Positions 1 through 64,000 of a stretch of 64,000 nt of DNA are shown here, piece after piece; the first letter of the stretch is position 1; the number at the start of each line of letters is the position of its first letter. The stretch lies in the NCBI GenBank assembly GCA_001599915.1, contig BCIG01000002.1, forward strand, positions 620,001 through 684,000. The letters are read 5' to 3'. The notes beneath the pieces are model-generated. The model had not been told where the DNA came from and searched no databases. It saw nothing but the letters and a program-made list of their open reading frames with translations. Origin of the DNA: Symbiotaphrina buchneri. Taxonomy: Eukaryota > Ascomycota > Symbiotaphrinales > Symbiotaphrinaceae. A program made the translations under genes and the position numbers.

Positions 1-2633
1 AAACACCCTAACATTAAAATCATACTTGAACGGGCTAACCTCTGAACCGGTCATTGAAGTGTACGAGATCCTAGATGTATTGGAATTCTCTAGTGCTAGG
101 AAGAGGATGTCAATAATTCTACGGTTTCCAAATGGCCGTATTTGCCTCTTCTGTAAAGGGGCGGATTCCGTGGTGATGCGGCGGCTGAGAAAGGCAACGC
201 TGGCAATGGAGAAGCTAGTGGACATCGAGCGGAGGGTGTCTATCCGAAGAAGCATGGAGGCTCAGGAGGCATTGAAGAGGAACAATGAAAGAAGGAACAG
301 TCAACATGTTGGTCGAAAGAGCAGTTTGCACAGGCAAAGCAGTACTCTGAGCCGTCCTAGCATGACACATAATGGACTTCAGTCCGTACGAGATGAGCTG
401 GATACGTGGCTGAGCGCTCGGGAAAGGGTCGTGGATATGTCAGAACCGGACAATCACAGCAGCCTTTACTCTCCAAGGCCCTCTACCCAACTCACTGGTC
501 GGCCGTCCTTTGCAACTACAGACGCAAGACGGTCGCTTTCCGGGGAGGGAGATGAGGACTTGGTGGAGGAGTCGCTAGTACTGGATGAATCTGCTGTCAT
601 TGAGAGGACGTTTCAGCATATCAATGATTTTGCTACAGAGGGCTTGAGAACCTTGTTGTATGCGCACAGATTTATAGATGAAAGAGATTACGCCGTGTGG
701 AAGAAGCTGTATCTTGATGCATCTACCAGCTTTGTTGAACGAGAAATAAGGATGGAAAAGGTTGCAGACCAAGTGGAGCAAGACCTGGAATTGACAGGAG
801 CTACAGCTATCGAAGACAAGCTGCAGAAAGGTGTACCAGGAGCCATCGAAAGACTGTCGAGAGCCGGGATCAAGCTATGGATGCTCACTGGGGACAAGAG
901 GGAGACCGCTATCACGATTGGGCATTCCTGCCGGCTGATCAAAGATTATTCTTCGGTCACGATACTGGATCACGAGGCTGGGCACCTGGAGCAACATATT
1001 GCAGCTGCAATAGTTGATATCAACCAGGAGAGAGTTGCGCACTCCGTCGTTGTCGTGGATGGACATACTCTAGGCATTATTGAAGCCGATGAGGGATTGA
1101 GAGCTCTATTCTTCGACTTAGCGCTTTTGGTGGACTCCGTCGTCTGTTGTCGTGCCAGTCCTAGCCAGAAAGCTTCGCTGGTACGGGCAATACGTACCAA
1201 AGTTAAGAAGTCGGTGACCCTTGCTATTGGTGACGGCGCCAACGACATAGCCATGATACAGGAGGCTCAGGTGGGAATTGGCATTACCGGCAAGGAGGGT
1301 ATGCAAGCAGCCAGGGCATCGGACTATTCGATAGCACAATTCAGGTTTTTGCTGAAATTGTTGCTCGTCCATGGCAGATGGAATTATATCAGGATCTGCA
1401 AATATACCCTAGGCACATTTTGGAAAGAAATGGTGAGCCATGGCGCTTCATCTCTTCAGAGCCTTGTCTGACTTTTCCGCGAGTAGCTGTTCTACCTTAC
1501 GCAAGCACTCTACCAGAGATGGGCTGGATACACTGGGACAAGTCTATACGAGTCTTGGAGCCTGACTCTGTTCAATACTGTGGGTCCCTTAGGTCAATAT
1601 CTTCGAATCTAAGCTGACCATACATCGCAGTTATTTACATCATTGCCAGTCATCTTTATGGGCGTTTTCGAGAAAGATCTCTCGGCCGCTACATTACTTG
1701 CGGTTCCTGAGCTGTACAACATTGGCCAGCGGCGTGCCGCCTTTAATATCAGAGTATATCTCCTCTGGGTCTTCCTCGCGTCGTCAGAAGCCATGCTTGT
1801 ATACTTTTGCATGCTCTCGTTGTACGGGTTTGGTGTCGCTGATGTCAGTCTCTACCCACTCGGTGTACTCACTTTCAGCAGCTGCATCATCATAATTGCA
1901 ACGAAGATGCAGTAAGATCTCCCAAATGAAGATTTCCACTGCACCTCTAACTTGAACCAACAGGTTGATCGAAATGCACAATAAATCGGTGGTTGTAGCA
2001 GTCAGCATCTTCTGCTCAGTGGGTGGTTGGTTCTTGTGGAATATCATCCTTGCATTCATCTACTCTGCCGAGAGTCCAATTTATCATGTCAAGAACGCAT
2101 TCATCGACGGCTTTGGACATAGTCTCTCTTGGTGGCTTGTCCTCTTGTTCACGATTACGGCATTCCTCGTTCTGGAGCTTGGTCTCCGCGCATTTCGTGC
2201 AGTATATTGGCCGTCTGATGTAGGCTTCCACCAAAGACTCCTGCTGCTTGTGACCACTCTGACAGGTTGAATTCAGGTAGAGATATTTCAGGAATATGAA
2301 CAGGATCCCGTTATTCGGAAACGATTCGAGGAAGCAGCCCAAGATGAGCTGCGAGGAAACTTTGTCGCAAGCGGCATACAGAAAGCAATGGATCTGCAGG
2401 AGGAAGCAGAGCGGGAAGTTGAAATAGCGGAACTGCTGGACAGACCGCGGCTAATGGAAGAAGGACGTTCCTTTGGAAGTGTGCGCCGACGACATTCGGG
2501 TGGAGACATATCGTCCAGCGAAGACTTGCATGGTCACCCTGCTGGGGAGGATCCGGAAGGCAGCACGACTAGACAGTCTCTCGATATCCACGAAATGCTA
2601 TCTAGGAGATTCGGAGCGGTAAGACGGGAATGA
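1..2633 (+). CDS. DNF3: P4-type phospholipid flippase, Dnf3-like (5' partial)
   Basis: This is the C-terminal part of a P4-ATPase that flips phospholipids across Golgi or plasma membranes. Translation is open from base 2. The exons I infer are 2-1432, 1487-1579, 1631-1911, 1964-2219 and 2277-2633, joined by 51-57 bp GT-AG introns, and all frames agree. The start, with the phosphorylated Asp motif, lies left of the window. What remains shows the nucleotide-binding KGADS motif near 157-171 and the hinge motif GDGANDIAMIQEA near 1231-1269. Between them lies a long serine/arginine-rich insertion of the kind seen in Dnf3 homologues. The exons after 1487 encode the membrane helices M5-M10 and a charged cytosolic tail. 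The tail carries several RRxS/SSS stretches that could be phosphorylated. The family is sure; the Dnf3 subgroup rests on the insertion and on the HGRWNY motif. Confidence 0.88.
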
Positions 2634-2961
2634 GCTACTCTTTCTCGACTGTACAGGACGACTGTACACCCGGTTATGCAGTCGCATTTCGGCACTACTT
2701 AATCACTGAAGGCTCCGGCGTCATTGGAGGCGGAGTCCCCCGCTGGCGTGGTATAAATTCATTGCTGGGGCGTTTATTTGTATACAATACCCTGTCAGTC
2801 CTTGCAGCAGGCCCTACTACTCCCTGGCGGTCGGGTTATTTGTTGGCAACAGTAAAGCTTTCTTATTATTGATAAGGTCTAGAAAGCAACCGTAAAAAAA
2901 GGGAACCGAATGCTGTCAGACGTCATCGTCTGTTTGAGGTCATACCTGCTTCTCGAGGCAC
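2634..2961. other. Convergent intergenic spacer
   Basis: This is the tail-to-tail gap between the flippase and RAD5 genes. It presumably holds both 3' UTRs. I see no further gene or repeat. Confidence 0.6.
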
Positions 2962-5900
2962 TCAGCTCAATAGTTCCTTGATATCCTCAATGCGCTGGAG
3001 CTTCCTTTCCTCATCGCTCATCATCCCCAACGAGCTTGCTCTATAAAAAGGTCAGTTCCACACTCACCGGCGGTCATGGCGCACGAGCGTTTTTGTGACG
3101 TACATGAATTTTTTCCTTTCCTGTACTTTCAACATTCTCTCCTCGACACTCTCCCTCACTATGAATCTGTACACTGCGACAGCTTCGTCCTGCCCCATCC
3201 TATGCACCCTATCAATAGCTTGGGCCTCGACAGCAAAGCTCCACCAGGGATCCATCATGAACACCCTCTTGGCATGGGTAAGATTCAACCCCACCCCTCC
3301 AGCTCTAAGAGACAGCAGCAGAACTGTTCCCTTTCTGCTTGAAGCGAACTCATTCAACACTGAAGCACGCTGCTTCTGCGCCATGGACCCGTCTAATCGC
3401 AAAAATGGGATGTGGTCTCGGGTCAAGGCAGGCTCAATCAGATCAAGAAATGAGGTGAATTGCGAGAATACCACAGATTTGATCTGCGGTTCTTCCTTTC
3501 TGAGCCGCTTGAGGTGCGCAAGAAGAGCTGCGATCTTAGCAGATGTCACCGAACCAATTCTCCGAAGGGATATCCGCGTCCGGCCCTGCTCGTCATGCAA
3601 GTCATCGTGCTTAATCACCTCGAAAATGTCCCGTTGGTTGATGGGCTCTCTGCAATTGAAACACCGGGGGACCTTTCCACTATCCTTTTGATGGTCAATA
3701 TACTCGAGCAAGCATTTTTTGCAGGCGCTGTGCCAACAGCCGGTCACGGCCTGGTCGATCATTGGTTCTTCCGAGCAGATTGGACATTCATTGTCCGACT
3801 CGTCCTGGATTTGCTGGAGAACATTGGCTCCAAACTTGTTTGCATCTTGCTCGTCTCCTTCAGCCATGAAGCGGTTAATTAGGTCTTGTAGATCCATGTC
3901 ATCTGCAAGACCGCTGGCAAGATCAGCAGCCGCCGCAGCCTCTTCTTCTTCCGCCGCGATCACTTTGTTCCGTGTAAGGGTCGGGTGGCAGCAGGACTGC
4001 CGCAACCGCAGAATCTGTGCAAAGATTGTAGTATAGGACTTCAGAAGCGTACCGGCCTCGATGTTGGCAGCAAATGTCCGCTTGGCTCTCATGAATATAT
4101 GATCGTACACCTCACGTTCCGGCTTTGACAACTCGACCTCCTCCACTGTTATGGTTCTGGGTGGCAAAGGCACCAGCGCAGCCCCTTCAGGAGTCTTCAT
4201 GTCTTTGGTCCTTCTCAAAACCAGGGGCTCCAAGACCGTCTGTACGACGTCTAAAGCGCGGATAAACTCGCCTGCCTCGAATGGAGTGGTTATGAAAGTC
4301 TTCCAGAACGAGAAATTATTCCAAGGCTCCACCCTTAAAAAGCGTACCAGACTGAAGAGATCTTCCAACCGATTGACTATGGGTGTACCGGTTAAGCACC
4401 ACCGCCGCTCGGCGTTGAGCTCATAGCACGCCTTGGCCGTTTTAGACTGCCTGTTTTTGATGTGATGTGCCTCATCAAGGATTATGCGCAAGAAGCTAAG
4501 TGAGAATAGTCCAACATGAGATACGCGATTGCCTTCCCTTGCAATAGCATTGAATTCGGATAGGACTGTGCCATAGCTGGTAATGACCACATTAGGGGCA
4601 TGGGCGGCGTTTGATTGGCAACACAGGGCTCGAAGGTCGATGTTCCGATCACCTCCGTAGTAGACCAGAGTCTTCAGCGTCCCAGGCTTCGAAGCGCGCT
4701 CTGCTTCACTCTGCCACTGTGCGAGCAAAGACATGGGCGCCACCACAAGCGTGGTAGCCGGGGCCCTTTCAAGTCCTCTAAGACGCCCAGATAGCCTTGG
4801 AAGTCCATTGAAAGAAGACAGTCCATAGGCTGTTGGTGTGTCCAAGTCAGGCTTATGCGTGTGTATCAAGCTCAGCATTTGTATAGTTTTCCCTAATCCC
4901 ATCTCTGCAGCAATTAGTACGGTTCAAGGGACCACATCAGTACATGACGGACTAACCATCGGCTAGAATCCCACCGGGGCAATTTTGTTCTTGCACAGGA
5001 AAACTCAACGACAATTCGCCAGAGTAGAAATTAACATAGAATTTGCCCTGCCCCTTCACGTCTGGAAGCATATTACCATCAGCGTCCTTCGAAGGCCAAG
5101 AGTATTCTTCCCAGAGAGGGTGCATCGAGGCAGGGCGATCCCCTCTCTGTTCCTCATTCTCTTTTCCCATCATCCAATGGAGAGCCTGCTTTTGGTAATG
5201 TCGGAGATCCATCGCAAATGTCTCAGCCGGTTCCGCTGCAGGGGTGTTGAAGTCAAAGGACTGTGCCTTTTTATAAAGGGTATCAAGCTGATCCTGCTCC
5301 AGCTCCTTTCCGTCTTCAGATTCTTCAGACTGAGGCGATGAGTTCTCCTTCTCGCCATCTCGTCCGTTTTTCCTCCTATTCTCTGCTTCGTATTGCTCGG
5401 CAACATCAGCTGCTTGCAATAGGCCTTGTCGTTTATGCCGTTCAGTTGTCTCAGTTGTTTTTGATGGATTTAAGTTGATCTCTTCAAAGAGCTTAACAAG
5501 GGCCACCTGACGCAGGCGCAAGAATTTTTCTTCGTCCGTCTCTTTGGCCTCAAAAATACCCGCGTTGCGGTTGTTATCTGAAGGTCGAAAGGAGCTCTCA
5601 GCTTGGAATGCGTCTCTTAGCAGGAAGGCGCGTAACTGGAGGTAGATCGTGTCATTTGTTCGCACGCGATCCGGAGCATACACACAGCTCCCCTCAAACC
5701 GACAAGTGCCCTGGTCAATCAGAGTGGAAACCCAACTTGCAGTCTCTTTTGGCAGTCGGCCTATTTCATCTCCTTTCGCGTTCGTGAAACGGACTACGAT
5801 ATCAGCACGTTTGCTAAGAGGGCTAGGTCGAGGGCTAGGCGCAATTTTGCTTTTACCACCCCTTGACTGTGAGGACATTGAATGCGTTTTTGATCTCTCC

Positions 5901-6609
5901 AGCTTCACAGCTTCCCCATGTTTTATGACACTCTGGCCGCTTCTTGTAGCCCAAGCGGCAACGCCAAACGCCCCGATGTACCTGGAAGGCGGCATGTCAT
6001 CTAGTAAGGATGCTGGTACCCTGGGCTCTGGAGTTGAATCCGACCGCATGACGGGACTCGTGAGATCTTCCTTTGAGACTTCCGGCACCGCAGGAAGTCC
6101 AGCTTGGCCTCCACCATGGAGAGAAAGATTTTGAGACCGACTCTTTTTCCAAGATCCATCAAAATAGACGTTGAGAGCTGGTTTGGCTGCTGGTAAGCTG
6201 TCTCAAATCCTTGAAGATATAGCACCTCCAGCGACGCACCTTGCTCCAAACTGTCCCCAGCAGCTTTGCGAATATTCTGGATGTCCTCGAATGGTAACTC
6301 TTCACCAACTATGCTCGCGAACAGCGCGCCATCGAAGCCAGCATCTCGACTTGAATGCTTGCCGTCGAGGTCTGAATCATCAACGAAACGCGTGCTGGCG
6401 GCATGTTGACCATCCGGTGGCCCGGCATACCGGGATCCTTCGGCGGAGTCTGCAAGCTCTCTCGATGTAGAGTCTGTCAAAGGGGCGTCTGGATCTTGAG
6501 AGAACCGGGCGCTGCTGCTCGAACTCGAAGGCTGTCCCACGAGCGGCAAATCGTCCGCGAAGAAGCGACGTTTCTTTGCGGGTGGCTCTCCTATCTCAGA
6601 GTAACTCAT
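2962..6609 (-). CDS. RAD5: DNA repair helicase / E3 ubiquitin ligase Rad5
   Basis: The inferred exons are 6240-6609, 4957-6177, 3104-4904 and 2962-3040, giving 1,156 residues. In order the protein has an N-terminal UBA-like stretch, a HIRAN domain (GTCRFEGSCVYAPDR, about residue 270) and a SNF2 ATPase with Walker A GGILADEMGLGKT (about 525-537), split by the second intron. The DEAH box is ILDEAHHIKN. A C3HC4 RING follows near residue 900 (CPIC, CWHSACKKC, CFNC), inserted between the helicase lobes, then the C-terminal helicase lobe with DRVHRMGQ. This order is the Rad5/HLTF signature. Known family role: polyubiquitination of PCNA and fork reversal in error-free post-replication repair in the nucleus. 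The last intron is needed to restore the conserved KKFIASSLGMMSDEER end. The gene is head-to-head with the NDUFAF6-like gene across 524 bp. Confidence 0.95.
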
Positions 6610-7133
6610 GCTATCCCTCGATGCAAAGTCGAAAGGGCGCGGTCCAGGAGTATTTACAGGTGCTGCTCATTATTTGGCCCCTAAAGTGAGACGCTTCGAA
6701 CTGTGAGTGCAGTGCACTGGTGTGCACTGCCAATGCATACCTTAGGTACCTACCTTACCTTATCGATCGCAGAAGCGCAAGAGCCGGACGCGAATTTGAC
6801 GCGACCGGGGACGTTCTGTGCTCGATAACGCTACTGATTAGATCATCACTCTAATCAGTGATCCACCAATCTCAGGTACATACACCGTACACCTTACTTC
6901 GTAAAACTTAAGGTAGGTACCTAACTTCACCGGTATCAAACCGTCGAGCCCGTGCAGTGCGACTAGCTCCATCAAGAGAGTCGACTTGCTCTGAGTCTCG
7001 GAAGTTTCGAAATTGCAGTTCAAAAATGCAGCTGTCTTGTCCCAACCAAAAGCTGGCTAGCTTTTGACCATTCAAGGTCCATCATGCTCTCTTCTCCCCA
7101 ACCTGAACTTAGGGTTATTCCCAGGCTTTTGAT
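6610..7133. promoter_or_regulatory. Divergent promoter, RAD5 / NDUFAF6-like
   Basis: This is the shared upstream region of two divergently transcribed genes. It contains two clusters of the TACCTTACC / GGTACC motif that recurs through the window (about 6738-6764 and 6910-6925). No coding sequence is apparent. Confidence 0.6.
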
Positions 7134-8321
7134 ATGGGCCCGGAGGGCATTCTGCTACACTCACGCAAATTCCTACAGCACGCATGCAAGAGCAAGCATC
7201 TCCGACGCGGAGGTGCAGTCCGCTCGAGCCTACTGCTCCGGCTTGCTGCAGTGAGCGCCCCGGGATACCTTTGGGGCACAGATCATACGGACCTTTGGGC
7301 TAACCACCGGCGATGCAGAAAATACGACGCCCCCTCTTTCACTCTTCAGACCTTCGTTCCGCCAGCCGCTCGTGATGCCTACCTCTGTGTCCGGGCCTTC
7401 AACATTGATATTGCCCGCATCGCAGACCAAGTCAGCACACCATTAATCGGCGCTATGAGGATGGAATTCTGGCGGGACACCATAGCGAAAACCTTTTCCG
7501 GCTCACCACCTAAAGAGCCCGTTGCTATCCTGCTATCCCATGTTCTATTGGATCTGCATGACCGGACGAATGGTACAGCCAGGCTCAGCAAAACTTGGTT
7601 CAATCGAGTGATCAATGCCCGTGAACAGTACATGAACAATCCCCCTTACCCATCCTTGGAGGCATTGGAAACGTACGCGGAACATACCTACTCAACACTG
7701 CTCTATCTGGAGCTTCAAGCATTGCCGTTGGCCTCAATAACGGTTGATCACCTTGCCTCTCACATAGGCAAGGCGTCCGGTATTGTCGCTGTGCTTAGAG
7801 GCCTCCCACTCCTCGCTTTCCCGCCTGCACCTAATCATCACTCCAATAGAACCGGTTTGAGCGGCACTGCTGGAGGGAGTCGGCAAGGAACTGTCCCTTT
7901 ACCTCTTGACATCATGGCAGAGACAAGACTCAAGGAAGAGGAGGTTCTGCGGAAAGGAGCAGAAGCTCCCGGCCTCCGAGACGCGGTGTTCAAAGTGGCG
8001 ACACGGGCCAACGACCACCTAATTACTGCCAGGGAGATGCTGAATAATCTGTATGCTAATGGGGACGCTGGGCACGCGTTCGAGCATGAGCACGATGATG
8101 GTCATAGCTATGGAATCACGAACACCGATGAAGGTGAAAGATCGAAAGTAGGAGAGGTACAGCGAGGTTTCTGCTTCCTGATGGGTCCGGCGGTCGCGTC
8201 TGGTCTATGGCTGCAGCAGCTTGAGCAGTTGGATTTCGACATTTTCAGACCGGAACTGAGGAGACGGAATTGGAAGTTACCATGGAAGGCATACATGGCA
8301 TATACGCGCAAAAGGTTCTAG
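7134..8321 (+). CDS. NDUFAF6-like complex I assembly factor (squalene/phytoene synthase fold)
   Basis: This is one intronless reading frame of 395 residues. After an arginine-rich N-terminus that could serve as a mitochondrial presequence, the protein follows the isoprenoid-synthase fold of the NDUFAF6 family. Recognisable stretches are RDAYLCVRAFNIDIARI, MRMEFWRDTI (about 102-111), ALETYAEHTYSTLLYLEL and HIGKASGIVAVLRGLPLL. As in NDUFAF6, the aspartate-rich catalytic motifs of true squalene synthases are not obvious, so a non-catalytic role in respiratory complex I assembly is more likely. The stop lies only 40 bp from the end of the convergent CorA gene, so the two 3' UTRs probably overlap. 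An alternative reading is a fungal squalene/phytoene synthase-like protein of unknown function. Confidence 0.85.
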   Translation: MGPEGILLHSRKFLQHACKSKHLRRGGAVRSSLLLRLAAVSAPGYLWGTDHTDLWANHRRCRKYDAPSFTLQTFVPPAARDAYLCVRAFNIDIARIADQVSTPLIGAMRMEFWRDTIAKTFSGSPPKEPVAILLSHVLLDLHDRTNGTARLSKTWFNRVINAREQYMNNPPYPSLEALETYAEHTYSTLLYLELQALPLASITVDHLASHIGKASGIVAVLRGLPLLAFPPAPNHHSNRTGLSGTAGGSRQGTVPLPLDIMAETRLKEEEVLRKGAEAPGLRDAVFKVATRANDHLITAREMLNNLYANGDAGHAFEHEHDDGHSYGITNTDEGERSKVGEVQRGFCFLMGPAVASGLWLQQLEQLDFDIFRPELRRRNWKLPWKAYMAYTRKRF

Positions 8322-8361
8322 CGCTAAACTTTTTAACTCAAGCCTACGTCTTACCCCTTGG

Positions 8362-10536
8362 TCACCGGGACCGTTTCTGCGTCTCGACCTGTCTCCACTT
8401 CTCTTCATTCCGTTCCCTTCGCGAGCGGCGCGAACGTACTATGAAACGCCTTTGCATCATGCTGATGAACCATCGCTTGATTGTTCCAAACCTTCAAATT
8501 CGGTCAGGCACGACGCTGTCAGTGGAAAGTCGCTATCCACTTACATCAACAAGAGTATAGTCGCAAAGCCCACTGGCAAGGAAATGGCCCAGAAGTAGCT
8601 AGGGAGATTAGCCCAGGAGATTGCGCCAAGTGGATGATATACGCACGCGTCACTATGATCTTGCACCCCTTCAAAGGATGCAAAATTCATTCCAAAGTAG
8701 CCCTAAAAGTTAACCAAGCCGTTAGCTGGAACGTCTAGCATGGGAAGCGACTTCGGTGCTTTACCGTCAGAAAGGTGAGCGGCAGGAAGATTATGCTTGT
8801 GATGGTCAGTCTTTGCATGCTCAGATTTTGATATGCGCCTGTAGAGCGTGAGCTGGAGTTTCACATATCAGTGTCATTTTTACTTACTGATGGTGTTAAA
8901 GATCAGATCAATCATATTGGACGCAGCATTGGCCATTTGATCAAGATTCTGCGTGATCAGGATGCAGTGGTCCTCCACGTCACCCAAGTACGTGAAAGTC
9001 GTCGGGGATATTGACACAGTGGAAACATTTTGTTTTGGATTTGACCGGCTGGAGTCCGTCGTTCCGTACGGGTCAGCTTTGTGGTCCCGGAGCGCGTTCA
9101 GGAGGCCAATGATGGGTTGAATCAAATTACGCATGAGGTTGATTTCAGATGTCAAAATGTAGAGTTGGCTGGTATGTTGTAAAGCCGGCTGCGTCAGGAC
9201 ATCGAGCTCCAGTTCCCCGATAGCATCTCCATAAGCATTTACCACAGGAATAGCAAGATCAACAATCGCATCAATAATTGCTTGTACGAGCAAGCTTCCG
9301 TCACAACTTCTTCGCAGGACCGTATTGGTGGAATGGAGGCGTGTAAGAATCGGCTCTTCGATGTCAGCCCCTGAAAAGTCGAAGAAAGATATAACTGTGT
9401 TGTCAGCCGATAGAAAAATAGAGACTTGCTCGCATGCTACTGCTAGGTTATATGGCAACAGGGCCGAGTTCCTTTCCATGAACTCTACTCTCGTTGAATT
9501 GTGCCCGCCGTTATATTGCTGGATAGTGCGGAAGGGCCTCACTCCCCGCTCGGCCGTTTCCAGACCATGCGTGTTAACAAACCCATCAAAAGACTCCCGC
9601 ACATGCTCAAAGCTGTGAGGGTTGCCAGTAGCACTATCATCGTCGCCGAGTAGCTTCCTTAGCGAGGATAGCCACTTGGTGCTGCTGGACTGCTTCCTAT
9701 CCGCAGCTGTAGATCTCCCCGCTTCTTCGGAATTGGAATCCTTCTCGAAATCCGTATCTTCTGCTTGGCTAAGATGGAAGAGTTTCTGAAGGGTGAGGAT
9801 TACTAATAATGTTAGGGGATGAGACGAGCAGCAAGGGAGGCTTATTACTGAAAAGATGGTCCGAGTACCTTCGAACATGGGCCCGTCAGTCAGTCGTATC
9901 TGATGCCAGCCCTGAAGCAAGTACTCACCAATCTGCTTTGGTCCTGTTCCTCGGGTTGATGAGGTCTTCGATTGCCAACCTATGGAGGCTTTTCTCATTC
10001 CCTAATAGCTGCACGACGTCCCAGCTGATACCGTTGCAATTGATCCACCGGCACTCGACCCATTCTTCTCGCCCTCTAGCCAAGAATTCCTGTAATGTGT
10101 CATTCTTCAGATTGGTCCTACGTATTCCCTCCACTGAGAAATCCACGACCATTATGTCGCACTCCGTATGTAGACGACTCAACACGGCCCCTCGGGCTCC
10201 ATTGGACGTGCTAGGATCGATACCTGCCTCTTGCCCTGGCTGCCAGCCGATATGAGGTGGGAAAGAAGTATAGCCAGGATCAGGTGGTCGGACAGTCTTT
10301 CGTGATGACGGACTCGCAGAGGTAGTTGACAAAGCTGATGCAGATCGACCGGATGAATCGCGGGTGAGTGAGTTCCTGGCGTCGACTCCATGAAAGTGCG
10401 CGGGCGAACGCAATCTCTGCCGCCGGTTCTCATGTGCAATGGGGCTAGCAGCTTCGACGTGCGGGAAAGGGGATCTACTCATCCTTGCTGCGTGGGCCAG
10501 CAAAGCTTGGAAAGGACGGATGGAGTAGAGGCACAA
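8362..10536 (-). CDS. CorA-type Mg2+ transporter
   Basis: Six exons (9929-10536, 9849-9868, 8888-9802, 8765-8838, 8545-8702, 8362-8491) join in frame to 634 residues. The soluble N-terminal domain carries the CorA hallmark [17 protein letters not shown]. The membrane part holds the motif YFGMN (about 541-545) after TM1, followed by TM2 ([18 protein letters not shown]) and a very basic cytosolic tail. GMN is the selectivity filter of CorA/Mrs2/Alr channels. The long N-terminus and tail fit plasma-membrane or vacuolar Alr/Mnr2-like proteins better than mitochondrial Mrs2. The second exon is only 20 nt long. It is required to give WYSDH-LFIILTLQKL, the usual family sequence, so I trust it. The start could instead be the Met at 10482. 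Confidence 0.88.
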
Positions 10537-11189
10537 TCATTGGCATTTGGCACAAACAAGAAGAGTCTGGGGCAGAGTTTCAGTAGCTGCATCGGTAGCT
10601 GCACCCTAGCGTTCTTGCTTCACATGTCATACTGTCGTGTCTTCATCAAAGTACGGATGCCCTGGGATCCTTCGTACTTTAAGGTACTCTACTTTAAACC
10701 GTGCATGGCAATTACAGGAAAGGAACTGAGTAAGGGACCTTAGCTACTTAAGCTGAGGTACCTAAGTAGGTAAGCTTTCTCTAAATCGGCGCGTCGGCTC
10801 CAACCCGGGGTAAGGGCCAAGGAGCCAACCAGCCCCAAAAAGCTCCGAGTCTTAACACCCCTGACGCCTCAGTCCTTACTCATATGCAATCTCGACATAA
10901 AGGCGTTCAGCATCCTTAGACGATAGTGAGAATATCATTATTTTACACATTTCAAGTCTGGACCATTTCCAATGATGATGTCCCATCGCCGGTCACCTGC
11001 TGCACAGCTTGCGCGTTCGACTGCGAGCAGGAAAATGACAGATCCTCCCTGAAACAGCCTCGCCGCTTCCGGGCCCTGATTATCAGGTACCCAGCACTCC
11101 TGGGAGACGCGACTGCGGGAAGCATATCATTCTGGGAGGAGCCCAGAGGACTGAACCGCTACTCCGCCCTACCCTAAACTGGCAACGAA
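10537..11189. other. Intergenic region
   Basis: This is upstream sequence of the CorA gene and downstream sequence of the RING gene, which lie in tandem on the minus strand. The repeated AAGGTA motif occurs around 10680-10690 and 10735-10775. No supported gene. Confidence 0.55.
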
Positions 11190-11848
11190 TCAACCCTTCC
11201 CCTTCCCTATTGCCTTGCTTTTTGTCGTAGCTCTTCTCTTTGCGAGCTTAAGCTCCAGAACTGTATACCCCTGTCTATTCTGGTCCAGCTTGACAATCGA
11301 CCGACATATCGGACACTGGGACTTATCGCCAGCACGTAGCGCTTCCATAAGGCATTCAAAACAGAAGACATGACCTGTTGCAGTATTAGTAATGGAAGAG
11401 TCCACCAGCTGGGAAGCAAGAAACAAAGGTCAACCGTACCGCAATGTGTAGTTGTCATGACCTCGGGTGGACTGTCGAGGCATATTGTGCATTGTATCCC
11501 TGTCAACCTAGTCGGCTCATCTCCTTGCGTGCGCTGTGAACGCACTTGTTCTTCCCTTTGTCTGTTTAAAACTTTGGTGACCTCTGTCTCGTCTTCCGCA
11601 TCCCGCAGATCTATCTGCTCTATCTCTTCAGTTCCATTCTGAACATTTGCGCCTCCTGAAAGCCTCCGCCTCTTGCGCCCTACGGGAGGCACCTCAGCCG
11701 GCACCACGTCCTGCGTAAGTCTTCTTGATGACGTGCGTCTTGTAGGAGCTAGACTCCGCGCTTGTAAAGCGGGAGATGTATCTGCAGTAAGGTCCACATA
11801 GCCCTCCGTTGTGTGTTCATGTGAAACAGGCGCCATGATCTGGATCAC
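11190..11848 (-). CDS. RING-finger protein, probable SUMO-targeted ubiquitin ligase (Slx8-like)
   Basis: Two exons (11440-11848 and 11190-11374) give 197 residues. The intron restores a C3HC4 RING: CTICLD, TTHCGHVFCFECL and CPICR. The N-terminal half is basic and low in complexity. It has two short hydrophobic-acidic stretches, VDLTADT and EQIDLRD, that look like SUMO-interacting motifs. A small nuclear RING protein with upstream SUMO-binding motifs is the plan of Slx8/RNF4 ligases, which ubiquitinate SUMOylated proteins at damaged DNA. The C-terminus ends in a Lys/Arg-rich tail. Other small RING proteins of similar layout exist, so the Slx8 assignment is inference; the RING itself is certain. 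The start may also be the Met four codons downstream (11836). Confidence 0.75.
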
Positions 11849-12553
11849 TTCTCCGGCAGCTCTTCAACGACACAAAGATATAAGCAGCCAGCGAACGCCG
11901 CTGAGCAGTTTTAAGGAGGTGGCAGATAACGTCCTATTCTACTCCACAACAGGGCGTGAGGTCTCATGCAAAAGATCAGCCCGCGCAAAGACTCCTGTGA
12001 GCGTCCCACCTGACTAGGAGATGCCCCGGAGATAGCAGTCTCGTAGAGCGTTGTCTGAAGATGAGTGGGAGTCAGGCGTCAGCGCTCTTTGCAAGGGAAT
12101 GCTGCTTCTTCTTAAACAGCTTGGTACGGGCAAGTGAGCAAGTGTATGAATGAACACCCAAAGAACACTTGCTCCTGAGGTAGGACGGTATCTGAGCGAT
12201 GGGTGTCATAAAACAGTTCTCGCCATTAAATCCGGAATCATCTGTAAGGTACCTTACCTACCTTAAGGTACCTTCGTAGTCGTACAGGTACATCTTCTAG
12301 TGTATCTGCTAAGGTAACCAGTAAGGTACCTTTACCCTTGGGGTCCAGCCTTACTGAGCTTAGTGCTCCAGACGATTAGACCCTTGTCAGGTAAGGGTTA
12401 CCGGCTTACGGTAACGGTTACCGGGCTTTTTCTCAACACCACCACCCCCCCTCCCACTCCCCTTCGGCGCGCTCAATAGTCATCAACTAATACGCCAAAC
12501 TCGACAATGACAACAGCCGGCCTGTTGTCAATATGTGCCAGTAGTATTGGATC
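11849..12553. promoter_or_regulatory. Divergent promoter, RING gene / polymerase gamma
   Basis: The region holds the densest copies of the palindromic element in this half of the window: TAAGGTACCTTA at 12245-12256, AAGGTACCTT at 12265-12274 and AAGGTACCTTT at 12323-12333. A C-rich pyrimidine tract follows at about 12438-12465. Two short upstream reading frames precede the polymerase start (12507-12557 and 12533-12544). Confidence 0.65.
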
Positions 12554-12557
12554 ATGA
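12507..12557 (+). promoter_or_regulatory. Upstream ORF overlapping the polymerase gamma start
   Basis: An ATG at 12507 opens a 16-codon frame whose TGA (12555-12557) overlaps the main ATG (12554-12556) as ATGA. A second mini-ORF of three codons lies inside it at 12533-12544. Such overlaps can tune initiation at the main start. Whether the transcript begins upstream of 12507 cannot be seen here. Confidence 0.5.
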
Positions 12558-15500
12558 AAACAGCACTGAACCTATGGGGTCGCGGCCATGGAGTGCTCCC
12601 GCGGTATCACCCAGTCTTTGCTGCTCCTCCGGGGCCCGTCGTACCAGCCTTCTTGTCCGTGGCCCCTGGCTTGGTCAGGCAATATGCTACGGAGTATGGA
12701 TCGGAGCAGTCACGCATTGAGGAAGTTGGTAACAGAAGCCTATCTGGTATGCCTCCATTCTTCTCACACAAAACTCTGTACTGTGTGGCTGACATTATAC
12801 AGTACCATCCACCCCCCGGTTCAATGAAATAGGAGTCCAACAGCTGAGCAGCCATGTTCATACGCAACTATTTCCGCGGCCTTCCAAGGCCCCTCCCGGC
12901 GAGCTCATCAATCTGTCTCGCGATCATCTTGCTCGACATGATTTATTAGGAAAGAACCAAGAGCATGCGCCTCCTGTGGCATTCAACCTTCCACAGCTCC
13001 AGGGCGAAACTCTGGACGAGCATTTCTACAAACTAGGGATGGATGCAGCAGAGCCATACCTCACCATGGCGCGCGAACTGGCGCAAATCGATCCTCCCTC
13101 AAAGCCACGTCGATGGATACGGCGTAGTGGGTGGACGAAATACCATCCGGATGGGCGTGTAGAGGAAGTGGAGGTCCCTGATGAATCAATCCTGACCTTC
13201 GATACGGAGGTGATGTGGAAGGAGAGTCCATTTGCCGTTATGGCGTGTGCCGTAAGCTCGACGGCATGGTACGCTTGGCTTTCGCCATGGCTCCTAGACG
13301 AGACGGAGGACGACCGCCAACTTATCCCTTTGGGTGATCCTACGACAGAGAGGGTAATAGTTGGACATAACATAGGCTACGACCGTGCCCGCATACTGGA
13401 AGAATACAGTCTCCAACAGTCGAAGAATGCATTTCTGGATACAATGTCGCTGCATGTAGCCGTCAACGGCATGTGTTCTCGTCAACGCCCCACGTGGGTG
13501 AAACATAGGAAACACCGAGAGATGCGCGACAAGATCGTGTCGGACAGCAATTCAGCGGAACTGTCAGCTCTTCTAGAGTCAAATATGCTTTCGGAAGAGG
13601 AGGAGGAGCTGTGGGTGCGACGCAGTTCTGTCAACTCGCTTCGAGACGTCGCCAAATTTCACTGTAATGTGACCATAGACAAGTCACAGCGAGACCAATT
13701 TGGAGAGCTTCGGAAGGAAGGTGTGCAAGCGAAGCTAGAAGAGCTCCTTGACTATTGCGCAGCAGATGTTGCTATTACCCACCGTGTCTACAAGAAGGTC
13801 TTTCCATTATTCGCAGATGTGTGCCCACATCCTGTCAGTTTTGCTTCTTTGAGGCACTTGTCCTCAGTCATCCTTCCAGTCAACCATTCATGGGAGACTT
13901 ACATCACCAACTCCGAGGCTACTTACCACAAATTGTCAGATGCTGTGGAACGCCGGCTTGTGGAGCTCGCGCACCGGGCGTTGGAATTCAAAGTGGAACC
14001 CGAGAAGTTCGAAAATGACCCTTGGTTGAGCCAGTTGGATTGGTCGGGACAAGAGGTTAGGATGGTAAAAGGGAAAAAGAAGGGTGATCCCGCAAGGCCG
14101 GCCGCAAGACAGAAAAAGCCTGGAATGCCTATATGGTACAAAGACCTGTTCTCGACGAATGATTCGCCAATCTCCTTGACTGTGCGTACAAGGATTGCCC
14201 CCCTGTTGCTTAGATTGGCCTGGGATGGATATCCTCTATTTTGGTCTGATGTCTATGGTTGGACGTTCCGTGTCCCGAAAGGAGAAATGCAGAAGTACAA
14301 GGACCAGGCCGTCACAGAATGCGATATGTCTGTTGAGCAGGTTCTTAGGCTTCGAGATGACATGGATCACAAATACTTCAAACTTCCGCATAAGGATGGT
14401 CCCGCGGCCAGATGTGCTAACCCGCTTGCGAAATCCTACCTGCAGTACTTCGAGACTGGCAAATTATCCTCGGAATATCCATATGCAAAAGAGGCGTTGG
14501 AGATGAATGCCTCATGCTCATATTGGATCAGCGCTCGGGATCGGATCATGTCCCAAATGGTGGTCTACGAAGGGGACAAGGAACGGAATATCCGAGACAA
14601 GGATCGATCGGCGACGGAGATCGGTTTCATTCTGCCTCAGGTCATACCGATGGGGACGATCACCCGCCGCGCGGTAGAGAATACGTGGTTGACAGCCAGC
14701 AATGCAAAACCCAATCGTGTCGGTTCCGAACTGAAGTCTATGGTTACAGCTCCACCTGGTTACTGCTTCGTTGGTGCAGATGTGGATTCTCAGGAGCTTT
14801 GGATTGCCAGTTTAGTTGGAGATGCACAGTTCCAACTTCATGGGGGCAATGCCATCGGATTCATGACCTTAGAAGGCTCCAAAGCAGCAGGCACAGACAT
14901 GCATTCAAAGACTGCTCGGATCCTCGGGATATCGCGGAACGACGCCAAAGTATTCAACTATGGGCGTATCTATGGTGCCGGACTAAAGTTTGCATCCATC
15001 CTCCTTCGTCAGTTCAATCCCTCTCTGACAGAGGCCCAAACGAGTGAGATCGCATCCAAACTTTACAGGGAGACAAAGGGAATCAAGACGTCCAGGAAGA
15101 TGATCCATCAGAGGCCTTTTTGGCGCGGAGGGACCGAATCGTTCGTCTTCAATCGTCTAGAAGAATTCGCCGAGCAAGAGCGACCTCGTACCCCCGTTCT
15201 TGGAGCTGGTATTACCGAGGCATTAATGCGGCGATTCATCAATAAAGGTGGCTTTATGACTTCGCGTATCAACTGGGCCATACAATCATCAGGGGTAGAT
15301 TATCTTCATCTTCTCATTGTTTCCATGGATTACCTCATCCGTCGCTTCAACTTGGACGCGAGGTTAGCTATCACGGTGCACGATGAGATTCGATATCTCG
15401 TCAAAGAGGAAGACAAATACCGGGCTGCAATGGCTTTGCAAGTTGCGAACATCTGGACTAGAGCAATGTTCAGCCAACAGATGGGTATCCATGATCTTCC

Positions 15501-16011
15501 TCAATCCTGCGCCTATTTCTCGGCAGTGGATATAGACCATGTGCTACGAAAAGAGGTGGACATGGACTGCATCACACCGTCACATCCTACGAAAATACCG
15601 CACGGCGAGAGCTTGGACATTGAACAGCTTCTGACCAAGGGCCGCTTGGCGATGCTGGATCCTGAAATCGACCCTGTGGATCCGCCGTTGGTAAACAATT
15701 ACACCTATGAGCCGAGACCTACAGTATTGTCGTCTCTCAAAGAGAATGATATCAATTTCATGAAGGCGCAGATCACAAGTGATGAAAAGGAATTGCGCGA
15801 CATCATTAAGGAGGTCAGGAAGAGAACACCCAATATTAGGATGTCAAACCGGGAACCGCTAGCCCCAGCTTATGCTCAACCGCAGTCTCCCATTCTGAAG
15901 GAAGTGGATATCTTCCCAGGATGGGGAAAGCAATCCAGATCCCATGTCCAGAGACATCTTGCAAATCTTGAAAAGCAGCTGCCCAGGGTCCGGCAGCATG
16001 GTCGGGTGTGA
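12554..16011 (+). CDS. MIP1: Mitochondrial DNA polymerase gamma, catalytic subunit
   Basis: Exons 12554-12746 and 12803-16011 give 1,133 residues. The first exon is rich in Arg/Ala and lacks acidic clusters, fitting a mitochondrial presequence. The second begins just before the conserved FNEIGVQQLS. The 3'-5' exonuclease motifs are visible: Exo I TFDTE, Exo II VGHNIGYDRAR and Exo III YCAADVAITH. The polymerase motifs are A VGADVDSQELW, B with RILGISRNDAK and FNYGRIYGAG, and C ITVHDEIRY. All are intact, so this is an active proofreading family A polymerase that replicates mitochondrial DNA. The C-terminal extension of about 130 residues after the palm is typical of fungi and is poorly conserved. 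The intron is supported by the homologous sequence on both sides of the junction. Confidence 0.96.
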
Positions 16012-16555
16012 GCTGCGTCTTGTTCATTGTACATTGCTTCATCATGGTATAGGTCATGACGTTGTTCACCGGCTGCGGCTCGTGCCATATTAGCAACTGT
16101 GACAACTCTGTTTATATTAAACGGCTTTGGTGATTTGATGGAGTCTGGCTTGGATTTGGGTTCAGCTGGTCCGCCCGTTTAATGTCTTGTTTGGCGTTCT
16201 ATGGGGCGAGGAGCACGGGCAATGAGCATGACCAGTCGTAAGCGTTTGGGGCTTGTCTATGGGTGGCTTTAATGTCAGATACAGTGCATCTTGACACTCT
16301 GTTTTGGGTCGCTGCGTTGGTGGCAAAGGTGAATCGGCTCCCATTCTGTCCCCTCGACAGGTGATAAAGGATGCAATAATATTTTCGTCAAAAGCATTGA
16401 TTGCAGTTGCCACTCCATGTAGTACTCAGATATTATCTATGCTCCAGTGTGCCCTAACTCCTTATATCCGAAAGAAACGCCGTAATATGGGCACATGCCA
16501 GGTAAAGGATATCCAGCGAACAAAATAGACATCAACTCCATGCCGTCGTTGTGCC
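16012..16555. other. Convergent intergenic spacer
   Basis: Downstream regions of the polymerase gene (+) and the GTPase gene (-). I see no further gene, tRNA or repeat. Confidence 0.6.
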
Positions 16556-18765
16556 CTAGACGGCTTTGGGAGTCTCGGAGCCCAATGGTTTATTTGGATC
16601 ATAGCCTAGCTCTTTCACAATCCCAAGACCTTTGGTGCGTCCTTCACGGAAGATCAATCGATCTCCAACAGCTATGTATTCAGGTCGCTGCACGAAGCGA
16701 AATGCGACGGTCGCTCTATCGCCGGTGCGAATATACGCCCTATCAATGTCGATAATGGCACATGTCTGTGAAACTGCGCCAACATGAAGCATCGCCTGGT
16801 ACTTGGTCTTGATGGTCGTCGCATGACTCAAGATGAGTACTCAAAGTTCACATTTAGTCGGAACACACGCTTGGACTGTCTCAATAACTTACCTTCCGCC
16901 ACGAAATCACAATATACTTTGGGAGGCTGCTCAAGTTTCGGAAGCACTACCATACCCTTTCTCACGTCCTTCCTGCGGACTCGTTTTAGCGCGAAGGAGG
17001 CCGATTGACCCGCAGAGCAGAGGGGAACTGGTATACGCTTGCGTTCGATAGATCGTATATTTGTGGTCGTGAACTGACCGAGTGAGTCTGGGCCAATAAC
17101 CACAGTATCACCCGCATGTACCACTCCTGGAAAACATCAGACACCACTTAATCCCTCAGGCGAGCAGATACACCTACCGCTTTTGACGACTCCGGATACT
17201 ACAGTGCCCACGAACGGGACCGAGAAGGTATCATTGACATGAAACTCAAAAGGCGCGAGAGAATCGTAATGGCCATGATGCGGAAGAATATTGAGGAATG
17301 TGCGGACAAGATCCAAAGATTCCCCCGTGACATTGGAGACTTGAAAGACTGGACATATCCGATGGCTAACAAATTGCGTCTATAGGAAAGTCTTAGATGG
17401 CGAAGGGTAGTGAGAAGGCTGGAACATACAGCGGTCTCTATACACTGCTCTCGATCCTTGATAAAAACGGGTATCTTCCGTGCTCCGGGTGACTTCAACA
17501 GCTTGGTCAGTTGCGTGATGGTATCCTGCAAAATGTTTGGTGGACAGATGTCAATCTTGGTAATGACCACCATGACAGGAACGTTCAGCGCCAGGGCTAT
17601 CCCCAGATGCTCTCTGGATGTCACTTTCTGTCAGCACGCCCCTAAAGAATGTTGGGTATCATACTTGCTCATCCCGACCAACCCATTATTCGCCGCCACC
17701 ATGAGCAGACAATAATTGGGACTGCTGCTGAGCAGACCAAACACAGTGGTGCGGAGATATCGCTCATGACCCGCAAGGTCAGTGAAGCTAATGACCTTGG
17801 CCTCCCGAATGTTAGCAACGCAAGATGACCTGAGTCGGTCGGACACACAGATCGTCTTCCAATCTCCTCCCATGATAGTTTCCGGCCGGCAACGTTTGAA
17901 GCAACGACCTCGCCGTGGGTGTCGAAACCTAAAATCTCCATGCCGACAGAACTTGTACGGCCGCTTTCGATCTCATGTTTGTGTCTGAAAAGATTGACCC
18001 TGGCTTTCCCTCTCCCATCGTCGAGTCCGCCTTTCACAAGAACACCCAGCATGGTGCTCTTGCCCGCATCAACTGCGTATAGCGTAAGATAGTATGTAAT
18101 AAACTGTCTGATTGGGGAGCCATACCGTTCCCGACCACAGCTATGCGAGTCTCGATGACATCCTCTACTGTCTTAGGTTCCTGCCGTATCATCAACTTTC
18201 CGCTTGCTCCCGTATGTCTCTCCTTTCCCGGCCCCTCTTCCTCGGTGCCGCCGGCATTGCGTGTTAGAAGCACCTGACAATGGGCGCTCGATGCTGCTGC
18301 TGCTTGCTGGACATTCCCTAGCGCCCTGTCCCACTGCTCCTTAGTGAAATTCATCGAATCCCCATTGTCCTCCAAGCCCAGATCAAAGAGGCACTCGCCA
18401 TGGCCTTCCAATAGTCGGATCCGTATGAGCTCAGTGAGCTCGCAGATTGCTGACGATGCTTCAGCAGCCTCCGAAAGGAGCAATTCTTTCAGAGGAGTGT
18501 GTGTGGCAGTATCCCTTAGGCCGAGCGCATCGATAAAGTCCAGTTCTAAATGATCCTCCTTATCATGGGCCATGCTGGTCGAAGCACGAGCAGAGCTCTC
18601 TGGGCCATACCCGCGCCGGAGCGACTGCTGTTTCTCCACGTAGTCGGCGAAATCATGAAGAGCCTATGCGAATCAGTCTCACTCTTGGATTTTCGACCTG
18701 GCTCTTGTCACCGATTCGCCCTTGCGACGCTCCACAACCGTCTGTTTCTGCGAGCCTGCCGTCAT
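16556..18765 (-). CDS. GTPBP1/GTPBP2-type translational GTPase
   Basis: Eight exons (18712-18765, 18126-18663, 17849-18072, 17665-17801, 17430-17613, 17178-17379, 16893-17126, 16556-16839) join to 618 residues with all phases consistent. The GTPase motifs are G1 VVGNVDAGKST (about 194-204), G3 [10 protein letters not shown]4 ITKID and a VSNVTGE segment. They are followed by two EF-Tu-like beta-barrel domains ([36 protein letters not shown]). This is the layout of GTPBP1/AGP-1, an EF1A relative linked in animals to mRNA decay and rescue of stalled ribosomes. Its role in fungi is little known. The short first exon rests on splice sites alone (donor GTGACA), so the start is the least certain part. 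The alternative is initiation inside the second exon. Confidence 0.85.
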
Positions 18766-19310
18766 GTTCACTTTGCCCCTCTGGTACAGCTGGTCTGCGG
18801 GGCTATCGAAAGGTTCGTATTCGAGTGATCATTGGGAATGTTTCAAAGAGCCGCCGCTGTCGGAAGAGAGAAGATGCCTATATAATTACTGATTTAGGGA
18901 TGTGCTGATCGATCGTAGACTCGGGTCGTGACGTTGGCTACATAAATGCGGGGATGCGTTCTGTTATCGATAAAGCGAGCTCAGGACTGACTGGTCTGGA
19001 TGAGTCAAGAAAGTCCTTGAGCACCACAAACACCTGGATGGTCAATATCTTGACTCACAGGCCGACTTGACTCTAAGAATTACTCATTGAAGCATTCATA
19101 TTTTATGCACGTAAATTCTAGGGCGCCACATTTTCCGCAATGCCAAGGTCTGACGACCCTCTTCGTCCTTCCACCAGGTTGAGGCCAAAATAATGTTAGG
19201 CCTGCTATAAGATCCATCACCACGCTTGGTGCAGGATCCCCCCTCGTCCATGGCATATCCCCCGATATCTGCCCTTTTCCAACTTAAGCAGCGCAACTCG
19301 TGGCCGCCTT
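18766..19310. other. Intergenic region
   Basis: This lies between the GTPase start and the LSM3 end (both minus strand). It should contain the GTPase promoter. I found no other coding or structural signal. Confidence 0.5.
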
Positions 19311-19794
19311 TCAGGATCTCGATTGTGGAGATATGAGGACGACAGAATCACCTAGTTGCGTGAACACAGGGAAATTTGAGATGTCACATTTTCCCGGTCA
19401 TACCTCGAACAAACAGCATTTCGGACTGTTTCTTGATTGTCTGGAAGCCAGTAAGCATGTTGAGGCGCAGCTGCTGCTGTACAGAGGGGTTCCACCTTCA
19501 CGTCTTCTTCCTCGTCGTCCTCGATGAGGTATACCGTCTCTTCAACATCGCTCAGGACGAGGTTGCAGTGATTATCGTAGGCCTATTAGTGAGTACGCTA
19601 GAGGTCAGCTGCAGTTTCTGCGATGCACACGTCAAAACAGCGTAGCGGGGAAAGCAAGAGGGACGGACATGCAGACGACCCTTGAGCTCCCGGTCACCTC
19701 TCAGTTTGACGAAGACGACCTCGTCCAGAGAAAGTCGCACAAGATCCAGCGGCTCTGAGACCGGAGCTGATGCTCCGTCTTCCACATCTGTCAT
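19311..19794 (-). CDS. LSM3: U6 snRNA-associated Sm-like protein LSm3
   Basis: Four exons (19669-19794, 19496-19582, 19404-19440, 19311-19351) encode 96 residues, the usual LSm3 length. The Sm fold is complete. Sm1 contains [37 protein letters not shown] and the acidic loop [11 protein letters not shown]. Sm2 contains [13 protein letters not shown]. LSm3 is a ring subunit shared by the nuclear LSm2-8 complex on U6 snRNA and the cytoplasmic LSm1-7 mRNA decay complex. Three introns in fewer than 500 bp, one exon being only 37 nt, are typical of LSM genes in filamentous fungi. Every junction falls inside conserved sequence, so the model is firm. The gene is divergent from the candidate Mei4 gene. 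Confidence 0.95.
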
Positions 19795-20610
19795 GGTGAC
19801 ATGTGGTTGTGAGGAAGCCGAATTGTAGGAGGAATGGTAAGGATAACTAACTTCGTACCATGGCTTGACACCTTTGGAAGGACGTGGGAAACTGCCCCGG
19901 AAATGCGCTCTTGTGATTGGCTGGTACGTTGCATATCCAGATTCATAAAGCGGCGAGACGGCCCGGGTACTTCCTAAGCGGGTGGCATCGATAAGGTATC
20001 TCAGGTACTCAATCAATAAGGTATTCATCAATATTTCTTGCTTCCTCCTTTCCTCCACCTACCTTACCTTGAGGTAAGATGGGTGAGGTAGATAAGGTAG
20101 CCGATTGGAACAACTCGATCTTGCTCATCTTGCTGATCTTCCTACCTTGCCTATAGATCCTCCCTCTCGTAGAGAAGATCCCTCGCGAACCGCAAAGTGT
20201 AATGCAGTCGTTTCTGATCCTGGTGGCCACAGTGCGATATCCGGAATATAGATCCTATCCCATCTCTCATATCCCCTCTACCATTCGTTCTCTGTCGCAT
20301 TTGTGGCCGATTCCGACACTCTCATCCCTGTCCGAGCATATTCTCTACCTGATCACATTCTTTGGTCCTTCGCCGAGGAATCGAGATCGCTGCTCGGTGA
20401 CTTTTATTCAGAGCTCCATTAACAACGTCGAGTATTTCCTTTCTCTTCTCAAGGAGTCCACAGTACCTTAGTCTTCTTGCCTCGTTACTTTTGTTCTTGT
20501 AGCGAGGGTGTGCTGTTGACCAAGGGCCTGGGGTCATTGCCTCCTGGTATTCCTTTCTTCGGCATCCATAAAAGCCGAGAGGCTTTGGCATAACGGACCG
20601 TCGGCACGAC
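19795..20610. promoter_or_regulatory. Divergent promoter, LSM3 / candidate Mei4
   Basis: The 816 bp gap between two start codons includes a run of TACCTTACCTTGAGGTAAG-type motif copies at about 20056-20100. No gene is supported inside it. Confidence 0.55.
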
Positions 20611-22251
20611 ATGGACAGCCATCCAATTGTGCCATCTCAGAGGCAACTAGCTCTCGCTTTTATCGTTGTCAAATCGAAACCGCCCTGCTTTACAGTTCGA
20701 GGTATGCCTCTCTCACTGATCGTTACCGTGTAACGCTCCAATTAAATCCCTCTAGAGCTAATCCTCAAGATGAGGAAGTACATGAAATCTGGACGGAGTC
20801 CTCGTCCTGCGGAGACAGGTGACAGGATGCTGGATAGCGTTGCTTACTGGAGAGGGTCCTACGCCAAAGCAGAGGCAGAGCAGACTGAACTACGCAACCG
20901 AATCTTTGACCTTGAGCGCCGGAATGAGTCCCTTTCGGAACAGTTGAAGCGAGACAGGGCCGCTTTCAGCGATGCCAACATATTAGGCATGGCAAAAAGG
21001 CCTTCACCGCAAGAAGTCATCCCTGCCGCAAATGCGGGAAAGCGGAGGAAGACAGGGAATGGCGTCCAGAGTGCCGACACTGTAACACTCGGTCTCGGTC
21101 AAGAACTAGAGGCTTTGGGCTCTAAAGTCGATGGTGAGTGTTGCCTCTAATCTCGAGTCCCATAAAGCCTGATCATCTGCTTTGCAGTGGTTCCATTTCT
21201 ACACGGAATTCGGCAGCTCTCGGTTCTGATGAAACAAAAGAAGCCTGATGCCTCAGTCCTCGCCAGCGCTCTTCTTGGTGTCTGCACTGCCTCCGAGAAT
21301 GCTCTGTCGTCCTGGCTCAGTTTGCTGCCAGTCTGCGATGGTAACGAACATGGTGGGCCATCTCGTGGACGCTCCAATGTCTTAGTCCGGATCAATAAGG
21401 AGGGGAGAGGCGCAGAACATATCTGCACTGCGATCTCCAGGATAGTCACATATTCTTTGACTGGGTTTGATAGGCTGTGCAAAGATACTGCTCAGAGTGG
21501 GCTTCGGGGGAAGGTCATCTACGCATATGTCAAGCTCTACTCCAAGGCCCTGGACTGCCTCCAGGCATGCTGCACGGCGCAAGCAAACACCGTTCAAAAG
21601 CCCAGGCCAATGGCTGCAGTTCGCGGACGATCCCAACCCAGATCACAAAAAAATGTCTCTATGGCAGCAGACAAGATGTTATCCGGCCCCTTTTCCAGCT
21701 TCTGCGCCACGTTATTGAGAGTTCTAGACCGTGAATCCGCACACCACAGGGACGTCATGGAGGGGTTCTACGCTTTGTTGTTGGAGCGTATCGGCGTGCT
21801 ACTCGGAAAGACTGTGTTCTCGAGAGTGGAAACAGGGCTGGAAATCGCCGCTCACGAATCCGGTCCACCGGCACCTATAGAGCAATCGCAAGTCATATTG
21901 GCGAGGAACTACGAAGCATCGTCCTTGGTATGGGTACTTGAGCGATCAATGATGTGTCTCCAAGTCAGACAAGCCAATGCGCAGGAATCGCAGCCGATCA
22001 GAAGCTCTTTATCCGCCAGAACGCAGGAACGGATCCAGATGACTCTCCTGAAAGGTGTATTCGGCGACGACAAGAAAGACTTCGAGCAAGCCCTCAAGGC
22101 CCCTCCAACGGCAAATCTGGAAGGTCTGGATGACACTGTACTGAAAGAATCTGCCTTCGCTGGCGAATGGTTCGAGCAGGCTATCTGGAACCTAGTAGGT
22201 TGGGAAGTGCTCGCGGGTACTATGAGTGCTCACTCAGGCCAAGGCGGCTGA
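20611..22251 (+). CDS. Candidate Mei4-family meiotic recombination protein
   Basis: Exons 20611-20701, 20756-21133 and 21188-22251 give 510 residues. Residues 12-24 read LALAFIVVKSKP after a Gln, close to what I recall of the conserved start of animal MEI4 (LALALAIIRSKP). Next comes a Trp-containing charged coiled-coil segment (AYWRGSYAKAEAEQTELRNRIFDLERR, in two parts about 60-95), at the place where MEI4 has its WKSKxExLxxEV segment. A basic NLS-like stretch GKRRKTG lies near 126. The rest is helical, with no enzymatic motif. Mei4 acts with Rec114 and Mer2 to promote Spo11 breaks on meiotic chromosome axes. Without an alignment tool this remains inference. If wrong, it is a conserved fungal protein of unknown function. 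Confidence 0.5.
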
Positions 22252-22325
22252 GTCACTCGGTAGCTGCATGGTATGTAGAGCATGGAGTGGCTAGAAATGT
22301 GCAGTACAACAGATTTCATGATAGA

Positions 22326-23484
22326 TCAGTATGTGGCTGCCAATCTTTGCGTTATATAGTCGAAAGAATTTATGCCCGGATACTTCTTGCCTTCCTTTTC
22401 CCAAGTGCCCGGTATAGCTTCAATGTACTTATCAAAGTTTGGGTTACAGAAATATGCAACCGAGTACCGTGCCGGATACTCGCTGGCATCCGGTTCGACG
22501 GGTGGTTCCACGACGCGATGTTTGGTGGACTTGATCGTGTCGTTAGACCAGCGTGCTAACATATCGCCGGCGTTGACCACAATTGTGTTCGGGATTGGCG
22601 TTGCGTTTACAAACTTGCCGTTTGGAGACTGCACCTGAAGCCCGCCCCGAGAGTCTTGAAATAGAAGTGTAATGGAACCTGTGAAGGGACAGAACATTAA
22701 GCAAGCTCGCGCCACGGTACAATCGTTCGAGGGCTGCTCACCATAATCGGAATGAATACCTGCTCGCACTTGACCCTTGTTTTTCTGGAAAACTGTCTTG
22801 TCGACGGCCGGATAGTGGAGCAGCCGCAGCACGTTGTCTCCGGCGTCAGTATATTGATCAAAGTATGTCTCATCAAGAGCCATGCCCACGGCAATGGCTC
22901 GCATGACTTCCATGTGCAGCTTTTTGCAGGTCTCGTGAAAGGCAGTCATGGTCCGTTTGAACGCGGCACCTTCCTCGTCAAAGCGATCTGGCCAGTTATT
23001 GGGATATTGGTCCACTCCTTCCCTTCCTATTTCCATGGACTCCTTCAAGTCTGGGTTTCCCTGCTTCACCTTCTCTACCTCTTCTTTGTCGGTGAGGAGT
23101 GACACCTTCTCCCTGCCGTGTGCGACGTACCCACGGTTGCTTTCGGGTGTTGTCCAAGCAAGCGCATCTTTCTGTTGCTGGGGCCGCTTAAAGAAACTGG
23201 CTGAAGAAGAAAAAACATCCTCGATGGTCTCGGCAGGGATGCCATGATTGGAGAGATAGATGAAGCCAGCGGTGCGGAAGCCATCAAGAACAGCTCGAGC
23301 AGTCTTTTCTCTGGCAGAAGGTCCGCTCGGGTCCAGAAACTGTCCGAAATCAATGATCTACGAGAGGTCAGCTACGAGATGCATAAGCCATGTCTCTCAG
23401 GATTGTACGTACAGGGATAATTAAATCATCTTCAGCCACTGCATTCTTCGCCATCGTGGGCGTGTCCACGACCCCATTCGCCAT
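22326..23484 (-). CDS. Thymine-7-hydroxylase-like 2-oxoglutarate/Fe(II) dioxygenase
   Basis: Exons 23413-23484, 22742-23357 and 22679-excluded then 22326-22678 give 346 residues; the second intron is 22679-22741. The N-terminal DIOX_N part (IIPIIDFGQFL, AGFIYLSNHGIP) leads to the jelly-roll core. The iron ligands are H226 and D228 (HSDYGSITLL) and H283 (STKHRVV). R300 in RYS binds 2-oxoglutarate. The segments HGREKVSLLTD, LLHYPAV, NPNFDKYIEAIPGT and the terminal QRLAATY match fungal thymine-7-hydroxylase as I remember it from Neurospora. That enzyme oxidises the thymine methyl group stepwise to 5-carboxyuracil. The divergent neighbour encodes the next enzyme, which strongly supports this over a generic isopenicillin-N-synthase-like oxygenase. 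The second intron is in frame and stop-free. Confidence 0.85.
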
Positions 23485-24182
23485 GTTTCCACTCGTCTTA
23501 CGCCGTTGGATGTAGCGTGTAATGTGTGTATGTGTGTGTTCGTGAAGGTACCACAGTCAGGGTGAAGACGAAATTGAAGAGGTTCGATGACAAGCCGTGA
23601 GAATCAACCAAAGGTTGCACAGTTATATCCCTACTAGGGTGCGTATCTTCCTCGAGCGGACCGGAGCGCATCGCGTGTTGCTTCTTATCAGTCATGGCGC
23701 CGTTGGTTCCTTATCTTGTTATCAACTCCCCTGACACACCAGTCCCCCAAAGTTCCACGGTGACTGAGCCCAAAGATGCAATGACTTCGGCTTGACAGTT
23801 TCATCGATCTCTCGGGCTCTTACTTGGGTCATGATCGTGTAACACCCCTGGCGATCAGGAGCTCCCTACCTGTGAAGGTCACTGTGAACTCAAACCACCT
23901 TGGAATTGAGCGCCGTGGATGTGACGTGATAAGAACCTTTATCGTCATTTTATCAACGAGAATTGGCTTGGCGTGCCGATAAAACAACGAAAGACCCCCA
24001 AAATAGCTCTGAACAATCTCATTTGCTCCGGTCCCTGAGCAAGGATCAACAGCGCTTTACATGCAGAACATCTAGTTACACAAAGCACCCGTGGGCTTTT
24101 GTCAGGCAAGGGCCTGGATTGCGCTTCACTTTTCTACAGCATTAGGGTCCCCATTGAGTTCGTCCACTTTACACCTCTCGAA
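23485..24182. promoter_or_regulatory. Divergent promoter of the thymine-salvage pair
   Basis: This 698 bp segment separates the two start codons and probably drives both genes. It contains several GATA-type sites, such as TTATCA and GATAAG around 23675-23730 and 23925-23985. These sites would suit nitrogen control by GATA factors, but I did not test for enrichment. Confidence 0.45.
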
Positions 24183-25340
24183 ATGGCCGTCGTCGATATC
24201 CATACCCATGTCTACCCTCCGGTGTTTATGGAGATCTTGCGATCACGCGACAAGATCCCTTATGTGCGTACATTTCCCGACTCTTCCACATCACGGCTCG
24301 TGATTTTGCCCGGTGAGGACTCTCCCGATACGCCATCAACCTCCCACGGCCGTCCCATTGGACCGGAGTACTACGATATAAGCAAGAAGATAGAGTTTAT
24401 GGATCAACATGGGATTGACGTCTCCGTTATCTCACTGGCGAATCCTTGGCTGGACTTTCTACCTTCACACGAAGCAGGGCCGGCAGCTTCCCGGTTGAAT
24501 GTCTCAATGATATCTGCTCTCGGTATCCTGGTCGTCTATTCGCGTTCGGCACTTTGCCCCTCTCCGGCCCTAGCCAGGTGATCGTGGACGAAGTACGGCG
24601 GCTTTCTGAGCTGAAATATATGCGCGGGGTGATTATAGGGACCTCTGGGCTAGGAGCTGGGCTGGACGACCCGGCACTGGATCCAATTTACTCGGCGTTG
24701 GAGGAGACGAATCAGCTGATCTTCCTCCATCCTCACTATGGGCTTCCAGCCTCGGTTTACGGTCCGCATGCCTCGGACTATGGCCATGTCTTGCCCTTGG
24801 CCCTCGGATTCCCTCTCGAGACAACGATTGCCGTGAGCCGCATGCTGCTGTCTGGTGTCTGGGACCGATACCAGAAGCTCCAGGTGCTTTTGGCCCACAG
24901 TGGGGGAACGCTTCCATTTTTGGCGGGGCGAATTGAGAGTTGTGTGGCACACGACGCACATCTGAAGAAGCTGGGCAAACTATCGCGCAGAAGGGACGTT
25001 TGGGATATACTGCGGAACAACATCTATCTAGATGCAGTCATATACTCAGAGGTTGGCCTTAAAGCGGCCATCGACGCTTCGGGCCCTGACAGGTTGATGT
25101 TTGGTGCGTATGGACGGCCAGACATAGCCGCTCTTGTTCAGCGATGTAATCCGTACCTAGGCTGACTTCTGGGCAGGCACAGATCATCCTTTCTTTCCGC
25201 CCCTCGAGGAAGAGGAGAGCGAGTGGTTGAGTGTCAAGAGCAACTGCCAGGCTATTGCGAATGCGTTTGGCGAAAACAAAGCAGCAGCAGACGCAGTCCT
25301 AGGCGGCAATGCCAAGCGCATACTTCGCCTGTCGACATGA
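24183..25340 (+). CDS. Iso-orotate (5-carboxyuracil) decarboxylase-like amidohydrolase, reading frame shifted near 24500
   Basis: The translation aligns with fungal 5-carboxyuracil decarboxylase of the ACMSD/amidohydrolase-2 family. It has metal ligands in DIHTHVYPP (residue 5 onward), then VSVISLANPWLDFL, RGVIIGTSGLG, LIFLHPHYGLP, LLAHSGGTLPFLAGRIES and, after a 73 bp intron (25104-25176), GTDHPFFPPLEEEE. The enzyme makes uracil from 5-carboxyuracil, the final step of thymine salvage. Frame 0 (24183 to about 24500) and the next frame (about 24500 to 25103) are both clearly coding, but they join only if one base is missing near 24495-24510. No GT-AG intron fits the gap. So this is either a sequence error or a recent pseudogene; the rest of the gene looks undamaged. 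Confidence 0.8.
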
Positions 25341-26994
25341 GAACCGCATCACGTAACCCTGTACAAATAATAGTCGCATCATTATTCTTTCCCTCTGATT
25401 CTGCTTACCTAGAGGTAAGGTAGGTAAGGTACGAACTTTCTGAGTCATCGAGCAGGGAGTGCGCATGAATAAGCTTTTTCCAAGTGCAACCTTGGTGGAA
25501 AAGTTCTTTTCGCTTTTCTCCGCTGACCTCAGATGATGCTCCAGGTCCAGACGCTTGCTTTTCCGATTCGTCAGTCCAGACCAAAATTATGCGCTGCCGA
25601 TGGCGGTCCGCTTCTTCCTCCTTCTAGGTCCTGTCGATTATTATTATTATTGTGGTTCTCGAGGATCAAGTCTCAGACCGCGAGAGAAGCGGCCTCACTG
25701 CTGTAATTTGACCGGCCGGAGGCTCCGGCCGGAGCAGCCACCGGAGAGGTTGCGCCATTATTGACCGGTAAGACGCATGTTTTGCGCGCACGCGTACCCC
25801 ATAGCAGAGAAACGTGGATATGTCTGGACGAGCTGACAGGGCAATAATACAATAAATGGCGGTGGATCTACGGGTACACCGTTGGGTACCTTACCTCACC
25901 AAACTCTAGTATCTTGCGCGTTGACAAACCGTTATTGAGGCAGCGTGGCATTTGTCACTGGTAGAAAGGGCTCTGTCCAGTGTCGCCGTTCCACGACTGC
26001 GCGTCAGCTGGCCCACGTGAAATTTTTTTCTTTTCTTCCTCATGTCATTGTTTCTCTCCCCTTTGTCCAGCTGTCAGGAATTTTCAGTTGGAGCAGCAAA
26101 AAGCATGGCGCGAATGACTAAAGGATTGCTTGGAAACGGAAAGGACGGCTCCGGTCTGCGGCCTTGGCTCACTCTAATGCCAGTGCGGCGGCAGCTAGCC
26201 GGATGCACATTTTTATTTGCACACTGCATTTCGATTCTGGTGCAACACCTGACAGCTGGCAACTCCAAGTAGGTAAAGCGTCCTCTGCACCCGCCAGCGT
26301 ACTTTGTACACGATCATGCGCTCATACGCATTGCTTCGGTCTAGGTACCGAGTACGCTGACGAGGGAAAAAGAGGTGAGCGCGGTACTACTCCGCATCCA
26401 GGCTCATTCACCTTGGAAGTACGATCCCATCATCCCAGGCGCCTTAGCCCGTCGCTCAATCATGGTGCGAAAAGTCGTGCTCGGTGCGCACGTCCGTGTT
26501 ACAGTCATACAAATGAATATAATCTCTCGGCCTGCCCCGTTCCCCTCCTTCTACACCACCGGACGCATGCCTTGAGCTCTTTAATCTTTTTTGTTGCCTT
26601 CTCTCCCTCTTCATCTGAACCTGTGGCATGATCAGACCCACCGTCCCAAATATCAGACATCAGTCTTACGTCCTGTGTTCGCCCCTGCCGTCATCATCCA
26701 TCGTTGGGCGCGCCATCATATAGGGAAAGTCCCTCTCACCGTTTGCGGGGAAGAGAAAGAGAGCAGACAGAGATACCTTAGAGAGGGAGACACGCGCACT
26801 CTGGCACCATACACCGAGAGCGAAAGCACCTAACGCTGCTGCTCGTCTATTTGATTTGCTACGGGCTTCTGGAAGCGTCGCCCATCGCGCCTGCCTTCTC
26901 GATCGAGCCTAGCGACAAACTCTGCAAGCAATCCACGGCCCAAACCGTTTACCGGGCTTCTGGGCCTCCCCCCATGCACACACACTCCGTCATC
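25341..26994. promoter_or_regulatory. Long upstream region of the arrestin gene
   Basis: This 1.65 kb region has no supported gene. It includes motif copies at 25410-25432 and 25884-25900 and a short ATT repeat at 25631-25650. The T-rich/CT-rich stretches after 26025 look like a core promoter and a long 5' leader. Several short reading frames cross it, but none shows domain-like sequence. Confidence 0.5.
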
Positions 26995-28329
26995 ATGCCT
27001 GGCCGACTACTAAACTTCGTCCGCACCAACTCCTCCAACTCTTCCAGCTCCTCTGTCGATTCCATCGCACCACCACCTCACAAAATCCGTCGAGGCTCCT
27101 TTTCTGATCGCCACCCCAACATGGATAAACGCACCAGCCTTGTTAGTTTCGGTACCAAGCGTCACTCGAGGAGCCACAGCAGACCTCGGAGCGCGTCTCC
27201 GATGCCGCCCAAGCCGGCGACGCTGGCTATGGTCATTGAGTCACCTCCGCTTGTGCTTTATGGCACCCCTGCCAACTCTACTGGCGCCCTTCTTTCCGGC
27301 CAGCTCCAGCTCTCGGTCACGGAGCCACAAATTCGCTTGGTGAATTTTCAGATGTATCTGGTGTGCAGCACAACCACCAAGAAACCCGCCGTCGCACACT
27401 GTCCCGAGTGTGCGGGCACCACCAAGGAACTCTACAAGTGGGATTTCCTCAAGGCAGCGATGGATCTGAAGCGCGGCGTGCACTCGTTCCCTTTCAGCGA
27501 CTTGATCCCCGGGGATCTTCCTGCGACCACCCGTGCGAGTTTGGGGACAATTGAGTACTCTTTGGTGGCCAAGGCTACCACATCGACGGGAGACGAGATC
27601 AACTTCGACCGCCCGCTCAAGATCCAGCGCGCCATCTTCCCCGGAAACGACAAAAACTCCATCCGCATATTTCCTCCCACAAATCTTTCCGCAAGCTTCG
27701 TCCTTCCGTCCGTCATCCACCCCATCGGCGAATTTCCTATCTCTTTCAGATTGTCCGGGTGTGTCACCAAGCAAAACGAAATCCAGCACCACTGGCGGCT
27801 CCGTAAGCTCAATTGGCGTATCGACGAGAATGTCAAGATGATCTCTCCGGGGTGCCCCAAACATCCCCCGAAAATGGGTGCTGATGGCAAGCCGGTCGTG
27901 CAACAAGACTGCCGGACAATTGGTGCGGACGAGATCAAGAGAGGCTGGAAGACGGATTTCAGCTCTGTTGATGGCCAGATTGAGATGGAATTCCAGGCAT
28001 CTGTTAACCCTGCCACGGAGCCGGTCTGCGATGTCGAATCCACCGAGAGCGGCCTGACCGTCTCCCATGTCCTAGTAATCGAGTTGATTGTTGCGGAAGA
28101 ATACTGTCCGAACAAGAACACAAAATCCGTTACGCCAACCGGGGCGGCTCGAGTCTTGAGGATGCAGTTCAACACCACCTTGACGGAGCGCAGCGGCTTA
28201 GGCATCTCGTGGGACGAGGAACAGCCCCCAATGTACGAGGATGTGCCTGCCTCGCCGCCCACATATACAGCGATTGAGGATTACCACGGTGCCCCGCTCG
28301 AAGACCCGGAGAATCTGTCTCTACATTAG
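26995..28329 (+). CDS. LDB19: LDB19/Art1-type arrestin-related trafficking adaptor
   Basis: This is an intronless gene of 444 residues from the Met at 26995; an in-frame Met at 26974 is the alternative. After a Ser-rich N-terminus comes the arrestin fold. The LDB19 family signature is present: LVNFQMYLVCSTTTKKPAV, a CPEC pair and TKELYKWDFL. The C-terminal arrestin lobe holds EFPISFRLSG and the disulphide-like Cys-Pro segment. The tail carries two PPxY motifs, PPMY and PPTY (about residues 416 and 427), which in ART proteins recruit the WW domains of the Rsp5/NEDD4 ubiquitin ligase. Known role of Art1: selecting plasma-membrane amino-acid permeases for endocytosis in response to TORC1. Clear family assignment. 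Confidence 0.92.
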   Translation: MPGRLLNFVRTNSSNSSSSSVDSIAPPPHKIRRGSFSDRHPNMDKRTSLVSFGTKRHSRSHSRPRSASPMPPKPATLAMVIESPPLVLYGTPANSTGALLSGQLQLSVTEPQIRLVNFQMYLVCSTTTKKPAVAHCPECAGTTKELYKWDFLKAAMDLKRGVHSFPFSDLIPGDLPATTRASLGTIEYSLVAKATTSTGDEINFDRPLKIQRAIFPGNDKNSIRIFPPTNLSASFVLPSVIHPIGEFPISFRLSGCVTKQNEIQHHWRLRKLNWRIDENVKMISPGCPKHPPKMGADGKPVVQQDCRTIGADEIKRGWKTDFSSVDGQIEMEFQASVNPATEPVCDVESTESGLTVSHVLVIELIVAEEYCPNKNTKSVTPTGAARVLRMQFNTTLTERSGLGISWDEEQPPMYEDVPASPPTYTAIEDYHGAPLEDPENLSLH

Positions 28330-28730
28330 CGGCGACTGCACAAGTCCCATACGGTTTAGCGCGCGAACTTGAATAATTCGATACCCTGGGAGACATTCCC
28401 CTTCTCCAGCGGATGCACACTTACTGCGGTTTTATTGTTTTCCATCGATCCGGACGCCGGCGTTGTACGGGGTTTAGCTTGATGGATGCGAGGCATCAGC
28501 CTTGCTTTTACAGGACGAATTATGATGATTGTGCACGCTGGGTGAAAAGCAAGGGTCACTGTGCGAAGGCGTTTCCTACACACTGGCAGTTAGAGGAGTC
28601 CTCTTGTGCTTACTCCGATTAGCTTGAAATATCATGATGATACCGAGTCCGATGATCTCTATCCTTCCCTTGTTCTAAAAATGCGTAGACCTGATCCATC
28701 GACCTCTGGCTTTTTGGAAGCAAAGTAAGC
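28330..28730. other. Convergent intergenic spacer
   Basis: 3' flanks of the arrestin gene (+) and the small membrane protein gene (-). Nothing further is visible. Confidence 0.55.
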
Positions 28731-29442
28731 CTAAAAGACCGAGTATCCGCCCCAGTACATATAAACAGCCACGGCGAAGAGGCTAGCCATGGCGAAAGGG
28801 AGCTTCAATTCGATCACGCTCCAAACCCACAGTACGCCGAGAGGAGGGGCGCGCTTCATGACGGCATAATACGCGTATGTGTTGGCGGCATGAATAAGAT
28901 AGCAACCAGCCACGATGGCCACTGCTAAGAAGAAAGTCTGGGTGAATATGCCTCCTGCCGCGAGAGGCGCCGCGTGCAAGCAGTAGACGAGCAATATGAG
29001 AACTGGTGTCCACAGGATGAACCCTACGTGTCAGCTACGAGTGTGCATTGATCCATCCGGCATCCTGGGCCGACTGACTGGGAAAGGCCACTGCCGTCCT
29101 CCGCCCGATCTCTCCCCAGGCGATGTCTTGCCGGTACTGGTGGTGCACGAGCACATCCAGCGTGAAGTGCAGCATGCAGAGCGTTGCGGCAAAGAAGACA
29201 GCCTGTCCCAAGGGCCCAATGGGCGCGTCGTCCTCGTCGGCCGCTTCCGACTCTCCGCGAGTGGTATCTCTAGAAGGCTGCTCGGGCGCGTGCTCGAACG
29301 GCTTCACTAGCAACCGCTGTCGTTCCTCGGCCAGCTCGAAGAGCGTCTTAGCTGGTCTAGGGCCGTTTCTCTCGGGTAGGGCGTATGTAATCTTCGCTGC
29401 ACGCCGTTGTCTCCGGTTTGACGGAGTACCGGCATCCGCCAT
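28731..29442 (-). CDS. Small four-helix membrane protein (DUF7719-like)
   Basis: Exons 29079-29442 and 28731-29023 give 218 residues. A basic N-terminus (NRRQRRAAK) and the conserved-looking GPRPAKTLFELAEERQRLL are followed by four hydrophobic helices. These start at GQAVFFAATLCMLHFTL, FILWTPVLILLVYCL, TFFLAVAIVAGCYLIHA and ELKLPFAMASLFAVAVYMY. No catalytic motif is seen. I recognise the overall pattern of a fungal family of unknown function that I believe is DUF7719, with medium certainty. Location is probably an internal membrane, since there is no signal peptide. The intron (29024-29078) joins the helix-1 loop to helix 2 in frame. Confidence 0.8.
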
Positions 29443-30056
29443 GTTCTTGTTGTTGTTGTTTTCTTCCCTCCTTCGGATGCAATAGGGCGTCTTGGTGGTC
29501 TGTCGTGTTAAAGCGCCTGCTTGCTTGGAGCTTGGGTTTGGAGCTTGGGCTTGGAGCTTGGGCTTGGAGCTTGAAGCTTGGAGCTGGAAGGTGAAGAGGT
29601 AAACGAGATCCGTACGGATTTAACCTTAAATATGAAATGTTCCGCGAGCAAGGCTGCGTGTCATACGGTAGTGTCTCGGCTCCTTGGATTTATGCAGGAA
29701 CCGTTTCGTTTCTTTCGACCATGCCGTTTGATCATTTTGCTGAATCTTGATCGCAATTTCATTGGTCTGGTCCTTTCGCACCAAGATTTCCCCGGATTTT
29801 CATTCCACACCCGCGAACTTAAAAACAATGCCACGTTTCCTCTGCCGCACACTAGGTCGCATGTTCTGGGGTTAGGTCTACCTTACCTCACCTTGCCTTG
29901 AGGCATAATCAATACACATACGTCGCACGCTGTATAAAGTATCTTCGTTGTTGTTCATTACATGATATTGTGGCATATATCATCCCGCCTTTGCCATCCT
30001 TGAGCTGGCCCCCCTTCTGCCCTCCAATCCAAAGTGGCCAGCCATTGCTTCCAGAG
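29443..30056. promoter_or_regulatory. Divergent promoter, membrane protein / GPI12
   Basis: This contains a tandem repeat (29522-29588) and a copy of the recurrent motif TACCTTACCTCACCTTGCC at about 29879-29897. The rest shows no coding signal. Confidence 0.55.
29522..29588. repeat. Tandem repeat, period 13
   Basis: About five copies of TTGGAGCTTGGGC follow one another. The last two units differ: one carries AAGC and one is cut short. The repeat sits about 80-145 bp upstream of the start codon of the minus-strand membrane protein gene, so it is probably part of its promoter or 5' UTR. Confidence 0.85.
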
Positions 30057-31022
30057 ATGCAATGGGTGACCGTACTCGCGATCCCCGTCCTGATCGCCTT
30101 TTGCTGGTCCTTGACAGTCACCGTCCAGACGACCTTTCCGAAGCTGCGCAACAAGCGCATCTGCTTGCTCATCGCTCATCCCGATGATGAGGCTATGTTC
30201 TTCGCCCCCACGCTCCTTGCCTTGACGGACGAAAGCTTGGGGAATCACGTCAAAATTCTCTGCCTCAGCAGCGGTACGCACGGGCGCCTGACCCAAATGA
30301 TCTCTTGTTGGTAGCACCTAGGGCATTGCTGACGATACGCAGGCGATGCGGACGGGCTCGGGGAGGTACGCAAGAAGGAACTCGTAAAAAGCGGCATGAG
30401 ACTTGGTCTAAGGAAGGAGGACGATGTTTTCGTCGTCGAAGACCCGTGAGCATGACTCTGCAGCCTCCTTCTCGCTCTTCTGTCTGATCCCTCTCGCAGG
30501 GAGCTGCCCGACAGCATGACCGTGACCTGGCCGGCCAGCCATATCTCGAAACTCTTGGCTACGGCATTCGCTCCCAACATCAATAAGACTTCGAGCAAGA
30601 GAGCGCCCGAAGCTACGATTGACGTCCTCATCACTTTTGATAATCACGGCATCTCCTCTCACCCTAACCACATCTCCCTTTTTCACGGGGCGACCTCCTT
30701 TATCAAGACCCTGATGCACGGCCGCTCGGGTTGGGAATGCCCTGTCAAACTGTACACGCTCCGGAGTACAAACATCGTCCGCAAGTACATGTCCTTGTTG
30801 GATGCCCCGGCCACTATACTACAATGTGTGCTACAAGGAGCCAAGAAGGTTGCTGGATCGCCCACGCCCCTTCTGTTCGTCAGCAGTCTTCCTGAGTACA
30901 GAAAGGCGCAGCAAGCCATGACGAACGCTCATATAAGTCAGATGAGGTGGTTTCGCTGGGGTTGGATCGCTGTGAGCAGATATATGGTGATCAATGATCT
31001 CAGCATTGTAAATGTCAAATAA
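30057..31022 (+). CDS. GPI12: GlcNAc-PI de-N-acetylase (PIG-L/Gpi12)
   Basis: Exons 30057-30273, 30343-30445 and 30500-31022 give 280 residues. The N-terminal hydrophobic helix (VTVLAIPVLIAFCWSL) anchors the protein in the ER. The catalytic block is intact: AHPDDEAMFF (zinc ligands and the general-base Asp), then LSSGDADGLGEVRKKEL and the distal ligand region FDNHGISSHPNHISL. The enzyme removes the acetyl group from GlcNAc-phosphatidylinositol, the second step of GPI-anchor synthesis on the cytosolic face of the ER. Both introns interrupt conserved sequence at phases that restore it exactly. Length and motif spacing are those of the family, so the call is firm. Confidence 0.95.
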
Positions 31023-31347
31023 CCGTCTAAGAGGGGGCAGACGATGATGCCCTTTCACCGGCAGTGCCGACCTATTCTATATCCATGAGGAAGTCCCGTA
31101 CGAAGGACCCTGGACCTCAAGTAGAGGATTGTCTCTGCTGTCCTGGTTTTTTGAGGTGCGGCGAATGGTCATTGCCGTCCAAAGAACTTTTCATGAACAA
31201 CCATGCGGCTCCGTCTTGCTCAAACTCAATCAGCATACTAATGTTCGGTGCCGGACCATTGGCCATTGCTATCAATTCCTCCTAAGCTTGAGATTTCCAT
31301 CCCTTACAAAGACAATAAGAGCGTGTGAGCGCCATGGTCGCCGCAGT
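31023..31347. other. Convergent intergenic spacer
   Basis: 3' flanks of GPI12 (+) and the PPR gene (-). No gene seen. Confidence 0.5.
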
Positions 31348-33060
31348 TTAGACGCGTTCGAGGCGCACAGTCCCTGTGGCGAGCGTATACTCAACTGGTT
31401 CAGGCATGAAGCGCCGATGTTGCTCGATAAACCGAGGCAGACTCCGCCAGTCCCACTCAATAAACCCACCCCTGCTATAGGATATTATAAGACGCATCCA
31501 CCGTTGCACAAGGTGCCGGTCCCTCCGTGCGACGAGGTAAGCCTGCTGCAACTTGCCGTAGAGGCCATCAAGCGGTTGGCGGTTGTCTTTGTTGCCGTCG
31601 TGGATTTCGCCTTTCTTGGAAGACCTGACGGTCTTCAGGTGTTTCAAGTACGTATTGAGAGACCGGCGGTACGCCTGGATTCCTGCCTCTAATTCACCCC
31701 GTATCAAGTCCGGATTCGATCCACGCCGAAGGACAAGGCTCTTGATATATTTATCGTACATGGGCACAGTCGGTACGACATTGTACGGATCACCGGTCAT
31801 CGTCCGCCACAAGCTCTGCACACTCTGTAAGGGAAGGGTAGGCTTCGCACCTTTGCTGGGACCTGGCTTCCTGGATGAGACAAACGTCCACTCCAGGAGC
31901 TGAGACCAGACGTCGTCCGTCACGTTGACACCATACTGTTGCGAGACGTGATCAATAATCCGCAGCCCCGCTGGAATCTGATCGTTGGAACCAAAACAAT
32001 GTGCGATCGCAAAAAGAAGAGTAGAGGTGGAATACAAGGGGGAGTCCTCTGAGAACTGTCTCGGCGGGGACAAGGGACCACCTTGCAGGAGACCTTTGAT
32101 ATCCAGTCCCCAAACCCGCTTCAAGACGGCCTTTATGGAGTCCATGTCGCCCTCGCGAGCCATAGCAGTCATTATGTGTGCGTACGTCGCCTCGTCCGGC
32201 GACACGCCTCTGGCGTGCATTTCATCCTCGATTTCAAAGGCTCGCACCCGGATGCCGTCGGTGCCAACTCTGAAGCCCTTGAATGGTTCCGGCGGATCAT
32301 CCATAGAACGAAGGTTCATATTCAATGGGGTGACGCGCAGATTCTGACGTCGATGCGGGAGGAAAGCGCCATCCCAGCAAAGGGCGGCCAGCAAGTAGTT
32401 GTAGCATATGGTGTCTGGCCGGACTCCGTTTCGCCTCATTTGGTCCCAAATTGCTTGAGCGGACGTTCCGTCCCCGACTGTACTGGCAGTGTGCAGCTGG
32501 AATCTGTAGTCTTCGAGATCCAACATCGCGGTTTCTGGATCAAGGCGCCGTCGAATTTCGATGAATCTGTCAAGGTATGAAATAAACTCATTAAACACTT
32601 CCGGTAATGGGTCCAGCTTGAGATAGGTAGCTCGAATAGGGCTGATGTTACTGTGAATCGCCTTGAGAGGCTGCAGGGAGCGGCTAGCTTTGAGGATTGC
32701 AAGCATCTCAGAAAACGTGCTCATCGGAATCGAGCGGAGTTGTTCCTGGCATTGGCAGAGTTGGGCGAATGCCTCCAGGATCAGTTTGGGATCTTTCAAT
32801 GAGAGGGCCCTAACGAGTCGGCGCTTGGGGTCTGCATGTGACTCGATCCATGCCCTCTGTCTATCAAGCTGCTTGATCCGTGACGTATGGTCATCTCGTC
32901 CTGCAACGGAGACGAAAGGGCTGTGAGCTGTCGAAACAGGGGCATGGCGGACGTGAGCATGACGGCTCCGGTGCCGAAGAGGGCGGGCGATCAGGCCGCT
33001 CGGGATTCCACAGGGACAGATTGACCGGAAGAAGGATGCAGAGGCGTGAGAAGGCAGCAT
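31348..33060 (-). CDS. Mitochondrial pentatricopeptide-repeat protein
   Basis: This is a single exon of 570 residues. The N-terminal 60 residues are rich in Arg, His and Ser and poor in acidic residues, as in a mitochondrial presequence. Helical repeats of PPR type follow. The clearest is AIWDQMRRNGVRPDTICYNYLL (about 197-218; the V/P-D-xxx-YN core is diagnostic), and a second is EDEMHARGVSPDEATYAHIM (about 280-299). Less regular helices continue to the end. PPR proteins of this size act on individual organelle transcripts, for example in translation or stability of respiratory-chain mRNAs. Which transcript this one binds cannot be read from the sequence. It may belong to the Aep2/Cya5-like group, but I cannot confirm that. 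Confidence 0.8.
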   Translation of the reverse strand: MLPSHASASFFRSICPCGIPSGLIARPLRHRSRHAHVRHAPVSTAHSPFVSVAGRDDHTSRIKQLDRQRAWIESHADPKRRLVRALSLKDPKLILEAFAQLCQCQEQLRSIPMSTFSEMLAILKASRSLQPLKAIHSNISPIRATYLKLDPLPEVFNEFISYLDRFIEIRRRLDPETAMLDLEDYRFQLHTASTVGDGTSAQAIWDQMRRNGVRPDTICYNYLLAALCWDGAFLPHRRQNLRVTPLNMNLRSMDDPPEPFKGFRVGTDGIRVRAFEIEDEMHARGVSPDEATYAHIMTAMAREGDMDSIKAVLKRVWGLDIKGLLQGGPLSPPRQFSEDSPLYSTSTLLFAIAHCFGSNDQIPAGLRIIDHVSQQYGVNVTDDVWSQLLEWTFVSSRKPGPSKGAKPTLPLQSVQSLWRTMTGDPYNVVPTVPMYDKYIKSLVLRRGSNPDLIRGELEAGIQAYRRSLNTYLKHLKTVRSSKKGEIHDGNKDNRQPLDGLYGKLQQAYLVARRDRHLVQRWMRLIISYSRGGFIEWDWRSLPRFIEQHRRFMPEPVEYTLATGTVRLERV

Positions 33061-33437
33061 TGGTACTGCTCGACGCTGCTTGTCAAGGGGTAAGGTAGAT
33101 GTTGCATAAGGTATGTGGATGTCATACAGGAGCCATCTGTCTGTGAGAGATCTAGGGAGAAAAGCTACGAGTAAAGTAAGGTACCTTACCTTACCTTAAC
33201 TACCTGCGGAGTACCTTAGTAACCTCCGCCATTTTCCCCACACGGTCCGGCTCCTCTTAACTCCCGCCCCTAACTGTCGACCGATGTTGAGGTAATTAAG
33301 GTATGAAGCTAGCGCGAAGCTTGTCCAAGTGGGAGTGCTTACATAAGGACTACATCCTTCGGAGATCAATTGTTCGTTTCTCGCCCTCCAGTACCGTATT
33401 ATTCCTACCGGTATCTAGCACCGAGCACTTCAACGAG
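33061..33437. promoter_or_regulatory. Divergent promoter, PPR gene / CWC23
   Basis: This holds a perfect 12-bp palindrome TAAGGTACCTTA at 33177-33188, continued by further TACCTTA copies. In-frame codons run upstream of the CWC23 start from an ATG at 33303, so that gene might begin 45 codons earlier. Confidence 0.6.
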
Positions 33438-34649
33438 ATGCCGTCTGACGACCTTAAGCAACACGCCACCTCCGAGCATGACTTCTACGAGCTACTTGGC
33501 GTGCAATATGAGACGAGCCAGGCTGATATTCGACGAGCGTACCGCAAAACAGCCCTCAAGTATCACCCGGACAAGAATGCTGGAAACCCCGCCGCCGTCG
33601 AGAAGTTCCACCTTCTCCAGATCGCCTATGATGTTTTGTCGGACCCGGCCGTGAAGGCCGCGTATGACAATGCTCGAGCCGCCAGGTTGCAGAAGCAACG
33701 ACAAAATGAACTGCTGCAGGGCAAGAGGAGGAAGATGAAAGAGGACCTAGAAATGCGAGAACGCGGGGTCAAGCGGCAGCGTGACGAGGAAGCTGACGCA
33801 GAGGAGAAACTGGCTAGGGAGATCAGGAGGCTAGCGGAAGATGGAAAGAGGCGGCGTCATGAGAGAGAGGAAATGCTACGGCGCGATCGTCTGGAAGAGG
33901 AAGAGCGGCTGGACGGAGACGGCGGCGCAACAGCAGATGTTCAGCCAGGCGACGCCGATCAACTTGGTCCAAAGGGTGGAAAGGAAGTGCCGGAGCTGGA
34001 CCGTACAGTCAAGGTTCGCTGGGTCAGAGAAGGATCGGGGCAGCATATCGACAAGGAGCGACTGGAGTCTATGTTCTCCAGGTTCGGAAAGATCGAGAAC
34101 ACCTTCCTCCTCAAAGACAAGAAATCGAGGGTAGGTGTCCAGCGGGAGAAGAAGATGCTGGGCACTGGAGTTGTTGTGTATGCTTCCGTGGTTGGGGCGC
34201 ATGCGGCTGTCGAGGACATGAAAAGGCAGTCAGGCTCAGAGTGGAAACCCTTTGAGTCAGTCTTCTGGGCTGCGAACAAGGAGCCGGAATTTGCGCAAAG
34301 GCTGTCTTCGCCTTCCACTGAAGAGCCCTCTACCTCTTCGCCGCCGTCAACGCCTCTACAAGCCTCCGCGACTGCTCGTACTTTCAGTTTCCCGGGCATC
34401 GAGCCATCCTCGGAGCGAACCGGACCTGGTAGCAGCGGCAAAGGGGAGGGACTCAAAAGGGTGCCGTCATTCGCTTCATTTTCATCGGCTACGCCCAAAG
34501 CTTCCCCGTTTGGTAGGACTGCGTCGGCTCAGAGTCCCAGTCTCGAAGAGATTACTTTGATCAGGTTGAAGAACGCAGAGAAGAGAAAGCTTGAGGAAGA
34601 GATTCGGCGGCAAGAGTCAGAACAGCAAGCAGCTGAAGCGGTGTCATGA
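33438..34649 (+). CDS. CWC23: Spliceosomal J-protein Cwc23/DNAJC17
   Basis: This intronless gene encodes 403 residues from 33438; an in-frame ATG at 33303 would add 45. The J domain occupies about residues 15-80 (DFYELLGVQYETSQADIRRA, then YHPDKN with the HPD motif, then FHLLQIAYDVLSDP). A long charged coiled coil rich in Arg, Glu and Lys follows. Next is an RRM-like domain at about 185-270 (TVKVRWVREG, LESMFSRFGKIENTFLL, GTGVVVYASVVGAHAAVEDM). J domain plus coiled coil plus RRM is the DNAJC17/Cwc23 plan. In yeast Cwc23 helps Ntr1-Prp43 disassemble the spliceosome. The tail is Ser/Pro-rich and ends in a short charged helix. Confidence 0.9.
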   Translation: MPSDDLKQHATSEHDFYELLGVQYETSQADIRRAYRKTALKYHPDKNAGNPAAVEKFHLLQIAYDVLSDPAVKAAYDNARAARLQKQRQNELLQGKRRKMKEDLEMRERGVKRQRDEEADAEEKLAREIRRLAEDGKRRRHEREEMLRRDRLEEEERLDGDGGATADVQPGDADQLGPKGGKEVPELDRTVKVRWVREGSGQHIDKERLESMFSRFGKIENTFLLKDKKSRVGVQREKKMLGTGVVVYASVVGAHAAVEDMKRQSGSEWKPFESVFWAANKEPEFAQRLSSPSTEEPSTSSPPSTPLQASATARTFSFPGIEPSSERTGPGSSGKGEGLKRVPSFASFSSATPKASPFGRTASAQSPSLEEITLIRLKNAEKRKLEEEIRRQESEQQAAEAVS

Positions 34650-34795
34650 CAATCCTTTTGGAAATAGCATCTAGCGGGGCGTTATCGACTTTGAGAAATG
34701 CGGGCGGTCTAGCGTCGTTGCATACATGGAGTTAATGATTTGAAGGGCATTACCAGGAACCTTAACGACTATTGTTTAGAGATTGAAATATGTAT

Positions 34796-36025
34796 TCAAC
34801 CGTCTGCCTCTCTCCTCTCTTTTAAGTTCCTTAGAGGTACTCTATTCCGATGCCAATCGGGGACGAAAGCCTTGAGCTTGAGAGCCGCATCACCTTCGTC
34901 CTTAATGAAGAATTCCACCGACGGGTCATATTGACTCCCTTCACTTGTCAGAACTATATCCGTCATCATTTCCAAACGGCAAAGCGCCAAGCCCACATTC
35001 CCAACCCCACTCAGCCATTTACCAGCGCTACGTCCCCTGCCTGCGACTTTCGCGATGTTCGCCCCAGTTGCCGGGAGAAGGAGACTACTAGTCTCATCAT
35101 ACGAAAGATCCACTGGTTGTTCGTTCCCTGTGTACGCCTGGACCGGTAGGATCCTTTTGCGGACGACGCCAGTGTGGTGGGTCCGTATCGTCAATTCTTG
35201 CCCGACATAGCAACCCTTTCGAAAATCGACGCCTCCCATGTAGTCGATATTGCTTTCCTGGACTAATGCGGACCCGCTCAGAATCTCACCTTGCCCTTCG
35301 GCAACACCCTTCAGGATCCTGCGAACCGTGTAGCTACCTAGGGTCGTCTCTTCCTCGAACCCTTCTGGAAGCTCGCTGTCGGCCAGTATGATGCGGCGGC
35401 CCATGCCAGGCGCTCGAGAATCTATACACCCGACGTGGTCGTCCTTGGTGCCAGGCGGTGGAGAAGTAGCAGACGGTGAAGGATGCGGTGTCCATTTCTC
35501 GTCCTCGGACCAGACGCTCCACGCGCTGGCCTCGCCCAGCTCCAGTAATCGCATCGACAGCTTGGAACGTAGCTTATGGCGCTTGAGGTGAGCGAGGAGC
35601 CTCGAGGCTTCGCCCGCATCCACCTCAATGAGGTAGGAAGAGTCATCTGGCGTGCCAGTTGGCAGCAGCCGGGAGTGGCCCGCCGGGTAGATGAAGACGT
35701 CGCATAATACACGGCCCTGCAGGAAACACTCAGCGCTAGAACGTGCTGGAGGGAGCACCGCCGACGGTCAGCATACTTGGGCGTTCAGAAAGGCTGAGTA
35801 AAACCCCGTCCTTTGGCCCGGCCGGACGTTGTTCGTCGTCAAGCCGTGTAGGAAATGTGGAGCATCCTGTCCATACACCGCTATGAGCCGTCGATTGCTG
35901 AGCTTGGCCGCCCCGGACGGTGGCGGCTTGGGTGGCAGCGATGCACCGGGGGTGGAAGAAGTGGAATAGGACCGCCGAGCGAGGCAACGATGGCAGATTC
36001 TGAGTGCAAGAAACGCGGGCTTCAT
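34796..36025 (-). CDS. IBA57: Mitochondrial Fe-S cluster assembly factor Iba57/Caf17
   Basis: Exons 35777-36025 and 34796-35716 give 389 residues. An Arg/Ser-rich presequence (about 1-30) leads into a GCV_T-like folate-binding fold. The first part contains LIAVYGQDAPHFLHGLTTN and the exon junction NAQ-GRVLCDVFIYP. The family signature KGCYVGQELTIRTHHTG, with its invariant Cys, lies near residue 263. Iba57 works with Isa1/Isa2 to build [4Fe-4S] clusters for aconitase, lipoate synthase and respiratory complexes in the mitochondrial matrix. The gene ends 146 bp from the convergent CWC23 stop. No missing motif; firm call. Confidence 0.94.
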
Positions 36026-36399
36026 GGTCAATATTCCGTTGTTGCTTGTCGGGAGGCGGGTGGTTGGAAACAGTCCTGGGAATTTCCTATCTGTCCGGCT
36101 ACGCTCGGTAGCACCGCAACCGTCGTAGGCGTTTATCTTATCTTATCTGACAGTACAGTACTGTACTACGGGTATATACGAACGTCAGCTGAAGCTGACA
36201 TTTATCGAGATACACAGAGGCACAGGGGTTGAAGTGGAGGAAGCATGGCGAGTAATACAATGGCTACCTGGCCAAGGCTTTATTTCTCGATCCCCTGGGG
36301 TGCGAATGCGGGCGCATGCAAGCAACGCACTATGAACGTCATGATCATAAAAAGTGCAACAGATACAGATAAGATGCAAGGCTCAGCCAACTGTCCCGA
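36026..36399. other. Intergenic region, IBA57 upstream
   Basis: This is tandem minus-strand spacing between the IBA57 start and the DCP2 stop. It contains short TTATCTTATCT and ACAGTACAGTACTGTA repeats near 36135-36165. No gene. Confidence 0.5.
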
Positions 36400-39152
36400 T
36401 CAGCCCGCTCCACCTCCGGCGACCCGTTCTAAAAATCCAAGAAGGAACTTCTTGTCGCCTGCTGTTACTGGGCTCTTTGACCCGTTGTTTGAGTTCAAGG
36501 CTCGGTTATCCAACTGAGAGTTTGGTACAACTGCCTCTGGCGCCTCGTCCGAAATAGCAAGTCTACCTTCCGCTGCAGGCCTTCCGAGACGGGACGGGGA
36601 TGATCGCACCGGCTCTTTTGCCGCCCCGGGCTTGGTGAATAGAGACAATAATGTCTGTTTATGGCCTTGATCCTGACTCTGGCGGTGATCAATTTGCAGC
36701 GCGGAGACGGGAGGACGAGAATCTGTTGGCACTGTTTCTTCTTCAGCTGAGCTGCCAGTACCCTGCGTATGCATAGCTCGCAGCGATCCTGCAGCCAGCG
36801 AAGGCACGCCATTAGCCGTTAATGCGGTCTTAGGTTGCGAGCGCGTGAGAAGTTGCATCGGAGTGACGTTGCTGACGGAATAGTCTGCGTCAAAGCTCTG
36901 ATCTTTTGAAGGGCCGTTGTTGATTGTTGCCTCGCCTGCGATCGACAGCGAAGATTTACTCGAGGGCCGCTCGGCGACTGGGTTACCATTAGATTTCGGT
37001 CTCCGTAAAAGGGTGACTGGAGCAGCAGCCGTGGCCTGAGAGTGCTTTACGCCACTAGGCTGGGCCTTCTTGTTGGTAGTTGCGCCATTAGGGGTGACAG
37101 AATTTACTGGGACGGTTGTTTTGCCGGGCAAAGTCGGCGGCAATGTTTGGCCCACAGATAATCCAGCCGTATGAGTATGCAATGATGGTTGTCGTAATAT
37201 CCCTAGCAGAGTCTGCTGGTGCTGTGTCCTGCTAACAGGTGTAGAGCTCTGGACCGGACCGGTCCTCTCTCCAACCCCTCCGCCAATTAATGCATCGAAA
37301 ACTCCTTCATTTTCTGAAGGCACGTGTCCCCTGCTCCTATTTGTGGAGCCCTCGAGATTCTGTGCCTGGCCTCCGACACCATTAGCAGCGACTGGCTTTT
37401 CTCTGTCCTTTGTAGAGGGCTGCTTGAACGCGTTTAGCAGCGCGAGCGAATGGTTGCTGAGATTTGGCATTGGAAGCTTCGATGCCGGCGGTATGATTGG
37501 GGCATGGAGCCCCGGGAATTCTGGAATAAACGGCCCGCCAGAAGCCAACCTCTGATACCTCTGTGCCTCTTCTGGATTCTCTTGCTGGCCGTGAGCCGCA
37601 GCCCCTGAGAAAGTCGGCGGGGTGGAGACAGGAGAAGTCCCCCGGTGGTGAGTGAGCGAATTGGCCCGTGGGAAAGAAGACGAGTTGAGTTGCGAATGTA
37701 GTGGATGAGCGGGTGGTGAGAAAACGTTCTGCGATGAATGTCCGGAAAGATGAGACGGTGCAATTGGAAACGGTGGCGGCGGCGAAATCTCCGGGAAGAG
37801 AGGAGCCGGAGGATGTTGATGACCAGGACTGCCAGGTACGGGTGGTGCCATCTGTATTTGCTCGAGAGGTGTGTGTGGAGGAGGAATTCTCGGCAGCTCT
37901 GTCTGTGGCATGGATGACACACCGTTGCGCAACAAGCTGAGTAAGGTACTTGCTTTCGACTGCTCGTCATGAGCCGCCGTCCCGGACGCCATCCCTTGAC
38001 TGTGAGGTACACGTAGCAGTCGTTTTAGCTGCACTGATGCATCGTTCTCAGACTGGGCATAGTTTTGAATCCCCTGCGGCGGATTCAATGAAGTTTCAAT
38101 GTTGGACCGCCGCAGATGTTCCAACAGCCTGTCCATATCATTCCCCTTAGGGCTGACATCGCTCCCTCCAATTGTCCGTTCTACAGCAGCAGCATTTTCT
38201 TTATGTGCCGGAGCTGTATCCAAGACATGTTGGCTACTGGCGGCTTTTGCCATATCCTGCTTCATTTGCTGAGCAATCCATTTCTTCAATGGCACGAGGA
38301 AGGGCGCGACCATGTAGAACTTGTTCGCGTTCTCCACGAGGTCCGTGCTGTTCCCTTGCTGATTCTGCTTCTTTCTGAAAGTCGGCAGGTCTGACAGCCG
38401 GTACCATTGGATTTTCTGTGAGCACTCAGTATCTGATAACGCCATCAGTGGGCAAGCCGGTACGTACGCTGATCTCCTTTCTTGTTCGCGGTTCAAAGTG
38501 AGCGTCCATGGGCACACCGCGGAAGACGTACAGCCGCATGTGCTGTTCTCGCATGGTGACTTCGATGTACTTGGTCTCTGCCTCGTTCTTTACAAGCCCG
38601 GCGGAACGAATGTCAAAGCCCGTCTCTTCATACACCTCTCTAATGGCGCACGCTAGATCGTCTTCATCCTTATTTATTTTGCCTCTCGGAAAGCTCCAGT
38701 TCGCCCCTTTTTTCCAACCCTTTACCAGTACAACCTGATCCATGGCATCATTGAGCATAATTGCACCACGTACCGGCACCCGGGTTTTGTAGGCCAGGAA
38801 CTCCTCGAAAGCGGTCGTGTGATGATATGACGAGAATTGGGATAGCAGCGGACAATGCTGGAAGATCCGGAGACAGAAGTTACGTAGTGTCATGGAAGGG
38901 AGGCTAGGGTCAAGAGGCCGGATAAAGTCCTCGTAGAACCACTGGGCTTCTTCGACTTGGAAACAGATCCTCTCTACCGATTCGAGCTCTTCCTGGGGTA
39001 AGTTGATAACGAAGCGCACGCAGAGGTCGTCTAGCCCTACAAGCGAATCTGATAAGTCGTCTTCCCACTTGTAGCGAAGGTGACGACACGGGCGATGACT
39101 CGGGCCCTGCGCAGTACTTACAATTGACCAGCGTCATCTTGGTCTCTGTCAT
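36400..39152 (-). CDS. DCP2: mRNA decapping enzyme Dcp2
   Basis: Exons 39122-39152, 38468-39036 and 36400-38415 give 871 residues. The N-terminal regulatory domain reads WLDDLCVRFVINLPQEELES and is followed by the Nudix domain. Its Nudix box starts at GKINKDEDD (about residue 129) and continues REVYEETGFD, with all catalytic Glu present. Box B (TRKEISKIQWYRLSDLP) spans the second splice junction. The remaining 600 residues are Ser/Pro/Gln-rich and disordered. They carry repeated short motifs such as LLSLLR, LLGILR, LLSLFTKPG and FLLGFLERV. In other fungi, helical leucine-rich motifs of this kind bind Edc3, and other linear motifs bind Pat1 or Xrn1. The enzyme removes the 5' cap in P-bodies. 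The first exon is short and ends within the conserved Trp codon. Confidence 0.95.
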
Positions 39153-40153
39153 CTTTGGCCAGGTAATCGAGCATATCCGCACTCAACCAACACTGAGTCA
39201 GGTAGATGTTCAAGCGATCGAGAGGAGTAGTGACCAGGTATGGCCACCGGAGCTGGTGGGCGTGCGGGCAAGGGGTCTGGGGCCGTCGTTGTAGGAAGTA
39301 AAAGACAGGGAAGGAATGTGGTGGACCAGGTCACGGGGTCGAAGGGTATATGGGCCCGCGCCAGCATGGGCAGAGGATGATGTGACTGCCGCGTTGAGAT
39401 GTAGATACCTAGTGAGGCTGTATCTGTAGCGCCGTTCACAGAGCCGCCTCACTGTGATGGAGGTGATGTGCTCGGTTAATCCGTTCATGGCCTGGAGCAG
39501 TCGCGAACAACCGAAGTACAACACCTAAAGTCCGCGCCACATTGTGGCTGTGCTATCAAGCCATTTTGCTACGGTACGAAGCTACAAAGTATTCGAACTG
39601 CATAGCGCCGTTTAGAATGACGTGGGCGGTAAACAATCAGTGGCTCCGATCATTTACGATGGGTTACAAGTAGCTATTCTTCGGTGACTGAGGAATCAAG
39701 ATTGTTGTGTCAGTTCCAAGACCCAGCCCAGAAAGCAGCTGCCAATTGTCGTAACAGAGGATAAAAATAATACTAATAACAACCAGCGATAACAGTGATA
39801 GGATGCAGTAATTAACAGCCCGGTTGATGTTTCAGCGTCGTGGTCCGTCTAGCGCTGCTTGGAACATACCTTCCGTGTATGAATGTATGGTAAGGTAAGG
39901 TATATAAGGTAGCAGCTCTCCCCTCTACAGAGCTCTGTGCACGCCTTGTTCATCCTGCCTTACAACGCCATCTTCTTTATTCGCCCCCCTCTGCAGCGCC
40001 CTCCATAAAGAGCCGATACAGAAAGCCTCCAGGACATCCACACAGCGGTTCCTCTGTCCGGCGTCATCGACCGGAGCAATCAGCAGCTGAATTCCGCAAC
40101 CAAAGCGGAGTTCTTCCCAACTGCACCGCAGGTCGGCATAGGCCGTGACAGTC
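39153..40153. promoter_or_regulatory. Divergent promoter, DCP2 / DUF4112 gene
   Basis: The 1 kb between divergent genes contains GGTAAGGTAAGGTATATAAGGTAG at about 39889-39913 (motif copies plus a TATA-like box). Overlapping minus-strand frames at 39149-39524 have no recognisable domain and probably lie in the DCP2 5' leader. Confidence 0.5.
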
Positions 40154-41034
40154 ATGGCCTCGGCGGTGGCAAGGATTATCAGCAAGAGGATTCTCAAGGA
40201 ATCGGCACAGAACCACTTCGGTCAAGAAGTCTGTTATCCGTGCAACAATCATCCAAGCACGCCTGTTAATGTTTCATTAGGACCCTTACTTCGAGCAAGT
40301 CCCGGCGACCCGCCTCGATGGAAGGCCCACGGGAAAGATGAAGAAGCGTCGCAAAGCACTTCCTCCAGGGATCTCAGATCATGACGGCAAAGTCCTTACC
40401 AAGGTGAAGCGCAGGGCGTACAGGCTTGACAATGGTCTCTGCAATTGCTGCGGGATCAGGTTTGGTTGGAGCAGTGTTATCGGCATCGTCCCTGGGTGGG
40501 TAGATATCCCCCATCTTCGGTGACACCATGAGGCTGATGGCATTATGTAGTATTGGCGATGTCCTTGACTTGTTCATGGCCTTAATGGTGCTCCGAACGT
40601 GCGAGAAGGTTGAGGGCGGGTTATCTGCGTCACTCAAGAGTCAGATGATCATGAACATCACCCTTGATTTCCTAATTGGCCTTGTCCCATTCGCTGGCGA
40701 TATCATGGATGCTCTATATCGTTGCAATACGAGGAATGCTGTGGCTCTGGAGAAATTCTTGCGCGAACGGAGTCGCAAAAATCTTCAACAGCAAGGCCAA
40801 CAGCCACCGCTCATCGATCCCAGCCATGAGGACTACTTCGACCGGGAGAGCAGTGATGTCGCACCTCCGAGGTATCAGAGCGAACGTCCCGTGGAAGGTA
40901 CAAGCGGACCTACAAAGCCGGCAACGGCGAAGTTGTCGAAGGATTCGAGAGGGTGGTTTGGCGGCAGTCGTCAAAAAGGTCATGATCTAGAGAATGGCCA
41001 GATGGAGACAGGCGTGGTATCAGCGTCTAGGTAG
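40154..41034 (+). CDS. DUF4112-domain membrane protein
   Basis: Exons 40154-40228, 40281-40495 and 40551-41034 give 257 residues. The DUF4112 core (about 65-175) is intact: VKRRAYRLDNGLCNCCGIRF, SVIGIVPGIGDVLDLFMALMV, MIMNITLDFLIGLVPFAGDI and MDALYRCNTRNAVALE. The two G-x-x-P-x-x-GD turns each sit in a hydrophobic hairpin, which points to a membrane-embedded domain. The tail is hydrophilic and contains PPRYQ, a possible PPxY-like site. The function of DUF4112 proteins is unknown in bacteria and in fungi. The second intron interrupts the first GD motif (PG-IGD) exactly, which confirms the model. Confidence 0.87.
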
Positions 41035-41913
41035 CTGGTCTCTGGCTGCGCTAGAGGCGTAAGTGTACGATTACCACACGATTGCTTATCCTGAGAAGCG
41101 CTTCCGGTTTGACTTCTAGCATCGTCCGCAAACTCCCGTTGACCGCACTCACATCGTCAATGGCTTGCTGGTGATGTCGCATGAAACTTCAATTGTTCCC
41201 GCGTTCTCAAACTTTGATACCCTACCTTATGTAGCAAGTGTTAGTCCGCAGATGAATGGCACCTACCTTATGCTTGGCCCATTTAGCGATTCAAACTATT
41301 GAACTTATTGAAAATTTGCTCAACCATCGTCCTGGCTGCATTTATAATTTTATAAGCAGTAACAGCAACATATGCTCATCACTATCTTCTGTATTGACGA
41401 CCCATAACGACGAGTGATGAATTATCAGATACCGACATAGACTCACATGCACAGTAAAGAGGTGTACTAGGCCTGAGGCAAAATCCGGCTGGATAGCAAA
41501 TCTTTTGCTATGGCCGCCTGGTCATGCCTTCCATGCAAAGGACAAGCATCTGGAATAGTAGACCCATGCTCACCTCGCCCTCTGGGATCTAGTCCTTCGG
41601 TGAGCTAGGAGTCCTGTTGGTCTGTGGATGAGCGAGAGCTACAGAAAGATCGATAACTCCAATGCTGAAGAGCGGCCGGACGAGGCGAGCGCTATCAGCT
41701 CATTTTGCTGCATCCAGCTATGTCCCGGAAGACTACCGTCCGGCAATCAAAGTCCGAACGACTTCATGGTGATCGTTTCCCGACTCCGGGGCCATTGAAT
41801 CCAACCGATGTCGATCGATAATCATGAATTGAGATACCCGTATCTAGCAGTCTCCTCTCATTCAGCAAACCGAATAGATACACACTTCCTTCGGAGACAT
41901 ATACCAGTTCATG
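41035..41913. other. Convergent intergenic region
   Basis: 879 bp between the ends of the DUF4112 gene (+) and NCS2 (-). It is longer than the other convergent gaps, and I found no gene, repeat or RNA structure in it. Confidence 0.5.
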
Positions 41914-43170
41914 TTAGGGAGGTCGTATGCGCTGCAAACAGTCCGCACCAAAAGCAACAATGCAGCCACGGCAGAGTTTGTTATCATCTTTTTGGCTGGA
42001 GTCATCCGAAGTAAGTGTTCCCTGGCCGTCATCGCCGGTGTTCTCGCCTAGCGGATTGACCCTGATATACCCCAGACAAAGACCGCAGCTACCGGTGGAC
42101 CGCTCCTGAGAGGGAGGGACGAGCTTGCCCGACGTGCGGACCACATTTGCAACAATGCTAGGATATTCTCCCTCGACACTTTCAAAATATTGCCTCATCA
42201 AGTGATCTATTCCTGTATGCCTGACCGATAGAGGTCGGGCCAGGGCACTGACTGGGCAAGCGAGATTTGTCAAGGGAGTTGATGTCATGCTGCAGTAGGC
42301 GATAACCTCCTTTCTCAAGAGATCCCGCATCGGAAAATGGGAATTTATGCCATACACGGTGGGCCCGTCTGAAATATGCGACAACAAGGATATGCCCCGG
42401 CCCTTAGCAGTCTCTCCGAGAGTTGTTTCCGCCAGCTTCGTTGTAGAGTGGCCCCAGAGTACCCCTTCACAGCCCTGTGTGACCGCGACTCCCATGATTA
42501 ACCGTTTCAGTAATATGTCCATGACGTCCACTTTGGAGGTGGTAGATGGTAAAGACTCCAGGAGACTGTCCAGTCTAGCTTGAGGTGATTGCGAGACCCA
42601 TGGTTGCTCGTGAGTTTCTTGGAGGCTTAATTCCTCCAAAAAATTTGATTGGTGATAAAGGGGATCGAATATGGCAGCTAGGGGTAATGTGGAGTAGGCA
42701 TGCCTGGGATAAGCTGCTTTCACTCGGTCTAGAGCCTGCGCCAGCGAAACTGATATCTCTGTTTGTGGCATGCATACCCAGAGGACATGCAAGCAAAATC
42801 CAGTCCGGTTTGATCGATCCAACTGCGCTTGAAGCAATGTGTCGAGAATATGAAGTAGGGCTAGGGAAGATTCCCCAAGAGAGAGAGCAAGAAGTAAGCT
42901 CCGCGGCTTGTCTTTTGCTGAATTGCGCACTCTATAGTGATAGCTCTCCATACGTTTCACCACTTTAGACCCAGTATATCTGAGGAAACAGTCCCTGTTC
43001 AGTTGTACAGTTCAGCATCAGAACCATCATTTTCCGTCGAGGGAGGGGGGCTTTTGAGGCTACCTGCAGAGTTGCCGGCCCCGCACGACAATACTAGTCA
43101 CTGCCGTCCCACAGGTCTGGCAAACGCCATCGCGCCTGACAGCCTTCCCTGCAGCATGATTGCTTTGCAT
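41914..43170 (-). CDS. NCS2: Cytoplasmic tRNA 2-thiolation protein 2 (Ncs2/Ctu2)
   Basis: Exons 43064-43170 and 41914-42994 give 395 residues. The N-terminal zinc motif is CQTCG, then CRDCFLRYTGSKVVKRME, completed across the intron. The adenylation-like core includes LLLALSLGESSLALLHIL and MGVAVTQGCEGVLWGHSTTKLAE. The end has a second Cys pair set, SCGLC and LCRGC. Ncs2 with Ncs6 and the Urm1 sulphur relay makes the 2-thiouridine of mcm5s2U34 in tRNAs for Lys, Glu and Gln. As in other Ncs2 proteins, the PP-loop of the catalytic partner is degenerate (LGESS instead of SGGxDS). The start at 43170 is the first Met of the frame that yields the zinc motif. Confidence 0.93.
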
Positions 43171-43678
43171 CCCTTCTCACAAAGCTGCCTCAGAGGAGGG
43201 TGAATTTCGTGAATTTCGGGGGTTGCTGGAGCGCAAAATAGAGGAGGACGGATAGACCTTCACCCTCAAGTTTCGTTTGTAGGTATGTAAGGTAAGGTAG
43301 GTAAGTATGCCCGAAGGGGTCTGAATATTTTAATATTTTAAGATATTTGATAAGCGATAAGCGGTAGCTCCTACGGCTTGTCCCGGCGAGCCGGGCTCGC
43401 TGACTTAACCGTACTAGGCAGACAACTCCTGCCACGCGGCTGAAATAGTATCCCATACCCCCGTCTACAGTACCTACTCGTACAGCTGCGCTGCAAGTAT
43501 TTCGTACTAAGGATAAGGTAAGCAGCACCATCATCCTCTCCCTCGGGCGATGGCAATAACATTAGCAATAGCAGCAGTGTGATAACACCGCGGTCAACCA
43601 TATCTCTGAAAGATCTGGAGCTGGACAGACCGGAGGTCGCACTCTCGAACCTGGCTAAGGATTCCCTGCGGCAAGGTC
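43171..43678. promoter_or_regulatory. Divergent promoter, NCS2 / PTM1-like gene
   Basis: Includes GTAAGGTAAGGTAGGTAAG at about 43288-43306, followed by an AT-rich stretch at 43325-43360. No gene seen. Confidence 0.55.
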
Positions 43679-45603
43679 ATGCCGGCGACCATGAACAGAT
43701 GTATGTGCGCCTTGGGTCTGCTAATGCTGGTGTTCCATCGCACATGGGCTGGCGAGGTTGAATTGGTAAACCGTCCACCAATTGAACCCCAATATCAACT
43801 AACGTGAAGTAGACTCAGGAGCAAGAACACATGCAGCAATGTTCGGGGATGTACAGCCGGAAATCTTGGGGAGGCTCTGTCGACCCCTTTATCCTTGCCA
43901 AATTCTTCAAAGCGACGGACGCAGGCGACGCCGACCCCATTGTGAGCCTGGTGATGTTTGAGTGGAAAGACGTGGATCAAGTTGGCAGGTATACCGCCGA
44001 GGATTCAAATCAGGCAAGCAATCCCTTACCGACACCAAAAGCTGGGGTCTTGCATCTAACCGCACTCAAAGAGGACGTATATTTGTGATAACGACGCCGT
44101 GAGCGCAAATTTCTGCAACGAGACTCAGCTTGGTGAATTCGTTCTGGGGCAGAATGCAAGCACCAGCGCCACAAGCTCGATCATTACTAGAGCTATTCAC
44201 CTCAAGGACCCTCCTGCGGTCAATTATCCCGTTAGGAAGACCGGCTACTATTGTGTGTGGACATACGGCTATTCCGCAGAGGAATACAGAGCAATCGTAG
44301 AATTTCGAAATGCCTACGGTGAACTACCTGCGGCGCAGATTGCAAAATTGCCTTTCTATGGTGGGCTAACGATCGTTTACGCTGTGATCGGAGCGTGAGG
44401 ACTGCACCTGATACCCTTCACAAGAGCCATCTAATTCATCATAGTTTTTGGGCGTTCTTATATGTCCAACACCGACATGACATCTGTGCGTACATTTCCA
44501 GACAAGATAAATACAGGGAGGAGAATGCTAACGTTCCTGGACAGTACCTGTGCAGAATTACATCACCGCTATTCTCGTCTTCCTTGTGATCGAAATGCTC
44601 ATGACCTGGGGTTACTACGGTAAGGGGCAATCTGAACTCCAGCACACAACTCGCTAATCAGCTAGACTATCAAAATCGACACGGGATAAATGTTGGCACG
44701 AGAGTTCTGATGTTCCTGGTCGCCATCCTCAACGCAGGGAGGAATTCCTTCTCGTTATTTCTTCTACTAATCGTGTGCATGGGATACGGTGTGGTCAGAC
44801 CTAACCTTGGGAAGACAATGTGGTACACTCGGATCCTGGCTATAACCCACTTTGTTTTTGGTGTTGCATACGGCATTGCCAGTCTGACAATTGCCCCGGA
44901 GAAAGCAGGTCCATTGGTCCTGCTTGTTGTCCTGCCGTTGGCCGCCACCATGACCGCCTTCTACGTATGGACGCTCAATTCTCTCAACCTCACAATGAAA
45001 GATCTCATGGACCGTAAACAGAGTGTGAAAGCACTCATGTATAGGAAGTTGTGGTGGTGCATCCTTGCCAGCATACTTGTCATTTTTGGATTCTTTTTCA
45101 TCAACTCCTTCAGCTTTGCGGGCCGAAGTGATCCCGATTATGTTCCGGATAATTGGCAAACCCGATGGTTCATCTTGGATGGCTGGCTAAATCTAGTGTA
45201 CCTCGTTGACCTGATGTTCATCGCATATCTATGGCGTCCAACCGCGAACAACAGACGTTTTGCTATGAGCGATGAGGTTTGTGATTCCGCCCAGGTGATG
45301 AAGGACCAAAGCTGATACTGTGTCTTTCAGATTGCGCAAGATGACGAGGGGTTCGAGATAGCCTCTTTCGGGGGTTCCCTGGATGAGGAGGAAGGCGCTA
45401 CATCTCCGGGAGATCGCGTGGTCGGGAATGGTGTGTCAAATACAACTCCGCAGCCAAAAACCCAGCAAGGGCTGAAGGAGGCCCGTGAAAGCCTTGATGA
45501 TGAAGCTGTGTTCGCAGTGGGCGAAGAGGGTGATCGTTGGTCAGACGACGATACGCCGAGAAATTCTGCAGAGCGGAAGCGCGCCAGAGGCGATTCTAAT
45601 TGA
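43679..45603 (+). CDS. PTM1/GPR107-like seven-transmembrane (LU7TM) protein
   Basis: Seven exons (43679-43765, 43819-43988, 44074-44394, 44445-44485, 44545-44619, 44666-45276, 45331-45603) give 525 residues. A signal peptide (LGLLMLVFHRTWA) is followed by a lumenal domain with Cys pairs (QQCSGMYSRKSWGG, TYICDNDAVSANFC). Then come seven TM helices starting at PFYGGLTIVYAVIGAFWAFL and including YITAILVFLVIEMLMTWGYYDYQN and the Golgi-family AILNAGRNSFSLFLLLIVCMGYG, here named in short pieces. The acidic tail faces the cytosol. PTM1-family proteins reside in the Golgi or endosomes, and their human relatives GPR107/GPR108 act in retrograde trafficking. The exact role in fungi is unknown. Splice phases all agree; the start could also be the Met four codons downstream. 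Confidence 0.88.
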
Positions 45604-45751
45604 AAACGTCACCCATGTGACCGCTAAACCCTTCTCGCCGCGTCTTTCTTCAAGGCTTCTCTTTCTTGCATGACGGAACGGAGTATCTTGTGGACCTTAG
45701 TCTTTATAAAATAGCACCGGCGCCGCATATTGAACTGACAGGACTGGATGC

Positions 45752-47231
45752 TTAAGTTCCTCTATTTTTCTCTTTGCCTACCAAGCTACGTGCTGTTGGG
45801 CACAGCCATATATCCGGCCCAACTTCGCTGTCTGCTTTTCTGTGTTCCTCGACAAGTGTCTCGATCTGCTTGGCTACCGTTCGGTTGGATGAGATGGTCG
45901 TCATGCCTTTGCACCAGCCATAGAAGAAGACCGATCGATTGATGGGCGATAGTCGCTCGTTGATAATCGACGCAGACGGGGGTAGTGAGTTCAAATCATA
46001 CTCTGCTACTATGGTTTCAATTGGAATATCCCATGTCTCTGGAATTCGGTACTCGGACAGTGCTTGAAATTCTCGGATAATCTCCGTTGTCGTCTTTTCC
46101 GGACGGTCCCCCATCAACAGAGCTGTTCTCTCTTTCTCAGTTGAAGTACCTATCAGGTTGACAATTTCGCGCATCCGGTTAGCAGCTTCTGCAGTGCAGA
46201 CCATCCGCCGGGCTCCCAGTGCAGGAAGCAAGTAATTTGGAACTAGTGGCTCTTTCTCTTCTAATTCTATCTGTCTCTTGATGGCGCGATGGAACCAGGG
46301 TCGCACCGGCACATGGATGTGTGACAGATCTGATACGAGTGCTAGGAGAATGGTACAGTCAATGTTCAATACCGGCGTGAACGACTCGAATTCGTCGAGG
46401 ACGAGACGGTCAAGCACATCTCGCAGCGGAGGAGATGGAGAGATATCAAGTGCACTTTGGACGACGGCTCCGGTTGAGCGCATGTCAGCTATTAAGTCGT
46501 CTATCTCACGTACTCGGCCCTCATGGATTTTCGGGAGGACAAAGCGGACCTCCGGACGTCTGTACTTGACCCTCACAGCTTGAGCAACCGTAGAGATGTT
46601 GGCGGCCAACTTCAACAAGCCTACATTATCTTCGTCGTCCGAGTCATGTTCCTCATAATCGAAGCTGGAGTTTCCGTCATGACTGCTTCCCGCTTCCCAC
46701 CCTGCCTTTGCCATATCAAAAAGCAACCTCGATTCAGATACAGTAGAGATCTTAATCCATTGTCGACCACCCTGAGCGACGATGTCTACAAGGGCGATGT
46801 TTCGTTTCGATGCACCTGATTTTACGTCTTTTGGAGGGCCGTCCACGTGGAATCGTTTGGAAAAGGCCACCAATCCCTTGCTGGATTTTGCTGTATTCCA
46901 TACACTGGTGTAAAAGGGGAGGTTGGAAGAACGGTATTTGTGTTCCGTTTCCTCTGCCGTAGGATCGAACTGCGAAATCTGAACTGCTCCATTAGTGGCA
47001 CGAAGGTAGACCACCGAGTGTGTCGCAGACCTTTTCCAAAGAGCGCAATTCTGCGTTGACTGAATTTCTAAACGCCCGAAGCTCAACGGTGTTCACCTTG
47101 TTGCGCTCACGGAGGAAGCTACTGAACTCGTCCAGTTCCTGAAGCAAGGCCCGACATTCTTCCAGCAGTTTAGGAATAGGCTGTCTGGCAGGAGTCACTT
47201 CATCTGGACCGGTGGCCATGACAGTGTACAT
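45752..47231 (-). CDS. C7orf25/DUF1308-like protein
   Basis: Exons 47031-47231 and 45752-46978 give 475 residues. The N-terminal helical part (LLEECRALLQELDEFSSFL) and the segment SSNLPFYTSVWNTAKSSKGLVAF match the eukaryotic UPF0415/C7orf25 family. Also matching are IALVDIVAQGGRQWIKIS, LVLDEFESFTPVLNIDCTILLALVSDLSH in part, and RMVCTAEAANRMREIVNLIGT. The C-terminal part has a PIN-like pattern of conserved Asp residues (NIDCTILL), but nuclease activity is only a guess. The intron donor is GTCTGC, a weak site. It was chosen because it restores the reading frame with a normal 52 bp length. The gene also appears to have an intron in its 5' leader. Function unknown. Confidence 0.78.
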
Positions 47232-47650
47232 TCTGAATTACAGCAGAGTGAGCATCGAAGAGTCCGATACTCACCCAAGATAAGGTGGGCGCTGTTCTGA
47301 AGATTGCAGCCCAGAGGACGGAGCAAGCGACATGGGCTGCGCGCAGGGTAATGGTGCAGGTCTAGGCAAGTGAAATGTCTCCGGAGAGAATGATCCATCT
47401 ATTTCTCCCTCTACCACATTTAAGAGATTGAGTGCACTTGTTCGTGCTCGTTCGTGCTTGTTCGTACTCGAACCATGAGTCCCAACCAATGATATGCCAA
47501 GCTTTGCGGCCCGCAGAGCCTCATCGTCACCTCCGAGATTGCCAACTTGACCACACACCACCCCGCTCACCCTTAAGGAAGCTAGCATCTATGATTCGGC
47601 GGGCTTGAGCCAGATCTCGTGCTGCACCTCCCAGCAACAAAGGCAGTATC
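47232..47650. promoter_or_regulatory. Divergent promoter with 5'-leader intron
   Basis: On the minus strand, a good donor GTGAGT and an acceptor TTCAG bracket 42 bp (47233-47274), one base before the ATG of the C7orf25-like gene. This suggests a 5' UTR intron. The rest is shared promoter with SRP21. Confidence 0.5.
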
Positions 47651-48164
47651 ATGCCTTACCTTCCCACTAGCCAGGCCTGGCTCGTGCAGTCGTCGATGCT
47701 GCTCCAAGCCCGGCCCTCCACGGTACGTCGTCTTCAGAGGACCTCCTGGCTCCTGCTAATCATCTGGCCCATCTCAGACGAGGATCACCACCAAGTACAA
47801 CCTCCCCTCGAGGGCGTCCGATAAACCTGCCAAAGCCAGTCTATCCGCAAGCAGCCAGGCGGATGGCTCTGGTGTCTCTTCTCCGAAAGCGACACTGACC
47901 TTGAAAACCTTCGATCCCGTCTCAGGCGTCTGCCTGAAATACCAGACTGACAAAGCCGCCGAGGTGGGCCGGTTGATCACATCGTTGGCAAGGCTTGGGA
48001 GAACGATGAGTGGCATGAGTCATGCGGATGAGATGGACGTCGAGACACCCGCCGATGTGACAGTGGCGGAAGGGAAGCCGTCGGGGACAAGCACACCGGT
48101 ACCGGACGAGAGCAGGCCTGCGAAGGTGGAGGGAAAAACTAAAAAGAGAAAGGGTAAAAAGTAG
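47651..48164 (+). CDS. SRP21: Signal recognition particle subunit SRP9/SRP21
   Basis: Exons 47651-47722 and 47778-48164 give 152 residues. The SRP9/SRP21 fold shows as a first helix (SQAWLVQSSMLLQARPS), a first strand (TRITTKYNL), then LTLKTFDPVSGVCLKYQTDKAAEVGRLI in pieces and a final helix with SLARLGRTMS. As in other ascomycetes, a Ser/Lys-rich insertion sits in the strand loop, and a Lys-rich tail (KTKKRKGKK) follows. The protein belongs to the Alu domain of SRP, where with Srp14 it slows translation until the nascent chain reaches the ER. The gene is short, and the intron at the T-R junction is confirmed by the fold. Confidence 0.87.
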
Positions 48165-48510
48165 CACATTGATCTCTGCATTCACCGGCGAAGAGGAGTA
48201 AAGACTATGGAACACATTGAACATACGGAAGGCACTAGCTGCGTGCACACACTGCATGTACAAGGCACTACTGCTTGGGGTAGCTTACGCGTTAGCTGAA
48301 ACCCAACTCTATTCGTCGCATTATCCTATGGAATCTTAATCCTACCCATACCGTAAAAGATCAAAACGCCTAGAGGAAAAGGTTTATACTGATAGTACGC
48401 CAACTCCTAGGAATATCCTAAACATCCGACCAAAGCAAAAAGAGAGGAGTATTGAGAAGTAATGTGCAGGAAGACTAGTTGCTGTGTTTGCTGTGCACGT
48501 GGAGCAACAT
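48165..48510. other. Convergent intergenic spacer
   Basis: 3' flanks of SRP21 (+) and RNR2 (-). No gene or notable structure. Confidence 0.5.
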
Positions 48511-49934
48511 CTAGAACTCCTCGTCAAAGGCGATACCACCTTCATTGTCGTTACTCTCAGGCGCATCTGTCTCGGCGTCCGCCGCTTTGGTTTTCTTGGT
48601 ACTAGCCATGACGCCCGCCTTTTGATAGTCACCGACCCTCTTCTCGAAGAAGTTGGTCTTGCCTGCCAATGAGATACTCTCCATGAAGTCGAAAGGATTG
48701 GCCGAATGGTAGTGTTTCTGGTTGCCAAGCGCAACGAGCAGGCGATCAGCAACGAACTCGATGTATTGCTTCATCAAGTTGGAATTCATCCCTAGCAGAG
48801 CACATGGCAGAGCCTCAGTCAAAAATTTCTGCTCGATCGTCACAGCCTCGGTGATAATAGCGAGAATAGCAGCTTGGCTGGGGCGGTTTCTCAAGTGCGA
48901 GAAGAGCAAACAAGCAAAGTCAGTATGCATCCCCTCATCACGTGAAATGAGTTCGTTCGAGAAAGACAGTCCAGGCATGAGGCCACGCTTCTTAAGCCAA
49001 AAGATGGAAGCGAACGAGCCACTGAAGAAGATACCCTCCACAGCCGCAAAAGCGACGAGGCGTTGTGCGAAGGTCGAATTTTTGTCTTGTATCCATCGGA
49101 TGGCCCAGTCTGCCTTATTACGAATGCATGGAACTGTATTGGGCGTCAGTCGTGCCAGGAGCCTTGCATCAGCCACGACTACTCACTAGTGTCAATGGCG
49201 TCAAAGAGGTAAGTGCGCTGCTTCTGATCCTTGATGTAGGTATCAATGAGAAGCGAGTAGGTCTCAGAATGGATGTTCTCCATCATAATCTGGAACCCGT
49301 AGAAACAGCGCGCCTCAGGAATCTGAACCTCTCCGCTGAATCTTTCGACAAGATTCTCGTTCACGATGCCGTCAGAAGCAGCGAAGAAGGCAAGGACATG
49401 AGATATGAAGTAGCGTTCATCATCGTTGAGACGGTTATTCCAGTCGTGGAGGTCTTTGGAAAGATCGATCTCTTCAGCAGTCCAAAAGGATGCCTCGGCC
49501 TTCTTATACATCTGCCATATCTAGAAAGCGGCGTTAGCTGAAGGATCAAGCAATGACTGACGCCTGACGCGCATACCTCGTGGTACTGGATCGGAAACAG
49601 CACGAATCGGTGAGGATTCCCTTGGAGCAGAGGTTCCTCAGCCTCCTCGGCGTTGATGGTGGGTGCGACAGTTGCTGCTAGAGCAGGCTTGTCTTCAATC
49701 TTCACTGTATCGATGAGAGGCTTCTTGACCTCATGGTCTTCGCCAGAAATTTGGACGTTCTCTTTCCCGGTGGGCTCGAAGAGCTTCTTAGCGGGGGAGT
49801 CGCCCATCTTCAACTTCTCAATGCCGGCAGCTGCCTAAAGAGAAGAATTTGTCAGTCGGCCTGGCAGGCAATGAGGGTAGGATGGTGAGAGGGACGACGG
49901 TTACCTTCTTGGAAGGAGTGATCTGGGTAGACAT
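48511..49934 (-). CDS. RNR2: Ribonucleotide reductase small subunit (R2)
   Basis: Exons 49905-49934, 49577-49834, 49187-49520 and 48511-49133 give 414 residues. The di-iron site is complete: Asp in FAASDGI, Glu and His in [10 protein letters not shown], Glu in [11 protein letters not shown], and Glu and His in RDEGMHTDF. The Tyr of HSETYS is the radical tyrosine. The C-terminus ends in FDEEF, the acidic peptide that docks onto the large subunit. The enzyme makes dNTPs in the cytosol and is essential for DNA replication. The first exon is only ten codons, and the first intron (70 bp) follows [14 protein letters not shown] cores near 50136 upstream could be MBF-type cell-cycle sites, though this is weak evidence. 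Confidence 0.96.
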
Positions 49935-51446
49935 GACTGCTTCGGGTGATCTGCGATAATGATATACAATTGATTAAAGAGAATGGACAAGAAGACGACG
50001 ACGAGGAGGTTGATGAAGCGGTCGTTGAACACTGCCAGAGAACGCGGTCCTGGTAGAAAAAATGGAGGAGCGAGTCGGTGGACTTTATATGGGGATGGCG
50101 GGCGCTCCAGAGCTAGCGCGTTTTGCTCGGTCACGTTTGGACGCGACACACAACAAGTCGAGCAAGCGACGGACTGCCGTTGCCTGCAGGCGGTGAGCTG
50201 GAAAATGCGCGCTTGCGCAAGGGCCGGTACGGGTACGAGTACGACACTTCGAACTGACGATGATCGGAGCTGCTCGTTACCCGTACGAAATTCGAATACC
50301 AGAGCCCTGCGCTAGTATCTAGTACCTAGAGCAAGGGCTTCCAGCTGATGGTAGAATGGGTACGCGGTACGGCACTCTGTTACGGAGCACTCGCGAAAGA
50401 GTAAGGTTCGAATTCCCTGCCACCGTTGCCTGCAAGGGAGCCTCGGATCCAACATAAGCTAAGGTTAGGTAAGGTAATTGGTTATCTGATCATAGGGCGG
50501 ATGAAGGTACGGCGCTGTCCTCCATGACAGCAAGAGGATGAGGAAATGAGTCTGAAAGGCAGTAGAAAGATGCAAAAGCAAGAAAGCACCCGTCATGGGA
50601 AATTCTTGACGTCCTCGATTACAAAGATGCGCTTTGTCTACCTTACGGAGTACGAGTAGGTAGGTACCTAAGTACTCAGCCCTCGGTTTCATCTGACGTA
50701 CTCGTACGAGTACCAGGTACCTTAGTGTAAAGGAACTTTAGAAAGTAACGAATCCGGCACGGGACCCTCGTACCTTACCCCAGATATTATCACGTGATTG
50801 GACCTGCAGTAGTGCCCATTACGTGTGCTACCTTACGAAACAGATGTAATTGACTCGTGGTAAGAAGTAATAGTACCTACCTTACGCAGTCCAGAATCGG
50901 CTGCTATTCGCAAACACAGAGAACATAAAGTACCTTACGTACCTTGAAATGAACGTAAGGTACGTGCAGAAAGGCACCTTGGCACCTCGCTTTTTCCAGT
51001 ATCCTTTTGTTTGTCATTATCTAATCTGATCTCATTCTGGACCTAAGAGACCCCTGTCCACCCTCCGGCATCGGATATTGAAAAGACGCCTTTCAGCAAC
51101 ATTACCGAAATAATATTGATGTCGAGACGATCATCATCTTGCCCGCTGCCGCTTCAATAGCCAGGAACGGTGTGGCTCATGTTATGCATGGGTATGCTAC
51201 TGGCAAGCACGATGACGGAAGTCCAGAAGACGTATCTGGGAAATTTCCATCCATACGTACAATGTCTCCTGTCAGACTTTAGCATTCTCTGTTTGCCTTC
51301 TGCCCTGAGAAGGTCTGGCGATTGTTTGTTTTTATTAATTCTACGTCTGTTCTTTTGCGTCTCCACATATGATCTTTTTAGACTGTAACTCCAAGCCCCG
51401 CTCAAAATGCTATCTGACCCACATAGAAGTCCCAATCCTGGAGGCA
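49935..51446. promoter_or_regulatory. RNR2 upstream region, rich in GTAC palindromes
   Basis: 1.5 kb without a supported gene. The section 50620-50970 holds the highest local density of the window's recurring motif, a 12-bp palindrome ACTCGTACGAGT (about 50699-50710) and an inverted repeat with 11-bp arms (50930-50940 and 50953-50963). The part nearest 51446 is the 3' flank of the carrier gene. Confidence 0.55.
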
Positions 51447-52661
51447 TCATAGCTTATCTGCGACAGATGGCAGTATGCGCGCTTCAACCTTTCGCATCAA
51501 TTTGTTCGTCTGGTCGGCCAAGCTGAGCGTCAGGATCTGCCAGCCAGTCAGCGTTTGTAATTTGACATGAGGAACATTTGGAGAGCCGCTCACGGTGTGA
51601 GGTAATATCCGGGCAAGATGCGCAAAGTAGCCTTTATAAACCGCCAGTAGGCCCTCCGTCCTGATCGTCTTGAACAGACAGTCGAACATGCTGCTATAGA
51701 GGTTGCCAGTCTGTTTGTACATCCGCGACATAACGGTATCTTGGCGAACCTTGGTTAGTTCCTACACAGGACATCACGTAGGAGGGTGCGACCAACCTGG
51801 CGGATGCATGACGCAGCATACGACAAACCCACTGGCTGTACTGCTAGCCAGATGCAGAGCTGGACCTTCCTTCATACCAAGATGCCTTACGAGCCTGCGC
51901 TTTACGAAGAAATAGGTCGGTAGTTGTACTGAACTTCCGAAACCTGTTCGGATCATCGCGGGTCCGACGCCGCGGTAGAGTCCCTTGATGCCCTCGTTGC
52001 CGTAAATTTGCCTCATACCGTCTATGGCGCCCCGGTAATTGTGTTGCGTCCCGACAGGAAGAAAGGCAGAGTAAGACTGCAGACGTGTCTTGACTAGGAA
52101 AAAGGGCGAGCCAGCAGCGGCCCCCAGTATTCCTGAAGTAGCCCCCGAAAATATATTGATGCCGAAGGATTGCACACTAGCATCTTTGTAAATGAGGGTC
52201 GTTAAGGTGTTTCGTAATGGCTCGTAAAACCCCAGCCGGCAGCCGTTGAGCAGGATCTGATAAGTGTACTGAACTCATCCATCAGCTTGTTTTCTGCGCG
52301 AGCCGCAAGATATACTCACCGCGCACCCTATGCCACGGAAAAGGCCTCGCGCACCCTCATTCCTTAATATCACCCGACCCCATGGAAAACACCCTTGTAC
52401 ATGCGCGGCGCATCCGCCTTCGCCTGAAGCTCCCCCTGCAGTTGCAGGCTAGATTTCGTCAGGGGTTGACTACTTCTGGAGGCGCAAATCCGCCAGTGCA
52501 CCCACTCACCGGATCTTAACTGTCTCGAAAGGATGCGTTACCGTAACAGCTCCACAAGCAGCAATGCCGCCGGCGATAAAGGCTCTGACGGCGCAGTTAG
52601 CCTAAGCCAGCCATTGGAGAGTCGGTGGACTTCAATTGACATACCCAACGGTCGTCGACAT
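51447..52661 (-). CDS. OAC1: Mitochondrial carrier, Oac1-like (oxaloacetate/sulfate), with a one-base shift
   Basis: Exons 52645-52661, 52510-52584, 52320-52448, 51797-52268, 51594-51739 and 51447-51536 would give about 309 residues. The three carrier repeats are visible: HPFETVKIRLQLQGELQ, SPFFLVKTRLQSYSAFL and HPPDTVMSRMYKQ. Each holds the Px[DE]xx[KR]-like signature (degenerate in repeat 2, as in Oac1). LLNGCRLGFYEPLR and ILTLSLADQTNKLMRK fit the Oac1 subfamily, which imports oxaloacetate, malonate or sulfate across the inner membrane. The third exon is 129 nt where 130 is expected: HGVG is followed by a stop, while VILRNEGARGLFRG continues in the next frame. The shift lies near 52371-52380, beside C runs, so a base-call error is likely. 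Confidence 0.82.
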
Positions 52662-53355
52662 TGGTGATGTGCACTCCGCAGCGGGCCGCTGTCAGTGCCG
52701 CGGTGTCTACCTGAAAGCCCCTTCGATCCCTCCCGGCTGTCGAGCCCTGAAGAAAGAATTAGGGAAGAATACAGTGGTCTCCCCCTCAGGAGGAAAAGGT
52801 TGAGGGCAGCCCGCCGTAAGCTTACTGCACACTGTGGGGAGCTACCTTAGTGTGTGTATTGGTCAGTCTTTGCGAAACACCCTATATCGAATGGTACAGT
52901 CACTGGAACTGCCACTACCGTACCTTACCTACACTTTATCCAAATCTTTTTGACAGGAGGTGTACGCCAGCTGGATTCCGGTCGGGCTGGCAGAGCCGGT
53001 TCCGGTTGGACCTGGCCGCCGCCGACTGTCCCGGTTTCGGCGGGGACTTTCGTACTGTGGGGCTAACTGTAACTGTATTGCCTGAAAGCTTGTTTGGCCG
53101 GCCCTGGGACAGCGAAGTACGAAGTGATACGGTGTAGTGTACACATCTCACCGCCTTGGCGCACCTCCGCAGAAATACAACCATCACGAAGCTCGAACCA
53201 TCTTGTACACCGTACACACAAGGTACCTCCAAGACGCCCGGCAATTCACACTCATTCTGGGACGTCCTTTCGCTCTTTGAAATCGTCAAGCAGAGTCCAC
53301 AAAGTCTTAACATAGCCGTGCAACGAATTAGTACGACAAAAGAAGCCAATCGAAC
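52662..53355. promoter_or_regulatory. Divergent promoter, OAC1-like / SWD2
   Basis: Contains ACCGTACCTTACCTAC at about 52917-52932, another instance of the common promoter motif, and GC-rich sequence around 52965-53045. No gene. Confidence 0.5.
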
Positions 53356-54531
53356 ATGGCCGGGCCCGGGGCTCCTGAGAGGCCACCCTCTGCAAAGATT
53401 GCGGATGTCATTGGCGCTTACCGACCAACAAAGGTGAGCAGGCTTGGGGCCTTGTGGTTGCAGACTTGGGCTCCTATGATAACGCCGATGCAGCTTTTCC
53501 GACCATTAAAGGCGGAGACGTCGTTCACCTCCCTCGACTTCGACGATACCGGGGAATGGCTTATTGCAGCGTCTGATGACGAGACGCTTCAACTCTACAA
53601 CTGCAGGGAGGGCAAGCCCAGCAAGACGCTGTTCAGCAAAAAGTACGGTGCCCACCTTGCACGCTTTACCCATCACTCACAGAGTGTTCTGTATGCGAGC
53701 ACAAAAGTCGATGGTAGGCTAATTTTGTTCAATTGCTTTCAGTGTTCCACGATCTTACTGTTTGCTTCAGACACGATCCGCTACCTCTCAACCCATGACA
53801 ACCAGTTTCTTCGATACTTCAAAGGCCACACCGCGCCTGTCACGTCATTGTCCCTTTCCCCCGGTAATGATACATTCCTGTCCTGCTCCTTAGACAACAC
53901 TGTTCGTCTGTGGTCTCTCAACTCTGCCAATCACCAGGGCAAACTTCAGCTGGAAGCTCCTTATTTTGCAACATTTGATCCCTCAGCTACGGTGATTGCT
54001 ATCGCTTCGCCTGGAACGTCGACAATCCTGCTGTACGACATGAGGAATTACGATAAGGCACCCTTTGCAACATTTGACATGTTGGAGAATGAACGCAGAT
54101 TCACACCAAAGAGTGTGGGACGAGAGTGGACAAGGCTAGAATTCTCAAATGATGGTAAGAGCCTGCTGCTGGGCACCAATGGTCATGGCCATTTTGTTCT
54201 CGATGCATTCGATGGTAATCTTAAAGCATTCTGCGCCCGCCAATATGCGTCTTCCGGTCGTGCGGCACCGGGTAGCAGTCGGCCAGGTGTGCCGGGGCAA
54301 GGGGATATGTGTTTCACGCCAGATGGAAGATATCTCATGGGCGGTGCTGGACCACAAGACGTGGCGGTCTGGGATACGCACGCCTCGGTCCCCCCCGAAA
54401 AAGTTCTCCATCCATCTCTCAACCTGGAACAGAAGACCAAGGCGGCTCTGGTGGAATTCAACCCCAGATACAATATGTTTGCAACTGCTGACAAGGAGGT
54501 GCTCTTCTGGTTACCTGATCCACATTCGTAG
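53356..54531 (+). CDS. SWD2: WD40 protein Swd2 (COMPASS and CPF subunit)
   Basis: Exons 53356-53433, 53494-53713 and 53771-54531 give 352 residues, the normal Swd2 length. Characteristic stretches are FTSLDFDDTGEWLIAASDDE, YASTKVDDTIRYLSTHDNQF across intron 2, YFKGHTAPVTSLSLSPGND, SCSLDNTVRLWSL and VEFNPRYNMFATADKEVLFWLP. These correspond to blades of a seven-bladed propeller. Swd2 serves two nuclear complexes: COMPASS, which methylates histone H3 K4, and the cleavage/polyadenylation factor. Both introns (60 and 57 bp) are multiples of three with no stop, so an unspliced message would still be read through. I consider them introns because removing them restores the conserved sequence. Confidence 0.92.
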   Translation: MAGPGAPERPPSAKIADVIGAYRPTKVSRLGALWLQTWAPMITPMQLFRPLKAETSFTSLDFDDTGEWLIAASDDETLQLYNCREGKPSKTLFSKKYGAHLARFTHHSQSVLYASTKVDGRLILFNCFQCSTILLFASDTIRYLSTHDNQFLRYFKGHTAPVTSLSLSPGNDTFLSCSLDNTVRLWSLNSANHQGKLQLEAPYFATFDPSATVIAIASPGTSTILLYDMRNYDKAPFATFDMLENERRFTPKSVGREWTRLEFSNDGKSLLLGTNGHGHFVLDAFDGNLKAFCARQYASSGRAAPGSSRPGVPGQGDMCFTPDGRYLMGGAGPQDVAVWDTHASVPPEKVLHPSLNLEQKTKAALVEFNPRYNMFATADKEVLFWLPDPHS

Positions 54532-54741
54532 GGGGGGAATCCTGGTGAACCTTGCTTGCCTATCGGCTCAGTATCCGCAGACAGAAAGCTGAATTGAACA
54601 GGCGCTGTGCTGAAGGTATTGAAGGCTCCGCAACCGAACCGGGGTCCAGCGCAGTGGACATCACGATGGACTTTGTGGATCATGGTAGCGCGGCCCGAAT
54701 GCGATCAATGGGGCATCGGCATCCACCGCGAAAAGACGCGT

Positions 54742-57700
54742 CTACGCAGGTCTGCCGCATCTGGGACTCGTTAGCTTTGCCCAGCTATCTCTCAGATAAT
54801 GGACTCACTTGCTACAAACAAGTTTTGTCTCTGATCCTATGGTACCCTTCATATTCCTGGCCTTAAAGCTCGAACTACCACATTTGCGGCAGACGATCTC
54901 GCTCTCGGCTTTCCCACTCGATGGTCTTTGGTCCGAGTCACTGTCGCCATCGGACGATGATGTTAAAATACTGGACTTGGTCTCCTGTCGGGTCACTGCA
55001 GAGGGAGACAGCTTGTTAGGGTCACGATTTAAGGCCGGATTGGCTCTCCAGCTCTGCATGTTCCAAAAGGCTAGGCTATCACCCATTTCCTGCAGCATAA
55101 GCGGGTTGTCTTCTGGCGCAGACAACGGTTGGCCTGTCCAGGGCGACGAATTACCCTCATGGGTACCGTCGAGCGGCAGTTTTGTGCCGCCGGCTTGGGA
55201 GTTTACCGGCGACGACGAGGTGTTGCTCGTTACTGGGATATGCTGGGTGGAGCCATGCCGGGCGGCATTGGAGATTGGTGAAAATTGACCTAGAGATTTT
55301 CGGGGAGACGTACTGCGCGTTCGATAACTTGGACGCTCAAGGCTGCCATTGCTGATGATTGAGTTGCGCCAGGACAATATGTTCTCCGAGGACTGCGGAT
55401 TGGTAAAGATATTGCGTGATATCGAACCTCTCCTGGACGTGCTACTGTTTCTGGTTGCAATACTCGCACTGCGGCCTATGATACCGGTGCTGATCCTTTT
55501 GGAAAAATTAGAACCTGTCTCCCACAGTTCACTCCGTCTCTTCTGGAATGCACAGTCTTGTCGAAAGACTTTGATTTGTCCTAGATAATCTGCTGTGATA
55601 ATGATGTTGCCGTCAAGGTGTCTTGAGCGGGCGAGATAGGCCGGTGATTCTTCCGCTTTCAGCGGTCTCCTCTTCTCAGCAGCACTTGAGGTAGCACGAT
55701 TTGCATCAGCGGATCCTATCCCGAACCCCGCAGCCATCTTTGACGATGCTTCGGAATCGGCTCTGCTCACCAGCGTGATGGGTGGTGGGTTGCAGAGGTC
55801 ATAAACAGGATCTCCCGAGCCGCCAAGTAACTGCTTCGTTCTGATAGGGGCCATCACAGCAGAGGTCACAATCGCCGTATGAGCTTCGAACATCTCCAGC
55901 GGACGCTTGTCTTTCTTCTCACTTGTTACGGGATCGGTAGGCCAAATGTACACCTTTCGGTCCTCACTCCCACAAATGACGTACCTGCCATCATCACTAA
56001 ATCTGGCGTGAATCTGGCTGCAGGTATTCTCATTCCCTTTGAATTTGGCTTCGAGACTCTTGTCCCGGAAATTGTACAAACGTATACGGGAATCATTGCT
56101 CGTTATCAAAAGTTTCACTTCTCCATTCGGATCATCCGGCGGGTACGTAATACTTCGGATTTCCGTAATCTTGCTGCCTTTCGCATTCCGACCATGCGCC
56201 GAACGCACATGGATCTGGGTGACGTACTTCAAACCCTCCGTTTCGTAGAACAAGCATAGCCCGTTAAGGCAACCAGCAATGGCAGTCTTGCCGTCCGGGG
56301 TGAAGCAGACAGCAGTGATCATGTCAGGAACCTTCGTCCAAAAAGCAACACTCTTGTCGGGGATGCTCCAAAGCCGCAGCTTTGAGTCAAGTGAGCCCGC
56401 TAGGAAGAACCGATCATCTCTGGGATGGAACTGAATGGATGTGACGAAGTCGCTATGCTTGAAACAGCACAGGCACTCTGTCCTACTGACATGCCAAAGC
56501 CGCACCGTCTTGTCCATGGAGGACGATAGAAGGAAGTTGTTCTAGCAAAGTGGTCAGTATTGCTTATGGGCAACATCGGTGAGAGGGTCTTGCCTTGCTC
56601 CAGCTCAGATCCAGCACATCTGCTGTGTGCCCTTCATATTCCTGCACAGGCTTGCTCCTGAAAACGGGCGCATTTAAGCGCTCGCCTGTACCTCCCGCTG
56701 ATGTCGCATCTTCCTCGTCCTCGTGCATTCGCCGTTCTTCCTCGGTGGATATAACCGCCCATGCCCTGACGACCTTGTCTTGACCGCCTGCTGCAAGATA
56801 TTTCCCATCCGTACTGAATTCCAACGCCCAAGTTGCGCCAGAACGTCTAGAAGCCTGATTCTTTTCAGTAGCACCTGAGCCGTTCGAGGACACCTGCTGC
56901 ACCTCTCTGGGCGTAACATCCAACTGCTGGGCCAAGAAGACTCTGTCGAAATCTCGTTTTCTCCTGTTCCGTGATCTCACTTTGATATACTTTGGAGGCG
57001 GCGGGAACTGAGGTATGAAGCCAATAGGTTGTGAGAAGACATGGGCGTTTGTTCCCTCTGTCCTTCCTCCATCTCCAAGCTCGGATTCGTCTTCCTCGAA
57101 GTCTTCGCCCGCATCTTTCTTTTTGCCGCCGATAAACCTGCTAAGGAAGGAAACACCTCTCCTATGGTTGATATTACGGTCAGAATTGGCACCGATTACA
57201 CGAAAGAATCCAGTAAATGTATGGCGTTACGAACCTACGGTCTTTCGCACTGCCTGCATTATCGACTCGTGGTACCTCGACTGGCGAGTGGGCTGTAGGA
57301 GTAGGCCCGACGGGAGTTGCGCCAGTTCTGGCGTTTGCCTGCTCAGGCGTGTCTCCAGCGCGTAGCTTCTGTGGTAACGTATTCTGCGTATGTGTCCGTT
57401 TCAGAATATGCTGGTCAAAAGCTGGATAAGCGACCTTGTCCTGCGGCAGAAAAGCGGCCATCGTGTCGATGGACGTGACGGCGAGACTTACTCTCGACAG
57501 AGGATCGATTGAGGTGGTTGACTTTGTTCTAATGTCCTTACTAGACCCCGTAATGCTCCCATCTTTGGCAGTCGCGACCCGAGTAAGCTTATGCGTACCG
57601 GTGTTCCCATTTGCGCCTTCTGTAAATGGAGTCCGTTAGTGTCTCCGTCTGCTTTGATCAGAATAACCAGGGCTGTTGTCACCTTCAGGGGCGGGTGTCT

Positions 57701-57800
57701 GCCGAATCTGCTCAAGCTGGCCGTCCCCTGCTCCATTGGCCTCGCACGAATGACTCTCGGTGACCTCGATTCTTGGGACGACCTCACCCGTTGCGCCCAT
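54742..57800 (-). CDS. WDR44-like WD40 protein with C-terminal zinc ribbon
   Basis: Exons 57683-57800, 57235-57619, 56594-57161, 54809-56541 and 54742-54760 give 940 residues. After a disordered N-terminus come RGVSFLSRFIGGKKK and FIPQFPPPPKYIKVRSRNRRKRDF. The WD40 propeller follows from about residue 270 (SGATWALEFSTDGKYLAAGGQD, SSSMDKTVRLWHV, CFKHSDFVTSIQFHPRDD). A Ser-rich linker then leads to a zinc ribbon CRKCG...CSKCG whose last Cys lies on the 19-nt final exon. Human WDR44 is a Rab11 effector in endosome recycling, and yeast Dgr2 is the nearest relative I know. One intron (56542-56593) uses a GC donor. The 5' end is uncertain: coding-like sequence continues to about 57870 without a Met, so an upstream exon may exist. 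Confidence 0.82.
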
Positions 57801-58809
57801 GATCTGAACAATGTAAGCGCCCAGCGGGCTATTTGCAGCTATCGCAAATGCCTCCACGATAAGTTCCGCCGATAGGGAAGCCTAGACGATTACCATGACT
57901 GCATGTGACAGAACCGGCAGCTGCATCCTCGTGAGAATGCGCAGGGCTTGATTTCGCTGCTGCCAGATCTATGATGTCCTTGCCTTAAACGCGATGAAGC
58001 ATGCAGATTGCGCTCAGCTTGGAACTTGGCACAAACATGCAAGAGGACGCGGAAGCGTCGGATCGGTCACGGTCTAGACGCCAGACGTCATTTCGGGTTC
58101 TTTAAGCCTTGTGAAGTGAACCACCTGCTCTATTCGTTACTATTACGAGCACAGCTAGACAGGTATAACCACGGGTGCTCGTGAGCAGTTACAGACACAG
58201 GAATGCAAAATATCAATAAATATAAGGTTGGGCGGATATCAATACGCATGTAAAGATATAATTTAGCCAAGGTCCTCTCCGCCTAAAGGTCTCAGCTGTC
58301 CACAGCGACTGCCAAGAATGCTCTACTCAGACAACAATCCGCAAAAGGACCCGGCGATGCTATTTATAATCGTGTTTCGTCCTCCAACAGATAAATGTCC
58401 GGTTACAGCATATCCAGATAGCGAGGAACATATAAGGTGCAGAGATCCACAAGTTCTGCTGCAAATCAGAGGAACAAAAACGTGCCATTCGTTCCAGGGT
58501 AGAGCGATGTAAATCTCATAGTGTTCGTCAAATCTGTCAGTCGCCGTCAAAGCCTCTGCAAGGATGCTGCGAAGACAGGCATAGCAGCCACACGATCAGG
58601 GGAATTCAACGCCGTTTGACAAGGAGGATATTGCTGGCAGCACATGCTGCCAGTGCATCCATAGGCCAGTGCCGCGCCCAGTACGAATACATTAGCATGG
58701 AGTGCTCCCTGGAACACGGCAGTGTCTAGCCCACTGTTCATGAATCACCGCCAATGGCCAACATTGGCACTCCGTAAGCAGAGATCTTAAGACCAACAAG
58801 GCACCCTTG
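57801..58809. other. Intergenic region
   Basis: This is the upstream region of the WDR44-like gene and the 3' flank of the OHCU decarboxylase gene. It may hold a first exon of the former. I see no other gene, and no repeats. Confidence 0.45.
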
Positions 58810-59455
58810 CTAGCTTTGTTGGCCAGAGAGCTTTGTAGCACGGTCTGCCGCAATATCGCACATGGCCTGTAAACGTTTGTGAATCTCAGTGACACAACTA
58901 GAGCCTGATTAAATGCATACTTGGATTGCTTCCATCCTCTCCAACTGAATGTCACCGCGGGCGATTCTTCGCCTCATGTCTTCCATGATGACGGGCCGAG
59001 TCCGTCCATTGACAAACACACTGGATATATGAGTGCTAATCGAAGTGTTCATGGTTGCTATGATGCACTTACACATAACGTAGGCCCGGAAACCTTCGTT
59101 CGTACTCGCCATTGAGGGCTTCCAGCTTGCTTGCCTCTTCTTCGGCCCCGGCTTTCAATTGAGCTTGTTCTTTCCTGCTCTGCTCGCTCTCCACCTTCTT
59201 CTCCCCTAACCTTGGATGAGCACCCAGGATCTTGTCAAGCCACTCAGTATCACTCGTGGAATTCGACTCAGCTAGACTTATGAGCTGGGCTTTTATGGTT
59301 GCAATCAGATCGGTGTAAGACTCGAAGTTGCCTTCGCCGAGCGCTTCGACAGACAAGGTATGAAGCGGCACCGAAGGCTCAAAAAGAACGTCCAGGATCC
59401 TGGCCCGCTGCTCTGTGTCGAGCGAGGGTATTTCGGCAGCAGGCGGTAGATGCAT
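58810..59455 (-). CDS. OHCU decarboxylase (uric acid degradation)
   Basis: Exons 59073-59455, 58921-59020 and 58810-58866 give 179 residues. The family segments are LFEPSVPLHTL at the start, LIATIKAQLISLAES, the ILGAHPRLGEKK motif with the catalytic-site His, LNGEYERRFPGLRYVVFVNG and the C-terminal RPVIMEDMRRRIARGD. The protein catalyses decarboxylation of 2-oxo-4-hydroxy-4-carboxy-5-ureidoimidazoline to S-allantoin, after urate oxidase and HIU hydrolase. It ends in GQQS, not an obvious peroxisomal PTS1, so a cytosolic enzyme is possible. In many fungi it is a single-domain protein like this. Both introns interrupt conserved sequence and are well supported. Confidence 0.9.
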
Positions 59456-60177
59456 ATTGGGCTACAAAACCTTACCTCCAGGGTAGAAGGGAAAGGCCCA
59501 TATAAGGTTAGGTAGTTAAGGTAGAGATGCTCTGTAGGAACCCGGTGTAATGGTATGGTACCTTATCCACGTGAAACAAAGCACATGGCCAGTCAGATTC
59601 GGAGAGTTCCATTTCGTCCAATGCTTGGCCAAGGCCCGAGCTCCCAGATCTTCGCGCCGTACGCGAACCTTTAATGTGCATTAAGGTAACTGAAGGTACC
59701 TTATCTTATCGATCTGATACCACAGCCAATCGGCACGCGTCTCACCGTGGCTGCGGGACGTGGAGAGCTCTGACAGCGCTTGCCCAGATCGGGCCTGGTC
59801 GCATGCACGGAGGACACCGATCGGTCAATTAGCTTCGTAGCGCCAACCCCTGTCCTGGTGGATTCTCCCTCTTGAACTCGCTCTCTGGAGTTTTGCCGTG
59901 AGAGCAGAGACGGTCTCTCACACCCAAGCAGGTACGGAGACGACTAGTGAACAATCCTCGCTCGCCCCGCTCCATTGACGACCGAGCTCACGAGGAAAGC
60001 ATCGAGACAAAATATGTCCTAGCTATCCCCCAAGTCTCTGCAATGATGAGTTGAGGGTGGATCCAGGGTCTGTCGTGCATCCGTCCCGCCCTGCTCGTCT
60101 ACCCCCGAGGGTCTGCCACTTCAAGCCTTGCAAAAGCAGGTGCAGCAGGTCAGTCCAGACGTGGACTGCTGAGAACG
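59456..60177. promoter_or_regulatory. Divergent promoter, OHCU decarboxylase / ADF-H-like gene
   Basis: Three copies of the recurrent motif lie close to the decarboxylase start: AAGGTTAGGTAGTTAAGGTAG at about 59502-59522 (in two halves), GGTACCTTATCC near 59558 and GAAGGTACCTTATCTTATCG near 59693. No gene. Confidence 0.55.
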
Positions 60178-63100
60178 ATGCCGCTTCATGGACTTGATGA
60201 TCCGCAATTGCATGCGGCGTTGCAGTCCGTTCTAACCGAGCCTGGGGTGTGGTAAGTTTGGCCTTGGATGGTGACCCCCGGCGAACAACGGGATCCGCGT
60301 TGACGCACTCGCACTGACTTGTCATTTCTCGTCAGGCTGCTATGCAAATATATCTCCAGGGATGCGGTCCAGCTACTTGCCCAGGGCAGCGGAGGGGTCC
60401 CACACATGGGTGAAGCATTAGCTGCATACCCTGATCCTTCTCCTTTGTACGGGTTCCTTCACTATCGTCAGTGGAAGATTGTTGTGAAGTACGTGCCTGA
60501 GGGAACGTCACGCTTGTTACAAGGTAGGAAGGCAGGCGTTGCCTTATAAGCGCACACTTTCCTCTTCTCGGCGGGGCCCTCCTAGCAAAGCACAACCGCT
60601 GACACGTTTCCGCTAGTGCGTCTAAACGTACATCTTCAATCTGTCCTCGAGCTATTCGCCCCCCATGATGCGGTCCTAGCAATAGGTTTGGCGACAGAGC
60701 TGACCGAGAATGCCATTTCTGCAACATGCCTTCACCAAAGCTCATCAGCTTCACTATCGTCTTCCAACAGTTCTGGTCAACGTCCGAGATTGGAAGGCAT
60801 CAGGGAAAACGTCGAAGAAGGAACTGGATTATCTGACGTCGTGGGTGGCGCGTCGAAGCTCGGTCTCGTGGCTGAAGATTCTACAGCTTCTGCTGCTGAG
60901 GATGGTCCACACCATCAGGAACCTCTTTTGGAAACTCTGCACACAGTCGAAGGTGTCAAGAATGGAGCCGTTCCCGACGTCCGTACTGAGCAATTGGCAA
61001 GAGGCAACGATCTTCAAGAAGGAGCGGCGGACGGTTCTGTCGTCCATACACAGCCGCAGGATAACAGCAGGAGGCTGAGCGAAGATTATCGAGTATCTTC
61101 TAGTTCCGTGAGACCGACCACTAGAGATCTTACCACAGCATATTCTTTCACGTCTATGCCTAAGGTCAAACTGGGACCCAGGCCATCCTTAGACACAGCT
61201 GGAAGGCCTCAAACAGCACGTTCGTCTCGTTTCGATACAAAGCCTGTGGCAACTCTGCCAGCAAATATCAAGACCGCTATACGGAGAGCGAGTCGTCATG
61301 TACAAACGGACACTGCGGCGGAAAGCTCTGCGCCTTCTGATAGCTCCGCATCGTTGTTGCAGACGCCCAACATGCAGAGTACGCCGAATAGGCCATCGAC
61401 CAGCCCTGGCATTACTGTGCTAAGCCCGCAGTTACAGCGAGTCAGCATCCCAGCATCGACTACGATGACACCTGAAAAAGTACGATTGATGAAAGCATTG
61501 GAACTACGGAAAATGCAAATGAAGAGAGAAGTTGAAGCAACTGCGATGCTCAACTGCTCTTCTGTCATACCCAGTCAAAGGTACGACCAGACCACGCAGT
61601 CTCAACATGCCATAGCTCCCAATGACGGCGGCCAAGCTCCTGAGCCGACAAGTGCCAAACGCTTGCGAGGCATGGATTCCTTCGAAGAAGAGTCCATAGC
61701 TGACATCCGAACAAGCGAGGAAGCAAGCTTCGATGATGATCGTGAGCCGTCGTATTCGAATTCTGAAAATAGTACGCATCATGAAAACAACAAATCCTTC
61801 GCCGCCGAGAAAGTCAAACAGGCTGAGGGAGAGGGCAACGCTGGCGAGCTCACCGATAAAGAACCGCCCGCGAGCAAGCTAGAAAGTAGAAAATCCCTCC
61901 GTATGTCTGACGATTTGGAAGAATATTTATTGTCGAATGATGTATTGATGGAAGAGTTGAAATCGGCTGAAGTCCAGCAGGCAAAGCCTGTCTCGGTTTC
62001 GAAGTCACCCGTTCGGCCTTTTTTCCCTAGAAGTCTGGGGACAAATTCGGGAAGTAATACGCCGACTGGGAAGACACGGAGAGTTTCAACGCAGACTCCA
62101 TCTGACAGTAACCCTTTCAGTGCATTCTCAGTGCCCGACCGTTCCAAACACCAGCCCGGACCATCGATATCAAGACTGGATACAGCAGACAAAAATGCAT
62201 ACGCTCCTCTCTCCGTGCCCAAAAAGGTCAATGTCTCCTCAGGTATATCGAAGAGGATAAAGGCCCTCGAAATGGTCACTACTCAGAAACCCCGGGTTTC
62301 ATCTGCGCCACGAACGCCGTTCTCCTCGCCAGAATCTTCACCACCTTTCCTGGGCGGGCGCCATGTGTCTCTCAGAAAAATACGCGCAGCTTCCGACAAT
62401 ATAGGGGACGAACAAGCCGACAGGGCGCCTATCTTCTCTCGTCACATGCCGGTCTCGCATCGACTGCCGTCATCCTTCTATACTGACATGGCCGTTGGGT
62501 CGAAAAAGCCGGCAGTGGAAGACACTGATCCTGTGCCAACTGAGGCTGATATTGCCATTAAGAAGCAAAGAAGTTCCATCTCGGTGATTGCCACGATCGT
62601 TCGGAACGAAACGGCAGCGAAGCCAGCCAGTCAGGCTCCATCCGACACCGCTCAGCTCTCCCTGCACCAGAGTCCACTCGTCATCCAGCAGGAAGCTGAT
62701 CATCAGCCCGATAGCCCTGAGTCCATGGCTGAGCAGGAAAGTCCCTCACTCGCGGCCTCTCTGGCTTCTCCACGGGGTGCAGCCGAGCAAAGATTGTCGC
62801 CTCCACGTAGACTTTCTTCCAATGGAAGCAGGCTGTCTATGTCTAGCCATAGCAGAAGCGAGCTAAGCCGGATCCAAGATGGCGACTCTCCCGGTTCGAT
62901 GGGGCTGGGCATTGTTGAGAATGTCAAGGACCCAAAAAGGGAGTCGAGGAGGAGCAAGCTCTTTAAACGGATGTCGTCGATGTCATCTTCATGGAAGAGC
63001 GTACCCACTGCAGTGAGCTTGAATTCAAAGGAAGGACAATCTCAATCGGATCTAGACCGACATCCTCGTGGTATGGCCTTGGAGGATATCGACGTTGGAG

Positions 63101-63647
63101 AAGTCAATGTGCAGTTTCCGGACAACATGGTACGTCCATTAAGTGATTTGGGCTATGCAAGCTAACAGTGAACCAGTTGTGGAAGAGGAGGCGCCTGCGG
63201 ATAAGCGGGCATGGCGAGCTCGTTCTGAGCCAGCCAAGAACTGATCAGGTATGTTATTTCGCAGTGGTCTCGCAGGCCCGTTGGATATATAATGGGTGCT
63301 CATTTCAGAACCAGTTTTCCAAAATAGCGCCGAAGAAGTACAATCTTTCTGCGTTTCGGCAACCGCTCATACCGGATCTAGACGGACAAGAGCTGCCCCA
63401 TAGTAAGCCCGCCCTTGAGCGACGAGTGCATTTCTGACCGCAAAGGTGTTGTTCTCGAGTTCCACGACGGGACCGCCCTGCAGGTTGCATGCGACAGCGC
63501 ACCAGCACAACGACACATCTTCACTGGTAATTGCTCACCTCTAATTATATTGTGGAGAAGACCGAAACGCGCTGATATTGACACCCAGTCCTTTCCGATT
63601 CCTACCAGGCTTGGTCCACAGATGTTGATGATTTTTGGTCCGATTGA
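60178..63647 (+). CDS. Fungal ADF-H-like domain protein with long disordered region
   Basis: Seven exons (60178-60251, 60336-60523, 60617-63129, 63177-63248, 63309-63402, 63446-63526, 63589-63647) give 1,026 residues. Residues 1-115 (LHGLDDPQLHAAL, VWLLCKYISRDAVQLLAQG, SPLYGFLHYRQWKIVVKYVPEG, SVLELFAPHDAVL) resemble an ADF/cofilin-homology fold conserved in Pezizomycotina. About 790 residues of Ser/Thr/Pro-rich, probably disordered sequence follow. A conserved C-terminal block begins near residue 915 (VNVQFPDNMLWKRR, YNLSAFRQPLIPDLDGQELPHSVVLEFHDG) and looks like a PH-like beta domain. A link to actin or membranes is plausible but unproven. The last exon (20 codons) rests on splice signals and weak similarity, so the extreme C-terminus is the least certain part. 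Confidence 0.72.
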
Positions 63648-64000
63648 TGGGCGTTGGCCCTGGATCTGCACCATCTACCCATTTCATTTATCGCAAAATT
63701 CTCATCGTGCGCTTGAGCGTCTTATGATTCATGAACCCTTCGGATGACATTCTATTGCCATCCCCTATGTCGAACCAACGTTGCTACGGCCGTCGGTGAC
63801 ACGGTGTGTTCATCTTACTGCATGTGACGGTGGGATTGGATTGTTCCTCTGTATTTACAGACTGCCCATCTGGCAACTGCTCAGCTTGCGGGCAAGATCT
63901 GCCGCTGCTAGTCTCCTGGCAATTGCATGGCAAGGCGATCATTTGTCCTAGATGGTCTTGTCACAGCAGGCTGGACTTGCGGGCGGCGTGGGAGCCTTCT
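63648..64000. other. 3' flank at the right edge
   Basis: Downstream sequence of the ADF-H-like gene. I see no supported gene before the window ends. Confidence 0.45.

Follow-up and report, generated by a model that had tools for sequence, protein, structure and literature searches.

Architecture of the gene pair

The analyzed window is a stretch of 64,000 nucleotides (C2:620001–684000) from a genome of 23,383,419 bases in 82 contigs, and positions without a contig name refer to it. Within the window, the interval 22326–25340 harbors two genes. A thymine-7-hydroxylase (T7H)-like gene on the minus strand (22326–23484) consists of three exons and encodes 346 amino acids, and a gene related to 5-carboxyuracil (iso-orotate) decarboxylase (IDCase) lies on the plus strand (24183–25340). 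The stop codon of the T7H-like gene opens the interval at 22326, and the stop codon of the decarboxylase gene closes it at 25340. The ATG codons of the two genes, at positions 23484 (minus strand) and 24183 (plus strand), diverge and are separated by 698 bp. The pair is thus real: its coordinates, the distance between its genes, the protein families and the divergent layout are all as described in a first-pass annotation that was made from the sequence without database searches. The enzymes and the pathway that links them are already known, and the sole surprise is the broken state of the decarboxylase partner. No mention of the pairing of T7H and IDCase genes was noticed in the titles and abstract openings that were covered by our literature search.

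The T7H gene

Exon 1 of the T7H-like gene (23413–23484, minus strand) begins with the ATG at 23484 and is followed by a 55-nt intron (23358–23412, GTACGT...CGTAG). Exon 2 (22742–23357) contains the Pfam domain DIOX_N and, at its end, residues H226, D228, and Y229. A 63-nt intron (22679–22741, GTGAGC...TTCACAG) separates it from exon 3 (22326–22678), which provides H283, R300, S302, F306, and N308 and finishes with QRLAATY and the stop codon. Because the length of the second intron is a multiple of three and the intron is free of stop codons, the raw open reading frame (ORF) runs on through it. When this unspliced ORF is compared with T7H from Neurospora crassa (NcT7H; PDB 5c3o–5c3s), it contains an insertion of ∼20 residues between HSDYG and GSITLLF. 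When the spliced protein is aligned with NcT7H over 318 residues, 201 of them (63.2%) are identical, and the C-terminal tail is the same. With both introns removed, the three iron ligands and the QRLAATY ending that were listed in the first-pass annotation are recovered. Two differences from NcT7H are the length of the protein (the native Neurospora enzyme has 333 residues according to the available part of PMC4787775) and a C-terminal loop that is two residues longer near residue 293.

The residues that serve iron, 2-oxoglutarate (2OG), and substrate binding in NcT7H are named in the structure paper, and all 15 that were checked from its available part (PMC4787775) are kept in the alignment with the window protein. 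The Fe(II) ligands H226, D228, and H283 correspond to H214, D216, and H271 of NcT7H. The 12 residues given in the same source as contacts of 2-oxoglutarate or thymine (Asn87, Glu122, Arg190, Leu192, Tyr194, Tyr217, Leu223, Val273, Arg286, Ser288, Phe292, and Asn294) are likewise all conserved. In a search against all solved structures, the raw frame of exons 2 and 3 matched NcT7H (5c3p) with 414.1 bits, compared with 90.0 bits for the next molecule. In the reverse direction, a 234-residue fragment of NcT7H was searched against the 23.4-Mb genome and gave 40 matches, of which the window gene was the first (178.4 and 142.8 bits in two segments with 76% and 59% identity, respectively) and a gene on contig C8 was the runner-up (124.3 bits, 46% identity). 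The window gene and NcT7H are reciprocal best matches, with the forward search covering solved structures only and the reverse search covering the whole genome. Both the homology and the conserved residues support the prediction that the minus-strand gene encodes a thymine-7-hydroxylase, and on this point the first-pass annotation is upheld.

T7H-related sequences are numerous in this genome (47 matches), which leaves some room for the view that the dioxygenase is a different fungal 2OG oxygenase close to T7H, for example HxnY of nicotinate breakdown, whose closest structural homologue is T7H according to the available part of PMC9304392. This identity is at odds with the reverse best match, the full set of active-site residues, and the IDCase-like neighbor, and we consider it very improbable; the difference in score between NcT7H and all other structures, together with the genome-wide reverse search, led us to reject it. 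The 15-residue check was also run on 20 loci (L008–L027, some of which overlap), corresponding to matches 1–20 of the 47. The window gene alone retained 15/15 residues, the C8 locus retained 14/15, and the others had no more than 12. The C8 paralogue therefore weakens the uniqueness of the T7H assignment. The C8 region (C8:111550–113182) contains two adjoining 2OG-oxygenase genes on opposite strands, and the one on the minus strand is the nearest T7H relative after the window gene.

The IDCase-like gene and its frame break

The plus-strand gene is divided into two pieces that lie in different frames. The 5′ piece (24183–24500) comprises 106 codons and includes the DIHTH metal ligands, the arginine in GRP, and the asparagine in ANPW. 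It is followed by two bases (24501–24502) at a position where the reference proteins have two codons. The 3′ piece comprises 254 codons, starts at 24503, and extends across a 73-nt intron (25104–25176, GTGCGT...GGGCAG). The exon before the intron (24503–25103) contains HPHYGLP and LAHSGGTLPF, and the last exon (25177–25340) extends from GTDHPFFPP to the stop codon. All three of these motifs had been used in the first-pass annotation to match the gene to IDCase, and all were found, with GTDHPFFPP lying across the intron. The lengths of the three introns of the pair (55, 63, and 73 nt) and their GT–AG ends are compatible with a filamentous fungus.

When the 3′ piece was searched against solved structures (219-residue query), five IDCase sequences scored 279.7–291.9 bits, and the next match was an ACMSD with 77.6 bits. 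The 5′ piece (110-residue query) matched the same five IDCases with 88.0–93.5 bits, and no other solved structure was matched at E values up to 0.001. The window gene is 58.8% identical to 4hjw (presumably from M. anisopliae) and 56.7% identical to C. militaris IDCase (4hk5/4lak/4lan). The catalytic and substrate-binding residues of the C. militaris enzyme, as listed in the available part of PMC6305744, are His12, His14, Arg68, Asn98, His195, Phe222, His251, Arg262, Asp323, Phe326, and Phe327; all 11 are common to both reference enzymes and the window gene, where they are spread over the two frames. These comparisons support membership of the plus-strand gene in the IDCase family. ACMSD (2wm1, 4igm) belongs to the same amidohydrolase fold family, but neither it nor resorcylate decarboxylase was accepted as the identity of the gene, as their scores did not exceed 77.6 bits versus at least 279.7 bits for the IDCases.

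At the junction between positions 24500 and 24503, the gene is a net four bases short relative to 4hjw, C. militaris IDCase, and a paralogue on contig C21 that is described below, and the pieces on either side are colinear with all three. Unlike in the two structurally characterized enzymes, the frame is broken after codon 106, and the loop before GRP is shorter. A complete single coding sequence is absent, and the gene as assembled is unable to encode the whole enzyme. The family assignment of the first-pass annotation stands; the break, which went unnoticed there, is a new finding.

One way to reconcile the two frames would be an unusual intron that removes the break and leaves a shortened decarboxylase. 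Candidate introns were defined as GT/GC–AG segments of 35–250 nt that join the frames without a stop codon, and 35 of them were found. However, a consensus donor (GT[AG]NGT or GT[AG]AG) is present in none of the 35, compared with all three of the other introns of the gene pair. The shortest candidate (24501–24577, donor GTCTCA) would also delete ∼25 residues (CSRYPGRLFAFGTLPLSGP...) that align with the solved IDCases. We therefore do not attribute the break to a hidden intron and regard this explanation as highly unlikely.

Outside the break, neither piece shows a second lesion: the frames stay open, and conservation extends to the final codon, so the lesion would be either recent or an error of the assembly. 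If it were an assembly or base-calling error, both genes would be intact and the first-pass annotation would hold as it stands. The undamaged state of the remaining sequence fits such an error, as does the fact that the four-base shortfall is seen in one assembly alone. On the other hand, a loss of four bases is not a single-base homopolymer slip. We consider an error at this site a serious possibility, although its probability is somewhat below one half. The only other gene of the window that was inspected for frame breaks encodes an SNF2 helicase, and its junction near 4923–4955 reads as an ordinary intron.

A second IDCase homologue on contig C21

The genome contains an unbroken IDCase homologue at C21:576713–577786 (L030:4693–5964), with a single frame of 423 codons and all 11 IDCase residues. 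Its identity amounts to 52.2% with the window gene, 51.9% with 4hjw, and 51.8% with C. militaris IDCase. Judged by identity, the window gene stands closer to both reference enzymes (58.8% and 56.7%). The total score against 4hjw is practically equal for the two copies and slightly higher for the C21 homologue (437.6 bits in one piece versus 295.1 + 91.3 + 47.9 = 434.3 bits for the window gene), and this score, together with its full set of residues, weakens the uniqueness of the IDCase assignment. The best matches of the two window genes are IDCase and T7H and not members of other subfamilies, as had been proposed, but the presence of an unbroken IDCase homologue elsewhere in the same genome counts in part against the first-pass annotation.

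As judged from its sequence, the C21 homologue could supply decarboxylase activity. Its surroundings differ from those of the window locus. A hydantoinase/oxoprolinase-like ORF adjoins it, its divergent neighbor is flavoprotein-like and resembles an FAD-dependent monooxygenase (with Pfam matches below the curated cut-offs), and no T7H lies beside it. With such neighbors, its substrate may be different.

If the break is real, the plus-strand gene would be a young pseudogene, and either the C21 protein would perform the decarboxylation or 5-carboxyuracil would be the end product. The frame break itself and the availability of an unbroken copy agree with this explanation. The window gene shows no other decay, however, and the gene neighborhood on C21 also argues against it. 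We judge the chances of a real break of this kind to be evenly balanced.

Proposed route from thymine to uracil

The T7H of the window, as an Fe(II)/2-oxoglutarate dioxygenase, would oxidize thymine in three rounds via the 5-hydroxymethyl- and 5-formyl- intermediates to 5-carboxyuracil. The plus-strand gene appears to descend from a 5-carboxyuracil decarboxylase that would yield uracil from this product, so that the enzymes leading from thymine to uracil would both be placed on one divergent promoter in one fungus. With the copy in the window broken after codon 106, no full-length decarboxylase would be produced from the locus as assembled. The explanation that we favor, and consider likely, is that T7H is intact and the IDCase descendant is frame-broken as assembled, with the last step falling to the C21 homologue if the break is real. 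This takeover would be superfluous if the assembly were in error at 24501.

The first-pass annotation assigned the last two steps of thymine salvage to the pair. The families and the layout agree with this proposal, but a working two-gene unit is not borne out, since the assembled decarboxylase gene lacks a continuous frame and a homologue with an intact frame and all 11 residues is encoded elsewhere. Annotation of the locus as an intact two-gene unit would be wrong for the present assembly. More tentatively, the clustered IDCase may have been broken recently while the divergent T7H remained intact, with the last step having passed to C21 or with salvage halting at 5-carboxyuracil. Thymine salvage would then have been caught in the middle of rewiring. 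Provided that the break is real, the combination of an intact T7H, a broken neighbor, and an unlinked paralogue would constitute a natural test of whether another gene can take over the processing of 5-carboxyuracil.

Bacterial and archaeal genomes were scanned for relatives of the decarboxylase, and the 30 pattern matches included one relative, from a bacterium (L046). No credible T7H was found beside it, as the only match had an E value of 0.92.

GATA motifs in the shared intergenic region

The divergent intergenic region (23485–24182, 698 bp) contains seven HGATAR motifs, which start at positions 23685, 23711, 23719, 23927, 23939, 23950, and 23977 and form two groups (23685–23724 and 23927–23982). 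The mean for 698 bp in the window is 1.68 motifs, and the intergenic region is the densest stretch. When the window was scanned in 1,267 sliding stretches of 698 bp, nine contained seven motifs, and all nine overlap the intergenic region; seven motifs were reached in one of 2000 first-order Markov resamples. The motifs are candidate AreA/NIT2 sites, which would mediate nitrogen control by GATA factors. T7H and IDCase probably shared a divergent promoter under GATA-factor (nitrogen) control and may have been co-regulated. The intergenic region at C21 contains two GATA motifs in 457 bp. The best 698-bp stretches at other loci have eight (L031), eight (L032), and seven (L033) motifs, so the promoter is unremarkable among those loci.

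Two further regions contain T7H-like genes in the vicinity of PF02133 permeases. On contig C26 (L031:4359–8684), two T7H-like 2OG-oxygenase genes are found near a permease of this family (cytosine/purine/uracil type), and the eight GATA motifs of this locus lie in a 698-bp stretch that begins at L031:7301, around the start of the permease gene. This group is possibly another cluster for nucleobase use. On contig C30 (L032:4813–9104), a T7H-like oxygenase gene is located ∼1.5–4 kb from a PF02133 permease gene.

Candidate genes for downstream uracil use

Matches to domains of uracil use are present on several contigs, and those to UPRTase and DUF1688 are in line with the favored explanation. UPRTase matches are present on C2, C18, and C20. 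DUF1688, presumably URC4, is matched on C5 in one piece with two internal stop codons, which are possibly introns. GTP_CH_N, presumably URC1, is matched on C18 and, with stop codons, on C11. In the region C18:486373–490058, a GTP_CH_N match (C18:486373) and a UPRTase match (C18:489460) are separated by ∼3 kb, and the two may be part of a URC-like uracil-catabolism cluster.
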